Source of the DNA: Octadecabacter algicola | GTDB lineage: Bacteria; Pseudomonadota; Alphaproteobacteria; Rhodobacterales; Rhodobacteraceae | Length of the DNA stretch: 64,000 bases | Assembly: GCF_021532625.1 (NCBI RefSeq) | Contig: NZ_JAKGAR010000002.1 | Location: 372,001 to 436,000, forward strand | Direction: 5' to 3' | In this document: piece after piece, positions 1 through 64,000 of the stretch | Position numbering within the stretch: position 1 is the stretch's first letter | How the letters are laid out: each line of letters opens with the position of its first letter | Translations under genes and position numbers: made by a program | Notes under the pieces: generated by a model | The model's database searches: none | What the model was told of the DNA's origin: nothing | The model's input: the letters and a program-made list of their open reading frames with translations, nothing else

Positions 1-550
1 TGCCCATATTTCCAAGGCTGCGATAACTCGTTTGGGACTGGATCGGGTCTGGTGGCTGGTTAGCCCCGGGAATCCATTGAAAGAAAAGGGACCGGCGCCG
101 ATAGCCGATCGTGTTTCGCGGGCAAAAGCGGTAATGCAGCACCCCCGTGTTCAGGTTACCGACATCGAGCAGCGCCTTGGGACTCGTTATACCGCAGAAA
201 CGATTGCAAAGCTGCAGATAGCCTATCCAGATGTTCGGTTTGTCTGGCTCATGGGGGCCGATAATTTGACACAGTTCCATCTTTGGCAAAATTGGCAGGA
301 GATCATGCATCGTGTTCCTGTTGCTGTTTTTGCTCGTCCGGGAGATCGGATCTCTGCACGGATGTCACGGGCCGCTCGGATGTATCGTGAAAATCGTTTG
401 ATCGGTCGCGCTGCGTCATTGCTGGGACAGTCTGAAGCGCCTGTGTGGACCTTTATTAACCTGCCGATGTCGCAATCGTCATCGACTGCGATCAGAAATG
501 CAGGGGATTGGACACCTGGTACGGTTGTTGGCGATGATGATGAGAATTAG
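1..550 (+). CDS. nadD: Nicotinate-nucleotide adenylyltransferase, 5' end cut by window edge
   Basis: Adenylates nicotinate mononucleotide in cytoplasmic NAD synthesis. The reading frame is open from base 2 and already reads AHISKAAITRLGLDRVWW. This is the segment after the family's GxFDPxHxGH nucleotide-binding motif, so the true start lies upstream of the window. Further family signs are the WLVSPGNPLK substrate-loop segment, GADNLTQFHLWQNW, and SSTAIR near the C-terminus, which corresponds to the conserved ISSTxIR nucleotidyltransferase motif. The TTG at base 32 is an internal codon and not the start. dacB follows after 9 bases on the same strand, so the two are probably co-transcribed. Identity is confident; only the N-terminal part is missing. 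Confidence 0.93.
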   Translation, partial: AHISKAAITRLGLDRVWWLVSPGNPLKEKGPAPIADRVSRAKAVMQHPRVQVTDIEQRLGTRYTAETIAKLQIAYPDVRFVWLMGADNLTQFHLWQNWQEIMHRVPVAVFARPGDRISARMSRAARMYRENRLIGRAASLLGQSEAPVWTFINLPMSQSSSTAIRNAGDWTPGTVVGDDDEN

Positions 551-559
551 AGTAGTTTA

Positions 560-2104
560 ATGTCTGTGAACCTTACGCGCCGGGCCCTATTGGGCGGATT
601 GTTAACCAGTACTGCAGGTGCCGCATTGGCAGAGGGGCCGTTGCAGTCCATTCGGCCGAATGCACGTTCTGAGGTACCTGTTGCGTCCGCCGCGCCCGAA
701 AGCAGCCCGATCCCACGTATTGCCCCACGTTTGCGGGCAACAATTGAAGAACTCATCGCAGCTGCTGATCTGGATGGAACGGTTGGTTGCGTTCTTGCGG
801 ATGCCCGTACGGGCGAGGTTCTGGAGCGGGTTGATGGGGGGGTATCGCTTCCGCCTGCGAGTGTGACCAAGGCAGTGACCGCGCTTTATGCGCTGGATGC
901 TTTGGGCGGAGCGCATCGGTTCGTGACGCGTGTTTTTGCGATTGGGGGCATTTCCGAAGGCATTTTAAGTGGTGATTTGATTTTGGCTGGTGGAGGCGAC
1001 CCCACACTTTCGGCAGATCATTTGGCTGAACTTGCGGAAGCAACAAAAGCAGCGGGCATTTCAGAGGTCACGGGCCGTTTGTTGTGCTGGCGCGGGGCGT
1101 TGCCCTACGCCGAAGAGATTGAACCATCACAGTTGGACCACCTTGGGTATAATCCGGCGGTCAGCGGGCTGAATTTGAACTTTAACCGCGTTCATTTTGA
1201 ATGGCGGCGCGTAAGCGGTAATTGGCAGACAACGATGGATGCCCGCACGGATAACCGTGTTCCGAGGGTCCGTATGGCAAAAGTCCGCATCGTTGACCGT
1301 GGTGCGCCTGTGTTTGCGACAGATGGGCCGGATTCTTGGTCGGTCGCTCGATCCGCTTTGGGTAACGGAGGGTCACGTTGGATGCCTGTACGCCAGCCTG
1401 CATTGTATGCCGGTGATGTGTTCCGAACGCTTGCGGCTGAAATCGGGCTGCGTTTGCCAGAACCTGAGGTGATAGACGACCTGCCTGACGGGGACGAGAT
1501 CGCGCAGCATCGCAGTGGCACGCTGCGCACAATTCTCAATGATATGTTGTTGTATTCGACCAACCTTACTGCAGAAATCTGCGGATTGGCCGCTTCTCAG
1601 GCACGGTTCGGAACGGCTCTGGGCATCGAAACCTCCGCGGCGCACATGACCACATGGGTCGGAGAGACGTTTGGTCTGGAGGCGAAGTTTGTCGATCACT
1701 CGGGGCTGAGCGACGAAAACCGGATTAGTGCGGATGATATGGTGAAACTGTTGCTCCAAGAAGGGCCGGACGGGCCGTTGAGACCCATTCTGAAACGCAT
1801 TGCGATGACGGATGCCGACAACAATCGTCTTGAGGGGTATCCTATTGAAGTTAGAGCGAAAACGGGCACACTGAATTTCGTCAGTGCGCTGTCTGGATAT
1901 ATTGAAACGGTTGAGGGCAAGGATCTCGCGTTTGCGATTTTCACCGCAGATATCGAACGCCGTGAGCGCGGCAAAGCAGCGGGCGATGAAGTCCCTGCAG
2001 GTTCGATTGAATGGAACAGGCGGTCCAAGCGGTTGCAACAACAACTGCTGCAACGCTGGGGTTTGGTCTATCGCGACGAAGTATTGGACCTCGAGCGCGG
2101 TTAA
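560..2104 (+). CDS. dacB: D-alanyl-D-alanine carboxypeptidase/endopeptidase (PBP4, peptidase S13)
   Basis: Periplasmic penicillin-binding protein that trims or cleaves peptidoglycan cross-links. It has 514 residues, usual for DacB. The N-terminus is a Tat/Sec-like signal (NLTRRALLGGLL, then AALA). The three serine-acyl-enzyme motifs are in order: SVTK with nucleophile Ser101 and Lys104, STN at 333-335, and KTGT at 434-437. The long insertion between the first and second motifs is typical of class C PBPs. It starts 9 bases after nadD. Its stop overlaps the convergent TerB-like gene by four bases, so transcripts from both sides must overlap there. Function is confident. Confidence 0.95.
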   Translation: MSVNLTRRALLGGLLTSTAGAALAEGPLQSIRPNARSEVPVASAAPESSPIPRIAPRLRATIEELIAAADLDGTVGCVLADARTGEVLERVDGGVSLPPASVTKAVTALYALDALGGAHRFVTRVFAIGGISEGILSGDLILAGGGDPTLSADHLAELAEATKAAGISEVTGRLLCWRGALPYAEEIEPSQLDHLGYNPAVSGLNLNFNRVHFEWRRVSGNWQTTMDARTDNRVPRVRMAKVRIVDRGAPVFATDGPDSWSVARSALGNGGSRWMPVRQPALYAGDVFRTLAAEIGLRLPEPEVIDDLPDGDEIAQHRSGTLRTILNDMLLYSTNLTAEICGLAASQARFGTALGIETSAAHMTTWVGETFGLEAKFVDHSGLSDENRISADDMVKLLLQEGPDGPLRPILKRIAMTDADNNRLEGYPIEVRAKTGTLNFVSALSGYIETVEGKDLAFAIFTADIERRERGKAAGDEVPAGSIEWNRRSKRLQQQLLQRWGLVYRDEVLDLERG

Positions 2105-2532
2105 AGCGTCATGTGACGCGCACGTGCGCCACGTTCAATGGCTGCCGCATGGAGGCGGTCAATATTTAGCTCATAGCGGATTTCTTCGAGCATACGCAGT
2201 TCGGATTGCGCGATGTCTCCGTCGGCCGCTGCCACGTCACAAGCCATTGCATAGGCGGTTTCGTTCAGGCGTTCTGGCAAGGTTTGGCGGATCAGCCCAA
2301 AGAGCGCATCTAGGCCATCTTCTTGATCAAATAGATCAAAGACGGTTTGTGACACACGCGGGACATGATCCGCGTCGTAGCCAGCAAAAACGGGCAGGTT
2401 ATTGATAATGTCAGTGATTTTCACCAGCTCCGCTGTGCGGATGTTTTCGTCACTGGCAGATACGGCGATCATGACCGCACATAATGCGTCTTGGGCGGTA
2501 AGGGACGGGGTCCCGGAAATTGAGTCTGGCAT
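2101..2532 (-). CDS. TerB-like tellurite-resistance-family protein
   Basis: A 143-residue, all-helical acidic protein. Two TerB-type repeats are visible: SASDENIRTAELVKI near residues 26-40 and AAADGDIAQSELRMLEEI near 103-120, each with the acidic D-x-x-I-x-x-x-E pattern of the fold. The role of most stand-alone TerB proteins is unknown, and tellurite resistance should not be assumed because no other ter genes are present. The start is supported by CAGGAG about ten bases upstream. The gene is convergent with dacB and overlaps its stop by four bases. The divergent lysS begins 114 bases upstream. Family assignment is good, function unknown. Confidence 0.8.
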   Translation of the reverse strand: MPDSISGTPSLTAQDALCAVMIAVSASDENIRTAELVKITDIINNLPVFAGYDADHVPRVSQTVFDLFDQEDGLDALFGLIRQTLPERLNETAYAMACDVAAADGDIAQSELRMLEEIRYELNIDRLHAAAIERGARARHMTL

Positions 2533-2646
2533 CGAGTAGTACTCCTGCTTGTTGGTTCACATTTATTGACGACAAGGCAGCACTGCAATAGGACGCGCGA
2601 CATGCCGCACCATAGGGGTGGTGGCCCATATTCATAGAGAAGACCC

Positions 2647-4287
2647 ATGAGCAATTTGCGTGACGCTGGAATGACCTCCAAGGCTTGGCCCTTTGAAGAA
2701 GCACGAAAGCTTCTGAAACGGGTTGAAGCGTCCGGCAAGGATCATGTGTTGTTTGAGACCGGCTATGGCCCTTCTGGTTTGCCGCATATCGGAACCTTTG
2801 GTGAGGTGAGCCGCACAACGATGATCCGCCGCGCTTTTGAGGTGATCTCGGATATTCCTACGCGGCTGATCTGTTTTTCCGACGATTTAGATGGAATGCG
2901 TAAAGTGCCAAGCAACGTGCCCAACCCAGAGCGGTTGGAGCAGTACATGCAGTTGCCGCTGACATCCGTACCTGACCCGTTCGACGAATATGAGAGCTTT
3001 GGCCACCATAACAACGCCATGTTGCGTCGGTTCTTGGATACGTTCGGGTTTGAATACGAGTTCATCTCGGGCAAGGAATACTATGAATCCGGCGCTTTTG
3101 ATGAGGTACTTTTGCGGGCTGCGGAAAAGTACGACGATGTGATGAAGGTAATGTTGAAGTCCTTGCGCGAAGAGCGCCGAGAAACCTATTCCATCTTCTT
3201 GCCGATGCACCCTGAATCTGGCCGCGTAATGTACGTGCCGATGAAGCATGTCGATGCAAAGAACGGTACAGTGACGTTTGAAGACGAGACTGGCAAGGAA
3301 TTCACAGTCCCCGTGACAGGCGGCAATGTGAAGCTGCAGTGGAAGCCGGACTTTGGTGCGCGCTGGGCGAGCCTTGACGTTGATTTTGAAATGTATGGCA
3401 AGGATCACAGCACTAACACGCCGATCTACGACCGAATTTGCGAGATTTTGGGCGGCAAGAAACCGGAACACTTCTCTTATGAGTTGTTCTTAGACGATCA
3501 GGGCCACAAGATTTCAAAAACGTCCGGCAACGGGGTGAGCATCGATGAATGGCTGACCTATGCCAGCACCGAGAGCCTATCTTACTTCATGTACTTGAAG
3601 CCTAAAACTGCAAAGCGGATGCATTTTGATGTGATCCCGAAGGCGGTTGATGAATACCACCAACAGCTGCGCGCCTATCCAAAGCAGGATGATGCGGGCA
3701 AGTTGAACAACCCTGTGTTCCACATTCATGGTGAGAACGTGCCAGAAAGCACGATGGTTGTTCCGTTCTCGATGTTGTTGAACCTTGCTAGCGTGTCTCA
3801 GGCAACGGACAAAGATAAGCTTTGGAGCTTTATTCAGCGCTATGCGCCAGACGCGTCGCCTGAAGGCAATCCTGATCTGGATGCTGCCGCTGGATTTGCT
3901 GTGCGCTATTACAAGGATTTCGTGGAACCGCAGAAGGTTTTCCGCCTCCCAACGGAGCAAGAACGTGGTGCACTGCAAGCGTTGATCGCTTGCCTGAAAT
4001 CCGAAGAGGTTGCGTTGGCCACGATTGCCCAGAAGAACGAGCAAGAAGGCAAGGACATGCCACTGCCGGACGTTGACTGGCACAATGATGAATTCTTGCA
4101 GTCTATCGTGTTCGCTGTTGGCAAGGTGCATGGGTTTGATCCCCTGCGGGCTTGGTTCTCCTGCTTGTACGAGGTGCTTTTGGGCGCGAAACAAGGCCCA
4201 CGTTTTGGTGGGTTTATTGCACTCTACGGCGTTGAGGAGTCTATCGCTCTGATCGAGGCGGGTTTGTCCGGCGATTTGGTGAAATGA
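2647..4287 (+). CDS. lysS: Lysine--tRNA ligase, class I (archaeal-type LysRS1)
   Basis: Charges tRNA-Lys with lysine in the cytoplasm. At 546 residues it has the class I Rossmann signatures: HIGTFGE (HIGH motif) around residue 48 in the context [12 protein letters not shown], and KISKTSGNG (KMSKS equivalent) around residue 288. Alphaproteobacteria are among the bacteria known to carry this archaeal-type enzyme in place of the usual class II LysRS. Whether a class II copy exists elsewhere cannot be seen here. An AGAAG ribosome site sits just before the ATG. An alternative ATG lies nine codons in, but the longer form matches the usual family N-terminus. The DUF4864 gene follows. Confidence 0.95.
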
Positions 4288-4341
4288 ACCAAACCCCGTT
4301 TGGCTGCGTATCATAGATACGGAGACAAACGGGAGAGCGAG

Positions 4342-4743
4342 ATGCCGTCGATAAAAGATGCTATTCTAACGTTGGCTTTGTTCGCTACGGCGGCCAACGC
4401 ACAAGATCAGTCAATCGAAGACGTTATTAACAGTCAGCTGCAAGCGTTTCGGGATCGTGATGTGCAAGAGGCTTGGCAGTATGCCAGTCCGATGATCCAA
4501 GGCATTTTTAGAACGCCCGAGACATTCGGCCGCATGGTTGAAAACGGTTATCCGATGGTGTGGGACAATTCGGATGTACGTTTCCTGGACTCAGAAGAAA
4601 CCGGTTCTCAAACTCGCCAAGAGGTTCAGATACGGGGACCGGATGGTCTGTTCCATATTCTTGACTATGAGATGATTGAGACCCCTCAGGGGTGGCTGAT
4701 TAATGCTGTGCACGTGATCCCCGCACCCGAGATGTTTTCCTAA
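4342..4743 (+). CDS. DUF4864 domain protein, exported
   Basis: A 133-residue protein with a cleavable signal (MPSIKDAILTLALFATAANAQ) and then a compact alpha+beta domain. That domain has AFRDRDVQEAWQYASPMIQGIF and ends in GWLINAVHVIPAP, the pattern of DUF4864/SnoaL-like folds common in Rhodobacterales. The reading frame is open further upstream, but the ATG at 4342 has a GGGAGAG ribosome site and places the signal peptide at the N-terminus, so I chose it. It follows lysS by 54 bases. Function is unknown and periplasmic location is inferred. Confidence 0.75.
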   Translation: MPSIKDAILTLALFATAANAQDQSIEDVINSQLQAFRDRDVQEAWQYASPMIQGIFRTPETFGRMVENGYPMVWDNSDVRFLDSEETGSQTRQEVQIRGPDGLFHILDYEMIETPQGWLINAVHVIPAPEMFS

Positions 4744-4911
4744 GTACAGCCCTTGTCGTTGCTTAAAACCAAGGCGCACCGTCACGGTGCTGTCAGGGGC
4801 CGTTTACCACTAACGACTATCCCTATCAGCCGTTGATCTGCGCGCCCGTCGGGCCGTTTGGTCTGGTTGTGGTGGGGTTGATTGGTCGACCCCAAATCTA
4901 AGGGGCTTCCT

Positions 4912-7197
4912 ATGAACAAGGTGATTACTGACGGGCTGGTGTTTACGCCGCCACCATTTTCCGACGGTTTGGATGTGTGGTCGAGTGGGGATGGCACGCC
5001 GGGGTCGGATACCTATGAGCAATCCGGTGGCGGGGTGTATGTTCCTGCGGATCAGGACTTTGCAGGTTGCATTGAAATCGTAAAATCCAGTTCGGTGACA
5101 AAGCTTCGGTATATGGGGGAAACTTCTGTGTTGCCGGGATGTTACTTGCAAGTGACCGCCAAGGTTAAATGCCTGTCGGGGGCATTGCCAGACGTCCGGA
5201 TCGCGGGTTGGGCCGGAGAAGCGGGGGGGACGGAACTGGCTGGCGTTGTGACGAACGGACCGTCGGTATCGATCACCAGCTATGGTGAGGTGTTTGAAGT
5301 CTCCGCGATCATCGGCACTGGTGCGCGCACTGGTGTCGACATGACATGGGCCAGCGCGAGCTATGGGCATTTCGGGATCGATTTGACTGGCTCGAACGGG
5401 GGCGTTGTGCGTGTTGATGATATCACCATTGAGGATGTGTCATCCGTGTTCCTGAGGGATCAGGTAGGCATCGTGGATGTGCGCGACTATGGCGCACTGG
5501 GCGATGGTGTGACGGACGATTCAGCGGCTTTTGAAGCTGCCGATCAGGATGCCGATGGCCGCGAGGTCTTGGTGTCTGAGGGGACGTATTTCCTTGGAGG
5601 GTCAGTGACGTTTAATAACCAAGTTAGGTTTCAAGGCACGGTCATGATGGGCGACGAACACCGCCTGATCTTCCAGAAGAATTTCGACTACTCGACCTAT
5701 GTTGATGCCTTTGTTGACGAAGAGTTAGCGTTCAAGAAAGCGTTCCAAGCGTTGTTGAATTTCGCGGACCACGAAAGCCTTGATTTGGGGGGGCGGCGCA
5801 TTTCACTGTCGGAACCCGTCAATATGCAGGCCGCAGTCAACAATAAAGACAAGTTTGAAGTTCGACGCGTCATACGTAACGGGCAATTCCAGCCCATTGA
5901 TGGCCCTGCTTGGGAAAGTGATGTTGTTGTGGCGCAGGCGACCTATAGCGCGTCTGACTCGATCAAACTGACGAACGTGGCGAATATCAGTGCGATCCAA
6001 CCCGGTTCCTTGGTCACAGGGAATGGCGTGAGCCGAGAGATATATGTGACGTCGGTGGATGTCGCGAATTCTGAAGTAACGCTTAATGCGCAAATGTTTG
6101 ATGCGATCGGAACGCAGGAATTCACGTTTACGCGGTTCAAATATCTTTTGGATTTCAGCGGGTTCACGAAGTTATCGGATATGATCCTTGATAACATTGA
6201 GTTCAGCTGTGACGGCGAAACCAGCGGCGTGTTGCTTCCACCCAACGGGTTGGTGTTTCAAGTGCGCGACTGCAATTTCAAACGTCCCAAGAACCGCGGA
6301 ATGACGTCCCATGGGACCGGATGTCAGGGCATGATCATTGATCGAAATATGTTTGTGTCGGACGAGCAGGATATTGAATCCCGCAATCGGCAGTCCATCG
6401 CGTTCAATGTAAATGCCAACGATCCGAAAATCCGTAATAATCGTGGTGTTCGGTTCCGGCACTTCTGCGTTCTGCAGGGCAACGGGAATATCATCGCCAA
6501 CAATCACTGGTTCCAAGGTGACAATCAGGATGATGGGCCGCGTTTGGCGGGTGTTGTTTTGACGTCCCCCAATTGCCTGACCACGTTCGTCGGCAACTAC
6601 ATTGATAACAACTTTATCGAGTGGACGAACGAACACGACGCGACGCCCGATGCGACGGGGTATTCCTTTGGCGGACTTACGATAACGGGCAATATCTTTT
6701 TGGTGAGTGACGTCACGACTGCGTTTTCGTGGATTGTGATCAAGCCCCATGGGCAAGATCACGCGATCAACGGGTTGTCTGTTCAGGGCAACGTATTCCG
6801 CACCAACTCAGCGACTGTTGGGCGGGTTGAACAGATCGATACGACCTATGCTGACCTGCGCTACGATTTAATGCGCAACATCATTTTCCAAGGCAATGCG
6901 TTCAATGGGATCAGCCAGCCAACACGAAACCCGCATATCGATACGCACAGCGAAAATTCGGTTGATGCGACGTGGACGATTGATACCGAAGGTTATCTGC
7001 CGTTCGGTGGTTGGGCGCGCACGATTGATGCTTTGGTGCCCGTTGGTGCAATCCGCAATGGGTCAAACGATGCCGTGTTTTCAATGCCTTACGCAGAACC
7101 TGTGAACGGGTCCAATTCGGATGCGTTCGATATCATCTGGTCGGAACCCGTGAAGGGTGAGGTTAGATATTCGGCACGGATGGATAATCCGGCTTAG
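4912..7197 (+). CDS. Pectate-lyase/GH28-fold right-handed beta-helix protein
   Basis: A 761-residue protein. After about 180 residues of beta-rich, carbohydrate-binding-like sequence comes the hallmark entry to a pectate-lyase-3 beta-helix: VDVRDYGALGDGVTDDSAAF, close to residue 188. Asn/Asp-rich repeated strands such as IIDRNMF, IRNNRGVRF, IIANNHWF and ITGNIF follow to about residue 690, then a short beta domain. There is no signal peptide, so export would need a non-classical route, or it acts as a tailspike-like or surface polysaccharide depolymerase. I prefer the ATG at 4912, with AAGGGGC just upstream, over a TTG thirty bases earlier. No sugar-use genes adjoin it. Substrate unknown. Confidence 0.75.
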   Translation: MNKVITDGLVFTPPPFSDGLDVWSSGDGTPGSDTYEQSGGGVYVPADQDFAGCIEIVKSSSVTKLRYMGETSVLPGCYLQVTAKVKCLSGALPDVRIAGWAGEAGGTELAGVVTNGPSVSITSYGEVFEVSAIIGTGARTGVDMTWASASYGHFGIDLTGSNGGVVRVDDITIEDVSSVFLRDQVGIVDVRDYGALGDGVTDDSAAFEAADQDADGREVLVSEGTYFLGGSVTFNNQVRFQGTVMMGDEHRLIFQKNFDYSTYVDAFVDEELAFKKAFQALLNFADHESLDLGGRRISLSEPVNMQAAVNNKDKFEVRRVIRNGQFQPIDGPAWESDVVVAQATYSASDSIKLTNVANISAIQPGSLVTGNGVSREIYVTSVDVANSEVTLNAQMFDAIGTQEFTFTRFKYLLDFSGFTKLSDMILDNIEFSCDGETSGVLLPPNGLVFQVRDCNFKRPKNRGMTSHGTGCQGMIIDRNMFVSDEQDIESRNRQSIAFNVNANDPKIRNNRGVRFRHFCVLQGNGNIIANNHWFQGDNQDDGPRLAGVVLTSPNCLTTFVGNYIDNNFIEWTNEHDATPDATGYSFGGLTITGNIFLVSDVTTAFSWIVIKPHGQDHAINGLSVQGNVFRTNSATVGRVEQIDTTYADLRYDLMRNIIFQGNAFNGISQPTRNPHIDTHSENSVDATWTIDTEGYLPFGGWARTIDALVPVGAIRNGSNDAVFSMPYAEPVNGSNSDAFDIIWSEPVKGEVRYSARMDNPA

Positions 7198-7221
7198 GGA
7201 TTTAAAGAAATACTTTGGGGC

Positions 7222-7257
7222 CAAAAAAAGTGGCGCAGATTTCTACGCCGCTTTTTC
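7222..7257. terminator. Bidirectional rho-independent terminator
   Basis: An A-run, then an 8-bp stem (AAGTGGCG pairing with CGCCGCTT, one G-T wobble), then a T-run. The hairpin sits between the converging ends of the beta-helix gene (stop 7197) and the VPLPA-CTERM gene (stop 7272), with a U-tract in either direction, so it can end both transcripts. Confidence 0.8.
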
Positions 7258-7271
7258 TATATTCGTCTGCT

Positions 7272-7832
7272 TTATGCAGCGCGGTTCTTGCGGCGCATCC
7301 ATCCAAAGGCAGCCATGCCTGTTAGGACCAACGGCAGGCCTGCAGGTACAGGTACAGCTGAAACATTAGCCGCCCGCACGACGAGGGACTCCGCGTATGA
7401 AACCCCTGGGTTGTTGACAGCCCACCGGCCGGAATTTCCGTCACTCCAGTCACAGTGTGTGTGTGTGGAGCTGAACCACGCGGCCGCACAAGCTGCGTCG
7501 CCGCCCGGAGATCCGGCTGTGAAATAGTTGCCAACGGCGTCGCTACCACCCAATGTAACGTTTGCACCAGCGAATACAAAATCCATCGCGACGATTGCTG
7601 CAGCGTTGAATTCAGCCAACGTCGGCAGGCGCCAACCCAAGCCGCCTTGGTAGCTTAGGTCGATGGCTCCACAGGTTGGTGACGTTGGCGCACATGGTGC
7701 GGCCCAAGCCCAATCAAGACCACCTTTTGTAATATAAGCGTTATCAGCGACAGGCGAATTGATCGGTGCTGCAAAAGCAGCGGGCGCCGCAAGCAAGGCC
7801 ACCAAAGTTGCAGCAATTTTTAAAATTTTCAT
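7272..7832 (-). CDS. VPLPA-CTERM sorting-domain surface protein
   Basis: A 186-residue exported protein. It has a signal peptide (MKILKIAATLVALLAAPAAFA), a short domain with GLGWRLPTLAEFNAA that recalls DUF1566/C-lectin-like sequences, and a C-terminal sorting signal. The sorting signal is VPVPAGLPLVL, then a hydrophobic stretch, then basic MRRKNR. Such tripartite tails are processed by exosortases and mark exopolysaccharide-associated proteins; no exosortase gene is in this window. The frame stays open upstream, but the ATG at 7832 has GAGGAAGAACA in front and gives a correct signal peptide. Four cysteines (CAPTSPTC, ACAA, HCDW) may form disulfides. Confidence 0.82.
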   Translation of the reverse strand: MKILKIAATLVALLAAPAAFAAPINSPVADNAYITKGGLDWAWAAPCAPTSPTCGAIDLSYQGGLGWRLPTLAEFNAAAIVAMDFVFAGANVTLGGSDAVGNYFTAGSPGGDAACAAAWFSSTHTHCDWSDGNSGRWAVNNPGVSYAESLVVRAANVSAVPVPAGLPLVLTGMAAFGWMRRKNRAA

Positions 7833-8050
7833 TGTTCTTCCTCTATTCAAAAAATTAACGCTAATATCCGTGACCGAAAACGGTAACGGAATAGATTCTA
7901 TTTCTGTACTCGATATTTTGAGGCTTACGTAGCGGAAATGACAGATTTCGCAACTAATTGGAAATCGAGGGGGTGCTGAGAGTGTTAACTTATTAATTAA
8001 AAGCAATAATCTGCACTGGCAGGTTTGGACATCGTTTCGCGATCAATTGC

Positions 8051-8081
8051 AAACAGTATTTTCATTTTTGCAGTACTGTTT
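8051..8081. repeat. Inverted repeat downstream of uvrB
   Basis: Perfect 8-bp arms AAACAGTA and TACTGTTT separated by 15 bases, in the 275-base gap between the VPLPA-CTERM gene start and the uvrB stop. It could form a hairpin in the 3' end of the uvrB transcript, but it has no U-tract, so terminator function is uncertain. I see no gene in the rest of the gap. Confidence 0.4.
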
Positions 8082-8107
8082 CTGTTTCGCAATCAACGGA
8101 CGATCTA

Positions 8108-10318
8108 TTACCCGCCCCTCTTTTTCCGCGGCTTGATTCCACCACGTTGGCCCGGTCTGCCAGCTTGTGATCTGCCTTCTGCTTTTTTCGCGTCGTTGAC
8201 GGCCTTATCCACCTGATATTGCCGCGCGAGGGGGTCGTCGGAGATCACCAGATCAACGGCTTCCAGACGTTTAACCTCATCACGCAGGCGCGCGGCCTCT
8301 TCGAATTCGAGATTTTCTGCTGCTTTGCGCATGTCGCCTCGCAGCCCGTCCAGAACGGCCTCAAGATTGGCGCCGTGTAGGGGATTGTCGACCGTGGCTG
8401 TAACACGGTTCATGTCGACGTCGCCTTTGTAGAGGCCTGCAAGAATGTCTTCGACGTTCTTTTTGACTGTCGCAGGGGTGATGCCATGTTCTTCGTTGTA
8501 GGCGATCTGTTTGGCGCGGCGGCGGTCGGTTTCGCCCATCGCGCGTTCCATGGAGCCAGTGATGCGATCCGCGTACATGATGACGCGCCCTTCGGCGTTA
8601 CGAGCTGCGCGGCCAATTGTTTGGATCAATGAGGTTTCAGAACGCAAGAAACCTTCTTTGTCGGCGTCAAGAATGGCGACCAGCCCGCATTCAGGAATGT
8701 CCAAACCTTCGCGCAACAAGTTGATCCCGATCAGCACATCAAACGCCCCAAGGCGCAGATCGCGTAGGATCTCGATGCGCTCGATTGTGTCGATGTCGCT
8801 GTGCATATAACGTACTTTGATGCCGTTCTCGTGCAGGTATTCGGTGAGGTCTTCGGCCATACGTTTGGTCAATGTCGTGACCAACGTGCGGAACCCATCC
8901 GCGGTGACTTTGCGGATTTCATCCATAATATCATCGACTTGCGTGTCTACAGGGCGAATTTCAATCACAGGATCAAGTAGCCCCGTGGGCCGAATGATCT
9001 GTTCGGTGAACACGCCGCCGGTCTGTTCCATTTCCCATGCCGCGGGGGTAGCAGAGACGAAAACCGACTGGGGGCGCATGGCGTCCCATTCCTCAAACTT
9101 CAGCGGACGGTTGTCCATGCAAGACGGCAGGCGGAACCCGTGTTCCGCCAGTGTCATCTTGCGTCGGAAGTCGCCCTTATACATGCCACCGATCTGTGGC
9201 ACGGAAACGTGGGATTCATCGGCAAATACGATAGCATTATCGGGGATAAATTCAAACAGGGTGGGGGGCGGCTCACCCGGTGCTCGGCCTGTCAGATAAC
9301 GGGAATAGTTTTCGATCCCGTTGCACACGCCCGTCGCCTCGAGCATCTCGAGATCGAAATTGCAGCGTTGTTCAAGCCGCTGCGCCTCGAGCAGCTTGCC
9401 CTCGTTCACCAGTTGGTCGAGCCTGATCTTCAGCTCTTTCTTGATCCCCACAATTGCCTGTTTCATCGTTGGTTTTGGCGTCACATAGTGCGAATTCGCG
9501 TAAATGCGGACCTTTTCGAAGGTGTCGGTCTTTTCTCCCGTTAGGGGGTCGAATTCTGTGATGGTTTCCAGTTCTTCGCCAAAGAACGACAACTTCCAGG
9601 CGCGGTCATCAAGGTGGGCGGGCCAAACCTCCAGTGAGTCGCCACGCACGCGGAACGTGCCGCGTTGAAAGGCTTGGTCGTTGCGCTTGTAGGCTTGCGC
9701 GATGAGGTCCGCCATGATGCCGCGTTGGTCGTATTCACCGCCGACGTGCAAATCTTGGGTCATAGCGCCGTAGGTTTCCACCGACCCGATGCCGTAAATG
9801 CAAGACACGGACGCGACGATGATTACATCATCACGCTCCAACAGCGCCCGCGTGGCAGAGTGGCGCATCCGATCAATCTGTTCGTTGATCTGGGATTCCT
9901 TCTCGATGAAGGTATCTGATCGCGCGACGTAGGCCTCGGGTTGGTAGTAGTCATAAAAGGAAACAAAGTATTCCACGGCGGCGTCAGGAAAGAAGCCTTT
10001 GAACTCCCCATAAAGCTGCGCCGCGAGGGTTTTGTTCGGGGCCAAAATGATCGCAGGACGTTGAGTTTCCTCAATCATTTTCGCCATGGTGAATGTTTTG
10101 CCAGTACCAGTCGCGCCCAGCAATACCTGATCGCGTTCACCGTCTCGGATGCCTTGGGACAGTTCTTTGATCGCAGTGGGTTGATCACCCGCTGGGTCAA
10201 ACTCAGTCACCAGTTGAAACGCGCGACCACCTTCGAGTTTTTCGCGCGTCTTCACGTCCGGTGCCGGATTAGCGAGGAATTGTTCGGCTTCGGATTTGTC
10301 TGTCTGGGCGTATGGCAT
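8108..10318 (-). CDS. uvrB: Excinuclease ABC subunit B
   Basis: DNA-helicase-like subunit of the UvrABC nucleotide excision repair complex; it verifies damage and loads UvrC. It has 736 residues, in the normal range. Visible motifs are Walker [11 protein letters not shown] near residue 68, the beta-hairpin region [12 protein letters not shown]-type DESH in [17 protein letters not shown], helicase motif [12 protein letters not shown], and the C-terminal UVR domain ([14 protein letters not shown]). The C-terminus ends in a basic [12 protein letters not shown] tail. The start has CAGGAG in front. An inverted repeat lies 55 bases upstream. I did not find a GTTC-N7-GTTC LexA box in the upstream region. 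Confidence 0.97.
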
Positions 10319-10372
10319 AGAGGCTCCTGTCAGACCCTAATGTGACAGCTGAGCGCGTGGGTTCAAGGGGGG

Positions 10373-10396
10373 CTGCTGACAGCAGTGTGTCAGCAG
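10373..10396. repeat. Inverted repeat in the uvrB / complex I subunit divergent region
   Basis: Perfect 9-bp arms CTGCTGACA and TGTCAGCAG around a 6-base centre, 55 to 78 bases upstream of the uvrB start and about 120 bases upstream of the divergent complex I subunit gene. The symmetry suggests a protein-binding site or a leader hairpin in the uvrB transcript. No known regulator motif is recognised. Confidence 0.45.
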
Positions 10397-10516
10397 ACTG
10401 TCAGGGACGGGCGGCGACTGCATTGTTGCGTGTTTATGTGACAAATTCACCGAACCACAGGGATTGCACTAGGGCCGAGTTTGTCCGATATAACGGTATC
10501 AACAGGAGCCCTTCAC

Positions 10517-10828
10517 ATGCGAGCACGTATCTACCAGCCAGCCCGAACTGCAATGTCTTCGGGAACTGCCAAGACCAAGCATTGGGTGTTGGAGTATGCT
10601 CAAACATCTGCGCGTGATGTTGACCCTTTGATGGGCTGGACCTCGTCAAGCGATACGCAAACGCAGGTTAAGATGTCTTTTGATACCAAAGAAGCGGCGC
10701 TGGATTACGCAAAGTCTCACGGGATCGAGGCTACGGTCCAAGAGCCTAAGTCACGCCGCGCCAACATCCGCGCCGGCGGTTACGGTGAAAATTTTGCAAC
10801 GAACCGTCGTGGCGCTTGGACGCACTAA
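10517..10828 (+). CDS. Complex I NDUFS4-like subunit (ETC complex I conserved region)
   Basis: A 103-residue soluble protein homologous to the accessory 18-kDa NDUFS4 subunit of NADH:ubiquinone oxidoreductase, found in alphaproteobacteria and mitochondria. Family signs are MRARIYQPARTAMSSG at the start, KHWVLEY, a central MGWTSSSDT segment, FDTKEAALDYAKSHGI, and a basic YGENFATNRRGAWTH tail. An AACAGGAG site precedes the ATG at 10517; an upstream in-frame start lacks one. It stands alone, divergent from uvrB. A role in complex I assembly or stability is inferred from family knowledge. Confidence 0.88.
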   Translation: MRARIYQPARTAMSSGTAKTKHWVLEYAQTSARDVDPLMGWTSSSDTQTQVKMSFDTKEAALDYAKSHGIEATVQEPKSRRANIRAGGYGENFATNRRGAWTH

Positions 10829-11260
10829 AGTTTGTAAATCGGGGTAAAGTTGTCTCGGAATCGGGGCAAAGATATTGGGATGCGGACAGCGTCGCTACAT
10901 ATTGGTGCTTGCGACGCAAAATCTCTAAATACTGAATCTGGCCGGACGGCATTTGGCAGTACGGCAAATCAGAGGGAATGCGCCAACTGACCTATTGTGC
11001 AAGCGAGAATTGGGTGCCTCTTTCGGTAACTTGCAGAATGGTGTGAACATTTTGGTTCCACACGCACTTGCTAAAAGTTAGCTAAATGAAAGGCGAACAA
11101 TCGGGCGGGGAGCAAACGTTCGCCAAGTTCTGCAATGCGGGACGAAGCCGCCCTTCGCTTCAGTTTCTCAAATGTCAGCTTGGCAAATACTCAGCCACTT
11201 GCATTAGAAGTTACCATTGCTGATCGCTGGCTTCTTCGGTTGTCGCAGCGGTACAGAATA
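10829..11260. other. 432-base intergenic region with a 13-bp direct repeat
   Basis: No gene found. AATCGGGGTAAAG at 10837 and AATCGGGGCAAAG at 10859 are near-identical direct repeats with a 22-base period, just after the complex I subunit stop. Around 11100-11165 there is a GC-rich stretch with TTCGC and GAAGC words (CGTTCGCC, GAAGCCGCCCTTCGCTT) that resembles the degenerate intergenic elements seen near 29.4 and 32.3 kb. Confidence 0.4.
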
Positions 11261-11983
11261 TTAAGACGTTTCTTGCGTTGGTGCAGCTCCCAGCAGCATA
11301 GCTTTCAAATTCTGCCCGACTGGGGGCAGTTCGTGTAAGTTAAGCGCTGAATGAAGGTCGACAAGATGGCTTTGCATCAACTCTTCTGCGAACGCGCCGT
11401 TGTTGTCTGCAATCGCTTTTATCAAAGCATGATGGGCTTGGCTTTCACACAACGCACTTTCGCGCCGCCAGTAAAGCGCAATGATCAACGAAGAGCGGGC
11501 GATCAAAACATTGATCATGTCCGCAATTGTTTGCTGCTTTGCAATCCGAGCAATCTCAAGATGAAACAGCCCTGAGAGGTACAAAGCGCGCCCACGATCA
11601 CCTGCCGCCAGTGCTGCATGCTCCTGTGTGATATGATCATTAAGTAGCGCTATATCCTCAGGCGTGGCATTCAAAGCAGCGCTTTTGGCGGTGCGTGGTT
11701 CTAACAGTTCGCGGGCCTCAAAGACCTCGTGGGCTTCTGTAAGGCTCGGCTGTGCCACGAATGCACCGCGGTTGCGTTTAATTTCGACGATTTGCTGATG
11801 AGAAAGGGATTGTAGCGCTGCGCGCACCATAGTGCGTGACACGCGGTAAATATCCGAGAGTTCATCCTCGCCTAACTTGGTGCCGGGGGCTAAACGGTGT
11901 TCATGAATGGCTTGTGACAAAGCACTTGCGATGGACTCAGTAGTGACGATGGTCGTATCGGCTGTGGGTGAGTTCAACATCAT
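11261..11983 (-). CDS. GntR-family regulator, FadR/FCD type
   Basis: A 240-residue transcription factor. The N-terminal winged helix spans roughly residues 15-80 (GTKLGEDELSDIYRVSRTMVRAALQSL, then RGAFVAQPS). The C-terminal helical FCD ligand domain carries conserved acid and histidine positions (EARELLEP, SGLFHLEIARIA, ESQAHHALIKAI). These His and Asp residues usually hold a metal and a small organic acid or amino acid. It is divergent from the PotABCD-type transport operon. A tandem TTGTATACAA-like site lies in the shared promoter, so it probably represses both units until the transported substrate or its product binds. Confidence 0.88.
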   Translation of the reverse strand: MMLNSPTADTTIVTTESIASALSQAIHEHRLAPGTKLGEDELSDIYRVSRTMVRAALQSLSHQQIVEIKRNRGAFVAQPSLTEAHEVFEARELLEPRTAKSAALNATPEDIALLNDHITQEHAALAAGDRGRALYLSGLFHLEIARIAKQQTIADMINVLIARSSLIIALYWRRESALCESQAHHALIKAIADNNGAFAEELMQSHLVDLHSALNLHELPPVGQNLKAMLLGAAPTQETS

Positions 11984-12062
11984 TTCAGTCTCCTATATGT
12001 CGGATGCCAGAGCCAGATTCGAGAGGCAACCCCCACTCAGGTCATCAACAATATAGATATAA

Positions 12063-12086
12063 ATTGTATACAATATTGTGCGCAAT
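12063..12086. promoter_or_regulatory. Tandem GntR(FCD) operator
   Basis: The perfect palindrome ATTGTATACAAT (12063-12074) is followed with no gap by the imperfect copy ATTGTGCGCAAT (12075-12086). TTGTATACAA-type palindromes are characteristic sites of FCD GntR regulators. The pair lies 80 bases upstream of the GntR start and about 130 bases upstream of the ABC ATPase start, so it can control both divergent promoters. Binding is inferred. Confidence 0.65.
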
Positions 12087-12218
12087 TAGTGATCACTCCC
12101 TTTCTAGCGCGATGAAATACTAGGCGCATTCTTCAAATCACGTTCGGCCAAGTCCGTTAACGATTGCATGATCTCTGCTTGAAAGAGCTGCTGGACTCAT
12201 CTGCGATCGGGGGCCTGC

Positions 12219-13199
12219 ATGAGTAAACAAGATCTAGAACTCGTTTCTGTGACCAAGCGCTACGGCGCCACGGTTGCTGTCGACGCTATCAATTACCGTT
12301 TCAAATCTGATAGCTACACCTGCTTGCTTGGCCCTTCCGGTTGCGGGAAATCTTCGACATTGCGCATGATTGCTGGCCACGAAAGCGTGAGTGACGGCTC
12401 TATCGTACTGGCCGGACGTGATGTTTCTCATTTGCCGCCCGCACAGCGCGGCACAGCTATGATGTTCCAGAATTACGCTTTGTTTCCGCATCTTAGCGTT
12501 TTGGATAATGTTGCTTTTAGCCTCAAGATGAAGGGGGCAGAGACAGCAAAGCGGCATGCTCAAGCCCATGAGATGCTGGAACTGGTCGACCTCACAAACC
12601 TTGCAGGCCGGTTACCCGATCAACTTTCCGGTGGGCAGCAGCAGCGCGTCGCACTAGCCCGTGCTTTAATTACCCGTCCTCAAGTCTTGCTGCTGGATGA
12701 GCCTTTGTCTGCCCTCGATCCATTCTTACGGATCCGCATGCGGGGAGAACTGCGTAAGCTCCAAAAAGAGCTTGGCATCAGCTTTATCCATGTCACGCAC
12801 GGCCAAGACGAAGCACTGGCTTTGGCCGACGATATCATTGTGATGAATAACGCAGTTATTGAACAAGCTGGACCAGCGCAGGACGTGTTCAACGCCCCGC
12901 AAACCCAGTTCGTGGCGCAATTCATGGGCGGACACAACGTGGTTGCCCTGCCAACAGGCCATTTCGCAATTCGCACTGATGCGGTTTCGGTAACGGAACC
13001 CAAACAAGGCGCGGTCGAAGGGAATGTGACAGCCGTAGAGTATCAAGGCACCCATGTGTCCTTGTCTGCGCGGATTACAGGCGACCAAGAGGTCATTGCG
13101 ATCATTCCTGACTCCACTTTCTTTGCCAACCCGCACCACCCCGGCGACCTGATCGGTCTGCACTGGGACGCCAACGATCAACACAAACTGACCGCATGA
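12219..13199 (+). CDS. ABC transporter ATP-binding protein, PotA/FbpC type
   Basis: Cytoplasmic ATPase of the importer encoded by the next three genes; 326 residues. Motifs in order: Walker A LLGPSGCGKSS near residue 38, Q-loop MMFQNYALFPH, signature LSGGQQQRVALARAL, Walker B LLLDEPLSALD, and the H-loop in FIHVTHGQDEALALAD. A TOBE-like C-terminal domain (about residues 240-326) is typical of the spermidine/putrescine, iron and sulfate group. It is the first gene of the operon, downstream of the GntR operator, with the solute-binding gene 39 bases further on. The exact substrate is not readable from the ATPase. Confidence 0.9.
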   Translation: MSKQDLELVSVTKRYGATVAVDAINYRFKSDSYTCLLGPSGCGKSSTLRMIAGHESVSDGSIVLAGRDVSHLPPAQRGTAMMFQNYALFPHLSVLDNVAFSLKMKGAETAKRHAQAHEMLELVDLTNLAGRLPDQLSGGQQQRVALARALITRPQVLLLDEPLSALDPFLRIRMRGELRKLQKELGISFIHVTHGQDEALALADDIIVMNNAVIEQAGPAQDVFNAPQTQFVAQFMGGHNVVALPTGHFAIRTDAVSVTEPKQGAVEGNVTAVEYQGTHVSLSARITGDQEVIAIIPDSTFFANPHHPGDLIGLHWDANDQHKLTA

Positions 13200-13238
13200 A
13201 CTGCGGCGCCTTCACCAACCCGACAAGGAGACAAACCA

Positions 13239-14525
13239 ATGACTAAATTCACTCAACGAAACGGCCTGAGCCGCCGAACGCTTTTGAAAGGTGCCGCCTC
13301 AACAGCCGTGGCCGCTGGGGCGACAACTTTAGGTGCGCCGATGCTATGGGCGCAAAATATCAAAGACGTAACATTGCGCCAATTCGGTACTGGTGTGTCC
13401 AACCTGAATGACGTCGCCAACAAGGTGCAAGAAGACCTCGGCTTTACGCTCGAAATGACTGCGCTTGATACGGATAGCGTCACACAGCGCGCAGCCACGC
13501 AGCCGAACAGTTTCGACATTGCCGACATCGAATACTTCATCTGTAAGAAAGTATGGGCGGCCGGAAACTTGCAGGCGATGGATACCACCAAAATCGACAA
13601 CTACGATAAGATTGCCGGTACTTTCCGCAGCGGCCTTTTGACACCTGAAAGCACCATCGCGCAGGGTACAGCACCACACACAGTTGGTTTCACATCCGGC
13701 CAGAACGGTACAGATTTCGTTCAGGAGGAATCCGGCTGGATGACCCTGATCCCGACGATTTACAACGCTGACACGTTAGGCATCCGTCCTGACCTGATTG
13801 GTCGTCCGATTAACAACTGGTCTGAGCTGCTGAACCCTGAATTCAAAGGCAAAGCATCAATCCTCGATATCTCGTCCATCGGGATCATGGACATGGCTAT
13901 GGTCGTGGAATCCATGGGTGAATACACTTATCCAGACAAAGGCAACATGACGAAAGAAGAGATCGACCTGACAATGGCGATCTTCACCGAAGCTAAACAG
14001 AATGGCCAGTTCCGTGCCTTCTGGAAGTCGTTCGATGAATCGGTCAACCTGATGGCTTCGGGTGAAGTCGTGATTCAATCCATGTGGTCCCCTGCGATCA
14101 CCGCAGTCAAATCCCAAGGCATCCCATGTGTCTACCAGCCGCTGGAAGAAGGCTACCGTTCATGGGGCGGCGGCTTGGGTATTTCCGCTGCACTTTCTGG
14201 CATCGAATTGGAAGCAGCTTACGAATACATCAACTGGTACCTGTCCGGTTGGGTTGGCGGTTACCTGATGCGTCAAGGCTACTACTCTGCGGTTCCTGAA
14301 ACGTCCAAAGAGTTCATGTCAGAAGACGAATGGGGCTTCTGGTACGAAGGCAAGGCTGCCGAAGGCGACATCCTGTCGCCAACAGGGGACAAACTGGCTG
14401 GCGCGGGCGAAGTTCGCGATGGTGGTTCCTTCCTTGATCGGATGGGCTCAGTGGTTTGTTGGAACTCTGTCATGGACGAGAACCAGTACATGGTCCGCAA
14501 GTGGAATGAATTCATCGCCGCTTAA
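13239..14525 (+). CDS. ABC transporter solute-binding protein, PotD-like, Tat-exported
   Basis: A 428-residue periplasmic binding protein. The N-terminus has a twin-arginine signal (LSRRTLLKGAAS, ending near MLWAQ at about residue 38). The mature part has two-lobe features of the spermidine/putrescine family: FDIADIEYFICKKVWAAGNL, WSELLNPEFKGKASI, VIQSMWSPAITAVKSQGIPC, and AAYEYINWYLSGWVGGYLMRQG near the C-terminus. AAGGAG precedes the ATG. A strong hairpin follows the stop, before the permease genes. Ligand unconfirmed; the linked racemase-family gene hints at an amino-acid or ureido compound rather than a polyamine. Confidence 0.88.
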   Translation: MTKFTQRNGLSRRTLLKGAASTAVAAGATTLGAPMLWAQNIKDVTLRQFGTGVSNLNDVANKVQEDLGFTLEMTALDTDSVTQRAATQPNSFDIADIEYFICKKVWAAGNLQAMDTTKIDNYDKIAGTFRSGLLTPESTIAQGTAPHTVGFTSGQNGTDFVQEESGWMTLIPTIYNADTLGIRPDLIGRPINNWSELLNPEFKGKASILDISSIGIMDMAMVVESMGEYTYPDKGNMTKEEIDLTMAIFTEAKQNGQFRAFWKSFDESVNLMASGEVVIQSMWSPAITAVKSQGIPCVYQPLEEGYRSWGGGLGISAALSGIELEAAYEYINWYLSGWVGGYLMRQGYYSAVPETSKEFMSEDEWGFWYEGKAAEGDILSPTGDKLAGAGEVRDGGSFLDRMGSVVCWNSVMDENQYMVRKWNEFIAA

Positions 14526-14534
14526 GAAGACTTT

Positions 14535-14561
14535 TGGGTGCGCTACATGGTGGCGCACCCA
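14535..14561 (+). other. Intercistronic hairpin after the solute-binding gene
   Basis: 9-bp perfect stem (TGGGTGCGC with GCGCACCCA) and a 9-base loop, starting ten bases after the binding-protein stop and 23 bases before the first permease. There is no T-run after it. Such hairpins often protect the upstream message, so the binding protein is made in excess over the membrane components. Confidence 0.6.
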
Positions 14562-14583
14562 TCTCCCAATTTAAGAATGCCCA

Positions 14584-15447
14584 ATGAAAAAATTACGCGA
14601 TAATCCCGCTATTTCGAGTCTGCTCATGGTGTCGCCTTTGGCAGCTGTTCTGTTAATTTTTCTAGTACTGCCGATTGTATTGATCGTGATTGTCAGCTTC
14701 TGGCGGGCCACTGAGTTTTCGATCATTCCCGCGTTCGAATTTGACAACTACGCCTTCCTCTTCGGATCGCCCGTAACCTACACAGTCTTTTTCAACACAT
14801 TCAAATACGCAGTAATCACTTGGGCCTGTACACTTCTGATTGGATTCACAGTCGCCTATTATCTGGCGTTCCATATCCGTAGCCAGACGTGGCAAATCGC
14901 GCTGTTCTTGCTCTGCACGATCCCGTTTTGGACAAGCAATATTATCCGTATGATTTCGTGGATCCCTTTTCTGGGCCGCAACGGAATTGCCAATTCGACG
15001 CTCATGTCTTGGGGCGTGATTGACGACCCGATCGAGTGGCTTTTGTTCTCAGACTTTGCCGTTATTCTCGCGTTCGTACATCTCTACACGTTGTTCATGG
15101 TCGTCCCAATTTTCAATACGATGATGCGCATCGACAAATCCCTAATCGAGGCGGCGCGGGACGCGGGTGCTAATGGCGCTCAAATCCTCTGGAATGTCAT
15201 CATCCCGCTAACGAAACCAGGGATCATGATTGGCACAATCTTTGTGGTCACTCTTGTGATGGGAGATTTTATTACGGTCCGGTTCATGTCCGGTTCCCAA
15301 TCGGCGAACGTTGGCCGCCTGATTTCGAACGATATCGCCTTGCTACAATACCCCAGCGCATCAGCGACCGCGATTGTATTGTTGCTGACGGTGCTGATCA
15401 CAATTGGCATACTGCTGCGCTTCGTCGACATTCGAAAGGAGCTCTAA
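14584..15447 (+). CDS. ABC transporter permease, PotB type
   Basis: A 287-residue inner-membrane protein with six predicted transmembrane segments and the MetI-fold EAA loop IEAARDAGANGAQILWNVIIPLTKPG around residues 188-213, which docks on the ATPase. The first helix begins at about residue 12 (SLLMVSPLAAVLLIFLVLPI). It pairs with the second permease, whose ATG comes one base after this stop region. Together they form the heterodimeric channel of the importer. Confidence 0.9.
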   Translation: MKKLRDNPAISSLLMVSPLAAVLLIFLVLPIVLIVIVSFWRATEFSIIPAFEFDNYAFLFGSPVTYTVFFNTFKYAVITWACTLLIGFTVAYYLAFHIRSQTWQIALFLLCTIPFWTSNIIRMISWIPFLGRNGIANSTLMSWGVIDDPIEWLLFSDFAVILAFVHLYTLFMVVPIFNTMMRIDKSLIEAARDAGANGAQILWNVIIPLTKPGIMIGTIFVVTLVMGDFITVRFMSGSQSANVGRLISNDIALLQYPSASATAIVLLLTVLITIGILLRFVDIRKEL

Positions 15448-15448
15448 G

Positions 15449-16285
15449 ATGGAACCTCGACCTCGGTCGTTCTACGTCCTCAGCGCCTTTTTCGCGCTTT
15501 TCATTCTGTTCCTTTACGGGCCAACGATTACAATCGGCATTCTGTCGTTCCAAGGTGAGGGAGGTGGGCTGACGTTCCCCATGCGAGGCGTATCATTTTA
15601 CTGGTTCTACGACTTGTTTGAACAGCAAGCTGTGGGTGACATCTGGGGCAGTTTCCGGCGCAGCTTTGTGCTTGGCCTGATGGTCATGGTCGTCACGGTT
15701 GTTGTCTCTGTCATGGGTGGGCTGGCGTTTCGGCGCAAGTTTCCGGGATCAAACGTTCTGTTCTACCTGATCATTACTTCATTGGTGATCCCTTCCATCC
15801 TGATCTCGCTAGGCGTCGGCCTGCTGTTTTCTCAATCGGGCCTAAACGTGCATTGGTCGACGTCAGGGTTTGGTTCTCAACTGACATGGACGCTTCCTTT
15901 TGGATTGCTGATCATGTTCGCCGTCTTCAACCGCTTCGACAAAAGCTATGAAGAGGCCGCGCGCGATCTGGGTGCGACTCCATGGCAAACCTTGCGCCAT
16001 GTGGTGCTGCCGATTATTGCGCCGTCGCTCATCGGGGTTGCTTTGTTCGGTTTTACGCTCAGCTATGATGAATTTGCCCGAACGCTTTTGACCTCGGGCA
16101 GCTACAACACACTGCCTCTGGAAATTTATGGCATGACAACAAACGTCACATCGCCCGTACTTTATGCCTTGGGAACACTGACGACTATTTTCTCGCTCAT
16201 CATCATCGGCGTGTTCCTTTGTGTCGCGTTGGTCGCGAACCGCCGCCGTGCGCGGCAAGGATCTGATGCAGGAAAGGGCATTTGA
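15449..16285 (+). CDS. ABC transporter permease, PotC type
   Basis: A 278-residue inner-membrane permease of the MetI fold with six predicted transmembrane segments and the EAA loop YEEAARDLGATPWQTLRHVV. I set the start at the ATG at 15449, preceded by AAAGGAGCTCTA. A longer open frame upstream overlaps the first permease and lacks a ribosome site. The stop TGA shares a base with the ATG of the racemase-family gene (TGATG), indicating translational coupling. Confidence 0.9.
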   Translation: MEPRPRSFYVLSAFFALFILFLYGPTITIGILSFQGEGGGLTFPMRGVSFYWFYDLFEQQAVGDIWGSFRRSFVLGLMVMVVTVVVSVMGGLAFRRKFPGSNVLFYLIITSLVIPSILISLGVGLLFSQSGLNVHWSTSGFGSQLTWTLPFGLLIMFAVFNRFDKSYEEAARDLGATPWQTLRHVVLPIIAPSLIGVALFGFTLSYDEFARTLLTSGSYNTLPLEIYGMTTNVTSPVLYALGTLTTIFSLIIIGVFLCVALVANRRRARQGSDAGKGI

Positions 16286-16917
16286 TGATCGTCATCATCA
16301 ATCCCAATTCCACGGCTTCAATGACGGATGCGATGGTCGAAACGGCCCGCAAGACAGCGCCCGATGCAACCGTCGTTGGTTGGACATCCAAAGAAGGCCC
16401 GCCTGCTATCGAAGGTGAGAAAGACGGGTACGCGGCCATACCGCCCATGCTCAAACTAGTAAGGCAGGCAGAAAAAGAAGGAGCCAAGGCGATCATTATC
16501 GGCTGCTTTGATGACACGGGCCTTGATGCTGCGCGTGAGCATGCAAGCTGCCCAGTCATCGGAATTGGTCAGGCAGCCTATCATTTGGCGTCGCTATTTG
16601 GGCCTAAGTTTTCAGTTGTTACGACGTTAGAAGTTTCAGTTCCGGTACTGACCGAAAACATTATCCGTTATGGGCTGGAAAAAAACCTAGGGCGTGTGAG
16701 AGCAAGTGGCGTGCCCGTTCTTGCGCTCGAAGACGATCGCGAAAGCGCGACGCAGAAGGTTAAGGCTGAGATTAGAGCAGCGGCGCTTGAAGATGGCATC
16801 AGTAGTATAGTCCTAGGCTGCGCAGGTATGGTGCATATCATCGAAGACAGTGACGACGTTTCAGTAAAGCTCATCGATGGCGTTCGCGCAGCCGTAGGCC
16901 TTGCGACCTTGTTTTGA
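16285..16917 (+). CDS. Asp/Glu/hydantoin racemase family protein
   Basis: A 210-residue cytoplasmic protein of the cofactor-independent two-cysteine racemase fold. It starts IVIINPNSTASMT, the INPNS/T motif typical of hydantoin racemases and arylmalonate decarboxylases. Two catalytic-type cysteines are present, in IIIGCFDDTGLDAARE and in SIVLGCAGM. Two cysteines fit a racemase; decarboxylases keep only one. The start overlaps the upstream permease stop by one base. As last gene of the transport operon it probably epimerises the imported compound, such as a hydantoin or amino-acid derivative. No hydantoinase or carbamoylase is adjacent, so the substrate is open. Confidence 0.82.
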   Translation: MIVIINPNSTASMTDAMVETARKTAPDATVVGWTSKEGPPAIEGEKDGYAAIPPMLKLVRQAEKEGAKAIIIGCFDDTGLDAAREHASCPVIGIGQAAYHLASLFGPKFSVVTTLEVSVPVLTENIIRYGLEKNLGRVRASGVPVLALEDDRESATQKVKAEIRAAALEDGISSIVLGCAGMVHIIEDSDDVSVKLIDGVRAAVGLATLF

Positions 16918-17110
16918 CGCAGCATTGTAAGGCGTTCAAACCTTCAGAGTTTCCTAACTCGATTTTACAGACGGTTTTCGTGATGCGAAACTTCACCATT
17001 GAGGGCTTAAATTTGCCGGTTTCTACGGGCGCAAAGGCCGAGTGAGGTGCCCCCGGTATCAGGCTTCAAAAATATGGAATACTGAGGAAAAGCTGCCGCC
17101 CGATTTTCGT

Positions 17111-18958
17111 TCATTTCGCCCAGTCGGACTCCTCGACAGCCATCGATTTTATCTTTGAGTATACTGTCGTCGGCGCAAGTTTCAGCAGTTGTGCCGCGCC
17201 ATTCTTTCCAGAGACCTTTCCGGAAGAGCGACGCAGGCATTCTATCAGATTGTTGCGTTCCATTTGGCGCAGCTCGTCGTTGGTAAGGATGCCGCGGTCC
17301 GTCGCGATTTTTCCTTCCGTCTGCGGCTCGAATTCAAATTTCAATTTCCCGCCTTGTGACAGAATAGCGGCTCGTTCGATAACGCTTTCAAGTTCACGGA
17401 CGTTTCCGGGCCAATTATAGGACAAAAGTGCGTTGATGTTGCCTTTCGTCAATTTAGTTGGCGAGAGGCGCAAACGTGTATTTGCACGATCTAGAAAATG
17501 CTTTGCAAGGTAGGGTATGTCTTCGGGCCGGTCTTTGAGCGGTGAACATCTAATCGGAAACACACTAAGCGCGAAGTAAAGATCCTGCCGGAAGCGGCCA
17601 GCCTGTACTTCTTCTGTAAGGTCGCGCGTCGTTGTCGATACAACGGTAACGTCTAACGGCAAATCGGAGACGTCTCCGAGCCGGCGATACATTCCATCAT
17701 TCAAAGCGGCGCGGAGTTTGGCTTGAAATTCTTTGGGCAAGTCTGACACTTCGTCAAGGTGTAACGTGCCATTGTGCGCCAAGGTGAGCTTCCCGGTCGT
17801 ATCGCGCGTAACGGACCGCGTAGCACCGCGGCGCGCACCAAACACGTCTGCCTCAAGATCACGCAGCGACACATCAGAACAGTTTACACGGACCAGCGGC
17901 CGTTTGCTGCGGCCACTTGCTTCGTGAATCGCCGTTACGGCGAGGCTTTTGCCTGTGCCAGGTTCGCCGGATATCAGAACGTTGGTGTTTGTGTCTGCGA
18001 CCAACCTGATTTGGGCATCAAGGTTACGTGCGGCAGGTGACGCGCCGATTATTCCTGCAGGAGATCGAGCAGAGCGGATTTCCGTCAACAGGTAATCGTT
18101 TTCTTGTTCAAGCTGGTCGCGTAGGGCTTCGACCTCCTGCAAGGCTTGGCGCAGTTTCTTTTCATTTTCTTTACGGGCCGTCACGTCGCGAAAAATCACA
18201 ACCGCACCAGCGAGCATGCCGTGATCGTAAATCGGGGTCGAGACGTATTCGACCAAGATCGGCTTACCGTCTTTACGCCAAAAAGCGTCATCTTCAACGC
18301 GGATCGTTTTATCGTGACGGAATGAATCGTAGATCGGGCATTCGTTGGCCGGAAAGTTATCCCCGCACAGATGATGATGATGAATGATCGAGTGAAGTTC
18401 GCGCCCAATCAGTTCCTCCGCGTTCCAACCCAGCATTTCTTGCGCAGCGCGATTGACGAAGGTCGCTTTGCCTTCGGCATTAATGCCGTAGATACCTTCA
18501 CCAGCGGCATCAAGGATCAATTGGTTCTGTGCTTCGATTTCCTGAAAGAAGCCATAAATGTGCTGCCATTGGGTTATGCCTGCACGTTGGTGGGCATCCT
18601 GCAACGCTTGTTCCGTGCGACGTTCTTGGGCGTCCAGATCAAGAAATGACAGAAGAACCTGATCTTCGCCGACTTTGGTTCCGTAGATTTGCAGCTGCAA
18701 ATCTTGGCCGCCATCGGCGCAAAATTCTAAGTCGTTATCAATGTAGCGTCCAAAGTGCAGCACGGCCTCCAGAAACACGGCCATCTGCACAGACGGTGCT
18801 TTTAGAACACGGTCAAAACGCTGACCAGTTAGGTCCCGTTGAAACAAGCGCTCCGCGTCTGTGTTCATCGCAGAAATCACCTTAGCCCTCAGGTCATAGG
18901 CGACTGAAGGCAGCGGCTGGTGGCGTAGATCAAGTGATGTGTCCGAATCGAGAAGCAT
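17111..18958 (-). CDS. PAS-domain NtrC-type AAA+ regulator lacking the GAFTGA loop
   Basis: A 615-residue one-component regulator. The first ~120 residues look PAS-like. A clear PAS domain follows (LILDAAGEGIYGINAEGKATFVNRAA), with a His/Cys-rich loop (HHHHLCGDN, ECPIYDSF), then a coiled coil and the AAA+ core. Walker A is GEPGTGKS at 331-338, Walker B HLDEVSDLP, and the arginine-finger segment RFRQDLYFAL. The C-terminus is a Fis-type HTH (NGAAQLLKLAPTTVYSKIKSM). The sigma-54 contact loop GAFTGA is replaced by GATRSVT near 378-384. I chose the ATG at 18958; a TTG twelve codons upstream is possible. It is divergent from the cyanate gene array and is its likely regulator. Confidence 0.85.
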   Translation of the reverse strand: MLLDSDTSLDLRHQPLPSVAYDLRAKVISAMNTDAERLFQRDLTGQRFDRVLKAPSVQMAVFLEAVLHFGRYIDNDLEFCADGGQDLQLQIYGTKVGEDQVLLSFLDLDAQERRTEQALQDAHQRAGITQWQHIYGFFQEIEAQNQLILDAAGEGIYGINAEGKATFVNRAAQEMLGWNAEELIGRELHSIIHHHHLCGDNFPANECPIYDSFRHDKTIRVEDDAFWRKDGKPILVEYVSTPIYDHGMLAGAVVIFRDVTARKENEKKLRQALQEVEALRDQLEQENDYLLTEIRSARSPAGIIGASPAARNLDAQIRLVADTNTNVLISGEPGTGKSLAVTAIHEASGRSKRPLVRVNCSDVSLRDLEADVFGARRGATRSVTRDTTGKLTLAHNGTLHLDEVSDLPKEFQAKLRAALNDGMYRRLGDVSDLPLDVTVVSTTTRDLTEEVQAGRFRQDLYFALSVFPIRCSPLKDRPEDIPYLAKHFLDRANTRLRLSPTKLTKGNINALLSYNWPGNVRELESVIERAAILSQGGKLKFEFEPQTEGKIATDRGILTNDELRQMERNNLIECLRRSSGKVSGKNGAAQLLKLAPTTVYSKIKSMAVEESDWAK

Positions 18959-19003
18959 AGGGACAGTTTCATCTGTTTGGCCCTGAACAACCAAACGCGA
19001 GAA

Positions 19004-19018
19004 TTCGTAATTTACGAA
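19004..19018. promoter_or_regulatory. Perfect palindrome upstream of the PAS/AAA+ regulator
   Basis: TTCGTAA and TTACGAA flank a single base, forming a perfect 15-bp palindrome. It lies 46 bases upstream of the regulator ATG and about 130 bases upstream of the divergent binding-protein gene. It is a candidate operator for autoregulation or for control of the cyanate array. Confidence 0.45.
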
Positions 19019-19148
19019 AACCCGTGAGGAAGTGTTAATTTTTAATCAACAAATTCAACACAATGGAATTTCTAGGCGATTGTAGAACGAACTCAACGAG
19101 CGGGTTTTACCGTGTCACGATGACGTCAAATCAGATGAGGGGACCGTC

Positions 19149-20525
19149 ATGACCACCAAAAGTTTAGGAAATCCGTTTTCGAAAGATACTGACTTGCGCC
19201 ACGGCCAAAGCTGCCCTTGTGAGCCTTGTAAAAATGCGCGCATCGAGGCGCAAACGCCTTTGATGTCGAGCGAAGAAATGCTTGAACAGGCGGTCGAAAG
19301 CGCGATCGTTCGTTCCGTTTTCGGGCACAGCGATATCGGGCGACGTTCATTTATGGGCATGGTCGGCGGCACGACGGCTGCCGCTGCGCTCGCGTCTGTC
19401 TTCCCGTTGAACGAAGCCAAAGCCAACATCCTCGAAAACCTCGGACCGCCGGAAAAAACGGACCTAAACATTGGCTTCGTGCCAATCACTTGTGCGACGC
19501 CCATCATTATGGCGCAGCCGTTGGGCTTTTATGAACGTTACGGTCTGAACGCTCAGGTCATCAAGACCGCGGGTTGGGCGGTTGCTCGCGACAAATCTCT
19601 GTCCGGTGAATATGACGCCAGTCACATGCTGACGCCGATGCCTTTGGCGATGACGCTGGGCGCGGGGTCTGTGGCAGAGCCATACATCATGCCAGCTGTT
19701 GAAAACATCAATGGTCAAGCGATCGTGTTGGCAAATGAACACCTCGACAAACGTGATCCGTCGCAGTGGAAAGGTTTCACCTTCGGGGTGCCGTTTGAAT
19801 ATTCCATGCACAACTTTTTGTTGCGTTACTACGTGGCCGAATTTGGCCTGGACCCTGATGTTGATATCCAGATCCGCGTGGTCCCGCCGCCAGAAATGGT
19901 CGCCAACCTGCGTGCTGGTAACCTCGATGGTTATCTGTCGCCTGACCCGTTTAACCAACGCGCCGTGTACGAAGGCATCGGGTTCATTCATATTTTGACG
20001 AAAGAGATCTGGGAAGGTCACCCGTGTTGTGCCTTTGCTGCACCGCTGTCTTTTGCAACTGAATTGCCAAACACCTATGGCGCGTTGCTCAAATCGATCA
20101 TCGATGCGACGCAATATGCGTCAAACCCCGACAATCGCATCGAGATATCAGAAGCGATTGCTCCGACAAATTATCTCAACCAGCCGGTGACCGTGATTCA
20201 GCAAGTTCTGACAGGGACCTATGCCGATGGTTTGGGCGAGGTGCAGCGCGTGCCAGATCGCATCGATTTCGATCCGTTCCCGTGGCAGTCCATGGGCGTA
20301 TGGATTTTGACCCAGATGAAACGCTGGGGCTATATCGAAGGGGATGTGGATTACAAAGGTGTCGCAGAACAGGTGTATCTCGCGTCCGACGCTCGCAAGG
20401 TCATGACCGATCTTGGCTATGACGCGCCGGCGGAAAACTACAAATCTCATATGATTATGGGCAAAAGTTTTGACCCCGATCAGCCTGAGGCTTACGTCGA
20501 CAGCTTCGAGATTAAAGCCGACTAA
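19149..20525 (+). CDS. NrtA/CmpA-family ABC solute-binding protein with N-terminal CxCxxC extension
   Basis: A 458-residue periplasmic binding protein of the nitrate/bicarbonate/cyanate type (LNIGFVPITCATPIIMAQPLGFYERYGL; WEGHPCCAFAA; a C-terminal DPDQPEAYV). The cyanase four genes on makes cyanate the likely ligand. The N-terminus is unusual. A CPCEPC cluster at residues 22-27 and a helical stretch precede the Tat-type signal GRRSFMGMVGG, whose arginines are 65-66. The true start could be questioned, but the ATG at 19149 has GAGGGG in front and the frame is clean. Its TAA overlaps the permease ATG by one base. Confidence 0.87.
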   Translation: MTTKSLGNPFSKDTDLRHGQSCPCEPCKNARIEAQTPLMSSEEMLEQAVESAIVRSVFGHSDIGRRSFMGMVGGTTAAAALASVFPLNEAKANILENLGPPEKTDLNIGFVPITCATPIIMAQPLGFYERYGLNAQVIKTAGWAVARDKSLSGEYDASHMLTPMPLAMTLGAGSVAEPYIMPAVENINGQAIVLANEHLDKRDPSQWKGFTFGVPFEYSMHNFLLRYYVAEFGLDPDVDIQIRVVPPPEMVANLRAGNLDGYLSPDPFNQRAVYEGIGFIHILTKEIWEGHPCCAFAAPLSFATELPNTYGALLKSIIDATQYASNPDNRIEISEAIAPTNYLNQPVTVIQQVLTGTYADGLGEVQRVPDRIDFDPFPWQSMGVWILTQMKRWGYIEGDVDYKGVAEQVYLASDARKVMTDLGYDAPAENYKSHMIMGKSFDPDQPEAYVDSFEIKAD

Positions 20526-21361
20526 TGGGACTTTTGTCAGAAAACAAACGCGCCGCTTTGTGGTCAGTCATTCTGCTCGTGGTCGGGTTGCTGGTGTGGG
20601 AACTTTCGATTTCCAACCAGCAGGTCGCTGCGGGCGAGTTGACCGAGTACGAGCTGTTGACGGGGGCAGGAACGGCCAAGGCAGGCGTGCCACCGCCGAG
20701 CGAAGTTCTGGTTAAGGCGTGGCAGGAATTGTCCAACCCGTTTTATGATGCAGGCCCCAACGACAAAGGGATCGGCATCCAGATCGGGTATTCGATCTAC
20801 CGCGTTCTGACGGGCTATTTCTTGGCGGCGATCATTGCCATTCCGCTCGGCTTTTTGATCGGGATGTCATCAGTCGCTTATAAGGCGCTGAACCCGTTCA
20901 TCCAAGTTCTGCGACCCATCTCTCCGCTGGCATGGATGCCTTTGGCGCTTTTTATTATTCAAGACTCTGAGGCATCGGCGATCTTCGTGATCTTCATCTG
21001 TTCGATCTGGCCGATGTTGATCAACACAGCATTCGGGGTTGCGGGGGTCCGTGAAGATTGGGTTAACGTCGCGCGCACCCATGAACTGTCCCCATTAAAA
21101 ACCGCGTTCACCGTCATTTTGCCCGCTGCGGCACCGACGATTGTCACGGGCATGCGGATCTCGATTGGCATTGCGTGGCTGGTGATCGTGGCGGCTGAAA
21201 TGCTCGTTGGTGGGACTGGCATTGGATATTATGTGTGGAACGAGTGGAACAACCTCGACCTCACGTCCGTCATTTTTTCAATTCTCATGATCGGCATCGT
21301 CGGCATGTTACTGGACGCGGCTTTTGGCCTGCTCCAGCGACGCGTCGCCTTCGTTGAATAG
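20525..21361 (+). CDS. ABC transporter permease, NrtB/CynB-like
   Basis: A 278-residue inner-membrane permease of the nitrate/sulfonate/taurine group with about six transmembrane segments. A periplasmic stretch follows the first helix. The EAA-type loop is REDWVNVARTHELSPLKTAFTV, continuing into the conserved ILPAAAPTIVTGMRISIGIAW. The start codon overlaps the binding-protein stop (TAATG) and the ATPase gene follows after 8 bases, so all three are translated from one message. Confidence 0.9.
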   Translation: MGLLSENKRAALWSVILLVVGLLVWELSISNQQVAAGELTEYELLTGAGTAKAGVPPPSEVLVKAWQELSNPFYDAGPNDKGIGIQIGYSIYRVLTGYFLAAIIAIPLGFLIGMSSVAYKALNPFIQVLRPISPLAWMPLALFIIQDSEASAIFVIFICSIWPMLINTAFGVAGVREDWVNVARTHELSPLKTAFTVILPAAAPTIVTGMRISIGIAWLVIVAAEMLVGGTGIGYYVWNEWNNLDLTSVIFSILMIGIVGMLLDAAFGLLQRRVAFVE

Positions 21362-21369
21362 GTAAGTTA

Positions 21370-22269
21370 ATGGCAAAATCATTCCTTAGCATTGAACGGC
21401 TGACCCAGAAATATCCGGACGGCAACGGCGGTCAGTTCACCGTCTTTGAGAACGCGAGCTTCGGGATCGAGAAGGGTGAATTCGTTTGTATTCTTGGCCA
21501 TTCCGGCTGCGGGAAATCGACAATTATGAACATTCTCGCGGGGCTTTCAGAGCCGACGTCCGGAGTGGTTAAAATGGATGGGTTCCAGATTTCTGGCCCA
21601 AGTTTAGACCGTGGGGTTGTGTTCCAGAACTACTCCCTGCTGCCCTGGCTAAGTGCGCTGAAAAACGTCACCTTCGGGGTGGCTGCGCGCTTTCCGGATT
21701 GGACCAAACAACAGGTTGAAGATCATTCAATCGCATTTTTGGCGAAGGTTGGCTTGTCCGAGGACGCTATCCATCGCAAGCCCAGCCAATTGTCTGGCGG
21801 TATGCGTCAGCGGGTTTCGATTGCGCGCGCATTTGCCAATGAGCCCAAGTTGTTGTTGCTGGACGAACCCTTTGGCGCACTGGATGCGTTAACGCGTGGC
21901 ACAATTCAAGAAGAACTGCTGAAGGTTTGGCGCGGGACGAACCAGACCGTTTTCATGATCACCCATGACATCGACGAGGCGATCTTACTAGCGGACCGCA
22001 TTTTGCTCATGACCAACGGGCCACTTGCACGGGTGGCCGAAAGTGTCGAGATCACCATTCCAAGGCCACGGGTTCGTACCGAGATTGTGGAAAGCCCGAA
22101 TTACTACGCGATCCGAAATCACTTGGTGCAATTTCTCGGTAAACGCTCGGCTGAGCTTGCGGGGCAACCGAGCGAGGCGGGCGGAACCCACACGCCGCAG
22201 ACCATTCGCATCGACAAAACAAGTGTTCAGACCAGCGATCAACCCATTTTGCAGGCGGTCAAGACATGA
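21370..22269 (+). CDS. ABC transporter ATP-binding protein, NrtD/CynD-like
   Basis: A 299-residue ATPase partnering the preceding permease. Motifs: Walker A LGHSGCGKST, Q-loop VVFQNYSLLPW, signature LSGGMRQRVSIARAF, Walker B LLLLDEPFGALD, H-loop MITHDIDEAI. LSGGMRQR and the SLLPW Q-loop are typical for the nitrate/taurine/cyanate family. The last 60 residues are a polar, low-complexity tail. The stop overlaps the next ATG by four bases (ATGA). Confidence 0.9.
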   Translation: MAKSFLSIERLTQKYPDGNGGQFTVFENASFGIEKGEFVCILGHSGCGKSTIMNILAGLSEPTSGVVKMDGFQISGPSLDRGVVFQNYSLLPWLSALKNVTFGVAARFPDWTKQQVEDHSIAFLAKVGLSEDAIHRKPSQLSGGMRQRVSIARAFANEPKLLLLDEPFGALDALTRGTIQEELLKVWRGTNQTVFMITHDIDEAILLADRILLMTNGPLARVAESVEITIPRPRVRTEIVESPNYYAIRNHLVQFLGKRSAELAGQPSEAGGTHTPQTIRIDKTSVQTSDQPILQAVKT

Positions 22270-22733
22270 CGCGCCAGCCTATCCCTCCTTTCAGCTATGA
22301 TGATGCGGTCCAAAAGGTTCGTATGGCTGAAAACGCGTGGAACGGCCGAGATCCCGCCAAAGTCGCAATGGCTTACACACCCGACACCAAGTGGCGCAAT
22401 CGGTCCGAGTTCCTGAACGGGCGTGCTGAGGTCGAGGCCTTTTTGACCCGCAAGTGGGCCACTGAAAATGGGTATCGATTGATCAAGGAGATTTGGGCTC
22501 ATGGTGATGCGCATATCGCAGTGCGGTTTTGTTATGAATATCATGATGCGGCAGGCCAATGGTTTCGCGCCCATGGCAATGAAAACTGGGCCTTCGATGC
22601 GGACGGCTACATGGCGCAGCGCCATGCATCGATCAACGATGTGCCCATTTCAGACGCGCAACGCCTGGTCCACTGGGAGGCCCCCGGGCCACGCCCAGAT
22701 GATCACCCAAGCCTGACAGCGCTTGGCCTTTAA
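22266..22733 (+). CDS. DUF1348 protein (NTF2/SnoaL-like fold)
   Basis: A 155-residue cytoplasmic protein of the DUF1348 family (nuclear transport factor 2-like cone fold). Family signs are AENAWNGRDPAKVAMAY, DTKWRNRSEFLNGR, FLTRKWATENGYRLIKEIWA, and an N-terminal PPFSYDDAVQKVRMAE. NTF2-like folds include small enzymes and ligand carriers; I know of no proven reaction for this family. It overlaps the ATPase stop by four bases and lies 32 bases before cyanase. It may process or bind the imported compound before cyanate is released, which is inference from position only. Confidence 0.8.
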   Translation: MTRQPIPPFSYDDAVQKVRMAENAWNGRDPAKVAMAYTPDTKWRNRSEFLNGRAEVEAFLTRKWATENGYRLIKEIWAHGDAHIAVRFCYEYHDAAGQWFRAHGNENWAFDADGYMAQRHASINDVPISDAQRLVHWEAPGPRPDDHPSLTALGL

Positions 22734-22765
22734 AATTGATTCAAAAGTAGAAGGACACCACACAA

Positions 22766-23218
22766 ATGAGCGACATGATGACCAAAGAAGACGTCACCGC
22801 GATGATCCTCTCGGCAAAGAAAACCGCTGGGATGACATGGGAAGGAATTGCTGAAAAAATCGGGATGTCTCCAGTCTGGACGCATTCGGCAGCGATGGGA
22901 ATGAACGCGTTTCCAGCCGAAAAAGCAGCTCTGATGGTTACGGCTATGGGCTTGCCACAAGAAGCCGAAAGTGTGCTGGCCGAAAGCCCGACCAAAATTT
23001 GGGAACAAGCGGTGCCGACCGATCCGTGCATTTACCGCTTTTATGAGATTGTCGGGGTTTATGGTCCAACGCTAAAGGCGCTGATCCAAGAGAAATTTGG
23101 CGATGGCATCATGTCGGCGATTGATTTCGACATGTCAGTTACGCGCGTTGAAGACCCCAAAGGGGATCGGGTCAAAGTTGAAATGTCGGGGAAATACCTC
23201 GGATATAACAGCTGGTAA
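22766..23218 (+). CDS. cynS: Cyanate hydratase (cyanase)
   Basis: Converts cyanate and bicarbonate to ammonia and CO2 (via carbamate) in the cytoplasm as a decamer. At 150 residues it is slightly shorter than the 156-residue E. coli enzyme. The catalytic triad is complete: Arg91 and Glu94 in YRFYEIVGVYG, and Ser117 in GIMSAIDF. All sit exactly five positions below E. coli Arg96, Glu99 and Ser122. The N-terminal helical domain contains KKTAGMTWEGIAEKIG. AGAAGGACACCAC precedes the ATG. Its place between two NrtA-type importers indicates cyanate as a nitrogen source or a toxic by-product. Confidence 0.96.
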   Translation: MSDMMTKEDVTAMILSAKKTAGMTWEGIAEKIGMSPVWTHSAAMGMNAFPAEKAALMVTAMGLPQEAESVLAESPTKIWEQAVPTDPCIYRFYEIVGVYGPTLKALIQEKFGDGIMSAIDFDMSVTRVEDPKGDRVKVEMSGKYLGYNSW

Positions 23219-23225
23219 CAATGTG

Positions 23226-24032
23226 ATGCGACACACTCCCCTTGAACCAAGCCAAACTGACGCTGTCGCGGTTACTGCTACAGCGGAGGTCCGCATTACG
23301 GCGGTCGGTCACACCTACCGAGTGGGCGATGGCGAAGTGCTCTCTGGTATTGATCTTAATATAGGTGCGGGCGAAGTCGTAGCCCTGATTGGGCGCTCTG
23401 GTTCGGGCAAGTCGACGCTGCTGCATATTATTGCCGGGCTGCTTGAACCTAGCGAAGGTGTTGTGCATATCGGAAATGAACGCGTCACTGGCCCGTCAGC
23501 GGCTTGGGTGATGATGTTTCAGGCGCCATCGCTTTTTCCATGGATGACGGTGGCAGAGAACGCGGGCCTTGGTTTGCGCTACAGCGGCCAAAAAGAGGGT
23601 GTGGACGACCGTGTCGCCGAGGTGCTTGACCTAGTTGATTTGTCTGCCTTCTCAGATCGCAATGTGCAGGACCTATCAGGGGGACAGCAACAAAGGGTTG
23701 CCCTAGCGCGGTCCCTTGCACCGAACCCCGATGTCTTACTGCTGGACGAGCCGTTTTCCGCGCTCGACATGTTCACCCGTCAATCGATGCAGCAAGATGT
23801 GCGCGCCATCACGAAACGTCTCGGGCTAACTATGGTTCTCGTGACCCATGATGTGTCCGAGGCCGCGTTGATGGCCGACCGCGCAGTGTTCCTGAAATCT
23901 GGAAGCGGCAAGATCGTTGGCGATACACCTGTCGGTTTGGCACCAAAGGCGCGCGACCTCAACAACCCTGATTTTCAAGCTGAACTTGCCCGTTTGAACG
24001 GCATCTATTCCCAGATGCAAACCCAATGTTAG
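23226..24032 (+). CDS. ABC transporter ATP-binding protein of the second NrtA/CmpA-type importer
   Basis: A 268-residue ATPase: Walker A LIGRSGSGKST, Q-loop MMFQAPSLFPW, signature LSGGQQQRVALARSL, Walker B LLLDEPFSALD, H-loop LVTHDVSEAAL. The frame is open through the end of cynS, but homology begins after MRHTPLEPSQ, so I chose the ATG at 23226. A GTG three bases earlier is possible, and the ribosome site is weak, suggesting coupling to cynS, whose stop is 8 bases away. The binding-protein gene follows after 18 bases. Confidence 0.88.
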   Translation: MRHTPLEPSQTDAVAVTATAEVRITAVGHTYRVGDGEVLSGIDLNIGAGEVVALIGRSGSGKSTLLHIIAGLLEPSEGVVHIGNERVTGPSAAWVMMFQAPSLFPWMTVAENAGLGLRYSGQKEGVDDRVAEVLDLVDLSAFSDRNVQDLSGGQQQRVALARSLAPNPDVLLLDEPFSALDMFTRQSMQQDVRAITKRLGLTMVLVTHDVSEAALMADRAVFLKSGSGKIVGDTPVGLAPKARDLNNPDFQAELARLNGIYSQMQTQC

Positions 24033-24050
24033 CCCAAGAGAGAGTGTCCC

Positions 24051-25304
24051 ATGACCGATCCTAAAGACCTAGACCTCCATGCCGCCTGCTGTGGCCATGA
24101 TGGCGTTGATGAAGACAAACGAAAAACCCTTGATATGCTGGCGTCGGGCGGCTTGGCCGCAATGTTGGGCGGTTTGGCGAGCAGCCTGCCATCCATCGCT
24201 GCGGCCCAAGACGATGATGTTGTGCGGATAGGGTATTTGCCGATCACGGATGCGACTCCGCTTCTTGTGGCGCACGCAAAAGGATATTTTGAGGATGAAG
24301 GATTGGAGGCGGAACAACCCACCTTGATCCGCGGTTGGGCCCCTCTGATTGAGGGCTTTACCTCAAACAAATTCAACCTTGTACACTTTCTCAAGCCGAT
24401 CCCTGTCTGGATGCGATACAACAACGACTTTCCAGTAAAGATCATGGCTTGGGCGCACACCAACGGCTCCGCGCTCGTGGTTGGCGGGCATACGGACATA
24501 ACGGACTTTTCCGGTCTTGGAGGCAAACAAGTGGCCGTGCCGTTCTGGTACTCCATGCACAATATCGTACTGCAATACGCCCTTCGAGAAGCAGGCATTA
24601 AAGCCGTCATCAAGGACCAGAACGAAGAACTCGCGCCGGATGAATGTAACCTTCAGGTTTTGCCACCGCCAGATATGCCACCTGCTTTGGCTGCCCAAAA
24701 GATCGATGCCTATATTGTCGCCGAACCATTCAATGCTTTGGGCGAGTTGCGGGCCGGCGCACGGATGTTACGTTTTACCGGTGACATTTGGAAAAACCAC
24801 CCGTGCTGTGTTGTGTGCATGAACGAAGAGGTCACCAACTCCAAACCCGAATGGACCCAAAAGGTCATGAATGCGGTGGTCCGTGGCGCGATCTATGCAA
24901 GCCAGAACAAGGCCGAGGTGGCGGAACTACTGTCTCGGGACGGTGCCGGTTATCTGCCCGCCCCAGCTCCCGTCGTTACACGCGCGATGACAGTCTATGA
25001 GGACAATGCCGACTATATCGACAGCGGTGCGATCCAGAACCAAGCTGAATTCCAAAATGGGCGGATTGATTTCCAGCCATGGCCATATCCGTCCGCAACC
25101 AAGCTGATCGTTGAGGCTATGTCGGACACAGTGGTGAGCGGCGATACGACATTCCTCGCTGGCCTCGACAGCGATTTCGTGACCGAAGACCTAGTGGACT
25201 ACAACTTTGTGAAAACCGCGCTGGAAGCAAACCCAGATTGGCTTAATGATCCTTCGGTCAATCCGGGCGATCCGTATGTTCGCGAAGAAATTCTGAAGCT
25301 GTGA
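24051..25304 (+). CDS. NrtA/CmpA-family ABC solute-binding protein, second importer
   Basis: A 417-residue periplasmic binding protein: VRIGYLPITDATPLLVAHAKGYFEDEGL, VAVPFWYSMHNIVLQYA, and IWKNHPCCVVCMNEE. It parallels the first binding protein of the array but is clearly diverged from it. The N-terminus holds a His/Cys motif (HAACCGH, residues 10-16) before a Tat-like signal in which KRKTLDML replaces the twin arginine, ending near SIAAAQ. AAGAGAGAG precedes the ATG. The stop overlaps the permease start by four bases. Confidence 0.87.
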   Translation: MTDPKDLDLHAACCGHDGVDEDKRKTLDMLASGGLAAMLGGLASSLPSIAAAQDDDVVRIGYLPITDATPLLVAHAKGYFEDEGLEAEQPTLIRGWAPLIEGFTSNKFNLVHFLKPIPVWMRYNNDFPVKIMAWAHTNGSALVVGGHTDITDFSGLGGKQVAVPFWYSMHNIVLQYALREAGIKAVIKDQNEELAPDECNLQVLPPPDMPPALAAQKIDAYIVAEPFNALGELRAGARMLRFTGDIWKNHPCCVVCMNEEVTNSKPEWTQKVMNAVVRGAIYASQNKAEVAELLSRDGAGYLPAPAPVVTRAMTVYEDNADYIDSGAIQNQAEFQNGRIDFQPWPYPSATKLIVEAMSDTVVSGDTTFLAGLDSDFVTEDLVDYNFVKTALEANPDWLNDPSVNPGDPYVREEILKL

Positions 25305-26116
25305 CCACGACTTCGGATATCCCGCGCAGCGCGCGCGCCTTTCCGTCACTAGCTCGCTATCGCGGTGTGGTGAATGGGGCGTTTGGCATGGCATTGCTGA
25401 TCTTCCTGTGGTGGCTAGGGGGCCGCGCGGTTGCGGGCAATCCGAACATGTATGCGTTTTCCAGTTTCGCGCCGGGGCCCACCTTGACGCGACTTTGGAC
25501 GATGATCACCAGCGGTGAAATTTTCGAAATGGCAGGCCCGTCGCTCTACCGCGTCGGGTTGGGCATGGGAATTGCAGCGGTTGTCGGCGTGCCTATGGGC
25601 ATTCTGGTAGGGCGGGTGCAGCAGGTGCGCGAGATCACTAATATTCCGTTTCAATTTCTGCGGATGATTTCGCCTTTGTCTTGGATGCCCATTGCAGTGA
25701 TGGCCTTTGCCACATGGGACGCAGCAATCATTTTTTTGATCATGGTTGCGGCCATCTGGCCGATTTTGTTTGCGACTGCTGCTGGCGTGCGCCGCATTGA
25801 CCCCGCGTGGATCAAGGTGGCCCGAAATCTGGGCGCAAGCCGAACTCATATGCTGACCACCGTTATACTGCCCGCAGTGGCGACCGATATCCTGACCGGC
25901 ATACGTCTTGCACTTGGAGTCGCTTGGGTAGTGCTAGTGCCCGCAGAGTATCTTGGCGTCACATCGGGCCTTGGCTACGCCATCAACGATGCACGCGACA
26001 CTCTCGAATATGACCGCTTATCTGCCACCGTCGTGGTGATCGGCGTTATCGGCTTCGGCCTTGATACGCTTTGTCAAAAGGCAATCAGCCGTCTGAATTG
26101 GACCAAAACATCTTGA
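25301..26116 (+). CDS. ABC transporter permease, second NrtB/SsuC-like
   Basis: A 271-residue inner-membrane permease. The start is a GTG at 25301 overlapping the binding-protein stop (GTGA), giving MTTTSDIPRSARAF. About six transmembrane helices are visible. The EAA-type loop is IKVARNLGASRTHMLTTVILPAV and the conserved segment is ILTGIRLALGVAWVVLVPAEYLG. It completes the second importer (ATPase, binding protein, permease order, unlike the first importer's binding protein, permease, ATPase order). Confidence 0.88.
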   Translation: MTTTSDIPRSARAFPSLARYRGVVNGAFGMALLIFLWWLGGRAVAGNPNMYAFSSFAPGPTLTRLWTMITSGEIFEMAGPSLYRVGLGMGIAAVVGVPMGILVGRVQQVREITNIPFQFLRMISPLSWMPIAVMAFATWDAAIIFLIMVAAIWPILFATAAGVRRIDPAWIKVARNLGASRTHMLTTVILPAVATDILTGIRLALGVAWVVLVPAEYLGVTSGLGYAINDARDTLEYDRLSATVVVIGVIGFGLDTLCQKAISRLNWTKTS

Positions 26117-26136
26117 TTAATAAAGAGGAGAATTAG

Positions 26137-26679
26137 ATGTCAGAACCAGCAACCGCCCTTACGGGTTGCCTTGCGCCGATCGACAAGACAGGTCTTGAGA
26201 CCCTGATTGAGAACGGCAAAGCTAATCCAGAGGTCATCAAGACCTTGAAATGCAAAACCGTGGCCGAAGGCAAATTCCGCCACGCTAACTTCATTCGAAA
26301 TCTGGAACCCTACATCGTCGACGAACCCCCGGGTTTGCTGGGCGATGATACAGCGCCCAACCCATCAGAGGCCTCATTGGCCGCGCTCGGTTCCTGCGTG
26401 GCCGTTGGCCTGCATGCAAATGCTGTCTATCGGGGCATGACCGTCAATAAGCTTGAGCTGGAACTGGAAGGTGATCTGAATATCACCGCCGTCTGGGGCA
26501 CAGGCGATCTGAATGAGGCCAAACCCATTGGCTTCACAGACGTGCGCATCAAGGTGGACATGGAATGTGACGGTGTGGACAAAACCGTTGTCGATGAACT
26601 GGTAGCCCATGTCATCAAATATTCGCCTGTTTTCAACACCTTTTCACGCCCCGTGAACATGATCGCTGAGACGATATAA
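26137..26679 (+). CDS. OsmC-family protein with only one of the two redox cysteines
   Basis: A 180-residue OsmC/Ohr-fold protein. The conserved helix ALGSCVAVGLHANAVYRGM carries the peroxidatic-type cysteine. The usual second Cys-Pro-Val segment is replaced by KYSPVFNTFSRPVN, where Ser stands for Cys. A classical two-Cys hydroperoxide reductase is therefore unlikely. OsmC relatives of this kind occur in sulfur-metabolism clusters, and here the neighbours are a flavoprotein and a rhodanese. AGAGGAG precedes the ATG, and the next gene is 15 bases away. Cytoplasmic; reaction unknown. Confidence 0.83.
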   Translation: MSEPATALTGCLAPIDKTGLETLIENGKANPEVIKTLKCKTVAEGKFRHANFIRNLEPYIVDEPPGLLGDDTAPNPSEASLAALGSCVAVGLHANAVYRGMTVNKLELELEGDLNITAVWGTGDLNEAKPIGFTDVRIKVDMECDGVDKTVVDELVAHVIKYSPVFNTFSRPVNMIAETI

Positions 26680-26694
26680 ACAAGGGAGACCGCA

Positions 26695-27810
26695 ATGACT
26701 CTACAGGAAAGAATAGCTGACCCATCAGCCATGCTGACCCGCGTTGATGCGGTCGCCACCAATGACTTAAAACCTTTGACGCGCGAGATTGATGCAGGGC
26801 TATATCCTGAAGACATTATGCGTGCCTTTGGGACGGCGGGGGCCTATGGCAGCCACGTGGCACCTGAGATTGGCGCGGAAGATATGGACATGGGTCAAAC
26901 GATCCAAGCCATTGCGCGCGCGGGCGAGCATTGTATCTCAACCGCATTTTGCATGTGGTGTCAGAATGCACTGGCTTGGTACGTCGGCTCGTCTGACAAC
27001 GCGGCCCTGAAGGCAACGCTTTTGCCGAAAGTGGCCCGTGGCGAAGCGCTTGGGGGGACGGGGCTGTCCAACCCGATGAAAACGTTCTTCGGGATCGAAA
27101 AGATGCGCCTGAAAGGCACACGGGTTGACGGTGGTTACCGTGTGAAGGGCGCTTTACCTTGGGTGTCCAATGTTGGTGAGGATGGCTATTTCGGTATAGT
27201 GTTTTCTGTTGAAGATGGAGCGCAAGTTAAACACATTATGGCAGTGGCGCGCGGCGACCAGACCGGTGTGAAAACTGCTCTCGATCACGACTTTATGTCA
27301 ATGGCTGGTACGGCCACCCGGACCGTCCAATTTCGCGATGCACTGATAGAAGATACTTTTGTGCTGTCAGATCCGATCGATGGCTACCTTCAAAAAATCC
27401 GCCCCGGTTTCGTTCTTATGCAGACGGGTATGGCTTTGGGGATGATCCGCAGCTCGATTGCTTTGATGGAGCAAGTGGGCGGGCCTCTAGGGCATGTGAA
27501 CAAATACCTCGAAAAACAACCCGAAGATTTCCAAGCGCTTCTGGATGAGCTTGAGGATGAGATCATGGAACTTGCCAAGACGCCCTATGATACGTCCATC
27601 TCGTATTTCCGCCGTGTTGTCACCGCCCGACTGCGTGGTGGCGAGGCGTCAACCGAGGCTGCGCATTTCGCCATGCTCCATTGCGGCGCGCGGGGCTTTG
27701 TCAGCCAAGGTGAAGCCCAGCGACGTCTGCGCGAAAGTTATTTCATCGCCGTTGTAACACCAGCGACCAAACAACTTCGTAAAATGCTGGCAGACCTGCC
27801 TGCCGCTTAA
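26695..27810 (+). CDS. Acyl-CoA-dehydrogenase-fold flavoprotein, probably not a dehydrogenase
   Basis: A 371-residue protein with the three-part acyl-CoA dehydrogenase layout: an N-terminal helical domain, a middle beta domain (GGTGLSNPMKTF, VDGGYRVKGALPWVSN) and a C-terminal helical domain (SIALMEQVGG, HCGARGFVSQGEAQRRLRES). The middle-domain segment is the usual FAD-binding region. The C-terminal position that normally holds the catalytic Glu in YEGT reads SYFIAVVTPATKQ, with no Glu. Relatives lacking this base include flavin-dependent monooxygenases such as the DszC/SfnC group. Lying between OsmC and rhodanese, it may oxygenate a sulfur or nitrogen compound. That function is inferred. Confidence 0.78.
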   Translation: MTLQERIADPSAMLTRVDAVATNDLKPLTREIDAGLYPEDIMRAFGTAGAYGSHVAPEIGAEDMDMGQTIQAIARAGEHCISTAFCMWCQNALAWYVGSSDNAALKATLLPKVARGEALGGTGLSNPMKTFFGIEKMRLKGTRVDGGYRVKGALPWVSNVGEDGYFGIVFSVEDGAQVKHIMAVARGDQTGVKTALDHDFMSMAGTATRTVQFRDALIEDTFVLSDPIDGYLQKIRPGFVLMQTGMALGMIRSSIALMEQVGGPLGHVNKYLEKQPEDFQALLDELEDEIMELAKTPYDTSISYFRRVVTARLRGGEASTEAAHFAMLHCGARGFVSQGEAQRRLRESYFIAVVTPATKQLRKMLADLPAA

Positions 27811-27827
27811 ACTAGAAAGGAAACCTA

Positions 27828-28685
27828 ATGACCTCTGTTCTTATTTCTCCTGCTGAGCTTGCCGAAATGTCGGACGACGACATCGTCGTTATCGACACGC
27901 GCGCGCCTGAAGCCTTTGCTGCCGGCCATATTTCCGGCGCTGTGAACTTGCATGATATTTTCACCTATCTTGCGACTTCGGATGCTGCGGGCATGACCGA
28001 GCTAACCCAAAAATTCGCAGACGCTTTTGGGGCCGCGGGCCTTGATGGCACAAAGACCGCCGTCATCTACGAGGAGTCCATGAACACCGGATTTGGCCAA
28101 TCTTGTCGCGGGTATTTTCTCCTTAGTTATCTTGGTTACCTTAACATAAAAGTACTGCACGGAGGTTTCGCTGCATGGGTTGCGGCTGAAATGCCCGTAA
28201 CGACCGATGCTATATCGCCTGCACCGTCGTCCTTTAACATCGATCCCGATGCGGCGTCGCTGATGTTGACCGTTGAAGACATGAAAGACGCCCTTGAGGC
28301 ACCAGATGTGGCTCTCTTGGATGTGCGCGACGTGGATGAATGGGTCGCTACAAGCTCGTCCCCGTACGGTCCAGATTTCTGCCCCCGTAAGGGTCGTATT
28401 CCAGGCGCTGTTTGGATTGAATGGTACCGAATGATGAAACCAACAGCGGACGGTCCGATGATGAAATCTGCGGATGAGGTCCTTGCAGAATGCGCGTCGG
28501 TCGGGATCACGACCGAAACGCCAGTCTACTTGTATTGCTTTAAGGGCGCGCGGGCGTCCAACACGTTTCTGGCCCTGAAAGAAGCGGGCGTGAAAGACGT
28601 GCGCATCTACTTCGGATCGTGGAACGAATGGTCGCGCGATATGTCTCTACCGATTGACGAAGGACTGCCCTTTGCCAGCGCCTAA
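27828..28685 (+). CDS. Two-domain rhodanese (sulfurtransferase)
   Basis: A 285-residue tandem rhodanese. The N-terminal inactive domain has VVIDTRAPEAFAAGHISGAVNL. The C-terminal domain has ALLDVRDVDEW and the active-site loop YCFKGARASN with nucleophile Cys237. The loop CFKGAR differs from the CRKGVT of thiosulfate:cyanide and the CGTGVT of mercaptopyruvate enzymes, so the sulfur donor cannot be read off. AGAAAGGAAACC precedes the ATG. It lies 17 bases after the flavoprotein gene and its last codons overlap the next gene. Sulfur transfer in a cluster with cyanase suggests cyanide, thiocyanate or organosulfur chemistry. Confidence 0.87.
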   Translation: MTSVLISPAELAEMSDDDIVVIDTRAPEAFAAGHISGAVNLHDIFTYLATSDAAGMTELTQKFADAFGAAGLDGTKTAVIYEESMNTGFGQSCRGYFLLSYLGYLNIKVLHGGFAAWVAAEMPVTTDAISPAPSSFNIDPDAASLMLTVEDMKDALEAPDVALLDVRDVDEWVATSSSPYGPDFCPRKGRIPGAVWIEWYRMMKPTADGPMMKSADEVLAECASVGITTETPVYLYCFKGARASNTFLALKEAGVKDVRIYFGSWNEWSRDMSLPIDEGLPFASA

Positions 28686-29274
28686 GATCATAGATTACTA
28701 TTTTGCACCAATGTCGGGTTATGCCTACCTCGGGCATGCTCGGCTCTTGGAGATTGCCGCAGGAGCTGGGGCGCTGGTTCGGTATCATCCGCTCAATATG
28801 CTCAAGGTTTTTGCCGCCGCCGGGTCATTTCCACCTGCGAAATACCCTCAGGTGCGCCAAACCCATCGAAAGGCAGATATGGCGCGTTGGGCCGAGGAGC
28901 TAGGAGTGCCAATCAATACCACGCCCGCTTTTTGGCCGGTCCCGATGGAGCTTGCTTGCTCGGTTATTGTGGCCGCAGGGGCCTTGGGAATTGATCAAGG
29001 TAAGGTGACAGGGGCCATTCTCTCGGCTGTTTGGGAAAAGGACCTTAACATCGCGTTAGAAAGCGATCTGCGCAAAGGTCTGATTGGGGTCGGGCTGGAT
29101 GCTGAAAGTGTTTTGGACAAATCGGAAACGCCCCAAATTAAAAATATAAGTCAAAAAGAAACCGAAGACGCCATCTCGTTAGGTATCTTCGGCTCCCCAA
29201 CTTATGTCGTCGACCAGAACTGGTTTTTCGGCCAAGACAGACTAGATTTTTTACATAGCGATCTCTCGAAATAG
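28672..29274 (+). CDS. DsbA-fold HCCA isomerase / kappa-GST-like protein
   Basis: A 200-residue thioredoxin-fold protein of the 2-hydroxychromene-2-carboxylate isomerase family. It has IIDYYFAPMSGYAYLGHARL with the glutathione-activating serine at the turn, HPLNMLKVFAAAG, RWAEELGVPIN, and the cis-Pro region GIFGSPTYVVDQNWFFGQDRLDFL. I chose the TTG at 28672, which has GAAGGA seven bases before it; an in-frame TTG at 28654 is the alternative. It overlaps the rhodanese by 14 bases, so it is the last coupled gene of the array. A glutathione-dependent isomerisation or conjugation is likely. The substrate is unknown. Confidence 0.82.
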   Translation: MPAPKIIDYYFAPMSGYAYLGHARLLEIAAGAGALVRYHPLNMLKVFAAAGSFPPAKYPQVRQTHRKADMARWAEELGVPINTTPAFWPVPMELACSVIVAAGALGIDQGKVTGAILSAVWEKDLNIALESDLRKGLIGVGLDAESVLDKSETPQIKNISQKETEDAISLGIFGSPTYVVDQNWFFGQDRLDFLHSDLSK

Positions 29275-29553
29275 GATCACAGTCAGATACTCCGACCTCG
29301 GAGATATGCTCTACGGCTTCAAAATTCACTACCCCACCCTAGGCGGTAAAACGCTTCAGGCCAGCTATGATACACAATTGTCGGTTATCGACGCTCCATG
29401 TTCTCGAAGCGGACTTTAGTTGCGATGCAGAAATGCGGTAAAGTGGGCTCAAAGCTGACATACGCCGCATCCACCGACTTAGCCAGTTCGGGCAAGGTCG
29501 CTCACGGCCCAAACCCAGTTCCGTCAACAAAAGTTGTCATAAATTCTACTACC

Positions 29554-30093
29554 TTAATTTAAAGAAAAAAATTCACCATCCAAGATCAAAAAACTGATTG
29601 CGTTGCGAGCGCCGCGATCATCATAGATGCTTGCACTTAGGTGTATCGCCGCGTCTAGAGTTCCACTTGCTATTGACGATCTCAAGTTTCTGATCTGCGC
29701 TTCAGCTGCAGGCGATAGAGCACCCACTGTAAACGTACTCAAATAAAGCCCTAATGAAGACACCTGAAAAGTAGCAGTTTCGATCTCGAATATACAGCGT
29801 GTCGAACCTCTATAAATCTGAACGACAGCCAGGTTATCAGCCGAAAGTGAAAATATTTTTCCGCCAACTTCAAGTACTGGAACCTCCGCCTCAATTTGCC
29901 TTACCCAAATTGAATATTCATCCATCCAAGGTTCATAGAATTCGTATTGAGCTTGAATGAATCCGTCCTTGCCTGAACATTCGTTAAAACTATCTGAGTT
30001 GTTATTATTCGCGATAGAGGCAACTTGCGTGCAGCCGATTAAAAGCTGTACGGCGGCGAACAAACCAGCGATTGTCTCGGGAAACCGTCTCAT
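29554..30093 (-). CDS. Orphan lipoprotein, function unknown
   Basis: A 179-residue protein with a lipoprotein signal (RRFPETIAGLFAAVQLLIGC, lipid-attachment Cys near residue 21). A low-complexity NNNNS stretch and an alpha+beta body follow, with three further cysteines (NECSG, TRCIF). I recognise no domain. Base composition is clearly more AT-rich than the neighbours, and it is isolated on the minus strand between long non-coding stretches, which suggests recent acquisition. A weak AAGGGATC site precedes the ATG. Coding status is likely but not certain. Confidence 0.55.
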   Translation of the reverse strand: MRRFPETIAGLFAAVQLLIGCTQVASIANNNNSDSFNECSGKDGFIQAQYEFYEPWMDEYSIWVRQIEAEVPVLEVGGKIFSLSADNLAVVQIYRGSTRCIFEIETATFQVSSLGLYLSTFTVGALSPAAEAQIRNLRSSIASGTLDAAIHLSASIYDDRGARNAISFLILDGEFFSLN

Positions 30094-30882
30094 CTTTAGA
30101 TCCCTTTAAATGACCACAAATTTTTTGCCGATTATCACTCACGAATATATCCCTCACGAATAAAGTAATCAAAAAATTTAGAACCTCTAGGAGATTGAAG
30201 CACCGACCAGTTCTCGTAATCCGTCTAGAAAAGGTTCCTCTTTCCGCAAAACATATGTTCCTTAGATAGTTGGGCTTCCCAGAGACAAAAAAGCTCGGTT
30301 TGTTTCGCCATACCCACCTGGCCTGTCATGCAACATTTTCTTGAAAGTTCCCTGGTGTTCTAAAAGATTGCCTTTCGCCCCCCTCCGACCCCATTTCCGA
30401 AACTTAACTTGACGCGTTTAAGAACATCCATACACGTACGGGCACCGATTTCTTGACTATAGCACCATACTCAGGACATTTGCCTACGCCCGCGTTTCCA
30501 CCATGAGCAAGAAACCGAAACCCATATCGCAGAGAGTTTAGCCGCTGTTTTTTTGTGGAACGGACCGACGCTCACTCCGTTTGAACACGCATAGCTCAAA
30601 TCAATTGAAAGCAACGGGAAAGGATCAAACGAAAGACATTCGAAACGGGACGCTTGCATCACAGACAACGCGCCGCATAATCAAACCAACCAGATCGGCC
30701 AAACTCTCTCGTCGTTTGGGTAGCCATTGGTTCCAAAAACTCTGACGACGGACAGACATTGAAATTGCAGGGAAAATTCTCCAACTTCGAGGCAACTTTG
30801 CCCCGTTTTTCAAAATTTGTGATTTGCGGCCTGCTTGAAATTTCTAATGATCGCTTAAGCTGCTGTAGATATCATATTCCGC
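30094..30882. other. 789-base stretch without a convincing gene
   Basis: Low GC with many stops. Two short minus-strand open frames near 30471-30668 and 30625-30813 overlap each other, have no ribosome site and show no family I recognise. They could be remnants of a decayed gene. I see no terminal inverted repeats or target duplications marking an insertion sequence. Confidence 0.4.
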
Positions 30883-31197
30883 TCAATCCGAGTCGTTCTC
30901 TGCACGTCGCTCTGCTTTCAACGCGCGGCTCGGTGGGCAGACTTCCTGGATGAACTTTGCTAAAGTTCCGCCGAGATTATCAGCCTGCATTCCGTACTTC
31001 ACAAACTGACCTTCTCGCTTCTTCCAAATAAGGTCCGCAGATTCTAGGATCGAAAGGTGCTTAGAAATAGCGGGTTGCGACATATCAAAGCGTTCAGCAA
31101 CGACGCCAGCAGTCAATGGTCCCTCAGAGAGATACGCCAGTATCCGGCGCCGCGTGGTTGACGCTAACGCTTCAAACACTTTGTCAGGGCTTGACAT
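30883..31197 (-). CDS. ArsR/SmtB-family HTH regulator
   Basis: A 104-residue winged-helix repressor: DKVFEALASTTRRRILAYLSEGPLTAGVVAERF, then the recognition helix MSQPAISKHLSILESADLI and wing KKREGQFVKYGM. The lack of a CVC or similar metal site, and the similarity to SdpR-type members, suggest it senses something other than a metal. I chose the ATG at 31197, with AAAGGTG upstream; the frame is open for 36 more codons without a ribosome site. It is divergent from the desaturase gene with a near-palindrome between them, so it probably represses both. Confidence 0.85.
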   Translation of the reverse strand: MSSPDKVFEALASTTRRRILAYLSEGPLTAGVVAERFDMSQPAISKHLSILESADLIWKKREGQFVKYGMQADNLGGTLAKFIQEVCPPSRALKAERRAENDSD

Positions 31198-31219
31198 GAA
31201 TTCACCTTTTAACTTATTA

Positions 31220-31233
31220 GTTATATATCTAAC
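31220..31233. promoter_or_regulatory. Candidate ArsR operator
   Basis: GTTATATATCTAAC is an imperfect palindrome (12 of 14 positions symmetric) in the 66-base space between the divergent ArsR and desaturase starts. Its position just upstream of both genes fits a shared operator. Inference only. Confidence 0.5.
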
Positions 31234-31263
31234 AATGTATTCCTTATTCTTGGGAGTTTCAAG

Positions 31264-32232
31264 ATGTACTTGCATGCTACGGATCGTGTGTTTCCCAACA
31301 GCCAAACCAACGCGGTGCAGGGCACCATTTATTGGGACGCACTGAAGTCAATTTGGCTTCTCAGCATGATCGCAGGGGGCATAATTGCAATCGTCTTGGT
31401 CCCAAGTTGGAGCGGATTCATGTTGTTCCTCGCAACAACAGCAATCACAGTTTGCGCTGGCCATTCGGTCGGTATGCATAGGCTCCTTATTCACAAGTCA
31501 TTTCATACGCCTAAGTGGCTGGAATACACTCTCGTTTGGCTTGGAACGCTTGTTGGTATGGCGGGGCCGTTTGGTATGATCCGCGCTCATGACATGCGTG
31601 ACTGGCACCAGCGCCAGTCTGTTTGTCCTCCACACCCAAGCCATGGTGCGGGTTTTTGGCGTGACGCATGGTGGCAGATGCATTGCCGGTTCGATCTCGA
31701 TAATCCCCCACATTTTGAAATTGAGGCCGAGATCGCAAATGACCCTGTCTATCGTTGGATGGAGCGCCACTGGATGGCGCAGCAGCTCTTTGTCGCTGTG
31801 CCGCTCTTCAGCCTTGGCGGCATTGATTTTGTGCTATGGGGAGTTTGCTTGCGTGTTGCGGTTTCGCTGAATGGTCATTGGCTCGTCGGTCACTTTGCAC
31901 ACAAAACCGGGCATCAAGGATGGACCGTCGAAGGCTTGCCGGTTCAAGGTTTTAACCTGCGGGGCCTTGGGTTGGTTACTTTTGGAGAAAACTGGCATTC
32001 CAACCATCATGCATTCCCGCATTCGGCGAAGCTTGGCATTGAGAAGGGACAGCTTGATCCAGGCTTTTGGTTTATCAAAGCGCTCGAGACTCTTGGTTTA
32101 GCAGACGCAATTCTTGGGCCAACAGACCAACCCGAACGTGATGGTCTCACAAGGGTTGAAAGAAAAGAATTCGTTACGTCGGAACCATCAATAAAAGGCC
32201 TCAACAAGCGGATTGTTGAAATCACAGGTTAA
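31264..32232 (+). CDS. Membrane fatty-acid (acyl-CoA delta-9-type) desaturase
   Basis: A 322-residue integral-membrane di-iron desaturase. The three histidine boxes are HRLLIH (near residue 73), HDMRDWHQ (near 109) and NWHSNHH (near 246), with hydrophobic helices between. Box two is HxxxxxH here rather than HxxHH, a variant seen in some bacterial members. It introduces a double bond into membrane acyl chains, useful for cold adaptation. The ATG at 31264 has GGGAG about ten bases before it. Divergent from the ArsR gene and probably controlled by it. Confidence 0.85.
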   Translation: MYLHATDRVFPNSQTNAVQGTIYWDALKSIWLLSMIAGGIIAIVLVPSWSGFMLFLATTAITVCAGHSVGMHRLLIHKSFHTPKWLEYTLVWLGTLVGMAGPFGMIRAHDMRDWHQRQSVCPPHPSHGAGFWRDAWWQMHCRFDLDNPPHFEIEAEIANDPVYRWMERHWMAQQLFVAVPLFSLGGIDFVLWGVCLRVAVSLNGHWLVGHFAHKTGHQGWTVEGLPVQGFNLRGLGLVTFGENWHSNHHAFPHSAKLGIEKGQLDPGFWFIKALETLGLADAILGPTDQPERDGLTRVERKEFVTSEPSIKGLNKRIVEITG

Positions 32233-32534
32233 CCAAAAAGGGGGCATATGTACGGCCCGCAGCATATGTGACTCAGGGCTCCAAGCTGACGTTTGCCGCG
32301 ATAAGAACGAAAGGCCGCAAAAAGCCCGTCAGATTCGTATTACTTCTGATCTGTTTATGCCCACCGTTAGGTGTACCGAAGGCGTGATTGTTTCGACCGT
32401 AATGCGCCGCGCTGCGAGGGGAAGCGGTGGTGGGATGCGAAGTGGCGCAAAAAGGGGCGGATTGCTCCGCCCCTGTCCGTCAACTCGCGTGGGACTGCGA
32501 GGGTCAGACCCACTTGGGAATGCAAACCCGCGAC
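32233..32534. other. Convergent intergenic region between desaturase and DUF481 genes
   Basis: No gene. It contains the terminator of the DUF481 gene and, at about 32275-32301, a GGCTCCAAGCTGACG motif. This motif resembles GGCTCAAAGCTGACA at about 29448-29462, a degenerate intergenic element. Confidence 0.4.
32449..32473 (-). terminator. Rho-independent terminator of the DUF481 gene
   Basis: Perfect 8-bp stem (GGGGCGGA with TCCGCCCC) and a TTGC loop. On the plus strand it is preceded by AAAAA, which reads as a U-tract after the hairpin in the minus-strand transcript. It lies 62 bases after the DUF481 stop. Confidence 0.88.
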
Positions 32535-33371
32535 TTAGTTGAAGTTGTAAACCACGGACACACCGAGTGTGTTTTCGCCATCAGAGAAGCTGTTGTCGGT
32601 CAGATCGTTGAACCGCGTAGCATAGGATGTCCGCAGAGCCATTGTGTCAGTCAGTGCGACGTTCAGTGCCAAGTCATTGGCAATAGTTGTCGCAAATTCC
32701 GAGTAGATCACATCGGTATCGTTGGTCAGATAGACGCTGTCTGTCAGGCTCACGAAAAGGTTAGACGACACAGAGGCCGCAGCTTCGTTGACTTTGGCGC
32801 CACCAACAACTTCGGCAGCACGATAACCGGGACCAGCTTGCACGGACCATTGAGTGTCAGCGCTGTTGAAGATCCGGTAACCCACACCGACCCCAGCAAA
32901 GATGTCTTGAGTGTATTCGTCCGCAGTTGTTGTTTGCTTGTCAATTGAGAGGTCGGCTTGGCCGTAGGCAAAGACCCGATCAGACAGGTTACGCCGGTAG
33001 TCGACGCCAGCCAACAGAGTGTTTTCTGTGATTGTTCCGTTCTCTTCGCCGTAGACGTAGGACGCGTTTGTGTCGATGCCGTTCACGCCATCAAACCAAC
33101 CGTAACGCAGGCCAACACCGAGGTCGTTGGAAGTGTCTCCATCGTTGGACGTCGCAGTGTAACGCAGAGCAACCGAGCCGTAGTCGCCAATTTCGCGGCC
33201 TTCGGTGCCGAACGCGCTTAGATCGCGGTCCTGATCGTCTTCCATTTGTTCCTGCAGGTCGTCAACTGCGGTTTCCGCAGCGCCTACGTTGTCGAAAGCT
33301 GTTGTTTGAGCGGCAACGGAGGATGCAGCGAAGCCAGCGACGAGCGCGGCAATGAATGTATTCGTGTTCAT
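32535..33371 (-). CDS. DUF481 / YdiY-like outer-membrane beta-barrel protein
   Basis: A 278-residue outer-membrane protein. It has a signal peptide (TFIAALVAGFAASSVAAQ), a short acidic coiled region (about residues 25-50), then about 14 alternating amphipathic strands (GSVALRYTAT, LGVGLRYGW, VFAYGQADLSID, YRIFNSADTQWSVQAGPGYRA). It ends in SVVYNFN, close to the terminal aromatic barrel signal. Salt-stress or homeostasis roles are reported for relatives, but the function is not settled. A GGAAAGGAAG site precedes the ATG. One copy of the 19-bp LysR-flanking repeat lies about 118 bases upstream, so it may be a target of that regulator. Confidence 0.83.
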   Translation of the reverse strand: MNTNTFIAALVAGFAASSVAAQTTAFDNVGAAETAVDDLQEQMEDDQDRDLSAFGTEGREIGDYGSVALRYTATSNDGDTSNDLGVGLRYGWFDGVNGIDTNASYVYGEENGTITENTLLAGVDYRRNLSDRVFAYGQADLSIDKQTTTADEYTQDIFAGVGVGYRIFNSADTQWSVQAGPGYRAAEVVGGAKVNEAAASVSSNLFVSLTDSVYLTNDTDVIYSEFATTIANDLALNVALTDTMALRTSYATRFNDLTDNSFSDGENTLGVSVVYNFN

Positions 33372-33488
33372 AGTGGTCTTCCTTTCCCAAAGAAGGTGAC
33401 CCAGACCTCTATTCGGACTGACAATCAGTGCCGTTCATCGAGGCGGGAGCATTTCTGCTGAGGGAGAGATAGGACTCGCTTATGTATT

Positions 33489-33507
33489 AGTGAAATTCAA
33501 AATAATT
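33489..33507. promoter_or_regulatory. 19-bp inverted repeat copy 1 (LysR-type site)
   Basis: AGTGAAATTCAAAATAATT, containing the 9-base palindrome TGAAATTCA. It is an exact inverse copy of 34521-34539. It sits 20 bases after the LysR stop and about 118 bases upstream of the DUF481 start, a suitable operator position for that gene. Confidence 0.6.
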
Positions 33508-33527
33508 ATTCTTAAGAAGAGTTTTTC

Positions 33528-34469
33528 TTATGTATCAAGTTGTGTATTTTCACCAAGCACTTCAATATCTTCGCCATCGTTTAGATCCCGCAACCGGTCA
33601 ACAACCGCATGACTTTCGACATCTGCGGCCTTGGCAGTGGCGACAAGTTCGGATTGCGCCAGCTGGCGCAGCTCTGCATCAAGGTCTTCGCGCCATACAG
33701 CCCAGATCGGATAGGGGAACCGCGGCGCCTCTGGCACGAGATACAACTCGCCTGAGTCGAGGTAGGTTTTGACGTAGCGGGCGGGCAGGAAGGCGGCGGC
33801 TTCGCGGTTCTTGATGTATTCCGCCACCATCGCGCCCAATCCAAAGCTAAGGCCGGTATTGGTCAAGTTTGGCAAGGCCAGAGCATGGGCGCTGATAAAT
33901 TCAGAACCCCAATCGACAAACACATACAAAGGTTCAATCGTGTCCATCGTCGTGCCCCTGACCGAAGATACGAGCACCAGTTCTTCGTCCATGACCTTTT
34001 GCGCCTCAAGACCCGGGCGCAGCTGTGGCATATACATTAGTCCCACATGCATCACCCCTTCGATCAGGAACCGCATCAGGCGATCGGGCATGCCCAGCTC
34101 GGTGCGGATATTGAGATCGGGGGCGGCCTCTTCCAATCGGTCCAGCCAACGAAACCCAAGGCGCGGCCAAAGGGAATACTGTGCGCCAATGGTCAGCGAC
34201 CGCGTGAACCCTTCTGGAATGGCGACCTGCTGGCGGGCTTCCTCCCAGATGCGGATCATCGACAAGGCGTAACGTTCAAATTCACGCCCAGCCGCCGTGA
34301 GTTCCGCCCCTGCGCGGCTACGGGTGAACAGCGGCTTTCCCAGCGTGTCTTCGAGGCGGCCAATGCGCAAGGAAACAGCGGATTGGGTGACGAACAAACG
34401 GTCCGCTGCATTCACAAAGGACCCAGTGGCGGCCACTTCGAGGAAGGTTTTAAGCAATGAAATGTCCAT
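33528..34469 (-). CDS. LysR-family transcriptional regulator
   Basis: A 313-residue regulator: N-terminal HTH (LLKTFLEVAATGSFVNAADRLFVTQSAVSLRIGRLE, about residues 5-40), linker helix, then the two-lobe periplasmic-binding-like effector domain with LTIGAQYSLWPRLGFRWL. The start at 34469 keeps the usual MDISLLKTFLEV beginning. It is divergent from the small lipoprotein gene and upstream of the DUF481 gene. Each of those promoter regions contains one copy of the same 19-bp sequence in mirror orientation, which points to this protein as the common binder. The effector is unknown. Confidence 0.9.
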   Translation of the reverse strand: MDISLLKTFLEVAATGSFVNAADRLFVTQSAVSLRIGRLEDTLGKPLFTRSRAGAELTAAGREFERYALSMIRIWEEARQQVAIPEGFTRSLTIGAQYSLWPRLGFRWLDRLEEAAPDLNIRTELGMPDRLMRFLIEGVMHVGLMYMPQLRPGLEAQKVMDEELVLVSSVRGTTMDTIEPLYVFVDWGSEFISAHALALPNLTNTGLSFGLGAMVAEYIKNREAAAFLPARYVKTYLDSGELYLVPEAPRFPYPIWAVWREDLDAELRQLAQSELVATAKAADVESHAVVDRLRDLNDGEDIEVLGENTQLDT

Positions 34470-34520
34470 GGGTTTCCCTGCGATGCTTTGCCAAGCTTAA
34501 CAAATACTCACTCTAAACAC

Positions 34521-34539
34521 AATTATTTTGAATTTCACT
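34521..34539. promoter_or_regulatory. 19-bp inverted repeat copy 2 (LysR-type site)
   Basis: AATTATTTTGAATTTCACT, the exact reverse complement of 33489-33507. It is placed 52 bases upstream of the LysR start and 71 bases upstream of the small lipoprotein gene, in the shared divergent promoter. Confidence 0.65.
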
Positions 34540-34609
34540 TATGGGTGGTTGCGCCCTAAATCTTTCGTCAGCGCCCGATACTGGGCCTTACTTCTTTGGG
34601 AGAAGAACA

Positions 34610-34741
34610 ATGAATAAGACACTGATGATCGCCGTATTCGCGGCACTGACCTTCACTTCGGCATGTGGCACAGCACAAGGCGTAGTGAGCGACGTTTGGG
34701 GCGCTGGAAAATTTGTCGCCCGTCAGGTGGGCGGCGACTGA
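34610..34741 (+). CDS. Small entericidin-like lipoprotein
   Basis: A 43-residue lipoprotein: signal MNKTLMIAVFAALTFTSAC with lipid-attachment Cys19, followed by only 24 residues (GTAQGVVSDVWGAGKFVARQ) rich in Gly and Val. Size and sequence resemble entericidin EcnA/EcnB-type peptides. GGGAGAAG precedes the ATG and a good terminator follows, so this is a monocistronic gene. Regulation by the divergent LysR protein is likely. Antidote or toxin roles known for enterobacterial entericidins should not be assumed. Confidence 0.75.
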   Translation: MNKTLMIAVFAALTFTSACGTAQGVVSDVWGAGKFVARQVGGD

Positions 34742-34763
34742 TTGGCCTCTATCCGTCGCAAAA

Positions 34764-34804
34764 ACAGAAGCCTGATCCAATGAGAGATTGCATCAGGCTT
34801 TTCT
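34764..34804 (+). terminator. Rho-independent terminator of the small lipoprotein gene
   Basis: Perfect 9-bp stem (AAGCCTGAT with ATCAGGCTT), 15-base loop, then TTC/T residues; an A-run before it allows partial action in the other direction, for the CorA gene ending at 34878. Confidence 0.8.
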
Positions 34805-34877
34805 GTCCGGTGCCAGCGCCGTTACGATCGTGCGGTGTAGCTTCGCTGATAAATGCTCGGCTGAAAGTAGGACGCAC

Positions 34878-35849
34878 TCAAAGCCATTTCAGGTATCTGA
34901 AAGCTAGGAATAAAATTAGACCGATTAGAATTGATCCAACCGTAACCACCCAGAACCCATAGGCCGCTTCTACACCCGGCATGCCGCCAACATTGATCCC
35001 GAACAGGCCCGTCAAAAAGCCAAGCGGGAGGAAAATTGCAGCCACAACAGATAGTACATAGCTGTTTCGCCCCAAGGCCGATGCATGCATCACATCGAGC
35101 TGATCCTGTATCGCCTGCAAACGGTCTGAAGTTGAATCGAGTTCTTCCATAGTACGTAGGCTTTGATTGGCTGCCTCTTGCAAAAGGCCCGCGTAGTGCG
35201 GATCGAGCGGCCAAGCTCGACCATTGCTGAGCTCAGAGATCGCTTGGCTTTGCGGTCGGACAAACCGCCTCAATTTGATCACGCTGTGTCGCAATCCCGC
35301 GAGAACCGACACTAAGGTTGATGAGGCTTGTAGTGCCTCCTCCTCCAGTGCGTCGGTATTTTCTACTAGTTCAAGAGACACCTGTTCGATCCGTTTCGTC
35401 AGGCCGAAAGCGAGCTCGGCCAAAAAAGCGGAAACTGTAGCCGGTGCCTTACCAGAAACCATTTGCTGTCGGATCGCGTCAACAGCCCAAATTTTGCGAA
35501 CGCGGGCGCTGATGATCAAGCCTTCAGTTACCCATAACCGTACAGAAACCATATCGTCAGCATCCGCGCCGGGATTCAAATTTACTCCCCGCAAGTTTAG
35601 GATCAGCCCGCCTTCAATTCGGTCGCACCTTGGCCGCGTTTCCGCTTGGATCAGCGCACTCACAACCGTTACGGGCAGCTGACGGGTTAGCCATTTTTCA
35701 AGCGCAACGTCCGTCGCGTCAAAGTGTAGCCAAATGTAACCAGCTGATGCTGAATGTTCTTTCAAGTCTTTTGGTAGTGGGATCGCTTTAGGCAAGCCAT
35801 CAGCCGAAACGGCAAAAGCACAGATTGGTTTTGGGTCTTCTTCAGGCAT
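34878..35849 (-). CDS. CorA/ZntB-type divalent cation transporter
   Basis: A 323-residue membrane protein: cytoplasmic alpha/beta N-terminal domain, long stalk helix, and two C-terminal transmembrane helices (YVLSVVAAIFLPLGFLTGLFG and FWVVTVGSILIGLILF). Between them lies the pore-loop motif GINVGGMPG. GIN in place of the classical GMN is typical of ZntB-like members, which move Zn2+ rather than Mg2+ in some species. It pentamerises in the inner membrane. It is a single gene with no obvious operon partner. Confidence 0.88.
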   Translation of the reverse strand: MPEEDPKPICAFAVSADGLPKAIPLPKDLKEHSASAGYIWLHFDATDVALEKWLTRQLPVTVVSALIQAETRPRCDRIEGGLILNLRGVNLNPGADADDMVSVRLWVTEGLIISARVRKIWAVDAIRQQMVSGKAPATVSAFLAELAFGLTKRIEQVSLELVENTDALEEEALQASSTLVSVLAGLRHSVIKLRRFVRPQSQAISELSNGRAWPLDPHYAGLLQEAANQSLRTMEELDSTSDRLQAIQDQLDVMHASALGRNSYVLSVVAAIFLPLGFLTGLFGINVGGMPGVEAAYGFWVVTVGSILIGLILFLAFRYLKWL

Positions 35850-36078
35850 TTTATATCCTACAATAGACAGCTGTTTTCACGCATATGGCATTTGCCTATT
35901 TTGAAGCAAGAATTGGTTAAGAAATGGCTTATCTGTGCTTTGCAAAGCATCCGATGACCAGGCCAGCAAGAGGTTACCAGACTAAGTGAAATGAAAAGCG
36001 GCGCCGCGGTGCGGAGAATGGCCGCTATGAACCCAAAGTGACAAATGCTGCGATCTGTACGAATGTCATCTTTGGCGA

Positions 36079-37137
36079 CTAAGGTCCCGCCAGAATGACT
36101 TTCGCATGCCGGATCGGGCTCGACCAACTCAGCTTGGTGCTGGCCCAGAGATTTGCAGCAACGCCATTGTTGGAAAGTACGCAGATGACCTGCGCGCGGT
36201 GGGGACAAACATAGAGTGCGCAGGTCGAACCGGCGGTTCCGCCATTGGCGAGGATGATCTTCGGGTTCGCTATGTCCTGCCTCACCGACAACCACCCATG
36301 ACATTGCGCCGTCGGTTCTATGCTCCCACGAGGGCCCAAGCCGATATGTGGCTCGGTTGAACGCAAGATGGCGCGATCCAGCGGCGTTTCTGGCGCGTTG
36401 CAGGCCCGGATCACCGCATCGGAAAACCGAGCAAGGTCGCGAGCCGAAGACCGTAAGATACCGGCGCCAGCCAGAGCGTCGAAGGTCCAAGGCGTAGCAG
36501 GCCTTCCGTTTGTATATCTTGGCTGCATGAAACGCGTGCGCTGCTCGTCACTCATTTCACCCGTTGTGTCGCAAAGGCCGAGTGGGTGGATCACCTTGGC
36601 AGCCAGCAATTCGGTGAAAGGTTCGCCCATCGTAATCGACATCGCCTCTCCCAGTAGCCCATACCCAAGGTTTGAATAACTGTGGCGCAAATGGGTGCCG
36701 CGGTCTTTGCCCCGCCACTTCTGCAGCCAGTCAAGCAAATCCGTCCGTGTGAAGTTCGCATAGGGGCCTTCAGGCTGCTGTTGGAACAGGGCCTTCCAGA
36801 TAGGAACGTAGATGTTAGGCAGGCCACTGGTGTGAGAGGCCAAACGCTCTGCCGTGATCGAGTGCGGCACATCCTTGAACATGTCTGACATCTCGGCAAG
36901 GGGCGCGCACGGGTCAATTCTTCCCTCTTCGACCAGCACGCACAGCAAAATGGCGGTGAAGACTTTGGTGATCGAGCCAATCTCGAAGATGAGGTCGTTC
37001 CACGGCGCCCCTGTCTCGTTTGGACCCGATCCCACGATGTTGCACCTGCTGTCTCTCAAGTGAAACGCCACGACTGTGTGCCGAGGCCCTTTATAGGGCT
37101 CCATCATGCCGCGGAGCTGCGATGCTTGATCAGTCAT
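36079..37137 (-). CDS. Serine hydrolase, class C beta-lactamase fold (second of two)
   Basis: A 352-residue protein with the SxxK motif SITK (Ser55, Lys58 in EIGSITKVFTAILL), the YxN motif YSNLGYGLLGEA, and GGTAGST as the third element. No signal peptide is visible, so it is probably cytoplasmic and acts as an esterase or peptidase rather than an antibiotic beta-lactamase. It follows the first serine hydrolase by 45 bases on the same strand and is the last gene of this operon. The 229 bases after its stop hold nothing I can identify. Confidence 0.83.
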   Translation of the reverse strand: MTDQASQLRGMMEPYKGPRHTVVAFHLRDSRCNIVGSGPNETGAPWNDLIFEIGSITKVFTAILLCVLVEEGRIDPCAPLAEMSDMFKDVPHSITAERLASHTSGLPNIYVPIWKALFQQQPEGPYANFTRTDLLDWLQKWRGKDRGTHLRHSYSNLGYGLLGEAMSITMGEPFTELLAAKVIHPLGLCDTTGEMSDEQRTRFMQPRYTNGRPATPWTFDALAGAGILRSSARDLARFSDAVIRACNAPETPLDRAILRSTEPHIGLGPRGSIEPTAQCHGWLSVRQDIANPKIILANGGTAGSTCALYVCPHRAQVICVLSNNGVAANLWASTKLSWSSPIRHAKVILAGP

Positions 37138-37182
37138 GGCGTCATCGGTTCAAAAGTCTGGCGAACCATTTCAAAGCCATCT

Positions 37183-38217
37183 TCATCGTGAGCCCTCATG
37201 TTTTGCGATCATGCGCAGCACTTCGAACATGAAGCCAATGGGACGACGTGGCGCGTCAGTTTGGTTGAAGGTTCCGATCAGGTAGATATCCGGTTCCGGC
37301 GCATAATAGGCAAAGGACCCGCTGGCACCGGAATGCCCGACCAGTTCGGGCGTTGCGCGAAACAAGGTCGTCCATAGCGGCAGCTTTATCCGCATCAAGC
37401 CGTAGCCATATTGCATAGGAAAAAAGAGCTTGTTCCACTGGCGCATTTGCGCGGCCGTCTGGGGCTGGAATAGCTGGTTTTGCATAAAGGCGCGCAAGAA
37501 GATCATCATCTCGTCCAAGGTTGAGATGATGCCACCATCTGGTCCCATGCTGGCCAGGATCCGCGGAATATTGAGCATCCTGTCTTCATGGTAGACGGGA
37601 AGGCCAACATCCGTGCCATCCAATACCCCGGTTTGCGTCAGCCCAAGCGGCGCGCAGATACGGGTCTTAAGCATCTCATCAAAGCTCTTGTCGGTCACGC
37701 GCTCGATCACCGCTCCCAGAAGCTGGAAATTCGTGTCGGAATAGTAGGATCGCCCGCTATCTGGCGCGGCTTGGGGCGGCAAGGCGCGCGTCATCTGTAG
37801 CACGTCCTTCAGCCCATAGCTGCGATCACGGCCCGCCTTCAAATCCGATGCCAAATCGCTTTCGTAATAGTCAGCCAGGCCCGAGGTTTGATGGAGGAGA
37901 TGTCGGATAGTTAAGCTTGCGCCATAGTCCATGTCCTTCACCACATGCAGACCAGAAAGGTCGACATCCGTCAGGATGTTCTGAACCATCTGATCCAGCT
38001 CGATTTGGCCCTCTTCGGCCAGTTGCATAATCAGCGTTGCGGTGAACATCTTGGCGATGCTCGCAATTGGAAAGCCTGTGTCGGGCATGGCATCACCGGC
38101 ACTGCCTTTGAAATCGACATGGCCATCGCCGGATTGAACGCGGAGGATTAGCGCATGAGTGTGGGCCTTGTTGCATTCCTTTTCGATCAAGGCTTGCAGG
38201 TCCTGGTCGAGGGTCAT
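37183..38217 (-). CDS. Serine hydrolase, class C beta-lactamase fold (first of two)
   Basis: A 344-residue protein with SIAK (Ser53, Lys56 in IASIAKMFTATL), YYSDTNFQLLG as the YxN-like motif with Asp in place of the usual residue order, and GHSGASG. No signal peptide. It is only distantly similar to the next gene, so the pair are paralogues of long standing or independent acquisitions. It follows the membrane protein gene by 30 bases. Substrate unknown. Confidence 0.83.
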   Translation of the reverse strand: MTLDQDLQALIEKECNKAHTHALILRVQSGDGHVDFKGSAGDAMPDTGFPIASIAKMFTATLIMQLAEEGQIELDQMVQNILTDVDLSGLHVVKDMDYGASLTIRHLLHQTSGLADYYESDLASDLKAGRDRSYGLKDVLQMTRALPPQAAPDSGRSYYSDTNFQLLGAVIERVTDKSFDEMLKTRICAPLGLTQTGVLDGTDVGLPVYHEDRMLNIPRILASMGPDGGIISTLDEMMIFLRAFMQNQLFQPQTAAQMRQWNKLFFPMQYGYGLMRIKLPLWTTLFRATPELVGHSGASGSFAYYAPEPDIYLIGTFNQTDAPRRPIGFMFEVLRMIAKHEGSR

Positions 38218-38247
38218 TGATCTGTTCCTTTCGTTCCTCGACGCCTA

Positions 38248-38910
38248 TCAGGCGTTGTTTGGCTGCAGGATGAGCGTCAGGCCAATGGCGATGAACCATG
38301 CAATCGCCCCGAGCCCAAAGACGGCGCCTGCCGTGTCACCAAGGACTGGGATCAGTGTCAGCAACCCACCTGCACCGGTCAACAGGCCGAGGCCAACGGT
38401 CATTTTGCCAAGGCTGCGGCCGATCCATCCGGCGATGCTCACACCGCCAATCCAGACTCCCCCGGCGATTTCGTTGCCGCCGCCCAGGCCCAATTCGACG
38501 GCGTGCAAGGTTTCCCAAAGTGTCACAGCGCGTTCGAAATCGGTGGGCGCGAGAAGGGCTGCCCGTTCCACCGCGACATTGGCAATCATACCAGCCCCAA
38601 TCACAAGGGTCGCCCAGATGAGGCCAAGGGCGAAGGTTACAGCCGCCCAATCTGGTGTGTTTGCGCGTAGTCGTGTCTGAATGGAGACAACCAAAACGGC
38701 CAAAGCCAGCGCATTCACGATATAGATGACGCTATTCCACAGGATCAGCAGCCCAGCATTGCCCTCAATAAATCCAACGACAGCCCGTGCGTCGATGCTA
38801 CCTGTCCCGAAACCCAAAGGTGCGAGCACCGTGACCAGAAGGGCAAAGCCGAACATATAAGTAGCGGCACAGGTGAGGCCCGCGAGGCCTCCGATGGTTT
38901 GAAGTTTCAT
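38248..38910 (-). CDS. DUF4386-like integral membrane protein
   Basis: A 220-residue, very hydrophobic protein with about six transmembrane segments (GLAGLTCAATYMFGFALLV, IYIVNALALAVLVVSI, VTFALGLIWATLVIGAGMI, AVFGLGAIAWFIAIGLTLIL). The segment order and lengths resemble DUF4386 proteins, which have no known function. The start overlaps the SDR stop by four bases, so the two are translationally coupled, and a serine hydrolase follows. Confidence 0.7.
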   Translation of the reverse strand: MKLQTIGGLAGLTCAATYMFGFALLVTVLAPLGFGTGSIDARAVVGFIEGNAGLLILWNSVIYIVNALALAVLVVSIQTRLRANTPDWAAVTFALGLIWATLVIGAGMIANVAVERAALLAPTDFERAVTLWETLHAVELGLGGGNEIAGGVWIGGVSIAGWIGRSLGKMTVGLGLLTGAGGLLTLIPVLGDTAGAVFGLGAIAWFIAIGLTLILQPNNA

Positions 38911-39791
38911 GGGTCGTCTCCAATAGGTTCGTTCGAGGATCGGCGTTCCTGAACCAGCAATGATTCAAAATGATCCGCCAGTCTGCGTGTCCCAGACGGC
39001 GGCGCGGTCATATTCATCCCTCCCGCCGTTAGAAAGAACTGGGCCGGCCCGGCAATACGGCGAGGTGCAACCCGAGGCAGAAGCCGCAGCGCGAGACGGC
39101 GGAGGATGTCCGGCAGATATGTGATGCGAGGCTGTTTCTCCAAAACGTCAAAGCAAAGTCTGGCGAGGTCCCTTTGGGTCAAGGTTTCTGGCCCGCCGAT
39201 GTTAGCCCAAGCGGCACCGTCTTCAACGGCGTTGAAAATCGCTGCGGCTAGATCAGCGCCGTGGATTGGGTTGATCCTGTGTTGCCCGTTGCCGAACAGC
39301 CAGACGCGGCCTGCCTTCGCCATTGTCAGGAAATCGGCCATGTCAGAAAAGTATCCGGTGGGCGCGATGACCGTCGATTGGATGTCAGACGTTTGAAGTT
39401 TGCGAACAAAGGCCGCTTTGGCCGCGACCAAAGGCACATGTTCCATGCGATCCGCGTTGAGAACATGAACGAAAACAAAACGCGCAACCTGGCTGTGCAG
39501 CGCTTCTTCCATCAGGTTCACATTGGCCTGATAGTCCACATCCCAATACCCGACCCCGTCCGTTTGGCGCGTGATCCCCAATGCAGAGACCACCAAATCA
39601 ATGCCTTCCATCGTTCCCGACAAGGACTCAGGCCAAGTGGCTTCCGCTTCAATGACCCGATCTGCGGCCAAGTCACCGTGATGGCTGCTATTTCGAGCCA
39701 AGGCCGTCACATGCCAGCCGCGAGACTGGTACTCTTTGCACAGAAATCGGCCGAGATAGCCAGTCGCCCCTGCGATGAAGACGCTTTTCAT
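38907..39791 (-). CDS. NAD(P)-binding atypical SDR (NmrA-like)
   Basis: A 294-residue Rossmann protein: GATGYLGRFLCKEY glycine motif at residues 8-21, LVVSALGITRQTDG, and INPIHGADLAAAI. The catalytic Tyr-x-x-x-Lys is absent, as in atypical SDRs of the NmrA/HSCARG type that sense or bind nucleotides. It is the first gene of a four-gene minus-strand unit with the membrane protein and two serine hydrolases. Function unknown. Confidence 0.82.
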   Translation of the reverse strand: MKSVFIAGATGYLGRFLCKEYQSRGWHVTALARNSSHHGDLAADRVIEAEATWPESLSGTMEGIDLVVSALGITRQTDGVGYWDVDYQANVNLMEEALHSQVARFVFVHVLNADRMEHVPLVAAKAAFVRKLQTSDIQSTVIAPTGYFSDMADFLTMAKAGRVWLFGNGQHRINPIHGADLAAAIFNAVEDGAAWANIGGPETLTQRDLARLCFDVLEKQPRITYLPDILRRLALRLLPRVAPRRIAGPAQFFLTAGGMNMTAPPSGTRRLADHFESLLVQERRSSNEPIGDDP

Positions 39792-40025
39792 TGTTCATGC
39801 CTCCGATGCTGCGGCTAGCGATCAAACGGATCGGTTCGGAATTTTCCAACGTGAGTGAAGGTCAGACTGCTGTTGGCTTGCGGTGGCAGTCCGACGTCTT
39901 TTCTCAGGTGATCCGATCCGGAGTAAGGTTGGGGTAGCTCTGTATGAGCTACCCCAGTGAGGAGTTGATAGAGCGCCTCGAAGCGATGCGCGCGAAGGCG
40001 AACGATGTTTGCCATGAGCTTTCCC

Positions 40026-40385
40026 CTATCCAACAACCCGGTGGCCACGGCCACGCAAGCATTTGAGAACGATGGCTTCCCGCCGTTCATTGGCATTGAC
40101 CGCACCAGCAGCTCCTCCGGCGAGCGCGCCGACAATTGCACCACCCAGAGCGTCACCCCCGTCATCAACTTCGCCCAGAACAGCGCCGGCACCTGCCCCC
40201 ATGGCGGCGGCACCGAAGGTTTCCTGATCAAACTGGTTCTGGTTGCGGGCGAGGGTTTGGCAGGCAGCCAGATCAGCTTGGAAGGCTGCCGAAGGCTGAC
40301 CGTCTAAGATGGGCCGATAATTTGCCCCGCTGTCTGCGCAGGCCGTGACTGCAAGAACAGCAGGAATTACGATTAGATATTTCAT
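40026..40385 (-). CDS. Glycine-zipper lipoprotein
   Basis: A 119-residue exported protein: signal KYLIVIPAVLAVTAC with lipid-attachment Cys, a cysteine-containing helix FQADLAACQTLARNQNQ, then glycine-zipper repeats (GAAAMGAGAGAVLGE, GGAIVGALAGGAAGAV) that insert in or stack against membranes. It ends LKCLRGRGHRVVG, leaving a possible Cys pair. AAGGAAC precedes the ATG. The 234 bases downstream to the next gene hold nothing I recognise. Confidence 0.78.
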   Translation of the reverse strand: MKYLIVIPAVLAVTACADSGANYRPILDGQPSAAFQADLAACQTLARNQNQFDQETFGAAAMGAGAGAVLGEVDDGGDALGGAIVGALAGGAAGAVNANERREAIVLKCLRGRGHRVVG

Positions 40386-40629
40386 AGGTTAGTTCCTTTT
40401 TAACATTTTGGCGCCGCTTTTGCTGGTCAGTCCCCAGCGCTTCATTGGCGATGTAAAAAGAAATAGGGCACGTCTTGCGCCTGCTTCGACCGGACAAGCT
40501 TGCCCGCACGTTCGAACAAGCTGGATCGAACCTCCAAGAGTCAAATGCCTTAAAATCCAGGAGCTTGGATAGAGGCGAATTGTGGTATCCAGCGCGTTCA
40601 GCCAGTGGATCAGAACGCCCACGGCACAG

Positions 40630-41826
40630 TCATGGCTTGTGGGTGGTTCGCCACTGGGACGGAGTTTGATCGGTGACCTTCTTGAAACTGGTGTTGAAGG
40701 TCGACTTTGCGTTGAAGCCGACGGCTTCGCTGATTTCAATGATTGTGTCATTGCTATTGATCAGCAAGTTGCAAGCATCACGGATGCGGCATTGGTTCAC
40801 GTAGTCATAGAACGACATGCCGATTTTGGTGTTGAGAACCTCTGATAGGTGAATGGGTGGGATGGCGATCTCGGCGGCTAGGCCGCGCAAGTTCAGGCCA
40901 TGATCGCGCCAAAGCTGTCCGTCCGCCATTCGCTTTTCTAGCCGCGCGGCGTAGCGGTTCATGTCCGCCTCCGTAAGCCCCGAGCGAGCATAACGGGAGT
41001 ATGGTTTGCCTTGCTGGGTGGGCTCGTTCGGCACAAGTGCATCTTCAAGAACCGCTTCGGTCCACTCCGGAAGGGGCGGATTCGCCCGCAAGGCAAAGAT
41101 GCCGAAGGAAACCGGCATGACCACGTCGAAGAACAATGACCAGATGCCGTCCCGAATGGGGCGCTGACCCAGAAGTTGTCCAATCTCGTCAGCAATAACG
41201 ATGAGCGCGATGATCAGGATCGTTGCCACCAAGCCGTCAAGCCAGCGCAGGGTCTTACCTTCGAGGTCTGAGAACACGTCGCGAATATTCCGTTTGTGCA
41301 GGATCAGCCGCCGGATGCAGATTGCGCCGTACACAATAAGGATGATGACCCACAGGATCCAAAACGCCGTCTCGCCTGTGTCGATGAGCGTTTGGTGCCC
41401 GTCTGTGATGTCGTCAGGCGCGAGGCCAAGCCGCACCTCTCCCGGTAAGATGAGGGCTGGGGCGAGGCAAAGTAACCCGGTGAGAAAGGGCACAAGATGG
41501 ACCAGATCGGCCCGGACCAGCTTGGGCGCCGCGCTGGTGAGCGCTCGAACATAGAAGTAGAGCGCGACCATGAAGCCCGGAATGATGACATCATTCCACC
41601 GATAGAGCGCAGGAGGGCCATTGAATGTGTCCGAATAGGCAAAGGAATTTAGGCCGTCGCTGATGTTAACCGTGAAAAACGCGATCATCGCCCAGATATG
41701 CATACGGGGCGGGCTAGTGTCGCGCAGTCTGAGCATCAAACCCAGAAGCACGAATACCGATACTGCCAGCGCGCCTGCGACACCCAGATGTTCCCAATAA
41801 AGACCTGCGCGAATTTCCATCATCAA
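40630..41826 (-). CDS. Membrane-tethered AraC-family regulator
   Basis: A 398-residue protein with about seven N-terminal transmembrane helices (LGVAGALAVSVFVLLGLML through LFFDVVMPVSFGIFAL, to about residue 240) and a C-terminal AraC/XylS DNA-binding domain. The two HTH units are visible in FYDYVNQCRIRDACNLLI and ISEAVGFNAKSTFNTSFKKVTDQTPSQWR. Such proteins read membrane or periplasmic signals and act from the membrane. Neighbouring genes on the same strand (glycine-zipper lipoprotein, SDR/hydrolase unit) are possible targets. I found no operator. Confidence 0.85.
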   Translation of the reverse strand: MMMEIRAGLYWEHLGVAGALAVSVFVLLGLMLRLRDTSPPRMHIWAMIAFFTVNISDGLNSFAYSDTFNGPPALYRWNDVIIPGFMVALYFYVRALTSAAPKLVRADLVHLVPFLTGLLCLAPALILPGEVRLGLAPDDITDGHQTLIDTGETAFWILWVIILIVYGAICIRRLILHKRNIRDVFSDLEGKTLRWLDGLVATILIIALIVIADEIGQLLGQRPIRDGIWSLFFDVVMPVSFGIFALRANPPLPEWTEAVLEDALVPNEPTQQGKPYSRYARSGLTEADMNRYAARLEKRMADGQLWRDHGLNLRGLAAEIAIPPIHLSEVLNTKIGMSFYDYVNQCRIRDACNLLINSNDTIIEISEAVGFNAKSTFNTSFKKVTDQTPSQWRTTHKP

Positions 41827-42043
41827 TAGACCTCACATGAAATCCTTGTAACGTTTGCGCCGGAATTTCAAGGAAGCCGCGATAGGCGCAGCGCAAGCGA
41901 CATGAACTTAAATTGGTTTTCGACGGCTGCCGACGTCAAGACTGAGAGCAGACATCCGGTCAGGTAAAGCAGACGTCTGCTACGTCCGCTTTACAGTCAT
42001 TGCCGGATCATATGTCGTCGAGAACCGAAAGGGTGGTGAACAC

Positions 42044-42955
42044 TTAAGCCACCCCATGCCACGTTTGGGCGCGGCCAATATTCTCGATCAAGAAATCTAT
42101 GAAAACGCGCACCTTGGCAGAAACCACGTTGCTTTTGGGGTAGATCAACCACAGGGCGGGCGTGTCGGCCATATGATATTCCTCCAACACCCGAATGAGC
42201 GTCCCGTCGGCCAGTTCTTTGTGGACCGACCAAAGAGAATTGATGGAAATGCCCACGCCGTCGACCGTCAATTTCTTTTGCGTCATGCCGTCATTCAGGA
42301 GCAGTCGATGCGCAGCGCGTTTCGGGTTGTAGACGGCAGTGGTTCCATCGGTTTTGATAAGCCCCCTTGGCTCGATATCGCGAAAGGCAATCAAACGGTG
42401 TGAATGTAAGTCTTCCGGTATTTTTGGCGTGCCATTTCGGTCTAGATAATCCGGTGACGCGCAGAGAATGCGCTGGTCATCCGCAAGTTTGCGTGCCGTT
42501 AGGGTGCTGTCCTCAAGGACCGAGTTGCGCAGGGCGAGGTCGTAGCTGCCCTCAATCAGGTCAAACTGTGTATCGGATAGATGCAGATCCAGCGTCAGGT
42601 CGGGGTAGAGGTCGATGAACTTCGGCAACAGAGGCGCAATATAGAGCTGCGCGAATGAACTGGGTGCGGCAAAGCGCAACGTGCCGCTGATCTGTGTGCG
42701 ACCTTTGCCGAGCGCCGCAAGTGCGGCTTCTTCTTGCGCGATCATTTCTCGGGCATAGGGCAGGAAATCTTGACCCTCTATCGATAGGGACACTTTACGT
42801 GTTGAGCGGTGCAAAAGATCCGCCCCCAAGAAATGCTCCAACTTCGCAATGCGCGTACTCGCCACAGCAGGTGCCATACCCAGCGCGCGACCCGCCGCAC
42901 TGATGTTGAGCTTTTCACACGCGAGCACAAAAAGACGCAGGCTTTGGGTGTCCAA
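42044..42955 (-). CDS. LysR-family transcriptional regulator
   Basis: A 303-residue regulator: HTH LRLFVLACEKLNISAAGRALGMAPAVASTRIAKLEH at residues 6-41, then the effector-binding domain (ISGTLRFAAPSSFAQLYIAPLLPKFI; LDLHLSDTQFDLIEGSYDLALR). This pattern is typical of the large DsdC/AaeR-like group. It is divergent from the oxygenase operon at 43054, with a TGAAAT inverted repeat between, and is the probable regulator of that operon. Confidence 0.9.
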   Translation of the reverse strand: MDTQSLRLFVLACEKLNISAAGRALGMAPAVASTRIAKLEHFLGADLLHRSTRKVSLSIEGQDFLPYAREMIAQEEAALAALGKGRTQISGTLRFAAPSSFAQLYIAPLLPKFIDLYPDLTLDLHLSDTQFDLIEGSYDLALRNSVLEDSTLTARKLADDQRILCASPDYLDRNGTPKIPEDLHSHRLIAFRDIEPRGLIKTDGTTAVYNPKRAAHRLLLNDGMTQKKLTVDGVGISINSLWSVHKELADGTLIRVLEEYHMADTPALWLIYPKSNVVSAKVRVFIDFLIENIGRAQTWHGVA

Positions 42956-42977
42956 ATTATATCCTTTTTCGAAATAC

Positions 42978-42991
42978 TGAAATCAATTTCA
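42978..42991. promoter_or_regulatory. LysR-type operator candidate
   Basis: TGAAAT and ATTTCA separated by two bases form a perfect 6-bp inverted repeat, 22 bases upstream of the LysR start and 62 bases upstream of the divergent CmcJ-family gene. Confidence 0.55.
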
Positions 42992-43053
42992 CCCAGTTTT
43001 TATATTTTTCCAGACTGATATGTCTAGGGTCAAGTTGAAGAACGGAGGCTCTC

Positions 43054-43830
43054 ATGACCCAGACAGCGACAGTGAACTACCATGTCCATAAGCCGGAACG
43101 ACAGGCGTTTGAATTGGACGCGGGCGGGATTGTTGGCAATCTCATCGCGCCAGAGCTTGCGCCGACACAGGTGCAAGTCTTCGACGAACGCGCCGTCGGT
43201 GCCAGCACAACGTTCGAAGAAGCCTCTGTCGGGTTTACGACCTCTCCGACGAAAGTTCGCGCCTTTGATGGCCCGGATTGGCAGCACACATATGATGCCG
43301 AACTGACCACGCTTCTGACCGCCGAAATTGATGCCAAAGAAGTCATCATTTTCGATCATACCCTGCGCACCGATGACCCAGATGCCGCCCGAAAACCCGC
43401 ACGCAATGTGCATAGCGACTATAGCCTGAATGGGGCCAAACAACGGCTCATCGACGTTCTGGGTGAAGAAACAGCGGCGGAATGGGCCAAAGGCCACTAC
43501 GCCTTCGTCAACGTCTGGCGGCCAGTGGGCGCGCCGATCAATTCAGCCCCGCTTGGCTTCATCCTGCCGGACAGCGTTGAAAAACGTGACTGGATTTTGC
43601 TCGATCTGATTTATCCGGATCGCAAGGGGCAAATCTTAGGCCTGGCGGCGAACCCGGATCATCGATGGATTTACAGATCAAAGATGACGCCGGACGATGT
43701 CGCCTACTTCAATATTTACGACAACAAGGGTCGCCCCTCTATCGGGCATAGCGCGTTGGACATGGTCGAAGATCCGAACATCCAAACCGTGCGCCAAAGC
43801 ATCGAGAGCCGGACGCTGGTTCGGTACTGA
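43054..43830 (+). CDS. CmcJ/NvfI-family oxidoreductase
   Basis: A 258-residue enzyme of the family that contains CmcJ (cephamycin synthesis), AsaB and the Fe/2OG isomerase NvfI. Family signs are the metal-type HSD triad part at His120-Asp122 (VHSDYSLNGA), FVNVWRPVGAPINSAPLGF, and YRSKMTPDDVAYFNIYDNKG with a downstream His (GHSALDM). It probably uses non-haem iron. AACGGAGG precedes the ATG. It is the first gene of a three-gene operon with an SDR and a second Fe/2OG oxygenase, divergent from a LysR regulator. The substrate is unknown. Confidence 0.82.
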   Translation: MTQTATVNYHVHKPERQAFELDAGGIVGNLIAPELAPTQVQVFDERAVGASTTFEEASVGFTTSPTKVRAFDGPDWQHTYDAELTTLLTAEIDAKEVIIFDHTLRTDDPDAARKPARNVHSDYSLNGAKQRLIDVLGEETAAEWAKGHYAFVNVWRPVGAPINSAPLGFILPDSVEKRDWILLDLIYPDRKGQILGLAANPDHRWIYRSKMTPDDVAYFNIYDNKGRPSIGHSALDMVEDPNIQTVRQSIESRTLVRY

Positions 43831-43868
43831 GTACCCCACCGCCCGCGTAAAAAACGAAAGAAAATCAA

Positions 43869-44657
43869 ATGACCAAGACCATTCTTATTACAGGGGCCAC
43901 CGACGGCATCGGCCTTCTCACCGCGCAAAACCTTGCAGCTGAGGGCCACACCATATTGCTGCACGGCCGCAGCGCTGAAAAACTTGCAGCGGCCGCACAA
44001 AAGGTCGGCGGCAACACGCAGGTCTACACTGCCGATCTGTCACGCATGGCGGACGTCCAAGCGCTCGCCGCAGACATCCGCAACAATCACGACCAGCTTG
44101 ACGTCGTTATTAACAACGCCGGTGTTCTCAAGGCACCGAATACCGTCACAAAGGACGGCTTTGATCTGCGGTTTATGGTCAATACGATTGCGCCCTACGT
44201 TCTTACTCGCGCTTTGCTGCCGATCATCGCCAAGGATGGGCGGATTGTTAACCTGTCATCCGCCGCACAAGCGCCAATTGATGTTGCGGCATTGCTTGGG
44301 CGCAAACCTATCGGTGACTCGGCCGCTTACGCCCAAAGTAAGTTGGCCATTACGATCTGGACACAAGAATTGGCCAAAGAACTCCCCGATGGGCCTGCGG
44401 TTATCGCGGTGAACCCCGGTTCGCTGTTGGCCTCCAAAATGGTGAAAGAAGGCTATGGCATTTCGGGCAACGATCTGAGCATCGGCGCAAACATCCTGCG
44501 GGAAGCTGCATTGGGTGCGTCCTTTGAGACAGCCACAGGCAAGTATTTCGACAACGACAGCCAGCGTTTTGCACAGCCTCACCCCGCCGCAATGGACGAC
44601 GGCCATGTGATGGGCGTGATGCAAGGCATTACCGACGCTGTCACCGCGCTGAGCTAG
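43869..44657 (+). CDS. Short-chain dehydrogenase/reductase
   Basis: A 262-residue NAD(P)-dependent SDR: TGATDGIG cofactor motif at residues 8-15, NNAG, and the catalytic Ser (LSSAAQ) with YAQSK Tyr/Lys. The cofactor motif followed by HGRSAEKL suggests NADP preference. It resembles WW-domain oxidoreductase/retinol dehydrogenase-like SDRs. It follows the CmcJ-family gene by 38 bases and probably acts on the same pathway intermediate. Confidence 0.88.
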   Translation: MTKTILITGATDGIGLLTAQNLAAEGHTILLHGRSAEKLAAAAQKVGGNTQVYTADLSRMADVQALAADIRNNHDQLDVVINNAGVLKAPNTVTKDGFDLRFMVNTIAPYVLTRALLPIIAKDGRIVNLSSAAQAPIDVAALLGRKPIGDSAAYAQSKLAITIWTQELAKELPDGPAVIAVNPGSLLASKMVKEGYGISGNDLSIGANILREAALGASFETATGKYFDNDSQRFAQPHPAAMDDGHVMGVMQGITDAVTALS

Positions 44658-44671
44658 TTCCAATCAACAAA

Positions 44672-44685
44672 GGGGCATGCGCCCC
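44672..44685 (+). other. Small intercistronic hairpin
   Basis: GGGGC and GCCCC with a four-base loop between the SDR and the 2OG oxygenase genes. No T-run, so it is a stability or attenuation element at most. Confidence 0.3.
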
Positions 44686-44703
44686 ATATCCGGAGTAATT
44701 AAA

Positions 44704-45612
44704 ATGCAAACCAATTCCCTAGACCGCGCCCGCGCGATTGAACGCCCGACCCGTGATGAAATGCTGCAACGCACATTTTCGGTCCAGCAGTTCTGGAACC
44801 AAAACAAGGAACTGTTCAAAGAGGCTTGGAAGGAATGGGAAGACAGCACTGGTCAAACTGCCGTTCTGGACAGCAGCCTTTATGACCCCAAATTGCGCGC
44901 CGCTGTTGAACAAGCCTGGGAAGACCCCACCAAAGAAGGTGCTGTAAAAGACCTGTGGGAGGAAGTGTTCCCCGGCGTATACAAAACCCAGTTTTTTGAT
45001 CCTCAGCGCCTGAACGTCCTGCGCGATTATCTTGAGGACGTAGCCGATGCGGAGATTCCGCTGCGCCCGCCCTATGGAATCTCGCTGAACCGTGGCGGGG
45101 CCATGCTTGATGAACGGTCTGAAGGGCACCTCGGTGCGCCGAACTTCCAGACGTTTTATCGCGGTTTGATGGACGCCTACATGCGCCCGATCTCGAGGCT
45201 TTTGTTTCCTGATATCGTGGGCTTTGATACGCAGACGTTCGGGTTTTCGATCCAGTGGCAGGCAGATGCCGACACATCCTTGCGCGCCCACACGGACGCG
45301 TCTTCTGTTACGTTGAACATCAACCTCAACCTACCAGGTGAAGACTTCTCAGGCTCCGGCGTGCGGTTCTTTGATCGCGATACCCGTAAGGTCAGCGAAC
45401 TGACATTCGCCCCCGGTACGGCATTGATCCACCACGGCAGCGTGGCTCATGAATCCATGCCAATTACAGAAGGCGAGCGGTCGAACTTTGTTCTGTGGCT
45501 TTATGGCGATGATGGTCAAGTGCCTCGGTTTGGCGGCGGTGAAACCATACTCGATCCCCGCGAACGTTGGTCCGTGCCGACTACGCAAAGTGATGGCTTC
45601 GCACCGTTTTAG
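44704..45612 (+). CDS. Fe(II)/2-oxoglutarate-dependent oxygenase
   Basis: A 302-residue cytoplasmic enzyme with a complete facial triad: His196-x-Asp198 (RAHTDASSVTLNINL) and distal His249 (SVAHESMP). Arg259 (GERSNFVLWLYG) binds the 2-oxoglutarate carboxylate. The N-terminal 100 residues are helical. I chose the ATG at 44704, with CGGAG upstream, over an in-frame ATG nine codons earlier. As third gene of the operon it may hydroxylate or desaturate the product of the CmcJ-family enzyme and SDR. A hairpin follows the stop. Confidence 0.85.
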   Translation: MQTNSLDRARAIERPTRDEMLQRTFSVQQFWNQNKELFKEAWKEWEDSTGQTAVLDSSLYDPKLRAAVEQAWEDPTKEGAVKDLWEEVFPGVYKTQFFDPQRLNVLRDYLEDVADAEIPLRPPYGISLNRGGAMLDERSEGHLGAPNFQTFYRGLMDAYMRPISRLLFPDIVGFDTQTFGFSIQWQADADTSLRAHTDASSVTLNINLNLPGEDFSGSGVRFFDRDTRKVSELTFAPGTALIHHGSVAHESMPITEGERSNFVLWLYGDDGQVPRFGGGETILDPRERWSVPTTQSDGFAPF

Positions 45613-45631
45613 ATCGCGCTATGAGCAACTG

Positions 45632-45655
45632 GAAGGGCGGTGAGATCCGCCCTTC
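45632..45655 (+). terminator. Terminator-like hairpin after the oxygenase operon
   Basis: Perfect 9-bp stem (GAAGGGCGG with CCGCCCTTC) and a six-base loop, 20 bases after the oxygenase stop. The T-run is missing, so termination may depend on Rho. The rest of the 272-base gap to the pseudogene holds nothing identified. Confidence 0.5.
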
Positions 45656-45884
45656 GATGTGCCTGCGCTCGACGTAGATTTTTGCAATGATCTCTTCGAG
45701 CTTTCTGCTCGTGACCTTAGTGCGATACATCCTCTCGGTACTGCAGCGGTTTTACTCTTGGATGCGCTTTTCGAGCGGCGGCTTGGGCGAGTTTGCTTTC
45801 TCAGCACCGTATCAGAGGGTCAATTTACCCGGTTTTCAAATAGTACCTCTGAGGGGTTAACAAACACATTTAGGAGTTGCCCCA

Positions 45885-46330
45885 ATGGGAGCCACGACAA
45901 TTACAACCTACGGCGAGAAGGCAAAATTCGAGCTAACTGACCTGCCAAAACCAGTCGCGACGCCCGGCCATGTTTTGGTTCGCGTTGCCGTAAGCAGCGT
46001 AAACACTGTTGATAGGACGATCCGCGCGATGGGGAGCGATCTGCCACTTTCACCTGCGCTTCCTGCGGTTCTTCGCATGGATTTCGCCGGTGTTGTCGAC
46101 GTCGTGGGCGAAGGGGGGACCGGTTTTGCCGTAGGCGATTAAGTTTACGGCTGCGCGGGTGGTTTGGCAGATTTGCAAGGCGCATTGGCCGAGTTTATGC
46201 TGGCTGATGCAACGTTGATTGCGCACAAGCCAAAGTCGATCTCGATGCGCGAAGCTGTGGCCATCCCATTGGTTGGCATCACCGCCTGACAAGTGGACAG
46301 GCGATCGGCAAGGTCGTCGTCGAAGTCTAA
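45885..46330 (+). pseudogene. Decayed zinc-type alcohol dehydrogenase / quinone oxidoreductase
   Basis: The N-terminal GroES-like half of a medium-chain dehydrogenase (TDLPKPVATPGHVLVRVAVSSVNTVDR, MDFAGVVDVVGEGGTGFAVGD) is cut by TAA at 46141-46143. The usual codon there is GAA, giving GDEVYG. In-frame homology then continues as VYGCAGGLADLQGALAEFML to AVAIPLVGITA, where TGA follows at 46287. A family C-terminus, GQAIGKVVVEV and stop, is present in another frame at 46295-46330. So both ends survive while the NAD-binding middle, roughly 180 residues in relatives, is deleted, with a frameshift at the junction. AGGAG precedes the start. It is non-functional. Confidence 0.85.
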
Positions 46331-46513
46331 GCGTGGCGAATTTTGAGGTCCGGTAGTTTTTTAAGCAATGTTCAACGGTTACCATCGGCCCTCAATTGAT
46401 CGCGATTGGGCCATACAATGTAGGTGACAGTATCCCGAAAACCGCATGCATTGCATGTGCTCGTTAATGCGAAAGAAACGGGCCTTGGGTTTTGTCTAGG
46501 TCATCGACAACGC

Positions 46514-47257
46514 TCATGCTTCGGCCGCTTGCATCCTTCGCTCGAGACGTCGAACAAAGGCCGACACAACAAGGATCAGTACAAGATATTCGAGCACGAG
46601 TACCGTATAGATTTCCAAGGGCCGGTATTCTGAGACCGAGAGTTCATTGGCTTTGCGGGTTAATTCTTGCATCCCGATGACGGATACGAGCGACGACATC
46701 TTCAGCATGTAAACCAACTGATTTCCCAAAGCAGGCAAGATACGTCGAATTGCTTGCGGTAGGATCACAAAACGCATTGTGTCGCGATAGTTCAACGACA
46801 CTGACTTCGCCGCTTCGTATTGTCCGCGTGAGATGGATTGGATGCCCCCACGGAAAATCTCGGCTTGAAACGCGCTGTCCGACAACGCCAAGGCCAAAAC
46901 ACCCGCCCAGAAAACGTTCAATGTAATACCCGACAGCGCAGGGAGTCCGTAGTAGACCCATAAAATCAGGACAAGGATCGGTACGGCGCGCACGATTTCT
47001 ACGTAAGTGCGATTGAACCTGCGCCAGCCTTTCTTTTCGGATAATCCCGGTAAGGCAACCAGAAGCCCCAAAACCACAGAAATCGAGATTGCCGTGACGG
47101 ATAGTAAGATCGTGTAATACATCCCTGACAGCATGAACTTGAGGTTGATCAAGCCCTTGGGTGTGGTTGGATCAACCACATACCAACCCCAGTTCCCCGA
47201 GCATCCAGCCAGCAGCAAAAAGGTTGCAAGTATAGCGATACATTTCATGCGGGACAT
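46514..47257 (-). CDS. Polar amino-acid ABC transporter permease (HisM type) with lipobox-like N-terminus
   Basis: A 247-residue inner-membrane permease. The mid-protein EAA loop is YEAAKSVSLNYRDTMRFVILPQAIRRILPALGNQ, then LVYMLKMSSLVSVIGMQEL. About five transmembrane helices follow. The N-terminus MKCIAILATFLLLAGCSGNW looks like a lipoprotein signal with LLLAGC, odd for a permease. Start choice is between MSRM (47257) and the methionine three codons later. It begins one base after the ATPase stop, so the two are coupled. Confidence 0.88.
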   Translation of the reverse strand: MSRMKCIAILATFLLLAGCSGNWGWYVVDPTTPKGLINLKFMLSGMYYTILLSVTAISISVVLGLLVALPGLSEKKGWRRFNRTYVEIVRAVPILVLILWVYYGLPALSGITLNVFWAGVLALALSDSAFQAEIFRGGIQSISRGQYEAAKSVSLNYRDTMRFVILPQAIRRILPALGNQLVYMLKMSSLVSVIGMQELTRKANELSVSEYRPLEIYTVLVLEYLVLILVVSAFVRRLERRMQAAEA

Positions 47258-47258
47258 C

Positions 47259-48020
47259 TCAGTGTTGCAGAATTTGTTTGAGGAACGTCGCAAAGCGTTG
47301 CGACTTTGGTGCGGTGAAAACTTGATCAGGGGGGCCGACCTCGACGATCTCACCTTGATCCATAAAGACCATCGTATCGGCCACTTTACGCGCAAAGCCC
47401 ATTTCGTGTGTCACTACGATCATTGTCATCCCCGATGAGGCGAGTTCGGTCATCACGTCCAAGACCTCGGCGATCATTTCAGGGTCAAGGGCAGAGGTTG
47501 GCTCATCAAAAAGCAGTATCTTGGATTCCATGCATAACGCGCGGGCAATCGCCACACGCTGTTGCTGACCGCCCGACAATTGGCGGGGATATTTATCGGC
47601 CTGATCGGGGATGCGCACCCGTTCCAGATAAGTCATGGCCCGCTCATCGGCCTCTGTGTCGGACAGACCTAAAACACGACGGGGACCAAGGGTCAGGTTT
47701 TGGAGAACGGTTAGATGGGGGAACAGATTGAACTGTTGGAACACCATTCCCACGGCGCCGCGAATCTTGTCATGACTTTCTGAATCATCTGTCAACTCTA
47801 CCCCGTTGACGTTAATTTGACCGCTCTCATGCGCCTCAAGACGGTTAATACAGCGGATCAAGGTCGATTTCCCCGAGCCCGATGGGCCGCAGATGACCAT
47901 GCGTTCACCCTGTGAAACATCAAGATTGACGGACTTAAGCGCTTGGAAATCCCCGTAAAACTTAGAAACATCGCGCATCTTGATCACAGGTTCGATCATA
48001 GGCGCGGCAGTATTCGTCAT
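47259..48020 (-). CDS. Polar amino-acid ABC transporter ATP-binding protein (HisP/GlnQ type)
   Basis: A 253-residue ATPase: Walker A ICGPSGSGKSTLIRCINRLE, Q-loop MVFQQFNLFPHLTVL, signature LSGGQQQRVAIARALCM, Walker B ILLFDEPTSALDPE, H-loop VVTHEMGFAR. These are the canonical polar amino-acid family motifs. I chose the ATG at 48020, with AAAGGAAA upstream; the open frame extends into the divergent promoter but lacks homology. It is divergent from its binding-protein gene, 121 bases apart. Confidence 0.92.
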   Translation of the reverse strand: MTNTAAPMIEPVIKMRDVSKFYGDFQALKSVNLDVSQGERMVICGPSGSGKSTLIRCINRLEAHESGQINVNGVELTDDSESHDKIRGAVGMVFQQFNLFPHLTVLQNLTLGPRRVLGLSDTEADERAMTYLERVRIPDQADKYPRQLSGGQQQRVAIARALCMESKILLFDEPTSALDPEMIAEVLDVMTELASSGMTMIVVTHEMGFARKVADTMVFMDQGEIVEVGPPDQVFTAPKSQRFATFLKQILQH

Positions 48021-48141
48021 GGAATTTCCTTTTCCGGATGGCGGGGCCTTGAGATAGGGTGAAAGCACCAGCGTCAACATTTGCATTGTTGCGAACAACT
48101 GGCAAACTAGATGTGGAACGCTACTCCAAAAGGGAACACCC

Positions 48142-48921
48142 ATGAAATTTTTTAAGATCGCCGCAACGACCGTTTTGTTGGCAACAAGCGCAGTATCAGC
48201 AACAGCGCAATCCGCGCTAAATGAAATCCTGAGCGAAGGCGTGCTAAAGGTTGGCACGACAGGCGATTGGAACCCAATGACAATGCGCGATGTCGCGACC
48301 AATTCCTATGTTGGCTATGACATCGACGTAATGACCGAACTTGCCGCCGATCTGGGAGTGGAAGTCGAATTCGTGCCTACAGATTGGAAGACACTGGTCA
48401 GTGGTGTCACTGCAGGTCAATATCATATCACCGGATCCGCATCCGTATCACCGGCACGAGCCAAAGCGGCCGGTTATTCCGACAGCTATTTCTCATTGGC
48501 GACGGTGCCACTGACATTGCGCGAAAACGCAGAGCGGTTCACATCTTGGGACGATCTCAATGACCCCGATGTCTCTGTTGCCGCAACATTGGGTACAACC
48601 CAAGAGACGCAGGTTCGACAGTACTTTCCTGATGCAGAACACCGGATCGTCGAAGCCCCTGCACGGGACTTCCAAGAGGTACTTGCGGGCCGTGCTGATG
48701 CAAACATCACATCGAACGTTGAAGCCAACCAATTGGTCGCCCAGTACGAACAACTGATGATCGTTCCCGTTGCAGAAGCGCGCTCTCCAACTCCGATCGC
48801 GATGCTTTTGCCGCAAGATGATCAGGTCTGGATCAACTACGTGAACACATGGATCACGCTAAAGCAGGAACAGGGCTTTTTCGAAGAGCTCGGTGTTAAA
48901 TGGCAACTGCTTGCTGAATAA
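48142..48921 (+). CDS. Polar amino-acid ABC solute-binding protein (HisJ / PheC-like)
   Basis: A 259-residue periplasmic protein with signal MKFFKIAATTVLLATSAVSATAQ, then the family-3 binding fold: GVLKVGTTGDWNPMTMRD, VGYDIDVMTELAADLGVEVEFV, and SDSYFSLATVPLTLRENAE. The sequence also resembles periplasmic cyclohexadienyl dehydratase, but a linked ATPase and permease favour transport. A strong terminator follows, so it is transcribed alone, opposite to its ATPase and permease. Confidence 0.88.
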   Translation: MKFFKIAATTVLLATSAVSATAQSALNEILSEGVLKVGTTGDWNPMTMRDVATNSYVGYDIDVMTELAADLGVEVEFVPTDWKTLVSGVTAGQYHITGSASVSPARAKAAGYSDSYFSLATVPLTLRENAERFTSWDDLNDPDVSVAATLGTTQETQVRQYFPDAEHRIVEAPARDFQEVLAGRADANITSNVEANQLVAQYEQLMIVPVAEARSPTPIAMLLPQDDQVWINYVNTWITLKQEQGFFEELGVKWQLLAE

Positions 48922-48944
48922 GCCACACGCGTTTTGAAAACAGA

Positions 48945-48974
48945 GCCGCCCGCTGTCCAGCGGGCGGCCTTTTT
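48945..48974 (+). terminator. Rho-independent terminator after the binding-protein gene
   Basis: Perfect 10-bp GC-rich stem (GCCGCCCGCT with AGCGGGCGGC), four-base GTCC loop, then CTTTTT. It ends 17 bases before the GST start, so the GST gene needs its own promoter or read-through. Confidence 0.92.
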
Positions 48975-48990
48975 AATAAAGGACCCTTAG

Positions 48991-49644
48991 ATGCTGACGA
49001 TCTACGCAGTACCCGTTTCGGTTTACAACGCCAAGTTACGCATCTTGTTACGGCACAAAGGCGTTCCCTTTACAGAGCTACCTCCGCCTGGTGGCTATGG
49101 GTCGGCGGAATACAAATCGCTGGTGCCTTCGGGTAATTTACCCGCCATGGTCCGTGGCGATCTGATACTGGCAGATTCCGAAGCAATTGCAGAATATATC
49201 GAAGAGGCGTTCCCAGATACGCCGATGCTTCCTGACACGATCAACCTACGCGCCAAAGCCCGCGAAAAAAGCCGCCTGCATGATACCCGTTTGGAACCAG
49301 CCGTGCGGGCGATCTATCCTCAAGTCGCCTATGAGGGCCGCGATCCAGAGGCTGTCAAAGCGGGCGGGGCCGCGATCTCAAAGCATTTACAATCGCTGGC
49401 ATTGTTCCTCGAAACAGATCCGCTGGACACAAAAACCCTTTGGATGTGCGATTGTGGGTTTGCTGTGACTTTCGCATGGATCAAAGCGTTTGAAGTAGCG
49501 CTCGACTTGCCCATTGATTGGCCGGATACGGTTTTGACCTATGACGCGCGGCTGCGGAGCCATACAGCGGTTGAACAAGAACTGACCCAATATCAGGCGG
49601 CGATGGATACTTACCTAGAGAAGGCAAAGCGGCCGTCGCTTTAG
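48991..49644 (+). CDS. Glutathione S-transferase-family protein
   Basis: A 217-residue cytoplasmic GST: thioredoxin-like N-domain (MLTIYAVPVSVYNAKLRILLRHKGVPFTELPPP; PSGNLPAMV; ADSEAIAEYIEEAFPD with the SNAIL/Ser-Glu glutathione-gamma-Glu contact) and a helical C-domain. The usual catalytic Tyr/Ser/Cys near the N-terminus is not obvious; Ser10 or Tyr12 are candidates. AAAGGACC precedes the ATG. It is a single gene. The following 208 bases hold no recognised gene. Confidence 0.85.
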   Translation: MLTIYAVPVSVYNAKLRILLRHKGVPFTELPPPGGYGSAEYKSLVPSGNLPAMVRGDLILADSEAIAEYIEEAFPDTPMLPDTINLRAKAREKSRLHDTRLEPAVRAIYPQVAYEGRDPEAVKAGGAAISKHLQSLALFLETDPLDTKTLWMCDCGFAVTFAWIKAFEVALDLPIDWPDTVLTYDARLRSHTAVEQELTQYQAAMDTYLEKAKRPSL

Positions 49645-49852
49645 GCAAATAAGTGTTGACGGTACCGATCGCAGAATAGAAGCCGACGACAGCAGGCTCA
49701 TGGTCCATCGTAGCCATTCTAGGGGCGCGAAGGCGCCGCGAAAGTTGGAACAGTTCTTTCGCGTCCTGCATCAGTAGACTTCAGCACGATAAGCCAATGG
49801 TGCAAGGTTAAGTTGAAACCAAATCTTACCGAATTGATTTGTTCGAAATTTG

Positions 49853-50989
49853 ATGCCATCAATCAGGATGGAATTTTTAGACGTCCAACATAATACTGCG
49901 CTTGTCATTGCGTCGATTGTTGTTGCCCTTGTCGCTGGCTTCACGGGTTTGACCCTGTCCAAAGATCTTTCAACGAAAAGTGTGGCGCGTAGGAAAGTGT
50001 CGATCGCAATGTCAGCGATCGCATTAGGTGGCGGCATTTGGTCCATGCATTTCGTGGCAATGCTTGGTATTCAGATGCCGATCCTATTCTTTTATGATGC
50101 GGCGATCACGTTAGCGTCGGCTTTGCTGGCAATCCTGATCGTTGGCACCGCTTTGCTGTTGTTGCATTTTCGGGAACGAACGCCTTTTACTTTGTCTGCT
50201 GCGGGCGCGTTGGTTGGATGCGGCATACTGGCGATGCATTATGTCGGAATGGCGGGCCTTCAATTGTGCCGCGCAGTATATACACCACTTGGAATTCTAT
50301 TGGCTGTCGTTTCCGCTGTGGGCCTTTGCATTGCCGCGTTCTGGATTGCGTATGGCCGACGGACCAATCGCAACATCTTATTGGGAACGCTGTGCTTTGG
50401 GTCGGCCGTCAGTGCGGTACATTTTGCGGCTATGGCTGGCACCAATTTTGTCGCCCTCCCGACGTTACATGAATTTGGCCCAGTAATGAGCAATGAGACG
50501 CTTGCGATGGGGGTTATTCTTTCGAGCTTTGTAATCTTCGGGGCGTTTTTATGGATGGGCGTGACGTTCTTTGCACCAACTGCGGGTGAGGCGGCACAGC
50601 AACCTATTGCTGCACAGGACTCAAAGGCGAGCCCGCCTGTACCTGCTCCGACGTTAGCGACCGTACGCATCCCGTGCGAGCACAACGGCGTAACTAAATT
50701 AATAGATCCGGCACAGGTCGCCTTTGTTCAAGCCGAAGGGCATTACACCAACGTATTTACCAAAGACGCAAAGCACTTTTGTGGGTGGCCGATTACCGAG
50801 GCGATCACGCGGCTAGAGGCGTCGGGCCTCATCAGGACTCATCGTAGTTATTTGGTGAACCCTGCGCAGGTGAATGACTTTGAACGACTCAAAGATACGG
50901 GCGTTTGTCGCTTTGCTGCGCCGCATCTACCACCCGTCCCGGTAAGCCGCTCTCACCTTAAGGGTGTTCGAGACGTACTTGGCATCTAG
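49853..50989 (+). CDS. coxC: MHYT-LytTR regulator of the CO dehydrogenase operon (CoxC type)
   Basis: A 378-residue membrane-bound regulator. Seven transmembrane helices carry the three MHYT-type motifs MHFVAM, MHYVGM and VHFAAM, whose His/Met residues are proposed to bind copper or haem and sense gases. A linker (about residues 255-270) leads to a C-terminal LytTR DNA-binding domain (VRIPCEHNGVTKLIDPAQVAFVQAEGHYTNVFT; LIRTHRSYLVNPAQVNDFERL). MHYT-LytTR proteins CoxC and CoxH flank the cox genes of Oligotropha carboxidovorans. The start is uncertain: TTG 49850, ATG 49853 or ATG 49868, none with a good ribosome site. Three 21-bp-phased repeats follow directly. Confidence 0.87.
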   Translation: MPSIRMEFLDVQHNTALVIASIVVALVAGFTGLTLSKDLSTKSVARRKVSIAMSAIALGGGIWSMHFVAMLGIQMPILFFYDAAITLASALLAILIVGTALLLLHFRERTPFTLSAAGALVGCGILAMHYVGMAGLQLCRAVYTPLGILLAVVSAVGLCIAAFWIAYGRRTNRNILLGTLCFGSAVSAVHFAAMAGTNFVALPTLHEFGPVMSNETLAMGVILSSFVIFGAFLWMGVTFFAPTAGEAAQQPIAAQDSKASPPVPAPTLATVRIPCEHNGVTKLIDPAQVAFVQAEGHYTNVFTKDAKHFCGWPITEAITRLEASGLIRTHRSYLVNPAQVNDFERLKDTGVCRFAAPHLPPVPVSRSHLKGVRDVLGI

Positions 50990-50995
50990 CGTTTC

Positions 50996-51050
50996 GCAAT
51001 TCGTGCAGCCTCAGGCGCATTTCGTGAAAAAACCAGATCATTTCGTTGAT
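50996..51050. promoter_or_regulatory. Triple direct repeat, predicted LytTR operator of the cox operon
   Basis: TTCGT occurs at 51000, 51021 and 51042, each within a wider similar word (GCAATTCGTGCA, GCATTTCGTGAA, TCATTTCGTTGA). The period is exactly 21 bases, two DNA turns. LytTR domains bind imperfect ~9-bp direct repeats at about this phasing. The repeats begin seven bases after the coxC stop and end 75 bases before coxM, the place expected of an activator site for the cox promoter. Binding is inferred. Confidence 0.65.
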
Positions 51051-51124
51051 TAACCCAAGCGCCTGCATACCGCTGCGTACAGTCTGTCGTCCTGAACTAA
51101 ATTGCGGAAACGGGAGGCGAAGCA

Positions 51125-51979
51125 ATGATACCAGCGGCGTTCGAGTACTACAGGCCGACAGACATGGCAGGCGTAATCGCCCTGCTTCAAGAACATGGAG
51201 ATGATGCGCGGGTGATCGCGGGTGGGCACAGCCTTATCCCGATGATGAAGCTGCGGATGGCCGAGGTGCCGCATCTTATCGATTTGCAAGCAATTGACGG
51301 CCTGAACGGGATCGCCATTTCGGACGGTACCATCACCATCGGTGCGATGGTTACACAGCACGAGATTATTAATTCCGCCGAGATGGAAGCAACCGCGCCC
51401 ATCATGAAAGAGGCTGCGCTGCAAATTGCTGATCCGCAGGTCCGCTATATGGGCACAGTTGGTGGCAATGTCGCAAACGGGGATCCTGGCAACGACATGC
51501 CCGGCTTGATGCAATGTCTGAACGCACAGTTTCACCTTGTTGGCCCTGACGGGGATCGCGTTGTTGATGCGCGCGATTTCTACGAGGCAGCCTATATGAC
51601 CGACCGCGAAGACGAAGAGGTTCTGACCGCTGTGAGCTTTACAGCCCCCGCCGGTGGCTTCGCTTATGAAAAGCAAAAGCGTAAGATTGGCGATTATGCG
51701 ACGGCTGCGGCCGCCGTACAAATCTCCAAAGAGGGTGGCAAAGTTTCTGCCGCCTCAATCGCGATGACCAACCTTAGCGATACACCGGTCTGGTCCGAAG
51801 ACGCGGGCGCGGCTCTTGTCGGTACGGCCTGTGATGAAGCTGCCGTGAAAGCTGCTGTCACCGCCATGCTGGACGACATCGATCCAACAGAAGACAACCG
51901 CGGCCCCGTCGCATTCAAACGCCACGCTGCCAGCATCGTCCTAGGCCGCGCCATCGCGCGCGCTTGGTCACGGGCGTAA
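51125..51979 (+). CDS. coxM: Aerobic CO dehydrogenase medium subunit (FAD)
   Basis: The 284-residue FAD subunit of the Mo-Cu CO dehydrogenase, passing electrons from the iron-sulfur subunit to quinone. FAD-pyrophosphate motifs are AGGHSLIPMMKLRMA (residues 36-50) and TVGGNVANGDPGNDMP (about 117-132). It starts with IPAAFEYYRPT, typical of CoxM. GGGAGG precedes the ATG. It is the first structural gene after the predicted operator, and coxS follows after 12 bases. Confidence 0.95.
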   Translation: MIPAAFEYYRPTDMAGVIALLQEHGDDARVIAGGHSLIPMMKLRMAEVPHLIDLQAIDGLNGIAISDGTITIGAMVTQHEIINSAEMEATAPIMKEAALQIADPQVRYMGTVGGNVANGDPGNDMPGLMQCLNAQFHLVGPDGDRVVDARDFYEAAYMTDREDEEVLTAVSFTAPAGGFAYEKQKRKIGDYATAAAAVQISKEGGKVSAASIAMTNLSDTPVWSEDAGAALVGTACDEAAVKAAVTAMLDDIDPTEDNRGPVAFKRHAASIVLGRAIARAWSRA

Positions 51980-51991
51980 GGGAGAAAAACT

Positions 51992-52486
51992 ATGTCAAAC
52001 AAGATGCACGTCAAACTTAACGTCAACGGTGAGGACCACGAATTCCTTGCTGAACCACGCGAGCTGCTGATCTATGCACTGCGTGAAAAGCTCAACATCA
52101 CGGGTCCGCACGTGGGCTGTGAAACATCCCATTGTGGGGCCTGCACGGTTACGATGAACGGTAAGTCCGTTAAATCCTGCACCGTCTTTGTGGCGCAAGC
52201 TAATGGCGCTGAGGTCACCACAATCGAAGGTCTCGGCACGCCGGATGCGCTGCACGTTTTGCAAGAGAACTTCAAAGAGCATCACGGCCTTCAGTGCGGT
52301 TTCTGCACACCGGGCATGATCACGCGCGCCGCCAAGTTGCTGGAAGAGAACCCCAACCCAACCGAGGAAGACGTCCGCTTTGGCATCGCCGGCAACATCT
52401 GTCGCTGCACGGGCTACCAGAACATCGTGAAATCAATTCTCTCAGCGGCGTCTGAGCTAAACGCATCCAAGGAGGCGGCCCAATGA
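51992..52486 (+). CDS. coxS: Aerobic CO dehydrogenase small subunit (two 2Fe-2S clusters)
   Basis: A 164-residue subunit with both clusters complete: Cys43, Cys48, Cys51 and Cys63 form the plant-ferredoxin-type cluster ([11 protein letters not shown]). Cys102, Cys105, Cys137 and Cys139 form the second ([15 protein letters not shown]). It relays electrons from the Mo-Cu site to FAD. GGGAG precedes the ATG. The stop overlaps the coxL ATG by four bases. Confidence 0.96.
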
Positions 52487-54909
52487 AGGACGAAATTACA
52501 CGCGACGAACGGGTCGCAAACCTTAAGGGCATGGGGTGTTCACGCAAACGGGTCGAAGATTCCCGCTTTACCCAAGGCAAAGGCAACTACGTTGACGACA
52601 TCAAACTACCCGGCATGCTGCACGGCGATTTCGTACGCTCACCCTATGCGCACGCTCGGGTGAAATCGATCAACATTGACGCGGCGATGGCGTTGCCCGG
52701 TGTTGTTGCCGTGCTGACAGCCAAGGATCTAGAACCACTTAACCTGCATTGGATGCCGACGCTGGCGGGCGACAAACAGATGGTGCTCGCCGACGGAAAG
52801 GTGCTGTTCCAAGGGCAGGAAGTAGCGTTCGTTGTGGCCAATGACCGCTATATTGCAGCTGACGCGGTTGAGCTGGTCGAAGTGGACTACGAAGAACTTG
52901 AGGTGATCGTCGATCCATTCAAGTCGTTGCAATCAGATGTGGTACTGCGTGAGGACATGGTGGCCGAAGACGGTTCGGTTCCGAACGGTGCCCATGGCCC
53001 TCGTAAGCATCCCAATCATATATTTACTTGGGAAGCGGGCGAAGAAGAAGCCACCAATCAAGTGATCGACAATGCCGAAGTCGTCGCCACCGAAGAGATG
53101 TATTACCACCGCACCCATCCATGCCCATTAGAAACCTGTGGATCTGTCGCGTCGATGGACAAGGTGAATGGCAAGCTGACCCTTTGGGGGACCTTCCAAG
53201 CGCCGCACGTCGTGCGAACGGTTGCGTCACTGCTGTCAGGTATTGAGGAGCACAACATCCGTGTTGTTTCCCCTGATATTGGCGGTGGGTTCGGCAACAA
53301 GGTGGGCGTCTATCCTGGCTATGTCTGTTCCATCGTTGCATCGATTGTGACAGGCGTTCCTGTGAAATGGGTTGAGGACCGGATGGAAAATCTGATGTCC
53401 ACAGCCTTTGCGCGGGACTACTGGATGAAGGGTAAGATCAGCGCCACAAAAGATGGCAAAATCACGGGCCTGCATTGCCACGTGACGGCTGATCACGGCG
53501 CGTTTGATGCTTGTGCCGATCCGACCAAATTCCCGGCGGGCTTTATGAACATCTGTACGGGGTCTTATGACATCCCGGTCGCCTATCTAGGCGTTGATGG
53601 TGTTTATACCAACAAGGCCCCCGGCGGCGTGTCGTACCGCTGTTCGTTCCGCGTCACTGAGGCTGTGTACTTTATTGAACGCATGATCGAAGTTCTTGCG
53701 ATCGAACTGAACATGGACCCAGCAGAACTGCGTTCGATCAATTTCATCAAGAAGGAACAGTTCCCTTATACGGCAGCACTTGGCTGGGAATACGACTCCG
53801 GCGATTACCAAACCGCTTGGGACAAGGCGCTTGTGGCCGTGGACTACAAAGGTCTTCGCGAAGAACAGGCCCAACGGGTCGAAGACTTCAAGGCCGGTAA
53901 GACCCGCAAAGTTATGGGCATCGGTTTGTCGTTCTTTACGGAAATCGTTGGTGCGGGACCGGTCAAGAACTGCGACATCCTTGGGATGGGTATGTTTGAT
54001 AGCTGTGAAATCCGCATTCACCCGACAGGGTCGGCTGTGGCGCGGCTCGGGACGATTAGCCAAGGTCAAGGTCACGCCACGACTTTTGCGCAAATCCTTG
54101 CAACCGAGATTGGCCTGTCTGCTGAAAGCATTACAATCGAGGAAGGCGACACCGATACCGCGCCTTATGGTCTGGGGACGTATGGCTCGCGTTCCACGCC
54201 AGTTGCGGGTGCAGCAGCGGCAATGGCGGGGCGTAAGATCCGTGCCAAGGCTCAGATGATCGCGGCGTATTTGCTTGAAGTACACGACAACGATGTGGAA
54301 TTCGACGTGGATCGCTTTGTTGTCAAAGGATCGCCTGAGCAGTTTAAGACGATGAAGGAAGTCGCCTACGCTGCATACAATCAGGCCATTCCTGGGCTTG
54401 AACCTGGGCTTGAGGCGGTCAGCTACTATGATCCACCTAACATGACCTATCCCTTTGGCGCATATGTCTGCGTCATGGACATCGACGTCGATACCGGCGT
54501 GCCTGAAATCCGCCGCTTCTATGCGCTGGATGACTGCGGTACGCGGATCAACCCGATGGTCATTGATGGGCAAATCCACGGTGGTTTGACCGAAGCTCTT
54601 GCCGTCGCTTTGGGTCAAGAGATTGCCTATGACGACATGGGCAACGTCAAGACAGGTACGTTGATGGACTTTTTCCTGCCAACGGCTTGGGAAGTGCCAA
54701 ATTACGAGACTGACTTCACCGTCACGCCGAGCCCGCACCACCCAATTGGGGCCAAAGGTGTCGGCGAAAGCCCGCATGTCGGCGGTGTTCCGTGCTTCTC
54801 GAATGCAGTGCAGGATGCGTTCCGTCCGTTTGGCAACCGTCACACCAATATGCCGCATGATCACTGGCGTATTTGGCAGACAGCCAACGATCTGGGCATG
54901 CACGACTAA
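52483..54909 (+). CDS. coxL: Aerobic CO dehydrogenase large subunit, form I (Mo-Cu)
   Basis: The 808-residue catalytic subunit (809 in Oligotropha) that oxidises CO to CO2 at a Mo-S-Cu site with molybdopterin cytosine dinucleotide. The copper-binding Cys is Cys387 in [11 protein letters not shown]. This is the form I signature AYXCSFR with the first Ala replaced by Ser, and it is clearly unlike the form II AYRGAGR. Other motifs are [15 protein letters not shown] (residues 267-281), [11 protein letters not shown], and the catalytic Glu762 in [11 protein letters not shown]. The start overlaps coxS. A 9-bp hairpin follows the stop, before coxD. Confidence 0.96.
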
Positions 54910-54915
54910 GGTAAT

Positions 54916-54944
54916 GATGCGGACTGCCTTATGCGGTCCGCATC
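54916..54944 (+). other. Intercistronic hairpin between coxL and coxD
   Basis: Perfect 9-bp stem (GATGCGGAC with GTCCGCATC) around an 11-base loop, six bases after the coxL stop. No T-run. It probably stabilises the coxMSL message or limits read-through, so that maturation genes coxD to coxI are made at a lower level. Confidence 0.6.
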
Positions 54945-54960
54945 GTCTGGGAGGACATCG

Positions 54961-55836
54961 ATGACTTGGACGACGTTACAAACGGCTATGGCCGATCAGG
55001 GATATATCGCCTCTGGTGATCTTTCGATGGCGTTGCACCTGTCGTTATCGCTGGGCCGCCCGTTGCTGTTGGAAGGGGCCGCCGGTGTCGGAAAAACCGA
55101 AGTTGCGCGTGTCTTAGCAGCGGTAACGGATACGCAACTGATCCGTTTGCAATGTTACGAAGGGCTGGATGCAGCGCAGGCTATTTATGAATGGAATTAC
55201 CAACGCCAACTATTAGCAATCCGCGCGGCATCCGAAGACGGCGAGACGGGTAAGACAGTCGAGGCGCGGATCTTCTCCGATGAATTCTTGCTTGAGCGCC
55301 CCTTGCTCAAGGCGATCCGCCAAGACAAAGCACCTGTTCTGCTGATCGACGAGATTGACCGCGCTGACGAAGAATTCGAGGCGTATCTGCTTGAAATCCT
55401 ATCTGAATTCCAAGTGACCATTCCTGAAATGGGCACGATCACCGCCACGACACGGCCTATTGTCATCCTGACCGCCAATGGTACGCGCGATTTATCTGAC
55501 GCACTTCGTCGTCGCTGTCTTTATGCCCATGTCCCATACCCTGATCATGAAACCGAATTGTCCATTTTAGTCACGCGTTATCCCGACATCACGGATCGGT
55601 TGTGCGCGCAGATCGTCGGTTTCGTTCAGGCGTTGCGCAAACAGGAACTAGAGAAAACACCGGGCATCGCTGAAATGCTCGACTTCGCTGCGGCCCTGAT
55701 GGGGTTGGGCGTGGCCGACTTAACGGACGATCCTGCAATGTTGCAAGCGACGCTGACGACGCTTTTGAAAACGCAAATTGACCGTGACGCGATCCCCACC
55801 GAAATCGCACAACGCTTGGCAGGCAAAGCCGCATGA
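54961..55836 (+). CDS. coxD: MoxR-type AAA+ ATPase for CO dehydrogenase maturation
   Basis: A 291-residue AAA+ chaperone that in Oligotropha helps insert sulfur and copper at the Mo site. Walker A is LEGAAGVGKTEVARVLA (about residue 36), Walker B LLIDEIDRADEEFE, sensor I VILTANGTRDL, and arginine finger LRRRCLYAH. GGGAGGACATCG precedes the ATG at 54961; the open frame extends ten codons further without support. The stop overlaps coxE by four bases. Confidence 0.93.
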   Translation: MTWTTLQTAMADQGYIASGDLSMALHLSLSLGRPLLLEGAAGVGKTEVARVLAAVTDTQLIRLQCYEGLDAAQAIYEWNYQRQLLAIRAASEDGETGKTVEARIFSDEFLLERPLLKAIRQDKAPVLLIDEIDRADEEFEAYLLEILSEFQVTIPEMGTITATTRPIVILTANGTRDLSDALRRRCLYAHVPYPDHETELSILVTRYPDITDRLCAQIVGFVQALRKQELEKTPGIAEMLDFAAALMGLGVADLTDDPAMLQATLTTLLKTQIDRDAIPTEIAQRLAGKAA

Positions 55837-57014
55837 GCCTTGTGACCAAATTTGCGGCCCGCGATTCAGGGCCTGCCGCGCGAATGGCGGGATTTGTGGC
55901 GCACCTCCGCGACAATGGGTTGCGACTGGGCGTGGGCGAAACGGGCTTAGCACTTGATGCGCTGACCCATATCAACGCCGCTAACCCCCATGATGCGCGC
56001 CGCGCGTTGAAGACCGTGTTTACCGGCTGCGCCGAAGAAGCTGCGCAATTTGATGGTTTGTTCAACAGCTTTTGGATGAATGGCGGGCGGGTCAAAACCC
56101 GTGTGACGGCAACGGCTACACCTAGTCAAAACGAAAACGTACACTCCGGTCGCGAAGCCAGCGAAGAGGCAAGCAGTGGCACGGGCGATATTAGCGCGCC
56201 CGACGGTGGAGATGGCGAAGCGGCAAGCGATGGACAGGGAAAATTGGTCGCAACTGATGTGGCCAACCTGTTTAAAAAAGACCTTCGCGATCTGGTTCGA
56301 CCCGAAGAAATAGCAGAGGCCGAAAAAATCGCGCTACGCCTTGGTGCGGCCCTCCGGGATCGCCGTTCGCGTCGTCGCAAAGCCGCCCGTAAGGGCGATC
56401 AGATTCACTTTCGTAAGGTCATGCGGCAAAGCCTTGCGACGGGTGGCGAGCCATTCGCGCTACCCAAACGCCAGCGGCCCGACCGCACGCTGCGGATCAC
56501 GGCGATCTGTGATGTTTCTGGATCGATGACCGTCTATTCACGTATTTTCCTAGCGTTCCTCGCGGGCTTGATGCGCGCCGACCCGCGCGCCGATGCGTAT
56601 CTATTCCACACGCGCCTTGTGCGCATAACCGAAGCTTTGCGCGACAAAGATGCGCTGCGCGCGCTGGCACGATTGTCTTTGTTGGCCGAAGGTTTTGCCG
56701 GTGGATCAAAGATTGCGGACAGCCTCGATACGTTTGCAAGCACTTATGGGCGTCGCTTTGTCGACAACCGCACCGTCGTGATGATCCTGTCGGACGGCTA
56801 TGACACGGCATCGCCTGACGGGGTTTCCGATGCGCTCGCCCGAATAAAGAAACGCGGCTGCAAACTCATTTGGCTCAATCCGCTTAAGGGCTGGGACGGA
56901 TACGAGCCGACAGCGCGCGCGATGGCCAGTGCCCTGCCGCATCTGGATCTGTTCCGCGCAGCCAACACCTTGGGCGACTTGGCCGCGCTTGAAACTGAAT
57001 TGGCGCGACTATGA
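55833..57014 (+). CDS. coxE: VWA-domain CoxE protein
   Basis: A 393-residue partner of the MoxR ATPase, required for copper delivery to CODH. The N-terminal helical region is followed by a low-complexity acidic stretch (SGREASEEASSGTGD; about 105-140), a basic helix (RDRRSRRRKAARKG) and a C-terminal von Willebrand A domain. Its MIDAS motif is Asp227-x-Ser229-x-Ser231 (ICDVSGSMTVY), with metal-site threonine and aspartate positions in SKIADSLDTF and MILSDGYD. It overlaps both coxD and coxF by four bases each. Confidence 0.93.
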   Translation: MSLVTKFAARDSGPAARMAGFVAHLRDNGLRLGVGETGLALDALTHINAANPHDARRALKTVFTGCAEEAAQFDGLFNSFWMNGGRVKTRVTATATPSQNENVHSGREASEEASSGTGDISAPDGGDGEAASDGQGKLVATDVANLFKKDLRDLVRPEEIAEAEKIALRLGAALRDRRSRRRKAARKGDQIHFRKVMRQSLATGGEPFALPKRQRPDRTLRITAICDVSGSMTVYSRIFLAFLAGLMRADPRADAYLFHTRLVRITEALRDKDALRALARLSLLAEGFAGGSKIADSLDTFASTYGRRFVDNRTVVMILSDGYDTASPDGVSDALARIKKRGCKLIWLNPLKGWDGYEPTARAMASALPHLDLFRAANTLGDLAALETELARL

Positions 57015-57790
57015 CCCCCAAACAAATCACAGACCACGGTTTGAACGAAGGCGAAGACTGTTTCGCAATCGCAACGATCGTGCGGACCGCAGGGACCACC
57101 TCAGCCAAACCCGGTGCCAAGGCGCTGCTGCGCGAAGATGGTACAATCCTAGAAGGCTGGCTTGGTGGAGGATGTGTACGCGGTGCGATCCGGGACGCGA
57201 CTTTCCGGGCCTATGCGACAGGACAACCCCAATTTATCTCGGTCGCTCCGGAAGAAGACCTGACGAAAAAGGGCGTGCGTGCCGGCGATGACATTGATGG
57301 CGTCCGATTTGCACGCAACGGATGCCCGTCCAAAGGCACGATCGACATCTTTATCGAACCATACCTTCCTACGCCTGATTTACTGGTTTTCGGGGAATCT
57401 CCCGTGGCTGAGAAGTTGTTAGAACTTGCGCCACAGTTTGGTTGGGCCGTGGCCTCAGTTGGCGTGGACGCCCCTTTGGATGCGCGCACACCAAATCGCG
57501 CCCGCTATCTTGTGATTGCGACACAAGGCCAAGGCGATCTTGCCGCATTGAAGACGGGGCTGGTTGAGCCAGTTGATTACGTCGCTTTTGTCGGCAGCTC
57601 CAAAAAGTTCGCTAGCCTTACCGAAAAGCTGATCGCGGCGGAAACCGATCCCGCGCAAATCGCCGCTGTCCGTGCGCCCGCGGGGCTAAACATCGGCGCC
57701 GTCACGCCTGCCGAAATTGCGCTGTCGATCCTTGCGGAACTCACGCAGGTCAAGCGTGATCGTTTGGCAGAGGTTGCCCAGAATGGATAG
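57011..57790 (+). CDS. coxF: XdhC-family CODH maturation protein (CoxF)
   Basis: A 259-residue protein: N-terminal XdhC/CoxI domain (CFAIATIVRTAGTTSAKPGAK; GWLGGGCVRGAIRDA) and a C-terminal Rossmann domain (PDLLVFGESPVAEKLLELA). XdhC proteins bind the molybdenum cofactor, protect it and help its sulfuration before insertion. It overlaps coxE by four bases and the mocA-like gene by eight. Confidence 0.9.
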   Translation: MTPKQITDHGLNEGEDCFAIATIVRTAGTTSAKPGAKALLREDGTILEGWLGGGCVRGAIRDATFRAYATGQPQFISVAPEEDLTKKGVRAGDDIDGVRFARNGCPSKGTIDIFIEPYLPTPDLLVFGESPVAEKLLELAPQFGWAVASVGVDAPLDARTPNRARYLVIATQGQGDLAALKTGLVEPVDYVAFVGSSKKFASLTEKLIAAETDPAQIAAVRAPAGLNIGAVTPAEIALSILAELTQVKRDRLAEVAQNG

Positions 57791-58394
57791 TTTTGGCGCG
57801 ATAATTCTAGCTGCAGGTCTGTCGCGGCGCATGGGTGATCGTAACAAATTACTGTTGCCTATCCACGGAAAGCCCATGATCCGCCACGTCGTTGAAACCT
57901 ATTTGTCCGTAGTCGGTGAACAGGTTTGGGTTGTTACAGGATATGAAAACGAACGAATTGAAGCCGCGCTGCATGGTCTGGATGTGCGCATTGTGCACAA
58001 TGAGAATTTTGAGGACGGGCAACCGTTTTCAGTCCGCACTGGGCTTCTTGAGGCACGGGGCGCTGACCATTACTTGATCGGTCTTGGTGATCAGCCTGAC
58101 CTAACTGGTGGCGACTTGCGCGCATTGATTGCGGCGCATTTGGCGGGAGATCTTCTGAAGATTTCCATCCCCTACCACGGTACGACACGGGGTAATCCGA
58201 TCATTGTTCCTGCAGCCATGCAGGCCCGGTTATTGGCAGATCAAGCCAATCCAGGTTGTGGGAAATTCACCCGCGACCATCCCGAACTGGTCCAGCACTA
58301 CCCCATGACACAATCCGGATTTTTCAATGACATCGACACGCCAGCCGCGTTTGACGTCTTCAATCAATCAACAACGTTAAAGGATCTGACATGA
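57783..58394 (+). CDS. mocA: MobA-like nucleotidyltransferase, probable molybdenum cofactor cytidylyltransferase
   Basis: A 203-residue NTP transferase: nucleotide loop ILAAGLSRRMGDRNKLLLPI (residues 7-26) and metal/substrate motif GLGDQPDLTGGDL. It attaches CMP to molybdopterin; the MCD cofactor is the form used by CO dehydrogenase, which fits its place inside the cox operon. The ATG at 57783 overlaps coxF by eight bases, and its TGA overlaps the start of a 33-codon ORF. The MocA assignment over MobA (GMP) rests mainly on context. Confidence 0.87.
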   Translation: MDSFGAIILAAGLSRRMGDRNKLLLPIHGKPMIRHVVETYLSVVGEQVWVVTGYENERIEAALHGLDVRIVHNENFEDGQPFSVRTGLLEARGADHYLIGLGDQPDLTGGDLRALIAAHLAGDLLKISIPYHGTTRGNPIIVPAAMQARLLADQANPGCGKFTRDHPELVQHYPMTQSGFFNDIDTPAAFDVFNQSTTLKDLT

Positions 58395-58492
58395 GAAAGT
58401 TACGCAGCCTTTTCCAAGCCTATCGTCAAAAATGGGCGCTCTCACCGGAACAAGTGGAAACACTTGCGTCCGTAAAATTCCCCTGCTGTTAG
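58391..58492 (+). CDS. Small translationally coupled ORF in the cox operon, 33 residues
   Basis: Starts with an ATG overlapping the mocA stop (ATGA), preceded by AAAGGATCTGAC, a good ribosome site. It encodes 33 residues: MRKLRSLFQAYRQKWALSPE, then QVETLASVKFPCC. The product is basic and helical, ending in a Cys-Cys pair. coxG starts 11 bases after its stop, and the AGGAAG before coxG overlaps the stop codon. I know no family for it. A C-terminal CC could bind copper or molybdenum, or be a processing artefact of a non-conserved linker. Needs conservation to be believed. Confidence 0.55.
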   Translation: MRKLRSLFQAYRQKWALSPEQVETLASVKFPCC

Positions 58493-58503
58493 GAAGCGAA
58501 AAC

Positions 58504-58956
58504 ATGGAACTTAAAGACGAAATAATCATCAATGCACCAATGGAACGCGTATACGAAGCATTGAACGATCCCGACATCCTTCGTGAATGCATCCCCGGGT
58601 GTGAAGAACTGATCCAACATTCCGACACTGAGCTTGAAGCAAAGATCGTACTGAAAGTCGGGCCTGTGAAGGCGCGTTTTAGCGGTGATGTTCAGTTGGA
58701 CAAAAGTGGTGCACCTTATGCGTTTTCATTAACGGGGCAGGGCAACGGTGGGGCGGCGGGTCACGCCAAAGGTGGAGCGGATGTAACGCTGGTTGCGGAG
58801 GGTGACACGACAATCCTGAGCTATGACGCAAAGGCGCAAATCGGTGGTAAGTTGGCGCAACTGGGCAGTCGGCTTATTCAAAGCACGGCTAAAAAACTCG
58901 CGGCCAAATTCTTTAAGAAGTTCGCCGAAGTGCTGGACGGCGAAACGGTTGGCTAA
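58504..58956 (+). CDS. coxG: CoxG, SRPBCC-fold CODH partner
   Basis: A 150-residue START/SRPBCC protein: MELKDEIIINAPMERVYEALNDPDILRECIPGCEEL, VKARFSGDVQLD, and GGKLAQLGSRLIQSTAKKLAAKFFKKF. In other CO oxidisers CoxG associates the enzyme with the membrane and shuttles quinone. Here the protein stops after the globular domain; the longer Oligotropha version has an additional C-terminal tail that is absent. An aligned AGGAAG lies before the ATG. The C-terminus overlaps the coxI start by eight bases. Confidence 0.9.
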   Translation: MELKDEIIINAPMERVYEALNDPDILRECIPGCEELIQHSDTELEAKIVLKVGPVKARFSGDVQLDKSGAPYAFSLTGQGNGGAAGHAKGGADVTLVAEGDTTILSYDAKAQIGGKLAQLGSRLIQSTAKKLAAKFFKKFAEVLDGETVG

Positions 58957-59953
58957 TCCAATCACATATCAAGACCACGCGGTCGACGTTTTGGCGCAGG
59001 TTGCGACCTATGTGCAAACAGGCCAGCGGTTTGTGTTGATTACCTCGGTGGATATCAAGGGCGGCAGTGCACGTGATCTAGGATCACTGGCTGTCGTCAA
59101 TGATGCAGGCGAGATGACAGGTTATATGTCCAACGGCTGTATTGATCAGGATATCCTGTTTCAAGCGTTGGAGTGTTTGCAGTCAAGAACGGCACGTTTG
59201 CTGCAGTACGGTGACGGGTCACCTTTCCATGATTTGACGTTGCCGTGTGGTGGGTCGCTATCAGTTTGGATCGACCCCGCACCTGACCAATCTGCGCTTG
59301 TGGCAGCCTACATTGCTTTGCTGGCACGTGAACCAACATCACTTACGTTCCATCCTCAAGCAATGGAAACGTCTCTCGCTCCGGTCACGATTGTCTATCA
59401 ACCCAAGGTGGCTCTGACACTTGCGGGGCGAGGCGCCATTTTCCGGGCGACCGCCAGAATTGCTCATGCCATCGGATTTGACGTCACAGGTTTTTCCCCC
59501 GACCTACATGATCTGGATGCAGTCACTGCCTATTGTAAAGCAGCCCCAACGCATGTGACGTCTCAGCAGGGCATCACTGAGCTTGAATTGGACGCGACCA
59601 GTGGTTTCCTAACACTGTTTCACGATCATGATTGGGAACCTGCGTTCCTTGTCGCTGCACTTGCAACCACGGCCGGATTTGTTGGTGCATTGGGCAGTCA
59701 AGGAACCCATGCCGCTCGGCTTGCGCAGTTAGCTGACATGGGCGTCTCATCTGAGGACCAGCGGCGCATCAAGGGGCCAATTGGCTTAGTTCCGTCGTTG
59801 CGAAATGCAGATCTGATTGCAGTTTCTGCGTTGGCTGAAATCGCTCAGGCCTTTGCCTATGATCAACAAGTGGTCGTTGAGGCTCTGCAGGGCCATCAAG
59901 CCGCAACATTACCCTCCTTTGCAGCAGATAAAGAAGCACCTTTGGTACCTTAA
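58949..59953 (+). CDS. coxI: XdhC-family CODH maturation protein (CoxI)
   Basis: A 334-residue protein of the XdhC/CoxI family: ATYVQTGQRFVLITSVDIKGGSARDLGS, YMSNGCIDQDILFQALE, and a C-terminal Rossmann-type domain (FVGALGSQGTHAARLAQLADMG with the family's GSxxxHxxR-type motif; IKGPIGLVPS). The start is a TTG at 58949 overlapping coxG, with GGACGG eight bases upstream; no ATG is available in the homologous region. It is the last gene of the operon, followed by a hairpin. It is clearly different from coxF, so the operon carries two XdhC-type chaperones. Confidence 0.88.
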   Translation: MANPITYQDHAVDVLAQVATYVQTGQRFVLITSVDIKGGSARDLGSLAVVNDAGEMTGYMSNGCIDQDILFQALECLQSRTARLLQYGDGSPFHDLTLPCGGSLSVWIDPAPDQSALVAAYIALLAREPTSLTFHPQAMETSLAPVTIVYQPKVALTLAGRGAIFRATARIAHAIGFDVTGFSPDLHDLDAVTAYCKAAPTHVTSQQGITELELDATSGFLTLFHDHDWEPAFLVAALATTAGFVGALGSQGTHAARLAQLADMGVSSEDQRRIKGPIGLVPSLRNADLIAVSALAEIAQAFAYDQQVVVEALQGHQAATLPSFAADKEAPLVP

Positions 59954-60026
59954 TTGGGCAAGTGGCGATTGATTGGGATAACGCTAATGTCAGTTGCGCC
60001 CTGCATTTCAAGGTTCTAGGTTCGAT

Positions 60027-60058
60027 AGACCGTTCGCACTCATGGCGAACGTCTGTTT
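60027..60058 (+). terminator. Probable terminator of the cox operon
   Basis: Ten-base-pair stem with one bulge (AGAC and GTTCGC pairing with GCGAAC and GTCT), seven-base loop, then GTTTCC. Located 74 bases after the coxI stop. Confidence 0.55.
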
Positions 60059-60220
60059 CCTACCCATTCTTCACTTTGCATAACCGCTAACTTTCTTGAG
60101 CACCTTGTCCTTTTCTTGCAGTTGTCTTTATGCTTGAAATCAAGACGTCAAAACTTGCGTTCTGCATGCTTCCATTCTTGCTGACACATGCGCCGCACAG
60201 CGGTTTCGGAGGATTACCTC

Positions 60221-61480
60221 ATGAGCAGTATTCAAGACCCTAATGATTTTCTGCGCAGCCTGTTTTCGGCCGCCGTTAAGCAGGCCGATCCTATGCGTTG
60301 TGTCCCTGCAGCTTTGCCACCCAAGCCCGACGGGCGGGTTGTTGTGTTGGGGGCGGGTAAGGCGTCTGCACGAATGGCTGAGGCGGTCGAGGCTGAATGG
60401 GGTCCGTGTGAGGGCTTTGTGATTACGCGATATGGCTACGCGCGGGACTGTCAGGGGATTGAGATCGTCGAAGCGGCACATCCCGTCCCTGATCAGGCGG
60501 GCGTGGATGCGACAGGGCAGTTGCTGGAAATAGCCGAGGGGCTGGGGGCAGACGACACGGTCATCATGCTGATTTCGGGCGGTGGTTCGGCGCTTCTTTG
60601 TGCGCCTGCTGACGGGCTAACGTTGGATAACAAGCAGACATTGGCCGCGGATATGCTGGCCAGCGGGATGCCGATTGGTGATATTAACGGTATCCGCAAA
60701 GAACTATCGGCCGTCAAAGGTGGGCGTCTGGCAGCAGCGGTGTATCCAGCAAAGATTGTAACGTTGATGATATCGGATGTTCCTGGGGATGATCCAAGCG
60801 ACATCGCAAGTGGACCAACCGTTGGCCATGCAGGAAACGCCCATTTGGCCATTGCGACCTTGGCCAAATGGGGCGTGACCGCGCCGCCTGCGATTGCCTC
60901 ATATCTGGAAAAGGGTGGAGATCCATTGTCACCCGATGATCCACGTTTGGCTGGGGTGGAAAACATCATCTGCGCGGCGCCGTCGCAGTCTTTGGAAGCA
61001 GCAGCAAAGATCGCGCGAGATGCAGGTGTCGATGTTCGCATTCTGGGCGATGCGCTGGAGGGTGAGGCCCGCGATCTTGCGGTCACCCAATCAGAATTGG
61101 CGGTTCAAATCGCTGAGGAAAAGCTGTCTCAGCCAGTTCTGTTGTTGTCGGGCGGTGAATGCACTGTGACACGACGTGGGGATGGTATCGGTGGACCCAA
61201 CGCTGAATTTGTTTTGGCGGCAGCACTGGCTTTGCGGGGGCATCCAAAAATCCACGTGATTGCCTGTGACACGGACGGTGTGGATGGCGCGGCGGAGGTT
61301 GCGGGTGCAGTGGCGGACCCAACGACATTGGCTTTGGCCGAAGCGATGGAAATTTCCGCCGAAGGTGCATTGGCTAACAACAACGCGCACGGGTTCTTTG
61401 AAGCGATCGGCGCGCAGGTTGTCCCTGGTCCGACATTGACGAACGTGAACGATTTCAGAGCGATTTTGGTCCTGCCATGA
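60221..61480 (+). CDS. Glycerate 2-kinase (DUF4147/MOFRL family)
   Basis: A 419-residue cytoplasmic kinase: N-terminal Rossmann domain (VVVLGAGKASARMAEAVE; HPVPDQAG; LISGGGSALLCAP) and C-terminal MOFRL domain (LLSGGECTVTRRGDGIGGPNAEFVLAAALAL; CDTDGVDGAAEVAG). It phosphorylates D-glycerate to 2-phosphoglycerate in glyoxylate/tartronate and serine-type C2 metabolism. Older annotation calls relatives hydroxypyruvate reductase TtuD. The ATG at 60221 has CGGAGGA upstream. Its stop overlaps the next ATG by four bases. Confidence 0.9.
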   Translation: MSSIQDPNDFLRSLFSAAVKQADPMRCVPAALPPKPDGRVVVLGAGKASARMAEAVEAEWGPCEGFVITRYGYARDCQGIEIVEAAHPVPDQAGVDATGQLLEIAEGLGADDTVIMLISGGGSALLCAPADGLTLDNKQTLAADMLASGMPIGDINGIRKELSAVKGGRLAAAVYPAKIVTLMISDVPGDDPSDIASGPTVGHAGNAHLAIATLAKWGVTAPPAIASYLEKGGDPLSPDDPRLAGVENIICAAPSQSLEAAAKIARDAGVDVRILGDALEGEARDLAVTQSELAVQIAEEKLSQPVLLLSGGECTVTRRGDGIGGPNAEFVLAAALALRGHPKIHVIACDTDGVDGAAEVAGAVADPTTLALAEAMEISAEGALANNNAHGFFEAIGAQVVPGPTLTNVNDFRAILVLP

Positions 61481-62376
61481 GGAGGTGGTTCAAACGACTG
61501 ACCGTTTTCTTTGCGATGTTGATTGCGGTGTTGGGGGGCATGGTTGCATGTAATTCCTTGCCACAACCCGTTCAGGCGCCCAGTCCGAAAAACCTGCGGA
61601 TCGCGACCTATAACGTCCATTACATTTGGATGGCGCGTGAGACGGGGGATTGGTCCGTGGGCGATTGGGGACGGCGCAAAAACGCGCTGCAATTGTCTGT
61701 TCGTGCATTGGACGCAGATGTGATCGGTTTCCAAGAGATGGAAAGCTTCGGGCGCAACATGGCCCCCGCCAATCTGACATTGGATTATCTGCGCATGAAC
61801 AACCCCGACTACGCCGCCGCTGCCGTGGGCGACCCTGCAGCGTTTCCATCGACCCAACCTATTTTCTATCGCACAGATAGGCTGCACCTGCGAGATCAGG
61901 GGTGGTTCTTTTTCAGCGATACGCCGGATGTGATTTATTCGCGTACCTTTAACGGATCATGGCCCGCGTTTACGTCATGGGCCGAATTTGAAGATACGTC
62001 GGGAACAGTTTTTCGGGTCTATAATCTGCATACAGAGTATCGCAGTGCATCCAACCGCCAGCTTTCAGCAAAACTGGTCGCTGACCGCATTGCAGCCCCC
62101 GCCGCCCAAATGCCTGTGTTTGTGATTGGTGATTTCAATGCGGTCAGCGGATCAACGACGCTTGGAATTCTGGAAGACGCAGGCGTTACGTTTTGGCCCG
62201 CACAGGGATCTACCTACCACTTCAATCGCGGGCTGAACCTGTTTCCTGCCATTGATCATATTGGCGGGACCGAGGGTATCGACCCTATCGGAGAGACGTT
62301 TTCAGTGCGTGGCAAATTTGATGGCGAATGGCCGACAGATCACTATCCGATCGTAGGCGATTTCAGGCTTCGCTAG
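61477..62376 (+). CDS. Endonuclease/exonuclease/phosphatase-family lipoprotein
   Basis: A 299-residue protein: N-terminal helix and lipobox (FFAMLIAVLGGMVAC, Cys near residue 25), then the DNase-I-like fold with catalytic blocks LRIATYNVHYIW, DVIGFQEME, IGDFNAVSGS, and the terminal TDHYPIVGDF His. Cell-surface or periplasmic location implies extracellular nuclease or phosphodiesterase activity. Coupled to glycerate kinase by a four-base overlap. It is convergent with cdsA, three bases apart. Confidence 0.84.
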   Translation: MRRWFKRLTVFFAMLIAVLGGMVACNSLPQPVQAPSPKNLRIATYNVHYIWMARETGDWSVGDWGRRKNALQLSVRALDADVIGFQEMESFGRNMAPANLTLDYLRMNNPDYAAAAVGDPAAFPSTQPIFYRTDRLHLRDQGWFFFSDTPDVIYSRTFNGSWPAFTSWAEFEDTSGTVFRVYNLHTEYRSASNRQLSAKLVADRIAAPAAQMPVFVIGDFNAVSGSTTLGILEDAGVTFWPAQGSTYHFNRGLNLFPAIDHIGGTEGIDPIGETFSVRGKFDGEWPTDHYPIVGDFRLR

Positions 62377-62378
62377 GG

Positions 62379-63317
62379 TTACATCCAGACCAGATATGTC
62401 ACGTGGTAAAAGATCGGCGCGGCGAAGATAACGGAATCAAGCTGATCAACAAACCCGCCTTGGCCGGGGATCAGATGTGACCAGTCTTTGATGCCGCGGT
62501 CGTTTTTGATCGCGGAGATGACCAGATTTCCAAACATCCCGACGGTGGACGCAAGTGCTGCCATTGCCATGGCCCCAAACACTCCGAATGGCGTGAGCCA
62601 CGCAAGCAACCCACCAATGATTGAGGCGGATACCACACCGCAGGCCATGCCTTCCCATGTTTTCGCAGAAATTCCGGGGATTATCTTGGTTTTGCCGATA
62701 CGGCGCCCAAAGAAGAAATCAAGCAAGTCGCCAAATTGAACCACCATGATCAGGAACGCGATGAGAAGGACGCTGCGATCTGCAGGGTAGCTGTCAAATT
62801 CGAGCGTCAAAAGTGCCGGCACGTGACTGACGCAAAAGACCGAGATCATCAAAGCCCATTGGGTTTCCGCGACGCGGATCAAGTAACGATCCGAATTGCC
62901 GCGAAGGGCGCTCACAATGGGGAGAAGAAGGAAGACGTAGACGGGAATGAAGACCGTGAACAAAGCCTGCCAACCAAACCCGATAAAGATGTATTGCAGC
63001 GGTAGGACGACAAAAAAGCCGAGCGCAAGAGACAGGTGATCTGCGCGGCGTTTGTTGGTCAGAGTCATGAATTCTCGCAACGCGGCAAACGACGCGAACG
63101 CCGTTAGGACCAAAAGGCCGACCTTTCCCGCAATCAGTGCCAGCGTGAACAAAGTTACGATGACCCACCAGCTGCGCACACGCGTTTTAAAGGTTTCGAC
63201 GACCGGATTGTCGTCATCCGCTCGCATGCCGAGAACTTCGCCGACGAGTGTGAGAACAATCAAAAGGCCGCAAACGCCGATGAACAGGCCAAGGATTTCT
63301 GAGTCAGTCGACGTCAT
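62379..63317 (-). CDS. cdsA: Phosphatidate cytidylyltransferase (CDP-diacylglycerol synthase)
   Basis: A 312-residue inner-membrane enzyme with about eight transmembrane helices. It makes CDP-diacylglycerol from phosphatidate and CTP, the branch point of phospholipid synthesis. The C-terminal signature is present: SAIKNDRGIKDWSHLIPGQG, then GFVDQLDS, in place of the usual SxxKRxxxxKDxxxxxPGHGGxxDRxDS. The preceding KTWEGMACG also fits. Its start overlaps the plsC stop by four bases, so acyltransferase and cytidylyltransferase are made together. Confidence 0.92.
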   Translation of the reverse strand: MTSTDSEILGLFIGVCGLLIVLTLVGEVLGMRADDDNPVVETFKTRVRSWWVIVTLFTLALIAGKVGLLVLTAFASFAALREFMTLTNKRRADHLSLALGFFVVLPLQYIFIGFGWQALFTVFIPVYVFLLLPIVSALRGNSDRYLIRVAETQWALMISVFCVSHVPALLTLEFDSYPADRSVLLIAFLIMVVQFGDLLDFFFGRRIGKTKIIPGISAKTWEGMACGVVSASIIGGLLAWLTPFGVFGAMAMAALASTVGMFGNLVISAIKNDRGIKDWSHLIPGQGGFVDQLDSVIFAAPIFYHVTYLVWM

Positions 63318-63979
63318 AGACGATCATCCTTTGGCGCAAGTGACACAAGGGCGTTTTCGGCGCGCCTCAGAAAGGCGTCTTTTTCCTCACCGTCATCGAC
63401 GTGAATTGGCTCACCAAATGTCACGGTGCAAATCAGGGGCAGGGGAATGACTTCGCCCTTAGGCATAATCTCGGTCACATTGGACACCCACGTCGGCACG
63501 AGGTCGACGTCAGGGCGCGCTTTGCCCATGTTAAATAGCCCCGCCTTGAAGGGCAGCAGCGGGTCCTCCGTCATGTTACGGTTGCCTTCGGGGAAAATGA
63601 TCAAAGAGGACCCGTCATCCAAAGCATCAAGAATGTTTTGCATCGGGTCGTGATCTGAGTCGCGCGCTTCGGGGCGGCGATCAACGAGGACGCAATTGAA
63701 AACTTCGGGGCCAACAAAAGCGCGCAGTTTATTCTTAAGCCAATAGTCGGCAGCGGCTACGGGGCGCACATCGCGACGCAGGTTTGGCGGCAAGCAGGAC
63801 CAGATCATGGGCATGTCGGCGTTGCTGACGTGGTTGGCGAAATAGACCCGTTGTCTGTTAACGGGTTCAATGCCCCGCCAATCGGCACGCACGGCAGTCA
63901 GGAACCTCACCAACAAGGAGATCGCCAAACCGACGATTTTGGCGGCGGCGCGCCGAGGGAGGGACAGAAGTGATTTCAT
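63314..63979 (-). CDS. plsC: 1-acyl-sn-glycerol-3-phosphate acyltransferase-family protein
   Basis: A 221-residue membrane-associated acyltransferase. Motif I is HVSNAD (HX4D, near residue 51), and motif III is FPEGNRNMTE (near 134), close to the FPEGTRS consensus. A hydrophobic N-terminal helix follows a basic start. It forms phosphatidate from lysophosphatidate, feeding cdsA, which it overlaps by four bases. The ATG at 63979 leaves 21 bases to the window edge, too short to judge what lies upstream. Confidence 0.86.
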   Translation of the reverse strand: MKSLLSLPRRAAAKIVGLAISLLVRFLTAVRADWRGIEPVNRQRVYFANHVSNADMPMIWSCLPPNLRRDVRPVAAADYWLKNKLRAFVGPEVFNCVLVDRRPEARDSDHDPMQNILDALDDGSSLIIFPEGNRNMTEDPLLPFKAGLFNMGKARPDVDLVPTWVSNVTEIMPKGEVIPLPLICTVTFGEPIHVDDGEEKDAFLRRAENALVSLAPKDDRL

Positions 63980-64000
63980 TAAACAGACATTGGCTGAGGA

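Follow-up and report, generated by a model that had tools for sequence, protein, structure and literature searches.

Three direct repeats with a period of 21 bp lie between coxC, the gene of a membrane regulator, and coxM, the first gene of a CO dehydrogenase cluster, and the question raised by this locus is whether they serve as an operator and, if so, for which protein and with what effect. We consider it highly probable that CoxC, encoded next to them, uses these repeats as its operator at the head of coxMSL; binding of the repeats by CoxC at this locus is predicted from sequence comparison. The features concerned, within the window (the whole 64-kb stretch of DNA that was analysed), are as follows.

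49868..50989, + strand: coxC, membrane regulator with an MHYT sensor and a C-terminal LytTR domain (Pfam, alignment of relatives)
50996..51007, + strand: candidate operator site 1, GCAATTCGTGCA (repeat seen in the sequence, conserved in relatives)
51017..51028, + strand: candidate operator site 2, GCATTTCGTGAA, 21 bp past site 1 (conserved in relatives)
51038..51049, + strand: candidate operator site 3, TCATTTCGTTGA, weaker, 21 bp past site 2 (register kept, sequence less so)
51112..51117, + strand: GGGAGG, probable coxM ribosome-binding site (GGGAGGA conserved in the alignment)
51125..51979, + strand: coxM, CO dehydrogenase flavoprotein subunit, first gene past the candidate operator (Pfam FAD_binding_5 and CO_deh_flav_C)
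51992..52486, + strand: coxS, iron-sulphur subunit (Pfam Fer2_2 and Fer2)
52483..54909, + strand: coxL, large subunit, presumed member of the controlled operon (open reading frame, identity to relatives)

The repeats and their flanking genes

The start of coxC was set at the ATG aligned with relatives, while the open reading frame could open at the TTG at 49850. Pfam matched MHYT in two stretches of the N-terminal part (E 1.3e-31) and LytTR in the C-terminal part (E 1.3e-14), and the MHYT-motif residues M60, H61, M123, H124, and H185 were invariant in an alignment of 13 CoxC sequences. A Pfam match to PAS was not found in CoxC, where MHYT stands in its place, so the combination of PAS-haem and LytTR that marks RcoM is absent. 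A search for PDB relatives of the C-terminal part gave none at an E value of 0.01 or better. As is typical of CoxC-type regulators, the gene sits beside cox genes, with coxMSL directly downstream; in most family matches, coxL shared 81 to 97% identity with the coxL of the relative, either annotated as such or co-located.

The original prediction had noticed the word TTCGT at 51000, 51021, and 51042 and placed it between the MHYT-LytTR reading frame (end at 50989) and coxM (start at 51125); both the starts and the location were verified. TTCGT occurs 65 times on the + strand of the window, with a single triplet at p, p+21, and p+42, and no other 5-mer in the 64 kb forms a threefold repeat with a period of exactly 21 bp. 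For spacings of 19, 20, or 22 bp, the window contained no 5-mer triplet. Shuffling of the 135-bp coxC-coxM gap never produced a 5-mer triplet at 21 bp (0 of 20,000 shuffles), and 16 of the 20,000 had one at some equal spacing between 15 and 30 bp. Two details of the prediction had to be corrected, since the units are longer than TTCGT, being 12-mers that start at 50996, 51017, and 51038, and repeats 1 and 2 are clearly stronger than repeat 3.

Compared with the unit GCANTTCGTGCA, sites 1 and 2 of the window together agreed at 21 of 22 scored bases and sites 2 and 3 at 18 of 22. The exact pattern TTCGTG-N14/15-TTCGTG had a single match in the 3.45-Mb genome, at the coxC-coxM gap, and the reversed pattern, used as a control, matched twice, elsewhere. 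Three direct repeats about two helical turns apart, the arrangement published for CoxC operators, are thus found at 50996, 51017, and 51038. Past site 3, at 51064-51085, the window also carries an inverted GCATAC...GTATGC-like stretch that is partly conserved among close relatives.

Conservation of the repeats and their association with coxM

We sampled the CoxC loci of the genus and family plus at least 80 named loci of public genomes, examined the region ahead of coxM, and scored the pair against GCANTTCGTGCA with a cut of 17/22 and a spacing of 20 or 21 bp. Loci L009 to L013 were excluded as non-orthologues of CoxC, and L089 and L102 for an absent C-terminal CoxC match; L089, outside the counts, has a pair at 19/22. 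Three loci with coxM outside the first stretch (L019, L081, and L096) were examined instead as L216, L217, and L230, and the named loci L133 (on a contig shared with L019), L149, L190, and L206 were omitted, the coxM or CoxC part lying outside the stretch. Removal of 10 duplicates from 172 rows left 162 distinct coxC/coxM loci.

A tandem GCANTTCGTGCA pair was present upstream of coxM in 156 of the 162, the spacing over all 162 being 20 bp in 86 and 21 bp in 76; since the sample includes many close relatives, the independent cases are fewer. The CoxC proteins of these 156 loci are 29 to 100% identical to CoxC here, with 10 of them below 40%. Loss of the phasing in relatives had been named as an outcome that would speak against the prediction, and the phasing was kept in 90 of the 92 genus and family loci having both coxC and coxM (at least 17/22, 20 or 21 bp). 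By a looser test, the two best matches lay 20 or 21 bp apart in 89 of 95 real regions, and a comparable pair at 20 to 22 bp occurred in 23 of 4,750 shuffled ones. One base reached at least 78% in 10 of the 12 columns of site 1 and in 11 of the 12 of site 2.

The six loci under the cut were L040, L062, and the Granulosicoccus-type loci L179, L182, L185, and L201, although L185 has three cores, TTCGTG or TTGGTG, with a spacing of exactly 20 bp. The coxC-coxM layout itself occurs beyond Alphaproteobacteria, in Granulosicoccus-type Gammaproteobacteria (L179, L182, L184, L185, and L201), with diverged repeats. Among the CoxC loci L224 to L229, which are outside the 162, five of six had a pair at 17/22 or better, the one without it being L225; together with L231, it represents the most divergent CoxC loci, neither of which has a pair at 17/22.

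Site 3 was weaker in sequence across the loci, and its register tended to hold. When offsets from +14 to +39 past site 2 were scanned, its best match was at +20 or +21 for 44 of the 81 loci in the 20-bp class and for 51 of the 75 in the 21-bp class. The commonest combinations of spacings were 20 then 21 bp (36 loci) and 21 then 20 bp (31 loci), both adding up to 41 bp; in the window, both spacings are 21 bp. Many roseobacters have TTTCATTGA as the sequence of site 3.

The pair belongs to coxM and not to the 3' end of coxC. In all four loci studied with a displaced coxC (3.8 kb away in L079, about 14 kb in G345, about 31 kb in G296, and on another contig in G313), the pair was upstream of coxM, and none was found after the displaced coxC, where the best score in the four loci was 12 or 13/22 (with 152 bases readable in G313). 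In 13 adjacent loci with a gap above 180 bp, site 2 lay 100 to 145 bp before coxM and its distance from coxC varied between 30 and 232 bp. In L149 (Roseovarius mucosus), not counted among the four displaced cases, CoxC is present and the 9 kb examined contain neither coxM nor a pair downstream of coxC.

Form I coxL was found in 103 of 394 family genomes and CoxC in 97 of these 103; conversely, all 97 family genomes with CoxC had form I coxL. Upstream of coxM, only two of the six coxL genomes without CoxC were readable, too few for a conclusion: G101 had no pair, and G127 (L220), in which no CoxC was found, had an apparent decayed pair by eye, GCGTTTCGTGCT and GCATTTGCCGAA, 20 bp apart, such as might be left after loss of the regulator. 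The strict pattern TTCGTG-N10/11-GCANTTCGTG gave 54 matches in 53 of the 394 genomes, 39 of them within 3 kb of the coxL start, and its reversed control gave 8 (hand count). We took the 15 matches distant from coxL as background; the stretches examined around the best-looking of them (G111, G409, and G399) contained no match to CoxC or CoxM.

On pSMR1-4 of Pseudosulfitobacter pseudonitzschiae (L204), typed as a conjugative plasmid, coxC, a 22/22 operator pair, and coxMSL adjoin a relaxase gene and a conjugative transfer gene. In Sinorhizobium meliloti pSymA (L206:7191) and in L243, a good operator pair comes after a CoxC-like MHYT-LytTR gene of about 31% identity; the stretch contains no CoxM match, and the annotated AK83 record shows an EAL-domain gene as the next one.

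Comparison with the CoxC operator of Afipia carboxidovorans

At PcoxB of Afipia (Oligotropha) carboxidovorans OM5, the LytTR domain of CoxC binds an operator of three direct repeats, the apparent KD being about 25 nM; all three repeats were reported to be necessary, and PcoxB is repressed by CoxC in E. coli, CO relieving the repression with a need for copper (Durante-Rodriguez et al. 2024, PMC11347149). The earlier remark that targets of CoxC-type regulators are poorly known is therefore outdated. The Afipia system and the window share the MHYT-LytTR domain order, the adjacency of cox genes, and three direct repeats about two turns apart, and they differ in that the window operator stands before coxM rather than coxB, its motif (GCANTTCGTGCA) is sharper, and the two CoxC proteins are 30% identical.

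We scanned the 133-kb Afipia plasmid pHCG3 with a matrix from the coxM-upstream loci. Matrix 1 took in the coxM regions of Afipia and Bradyrhizobium betae, while matrix 2 was built only from the 146 loci whose CoxC shares 40% or more identity with CoxC here, without Afipia and other distant members; the ranking of pHCG3 sites was the same with both. The highest triplet, GCAGTTCATGCG/GCCGTTGGTGGA/GTCGTTTGGGCA (21 and 20 bp, position 25688, score 20.6), is at the start of the published PcoxB fragment, as identified by the forward primer (PMC11347149). The second, GTATTTCGTGCA/GCTTTTGGTGAC/ATGTCTGGTGCG (20 and 20 bp, position 28728, score 18.7), falls in the gap separating coxC from coxM, and the third (score 14.6) is inside a hydrogenase gene. 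Over 20 shuffles of pHCG3, the best triplet averaged 5.3, with one at 20.2, as high as the real ones, and the maximum in another set of 20 shuffles was 10.8. The best pairs were at 28728 (21.7), 25688 (21.1), 66367 in the hydrogenase gene (20.0), and 37940 just past coxH (19.7); all four exceeded the best of 20 shuffles (16.4), and three of the four are situated between cox-cluster genes.

Since the tested PcoxB operator and the coxC-coxM site come out on top in pHCG3, the window repeats are likely to be a CoxC operator of the published kind. The original reading of them as a putative LytTR operator for CO dehydrogenase thus draws support from the conservation of the pair, from its following coxM, and from the recovery of PcoxB by the matrix. 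The pair at 37940 (L240:37940-37971), GCAGTTCATGCG/GTAGTTCGTGTT at 20 bp, stands directly past coxH, before the annotated coxI, and is followed, by eye, by a short coxM-like start with GGGAGG, as if the coxC-operator-coxM junction had been duplicated.

The register found here also bears on the published repeats. According to the methods of PMC11347149, the primer PcoxB1 turns TTACCG, named repeat 1, into GGACCC, and binding to the PcoxB1 mutant was weak. In our register, TTACCG corresponds to the spacer plus the first G of site 2, a base that is G at 98% in the site 2 profile, and its alteration could account for the weak binding. Judged by repeat 1, the published PcoxB repeats are probably out of register, with the real ones a few bases away. 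The published form TTNNNGCN is not found in every window repeat: site 1 fits it and sites 2 (TTCGTGAA) and 3 (TTCGTTGA) do not; among the 156 loci, it fits 104 first sites and 89 second sites.

The coxM-proximal triplet is present in A. carboxidovorans and, in the passages of PMC11347149 consulted, unreported: PcoxM does not occur in the main text, and those passages name PcoxB as the sole target. With some reserve, we favour a joint reading in which this triplet is the ancestral, main CoxC operator, from roseobacters to Hyphomicrobiales plus some Granulosicoccus-type Gammaproteobacteria, the true unit is GCANTTCGTGCA at 20 to 21 bp, the PcoxB repeats were published in the wrong register, and two operators at least, probably three, exist in Afipia (before coxB, before coxM, and after coxH).

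CoxC operators as such are already published (PMC11347149); new here are the wide conservation, the sharper motif, and the placement at coxM, as well as the probable re-reading of the published repeats and the predicted extra operators in Afipia. Within the titles and abstract openings of the open-licence literature searched, no operator before coxM was reported, and a description of the transcriptional control of form I CO dehydrogenase in roseobacters was not found in that literature. Form I CO dehydrogenase is common in marine bacteria, and a conserved operator would allow control in the whole group to be tested at a single point and would define more sharply the motif that membrane-bound LytTR sensors recognise. 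It would also be a concrete reason to return to the repeats published for Afipia and to test a second operator immediately ahead of the enzyme genes.

Proposed mode of control and alternative readings

In the mechanism we propose, the LytTR domains of CoxC would bind the repeats on one face of the DNA, two helical turns (20 to 21 bp) apart, with a distance of 41 to 42 bp between sites 1 and 3; the first two sites would be strong anchors and the third a weak one on the promoter side. By analogy with Afipia CoxC, the protein would sit on the operator and block coxMSL when CO is absent, and CO bound via copper at the MHYT sensor would release it. We lean towards such CO-relieved repression at coxM, carried over by homology. 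A CoxC operator would be expected to overlap the -35 box of its promoter; a sigma-70-like promoter was not found beside the operator in the window, and the best promoter match in 153 loci averaged 6.76 of 12 against 7.00 in shuffles, with none above chance. Simple blocking of a strong promoter is for this reason not favoured, and, as the geometry would also suit an RcoM-like activator, repression at coxM becomes less certain.

RcoM of Paraburkholderia xenovorans is a PAS-haem LytTR activator of cox genes whose sites are 21 bp apart, the third lying at the -35 element. Its operator is given as a triplet of direct repeats TTCNNGCA with 12- to 13-bp gaps (PMC11347149), that is, about 20 to 21 bp from start to start, like the window repeats. 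Window site 1, TTCGTGCA, fits TTCNNGCA exactly, whereas sites 2 and 3 fit it incompletely, and the window regulator has an MHYT sensor and no PAS match. The parallel with RcoM drawn in the original prediction calls for a correction, the published CoxC being a repressor relieved by CO and not an RcoM-like activator. Canonical LytTR operators (of AgrA-type regulators), pairs of 9-bp direct repeats 10 to 13 bp apart (PMC11347149), share direct repeats about two turns apart with the window, which has three sites and another core sequence.

It is possible, though we hold it to be unlikely, that CoxC uses these repeats as an RcoM-like activator, with site 3 abutting or overlapping a weak -35 element and CoxC aiding the binding of RNA polymerase. 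A site 3 that is less motif-like yet in register would suit such a role, as would the lack of a consensus promoter noted above, but the latter says little, because weak promoters are common in the group to which the host belongs. The three TTCNNGCA-type repeats of RcoM and the fact that the majority of LytTR regulators activate point the same way, while the sole characterised CoxC is a repressor relieved by CO (PMC11347149). Several findings count against the operator reading as such: the weak site 3 of the window set against the need for all three repeats at PcoxB, the identity of only 30% between CoxC here and Afipia CoxC, the pHCG3 hydrogenase-gene pair (66367) above all shuffles along with the one shuffle triplet at 20.2, the two other LytTR genes in the genome, and the absence of a pair in L225 and L231.

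A chance feature, or a by-product of coding or RNA structure where coxC ends, might be suspected from the 24 of 91 adjacent loci in which site 1 starts ahead of the end of the coxC stop codon. This origin is refuted, its probability being negligible, by the gap shuffles, by the conservation of the pair in 156 of 162 loci, and by the loci with coxC elsewhere, in which the pair stays at coxM and is absent after coxC. That one of the two further LytTR proteins, rather than CoxC, binds the repeats is very improbable: their genes lie elsewhere (C8:839325 and C10:67589) and differ in their N-terminal parts, the exact TTCGTG pair is unique in the genome, and the pair co-occurs with CoxC and coxL across the family. 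The N-terminal parts encoded by these two genes (L238 and L239, respectively) are short and probably membrane bound.
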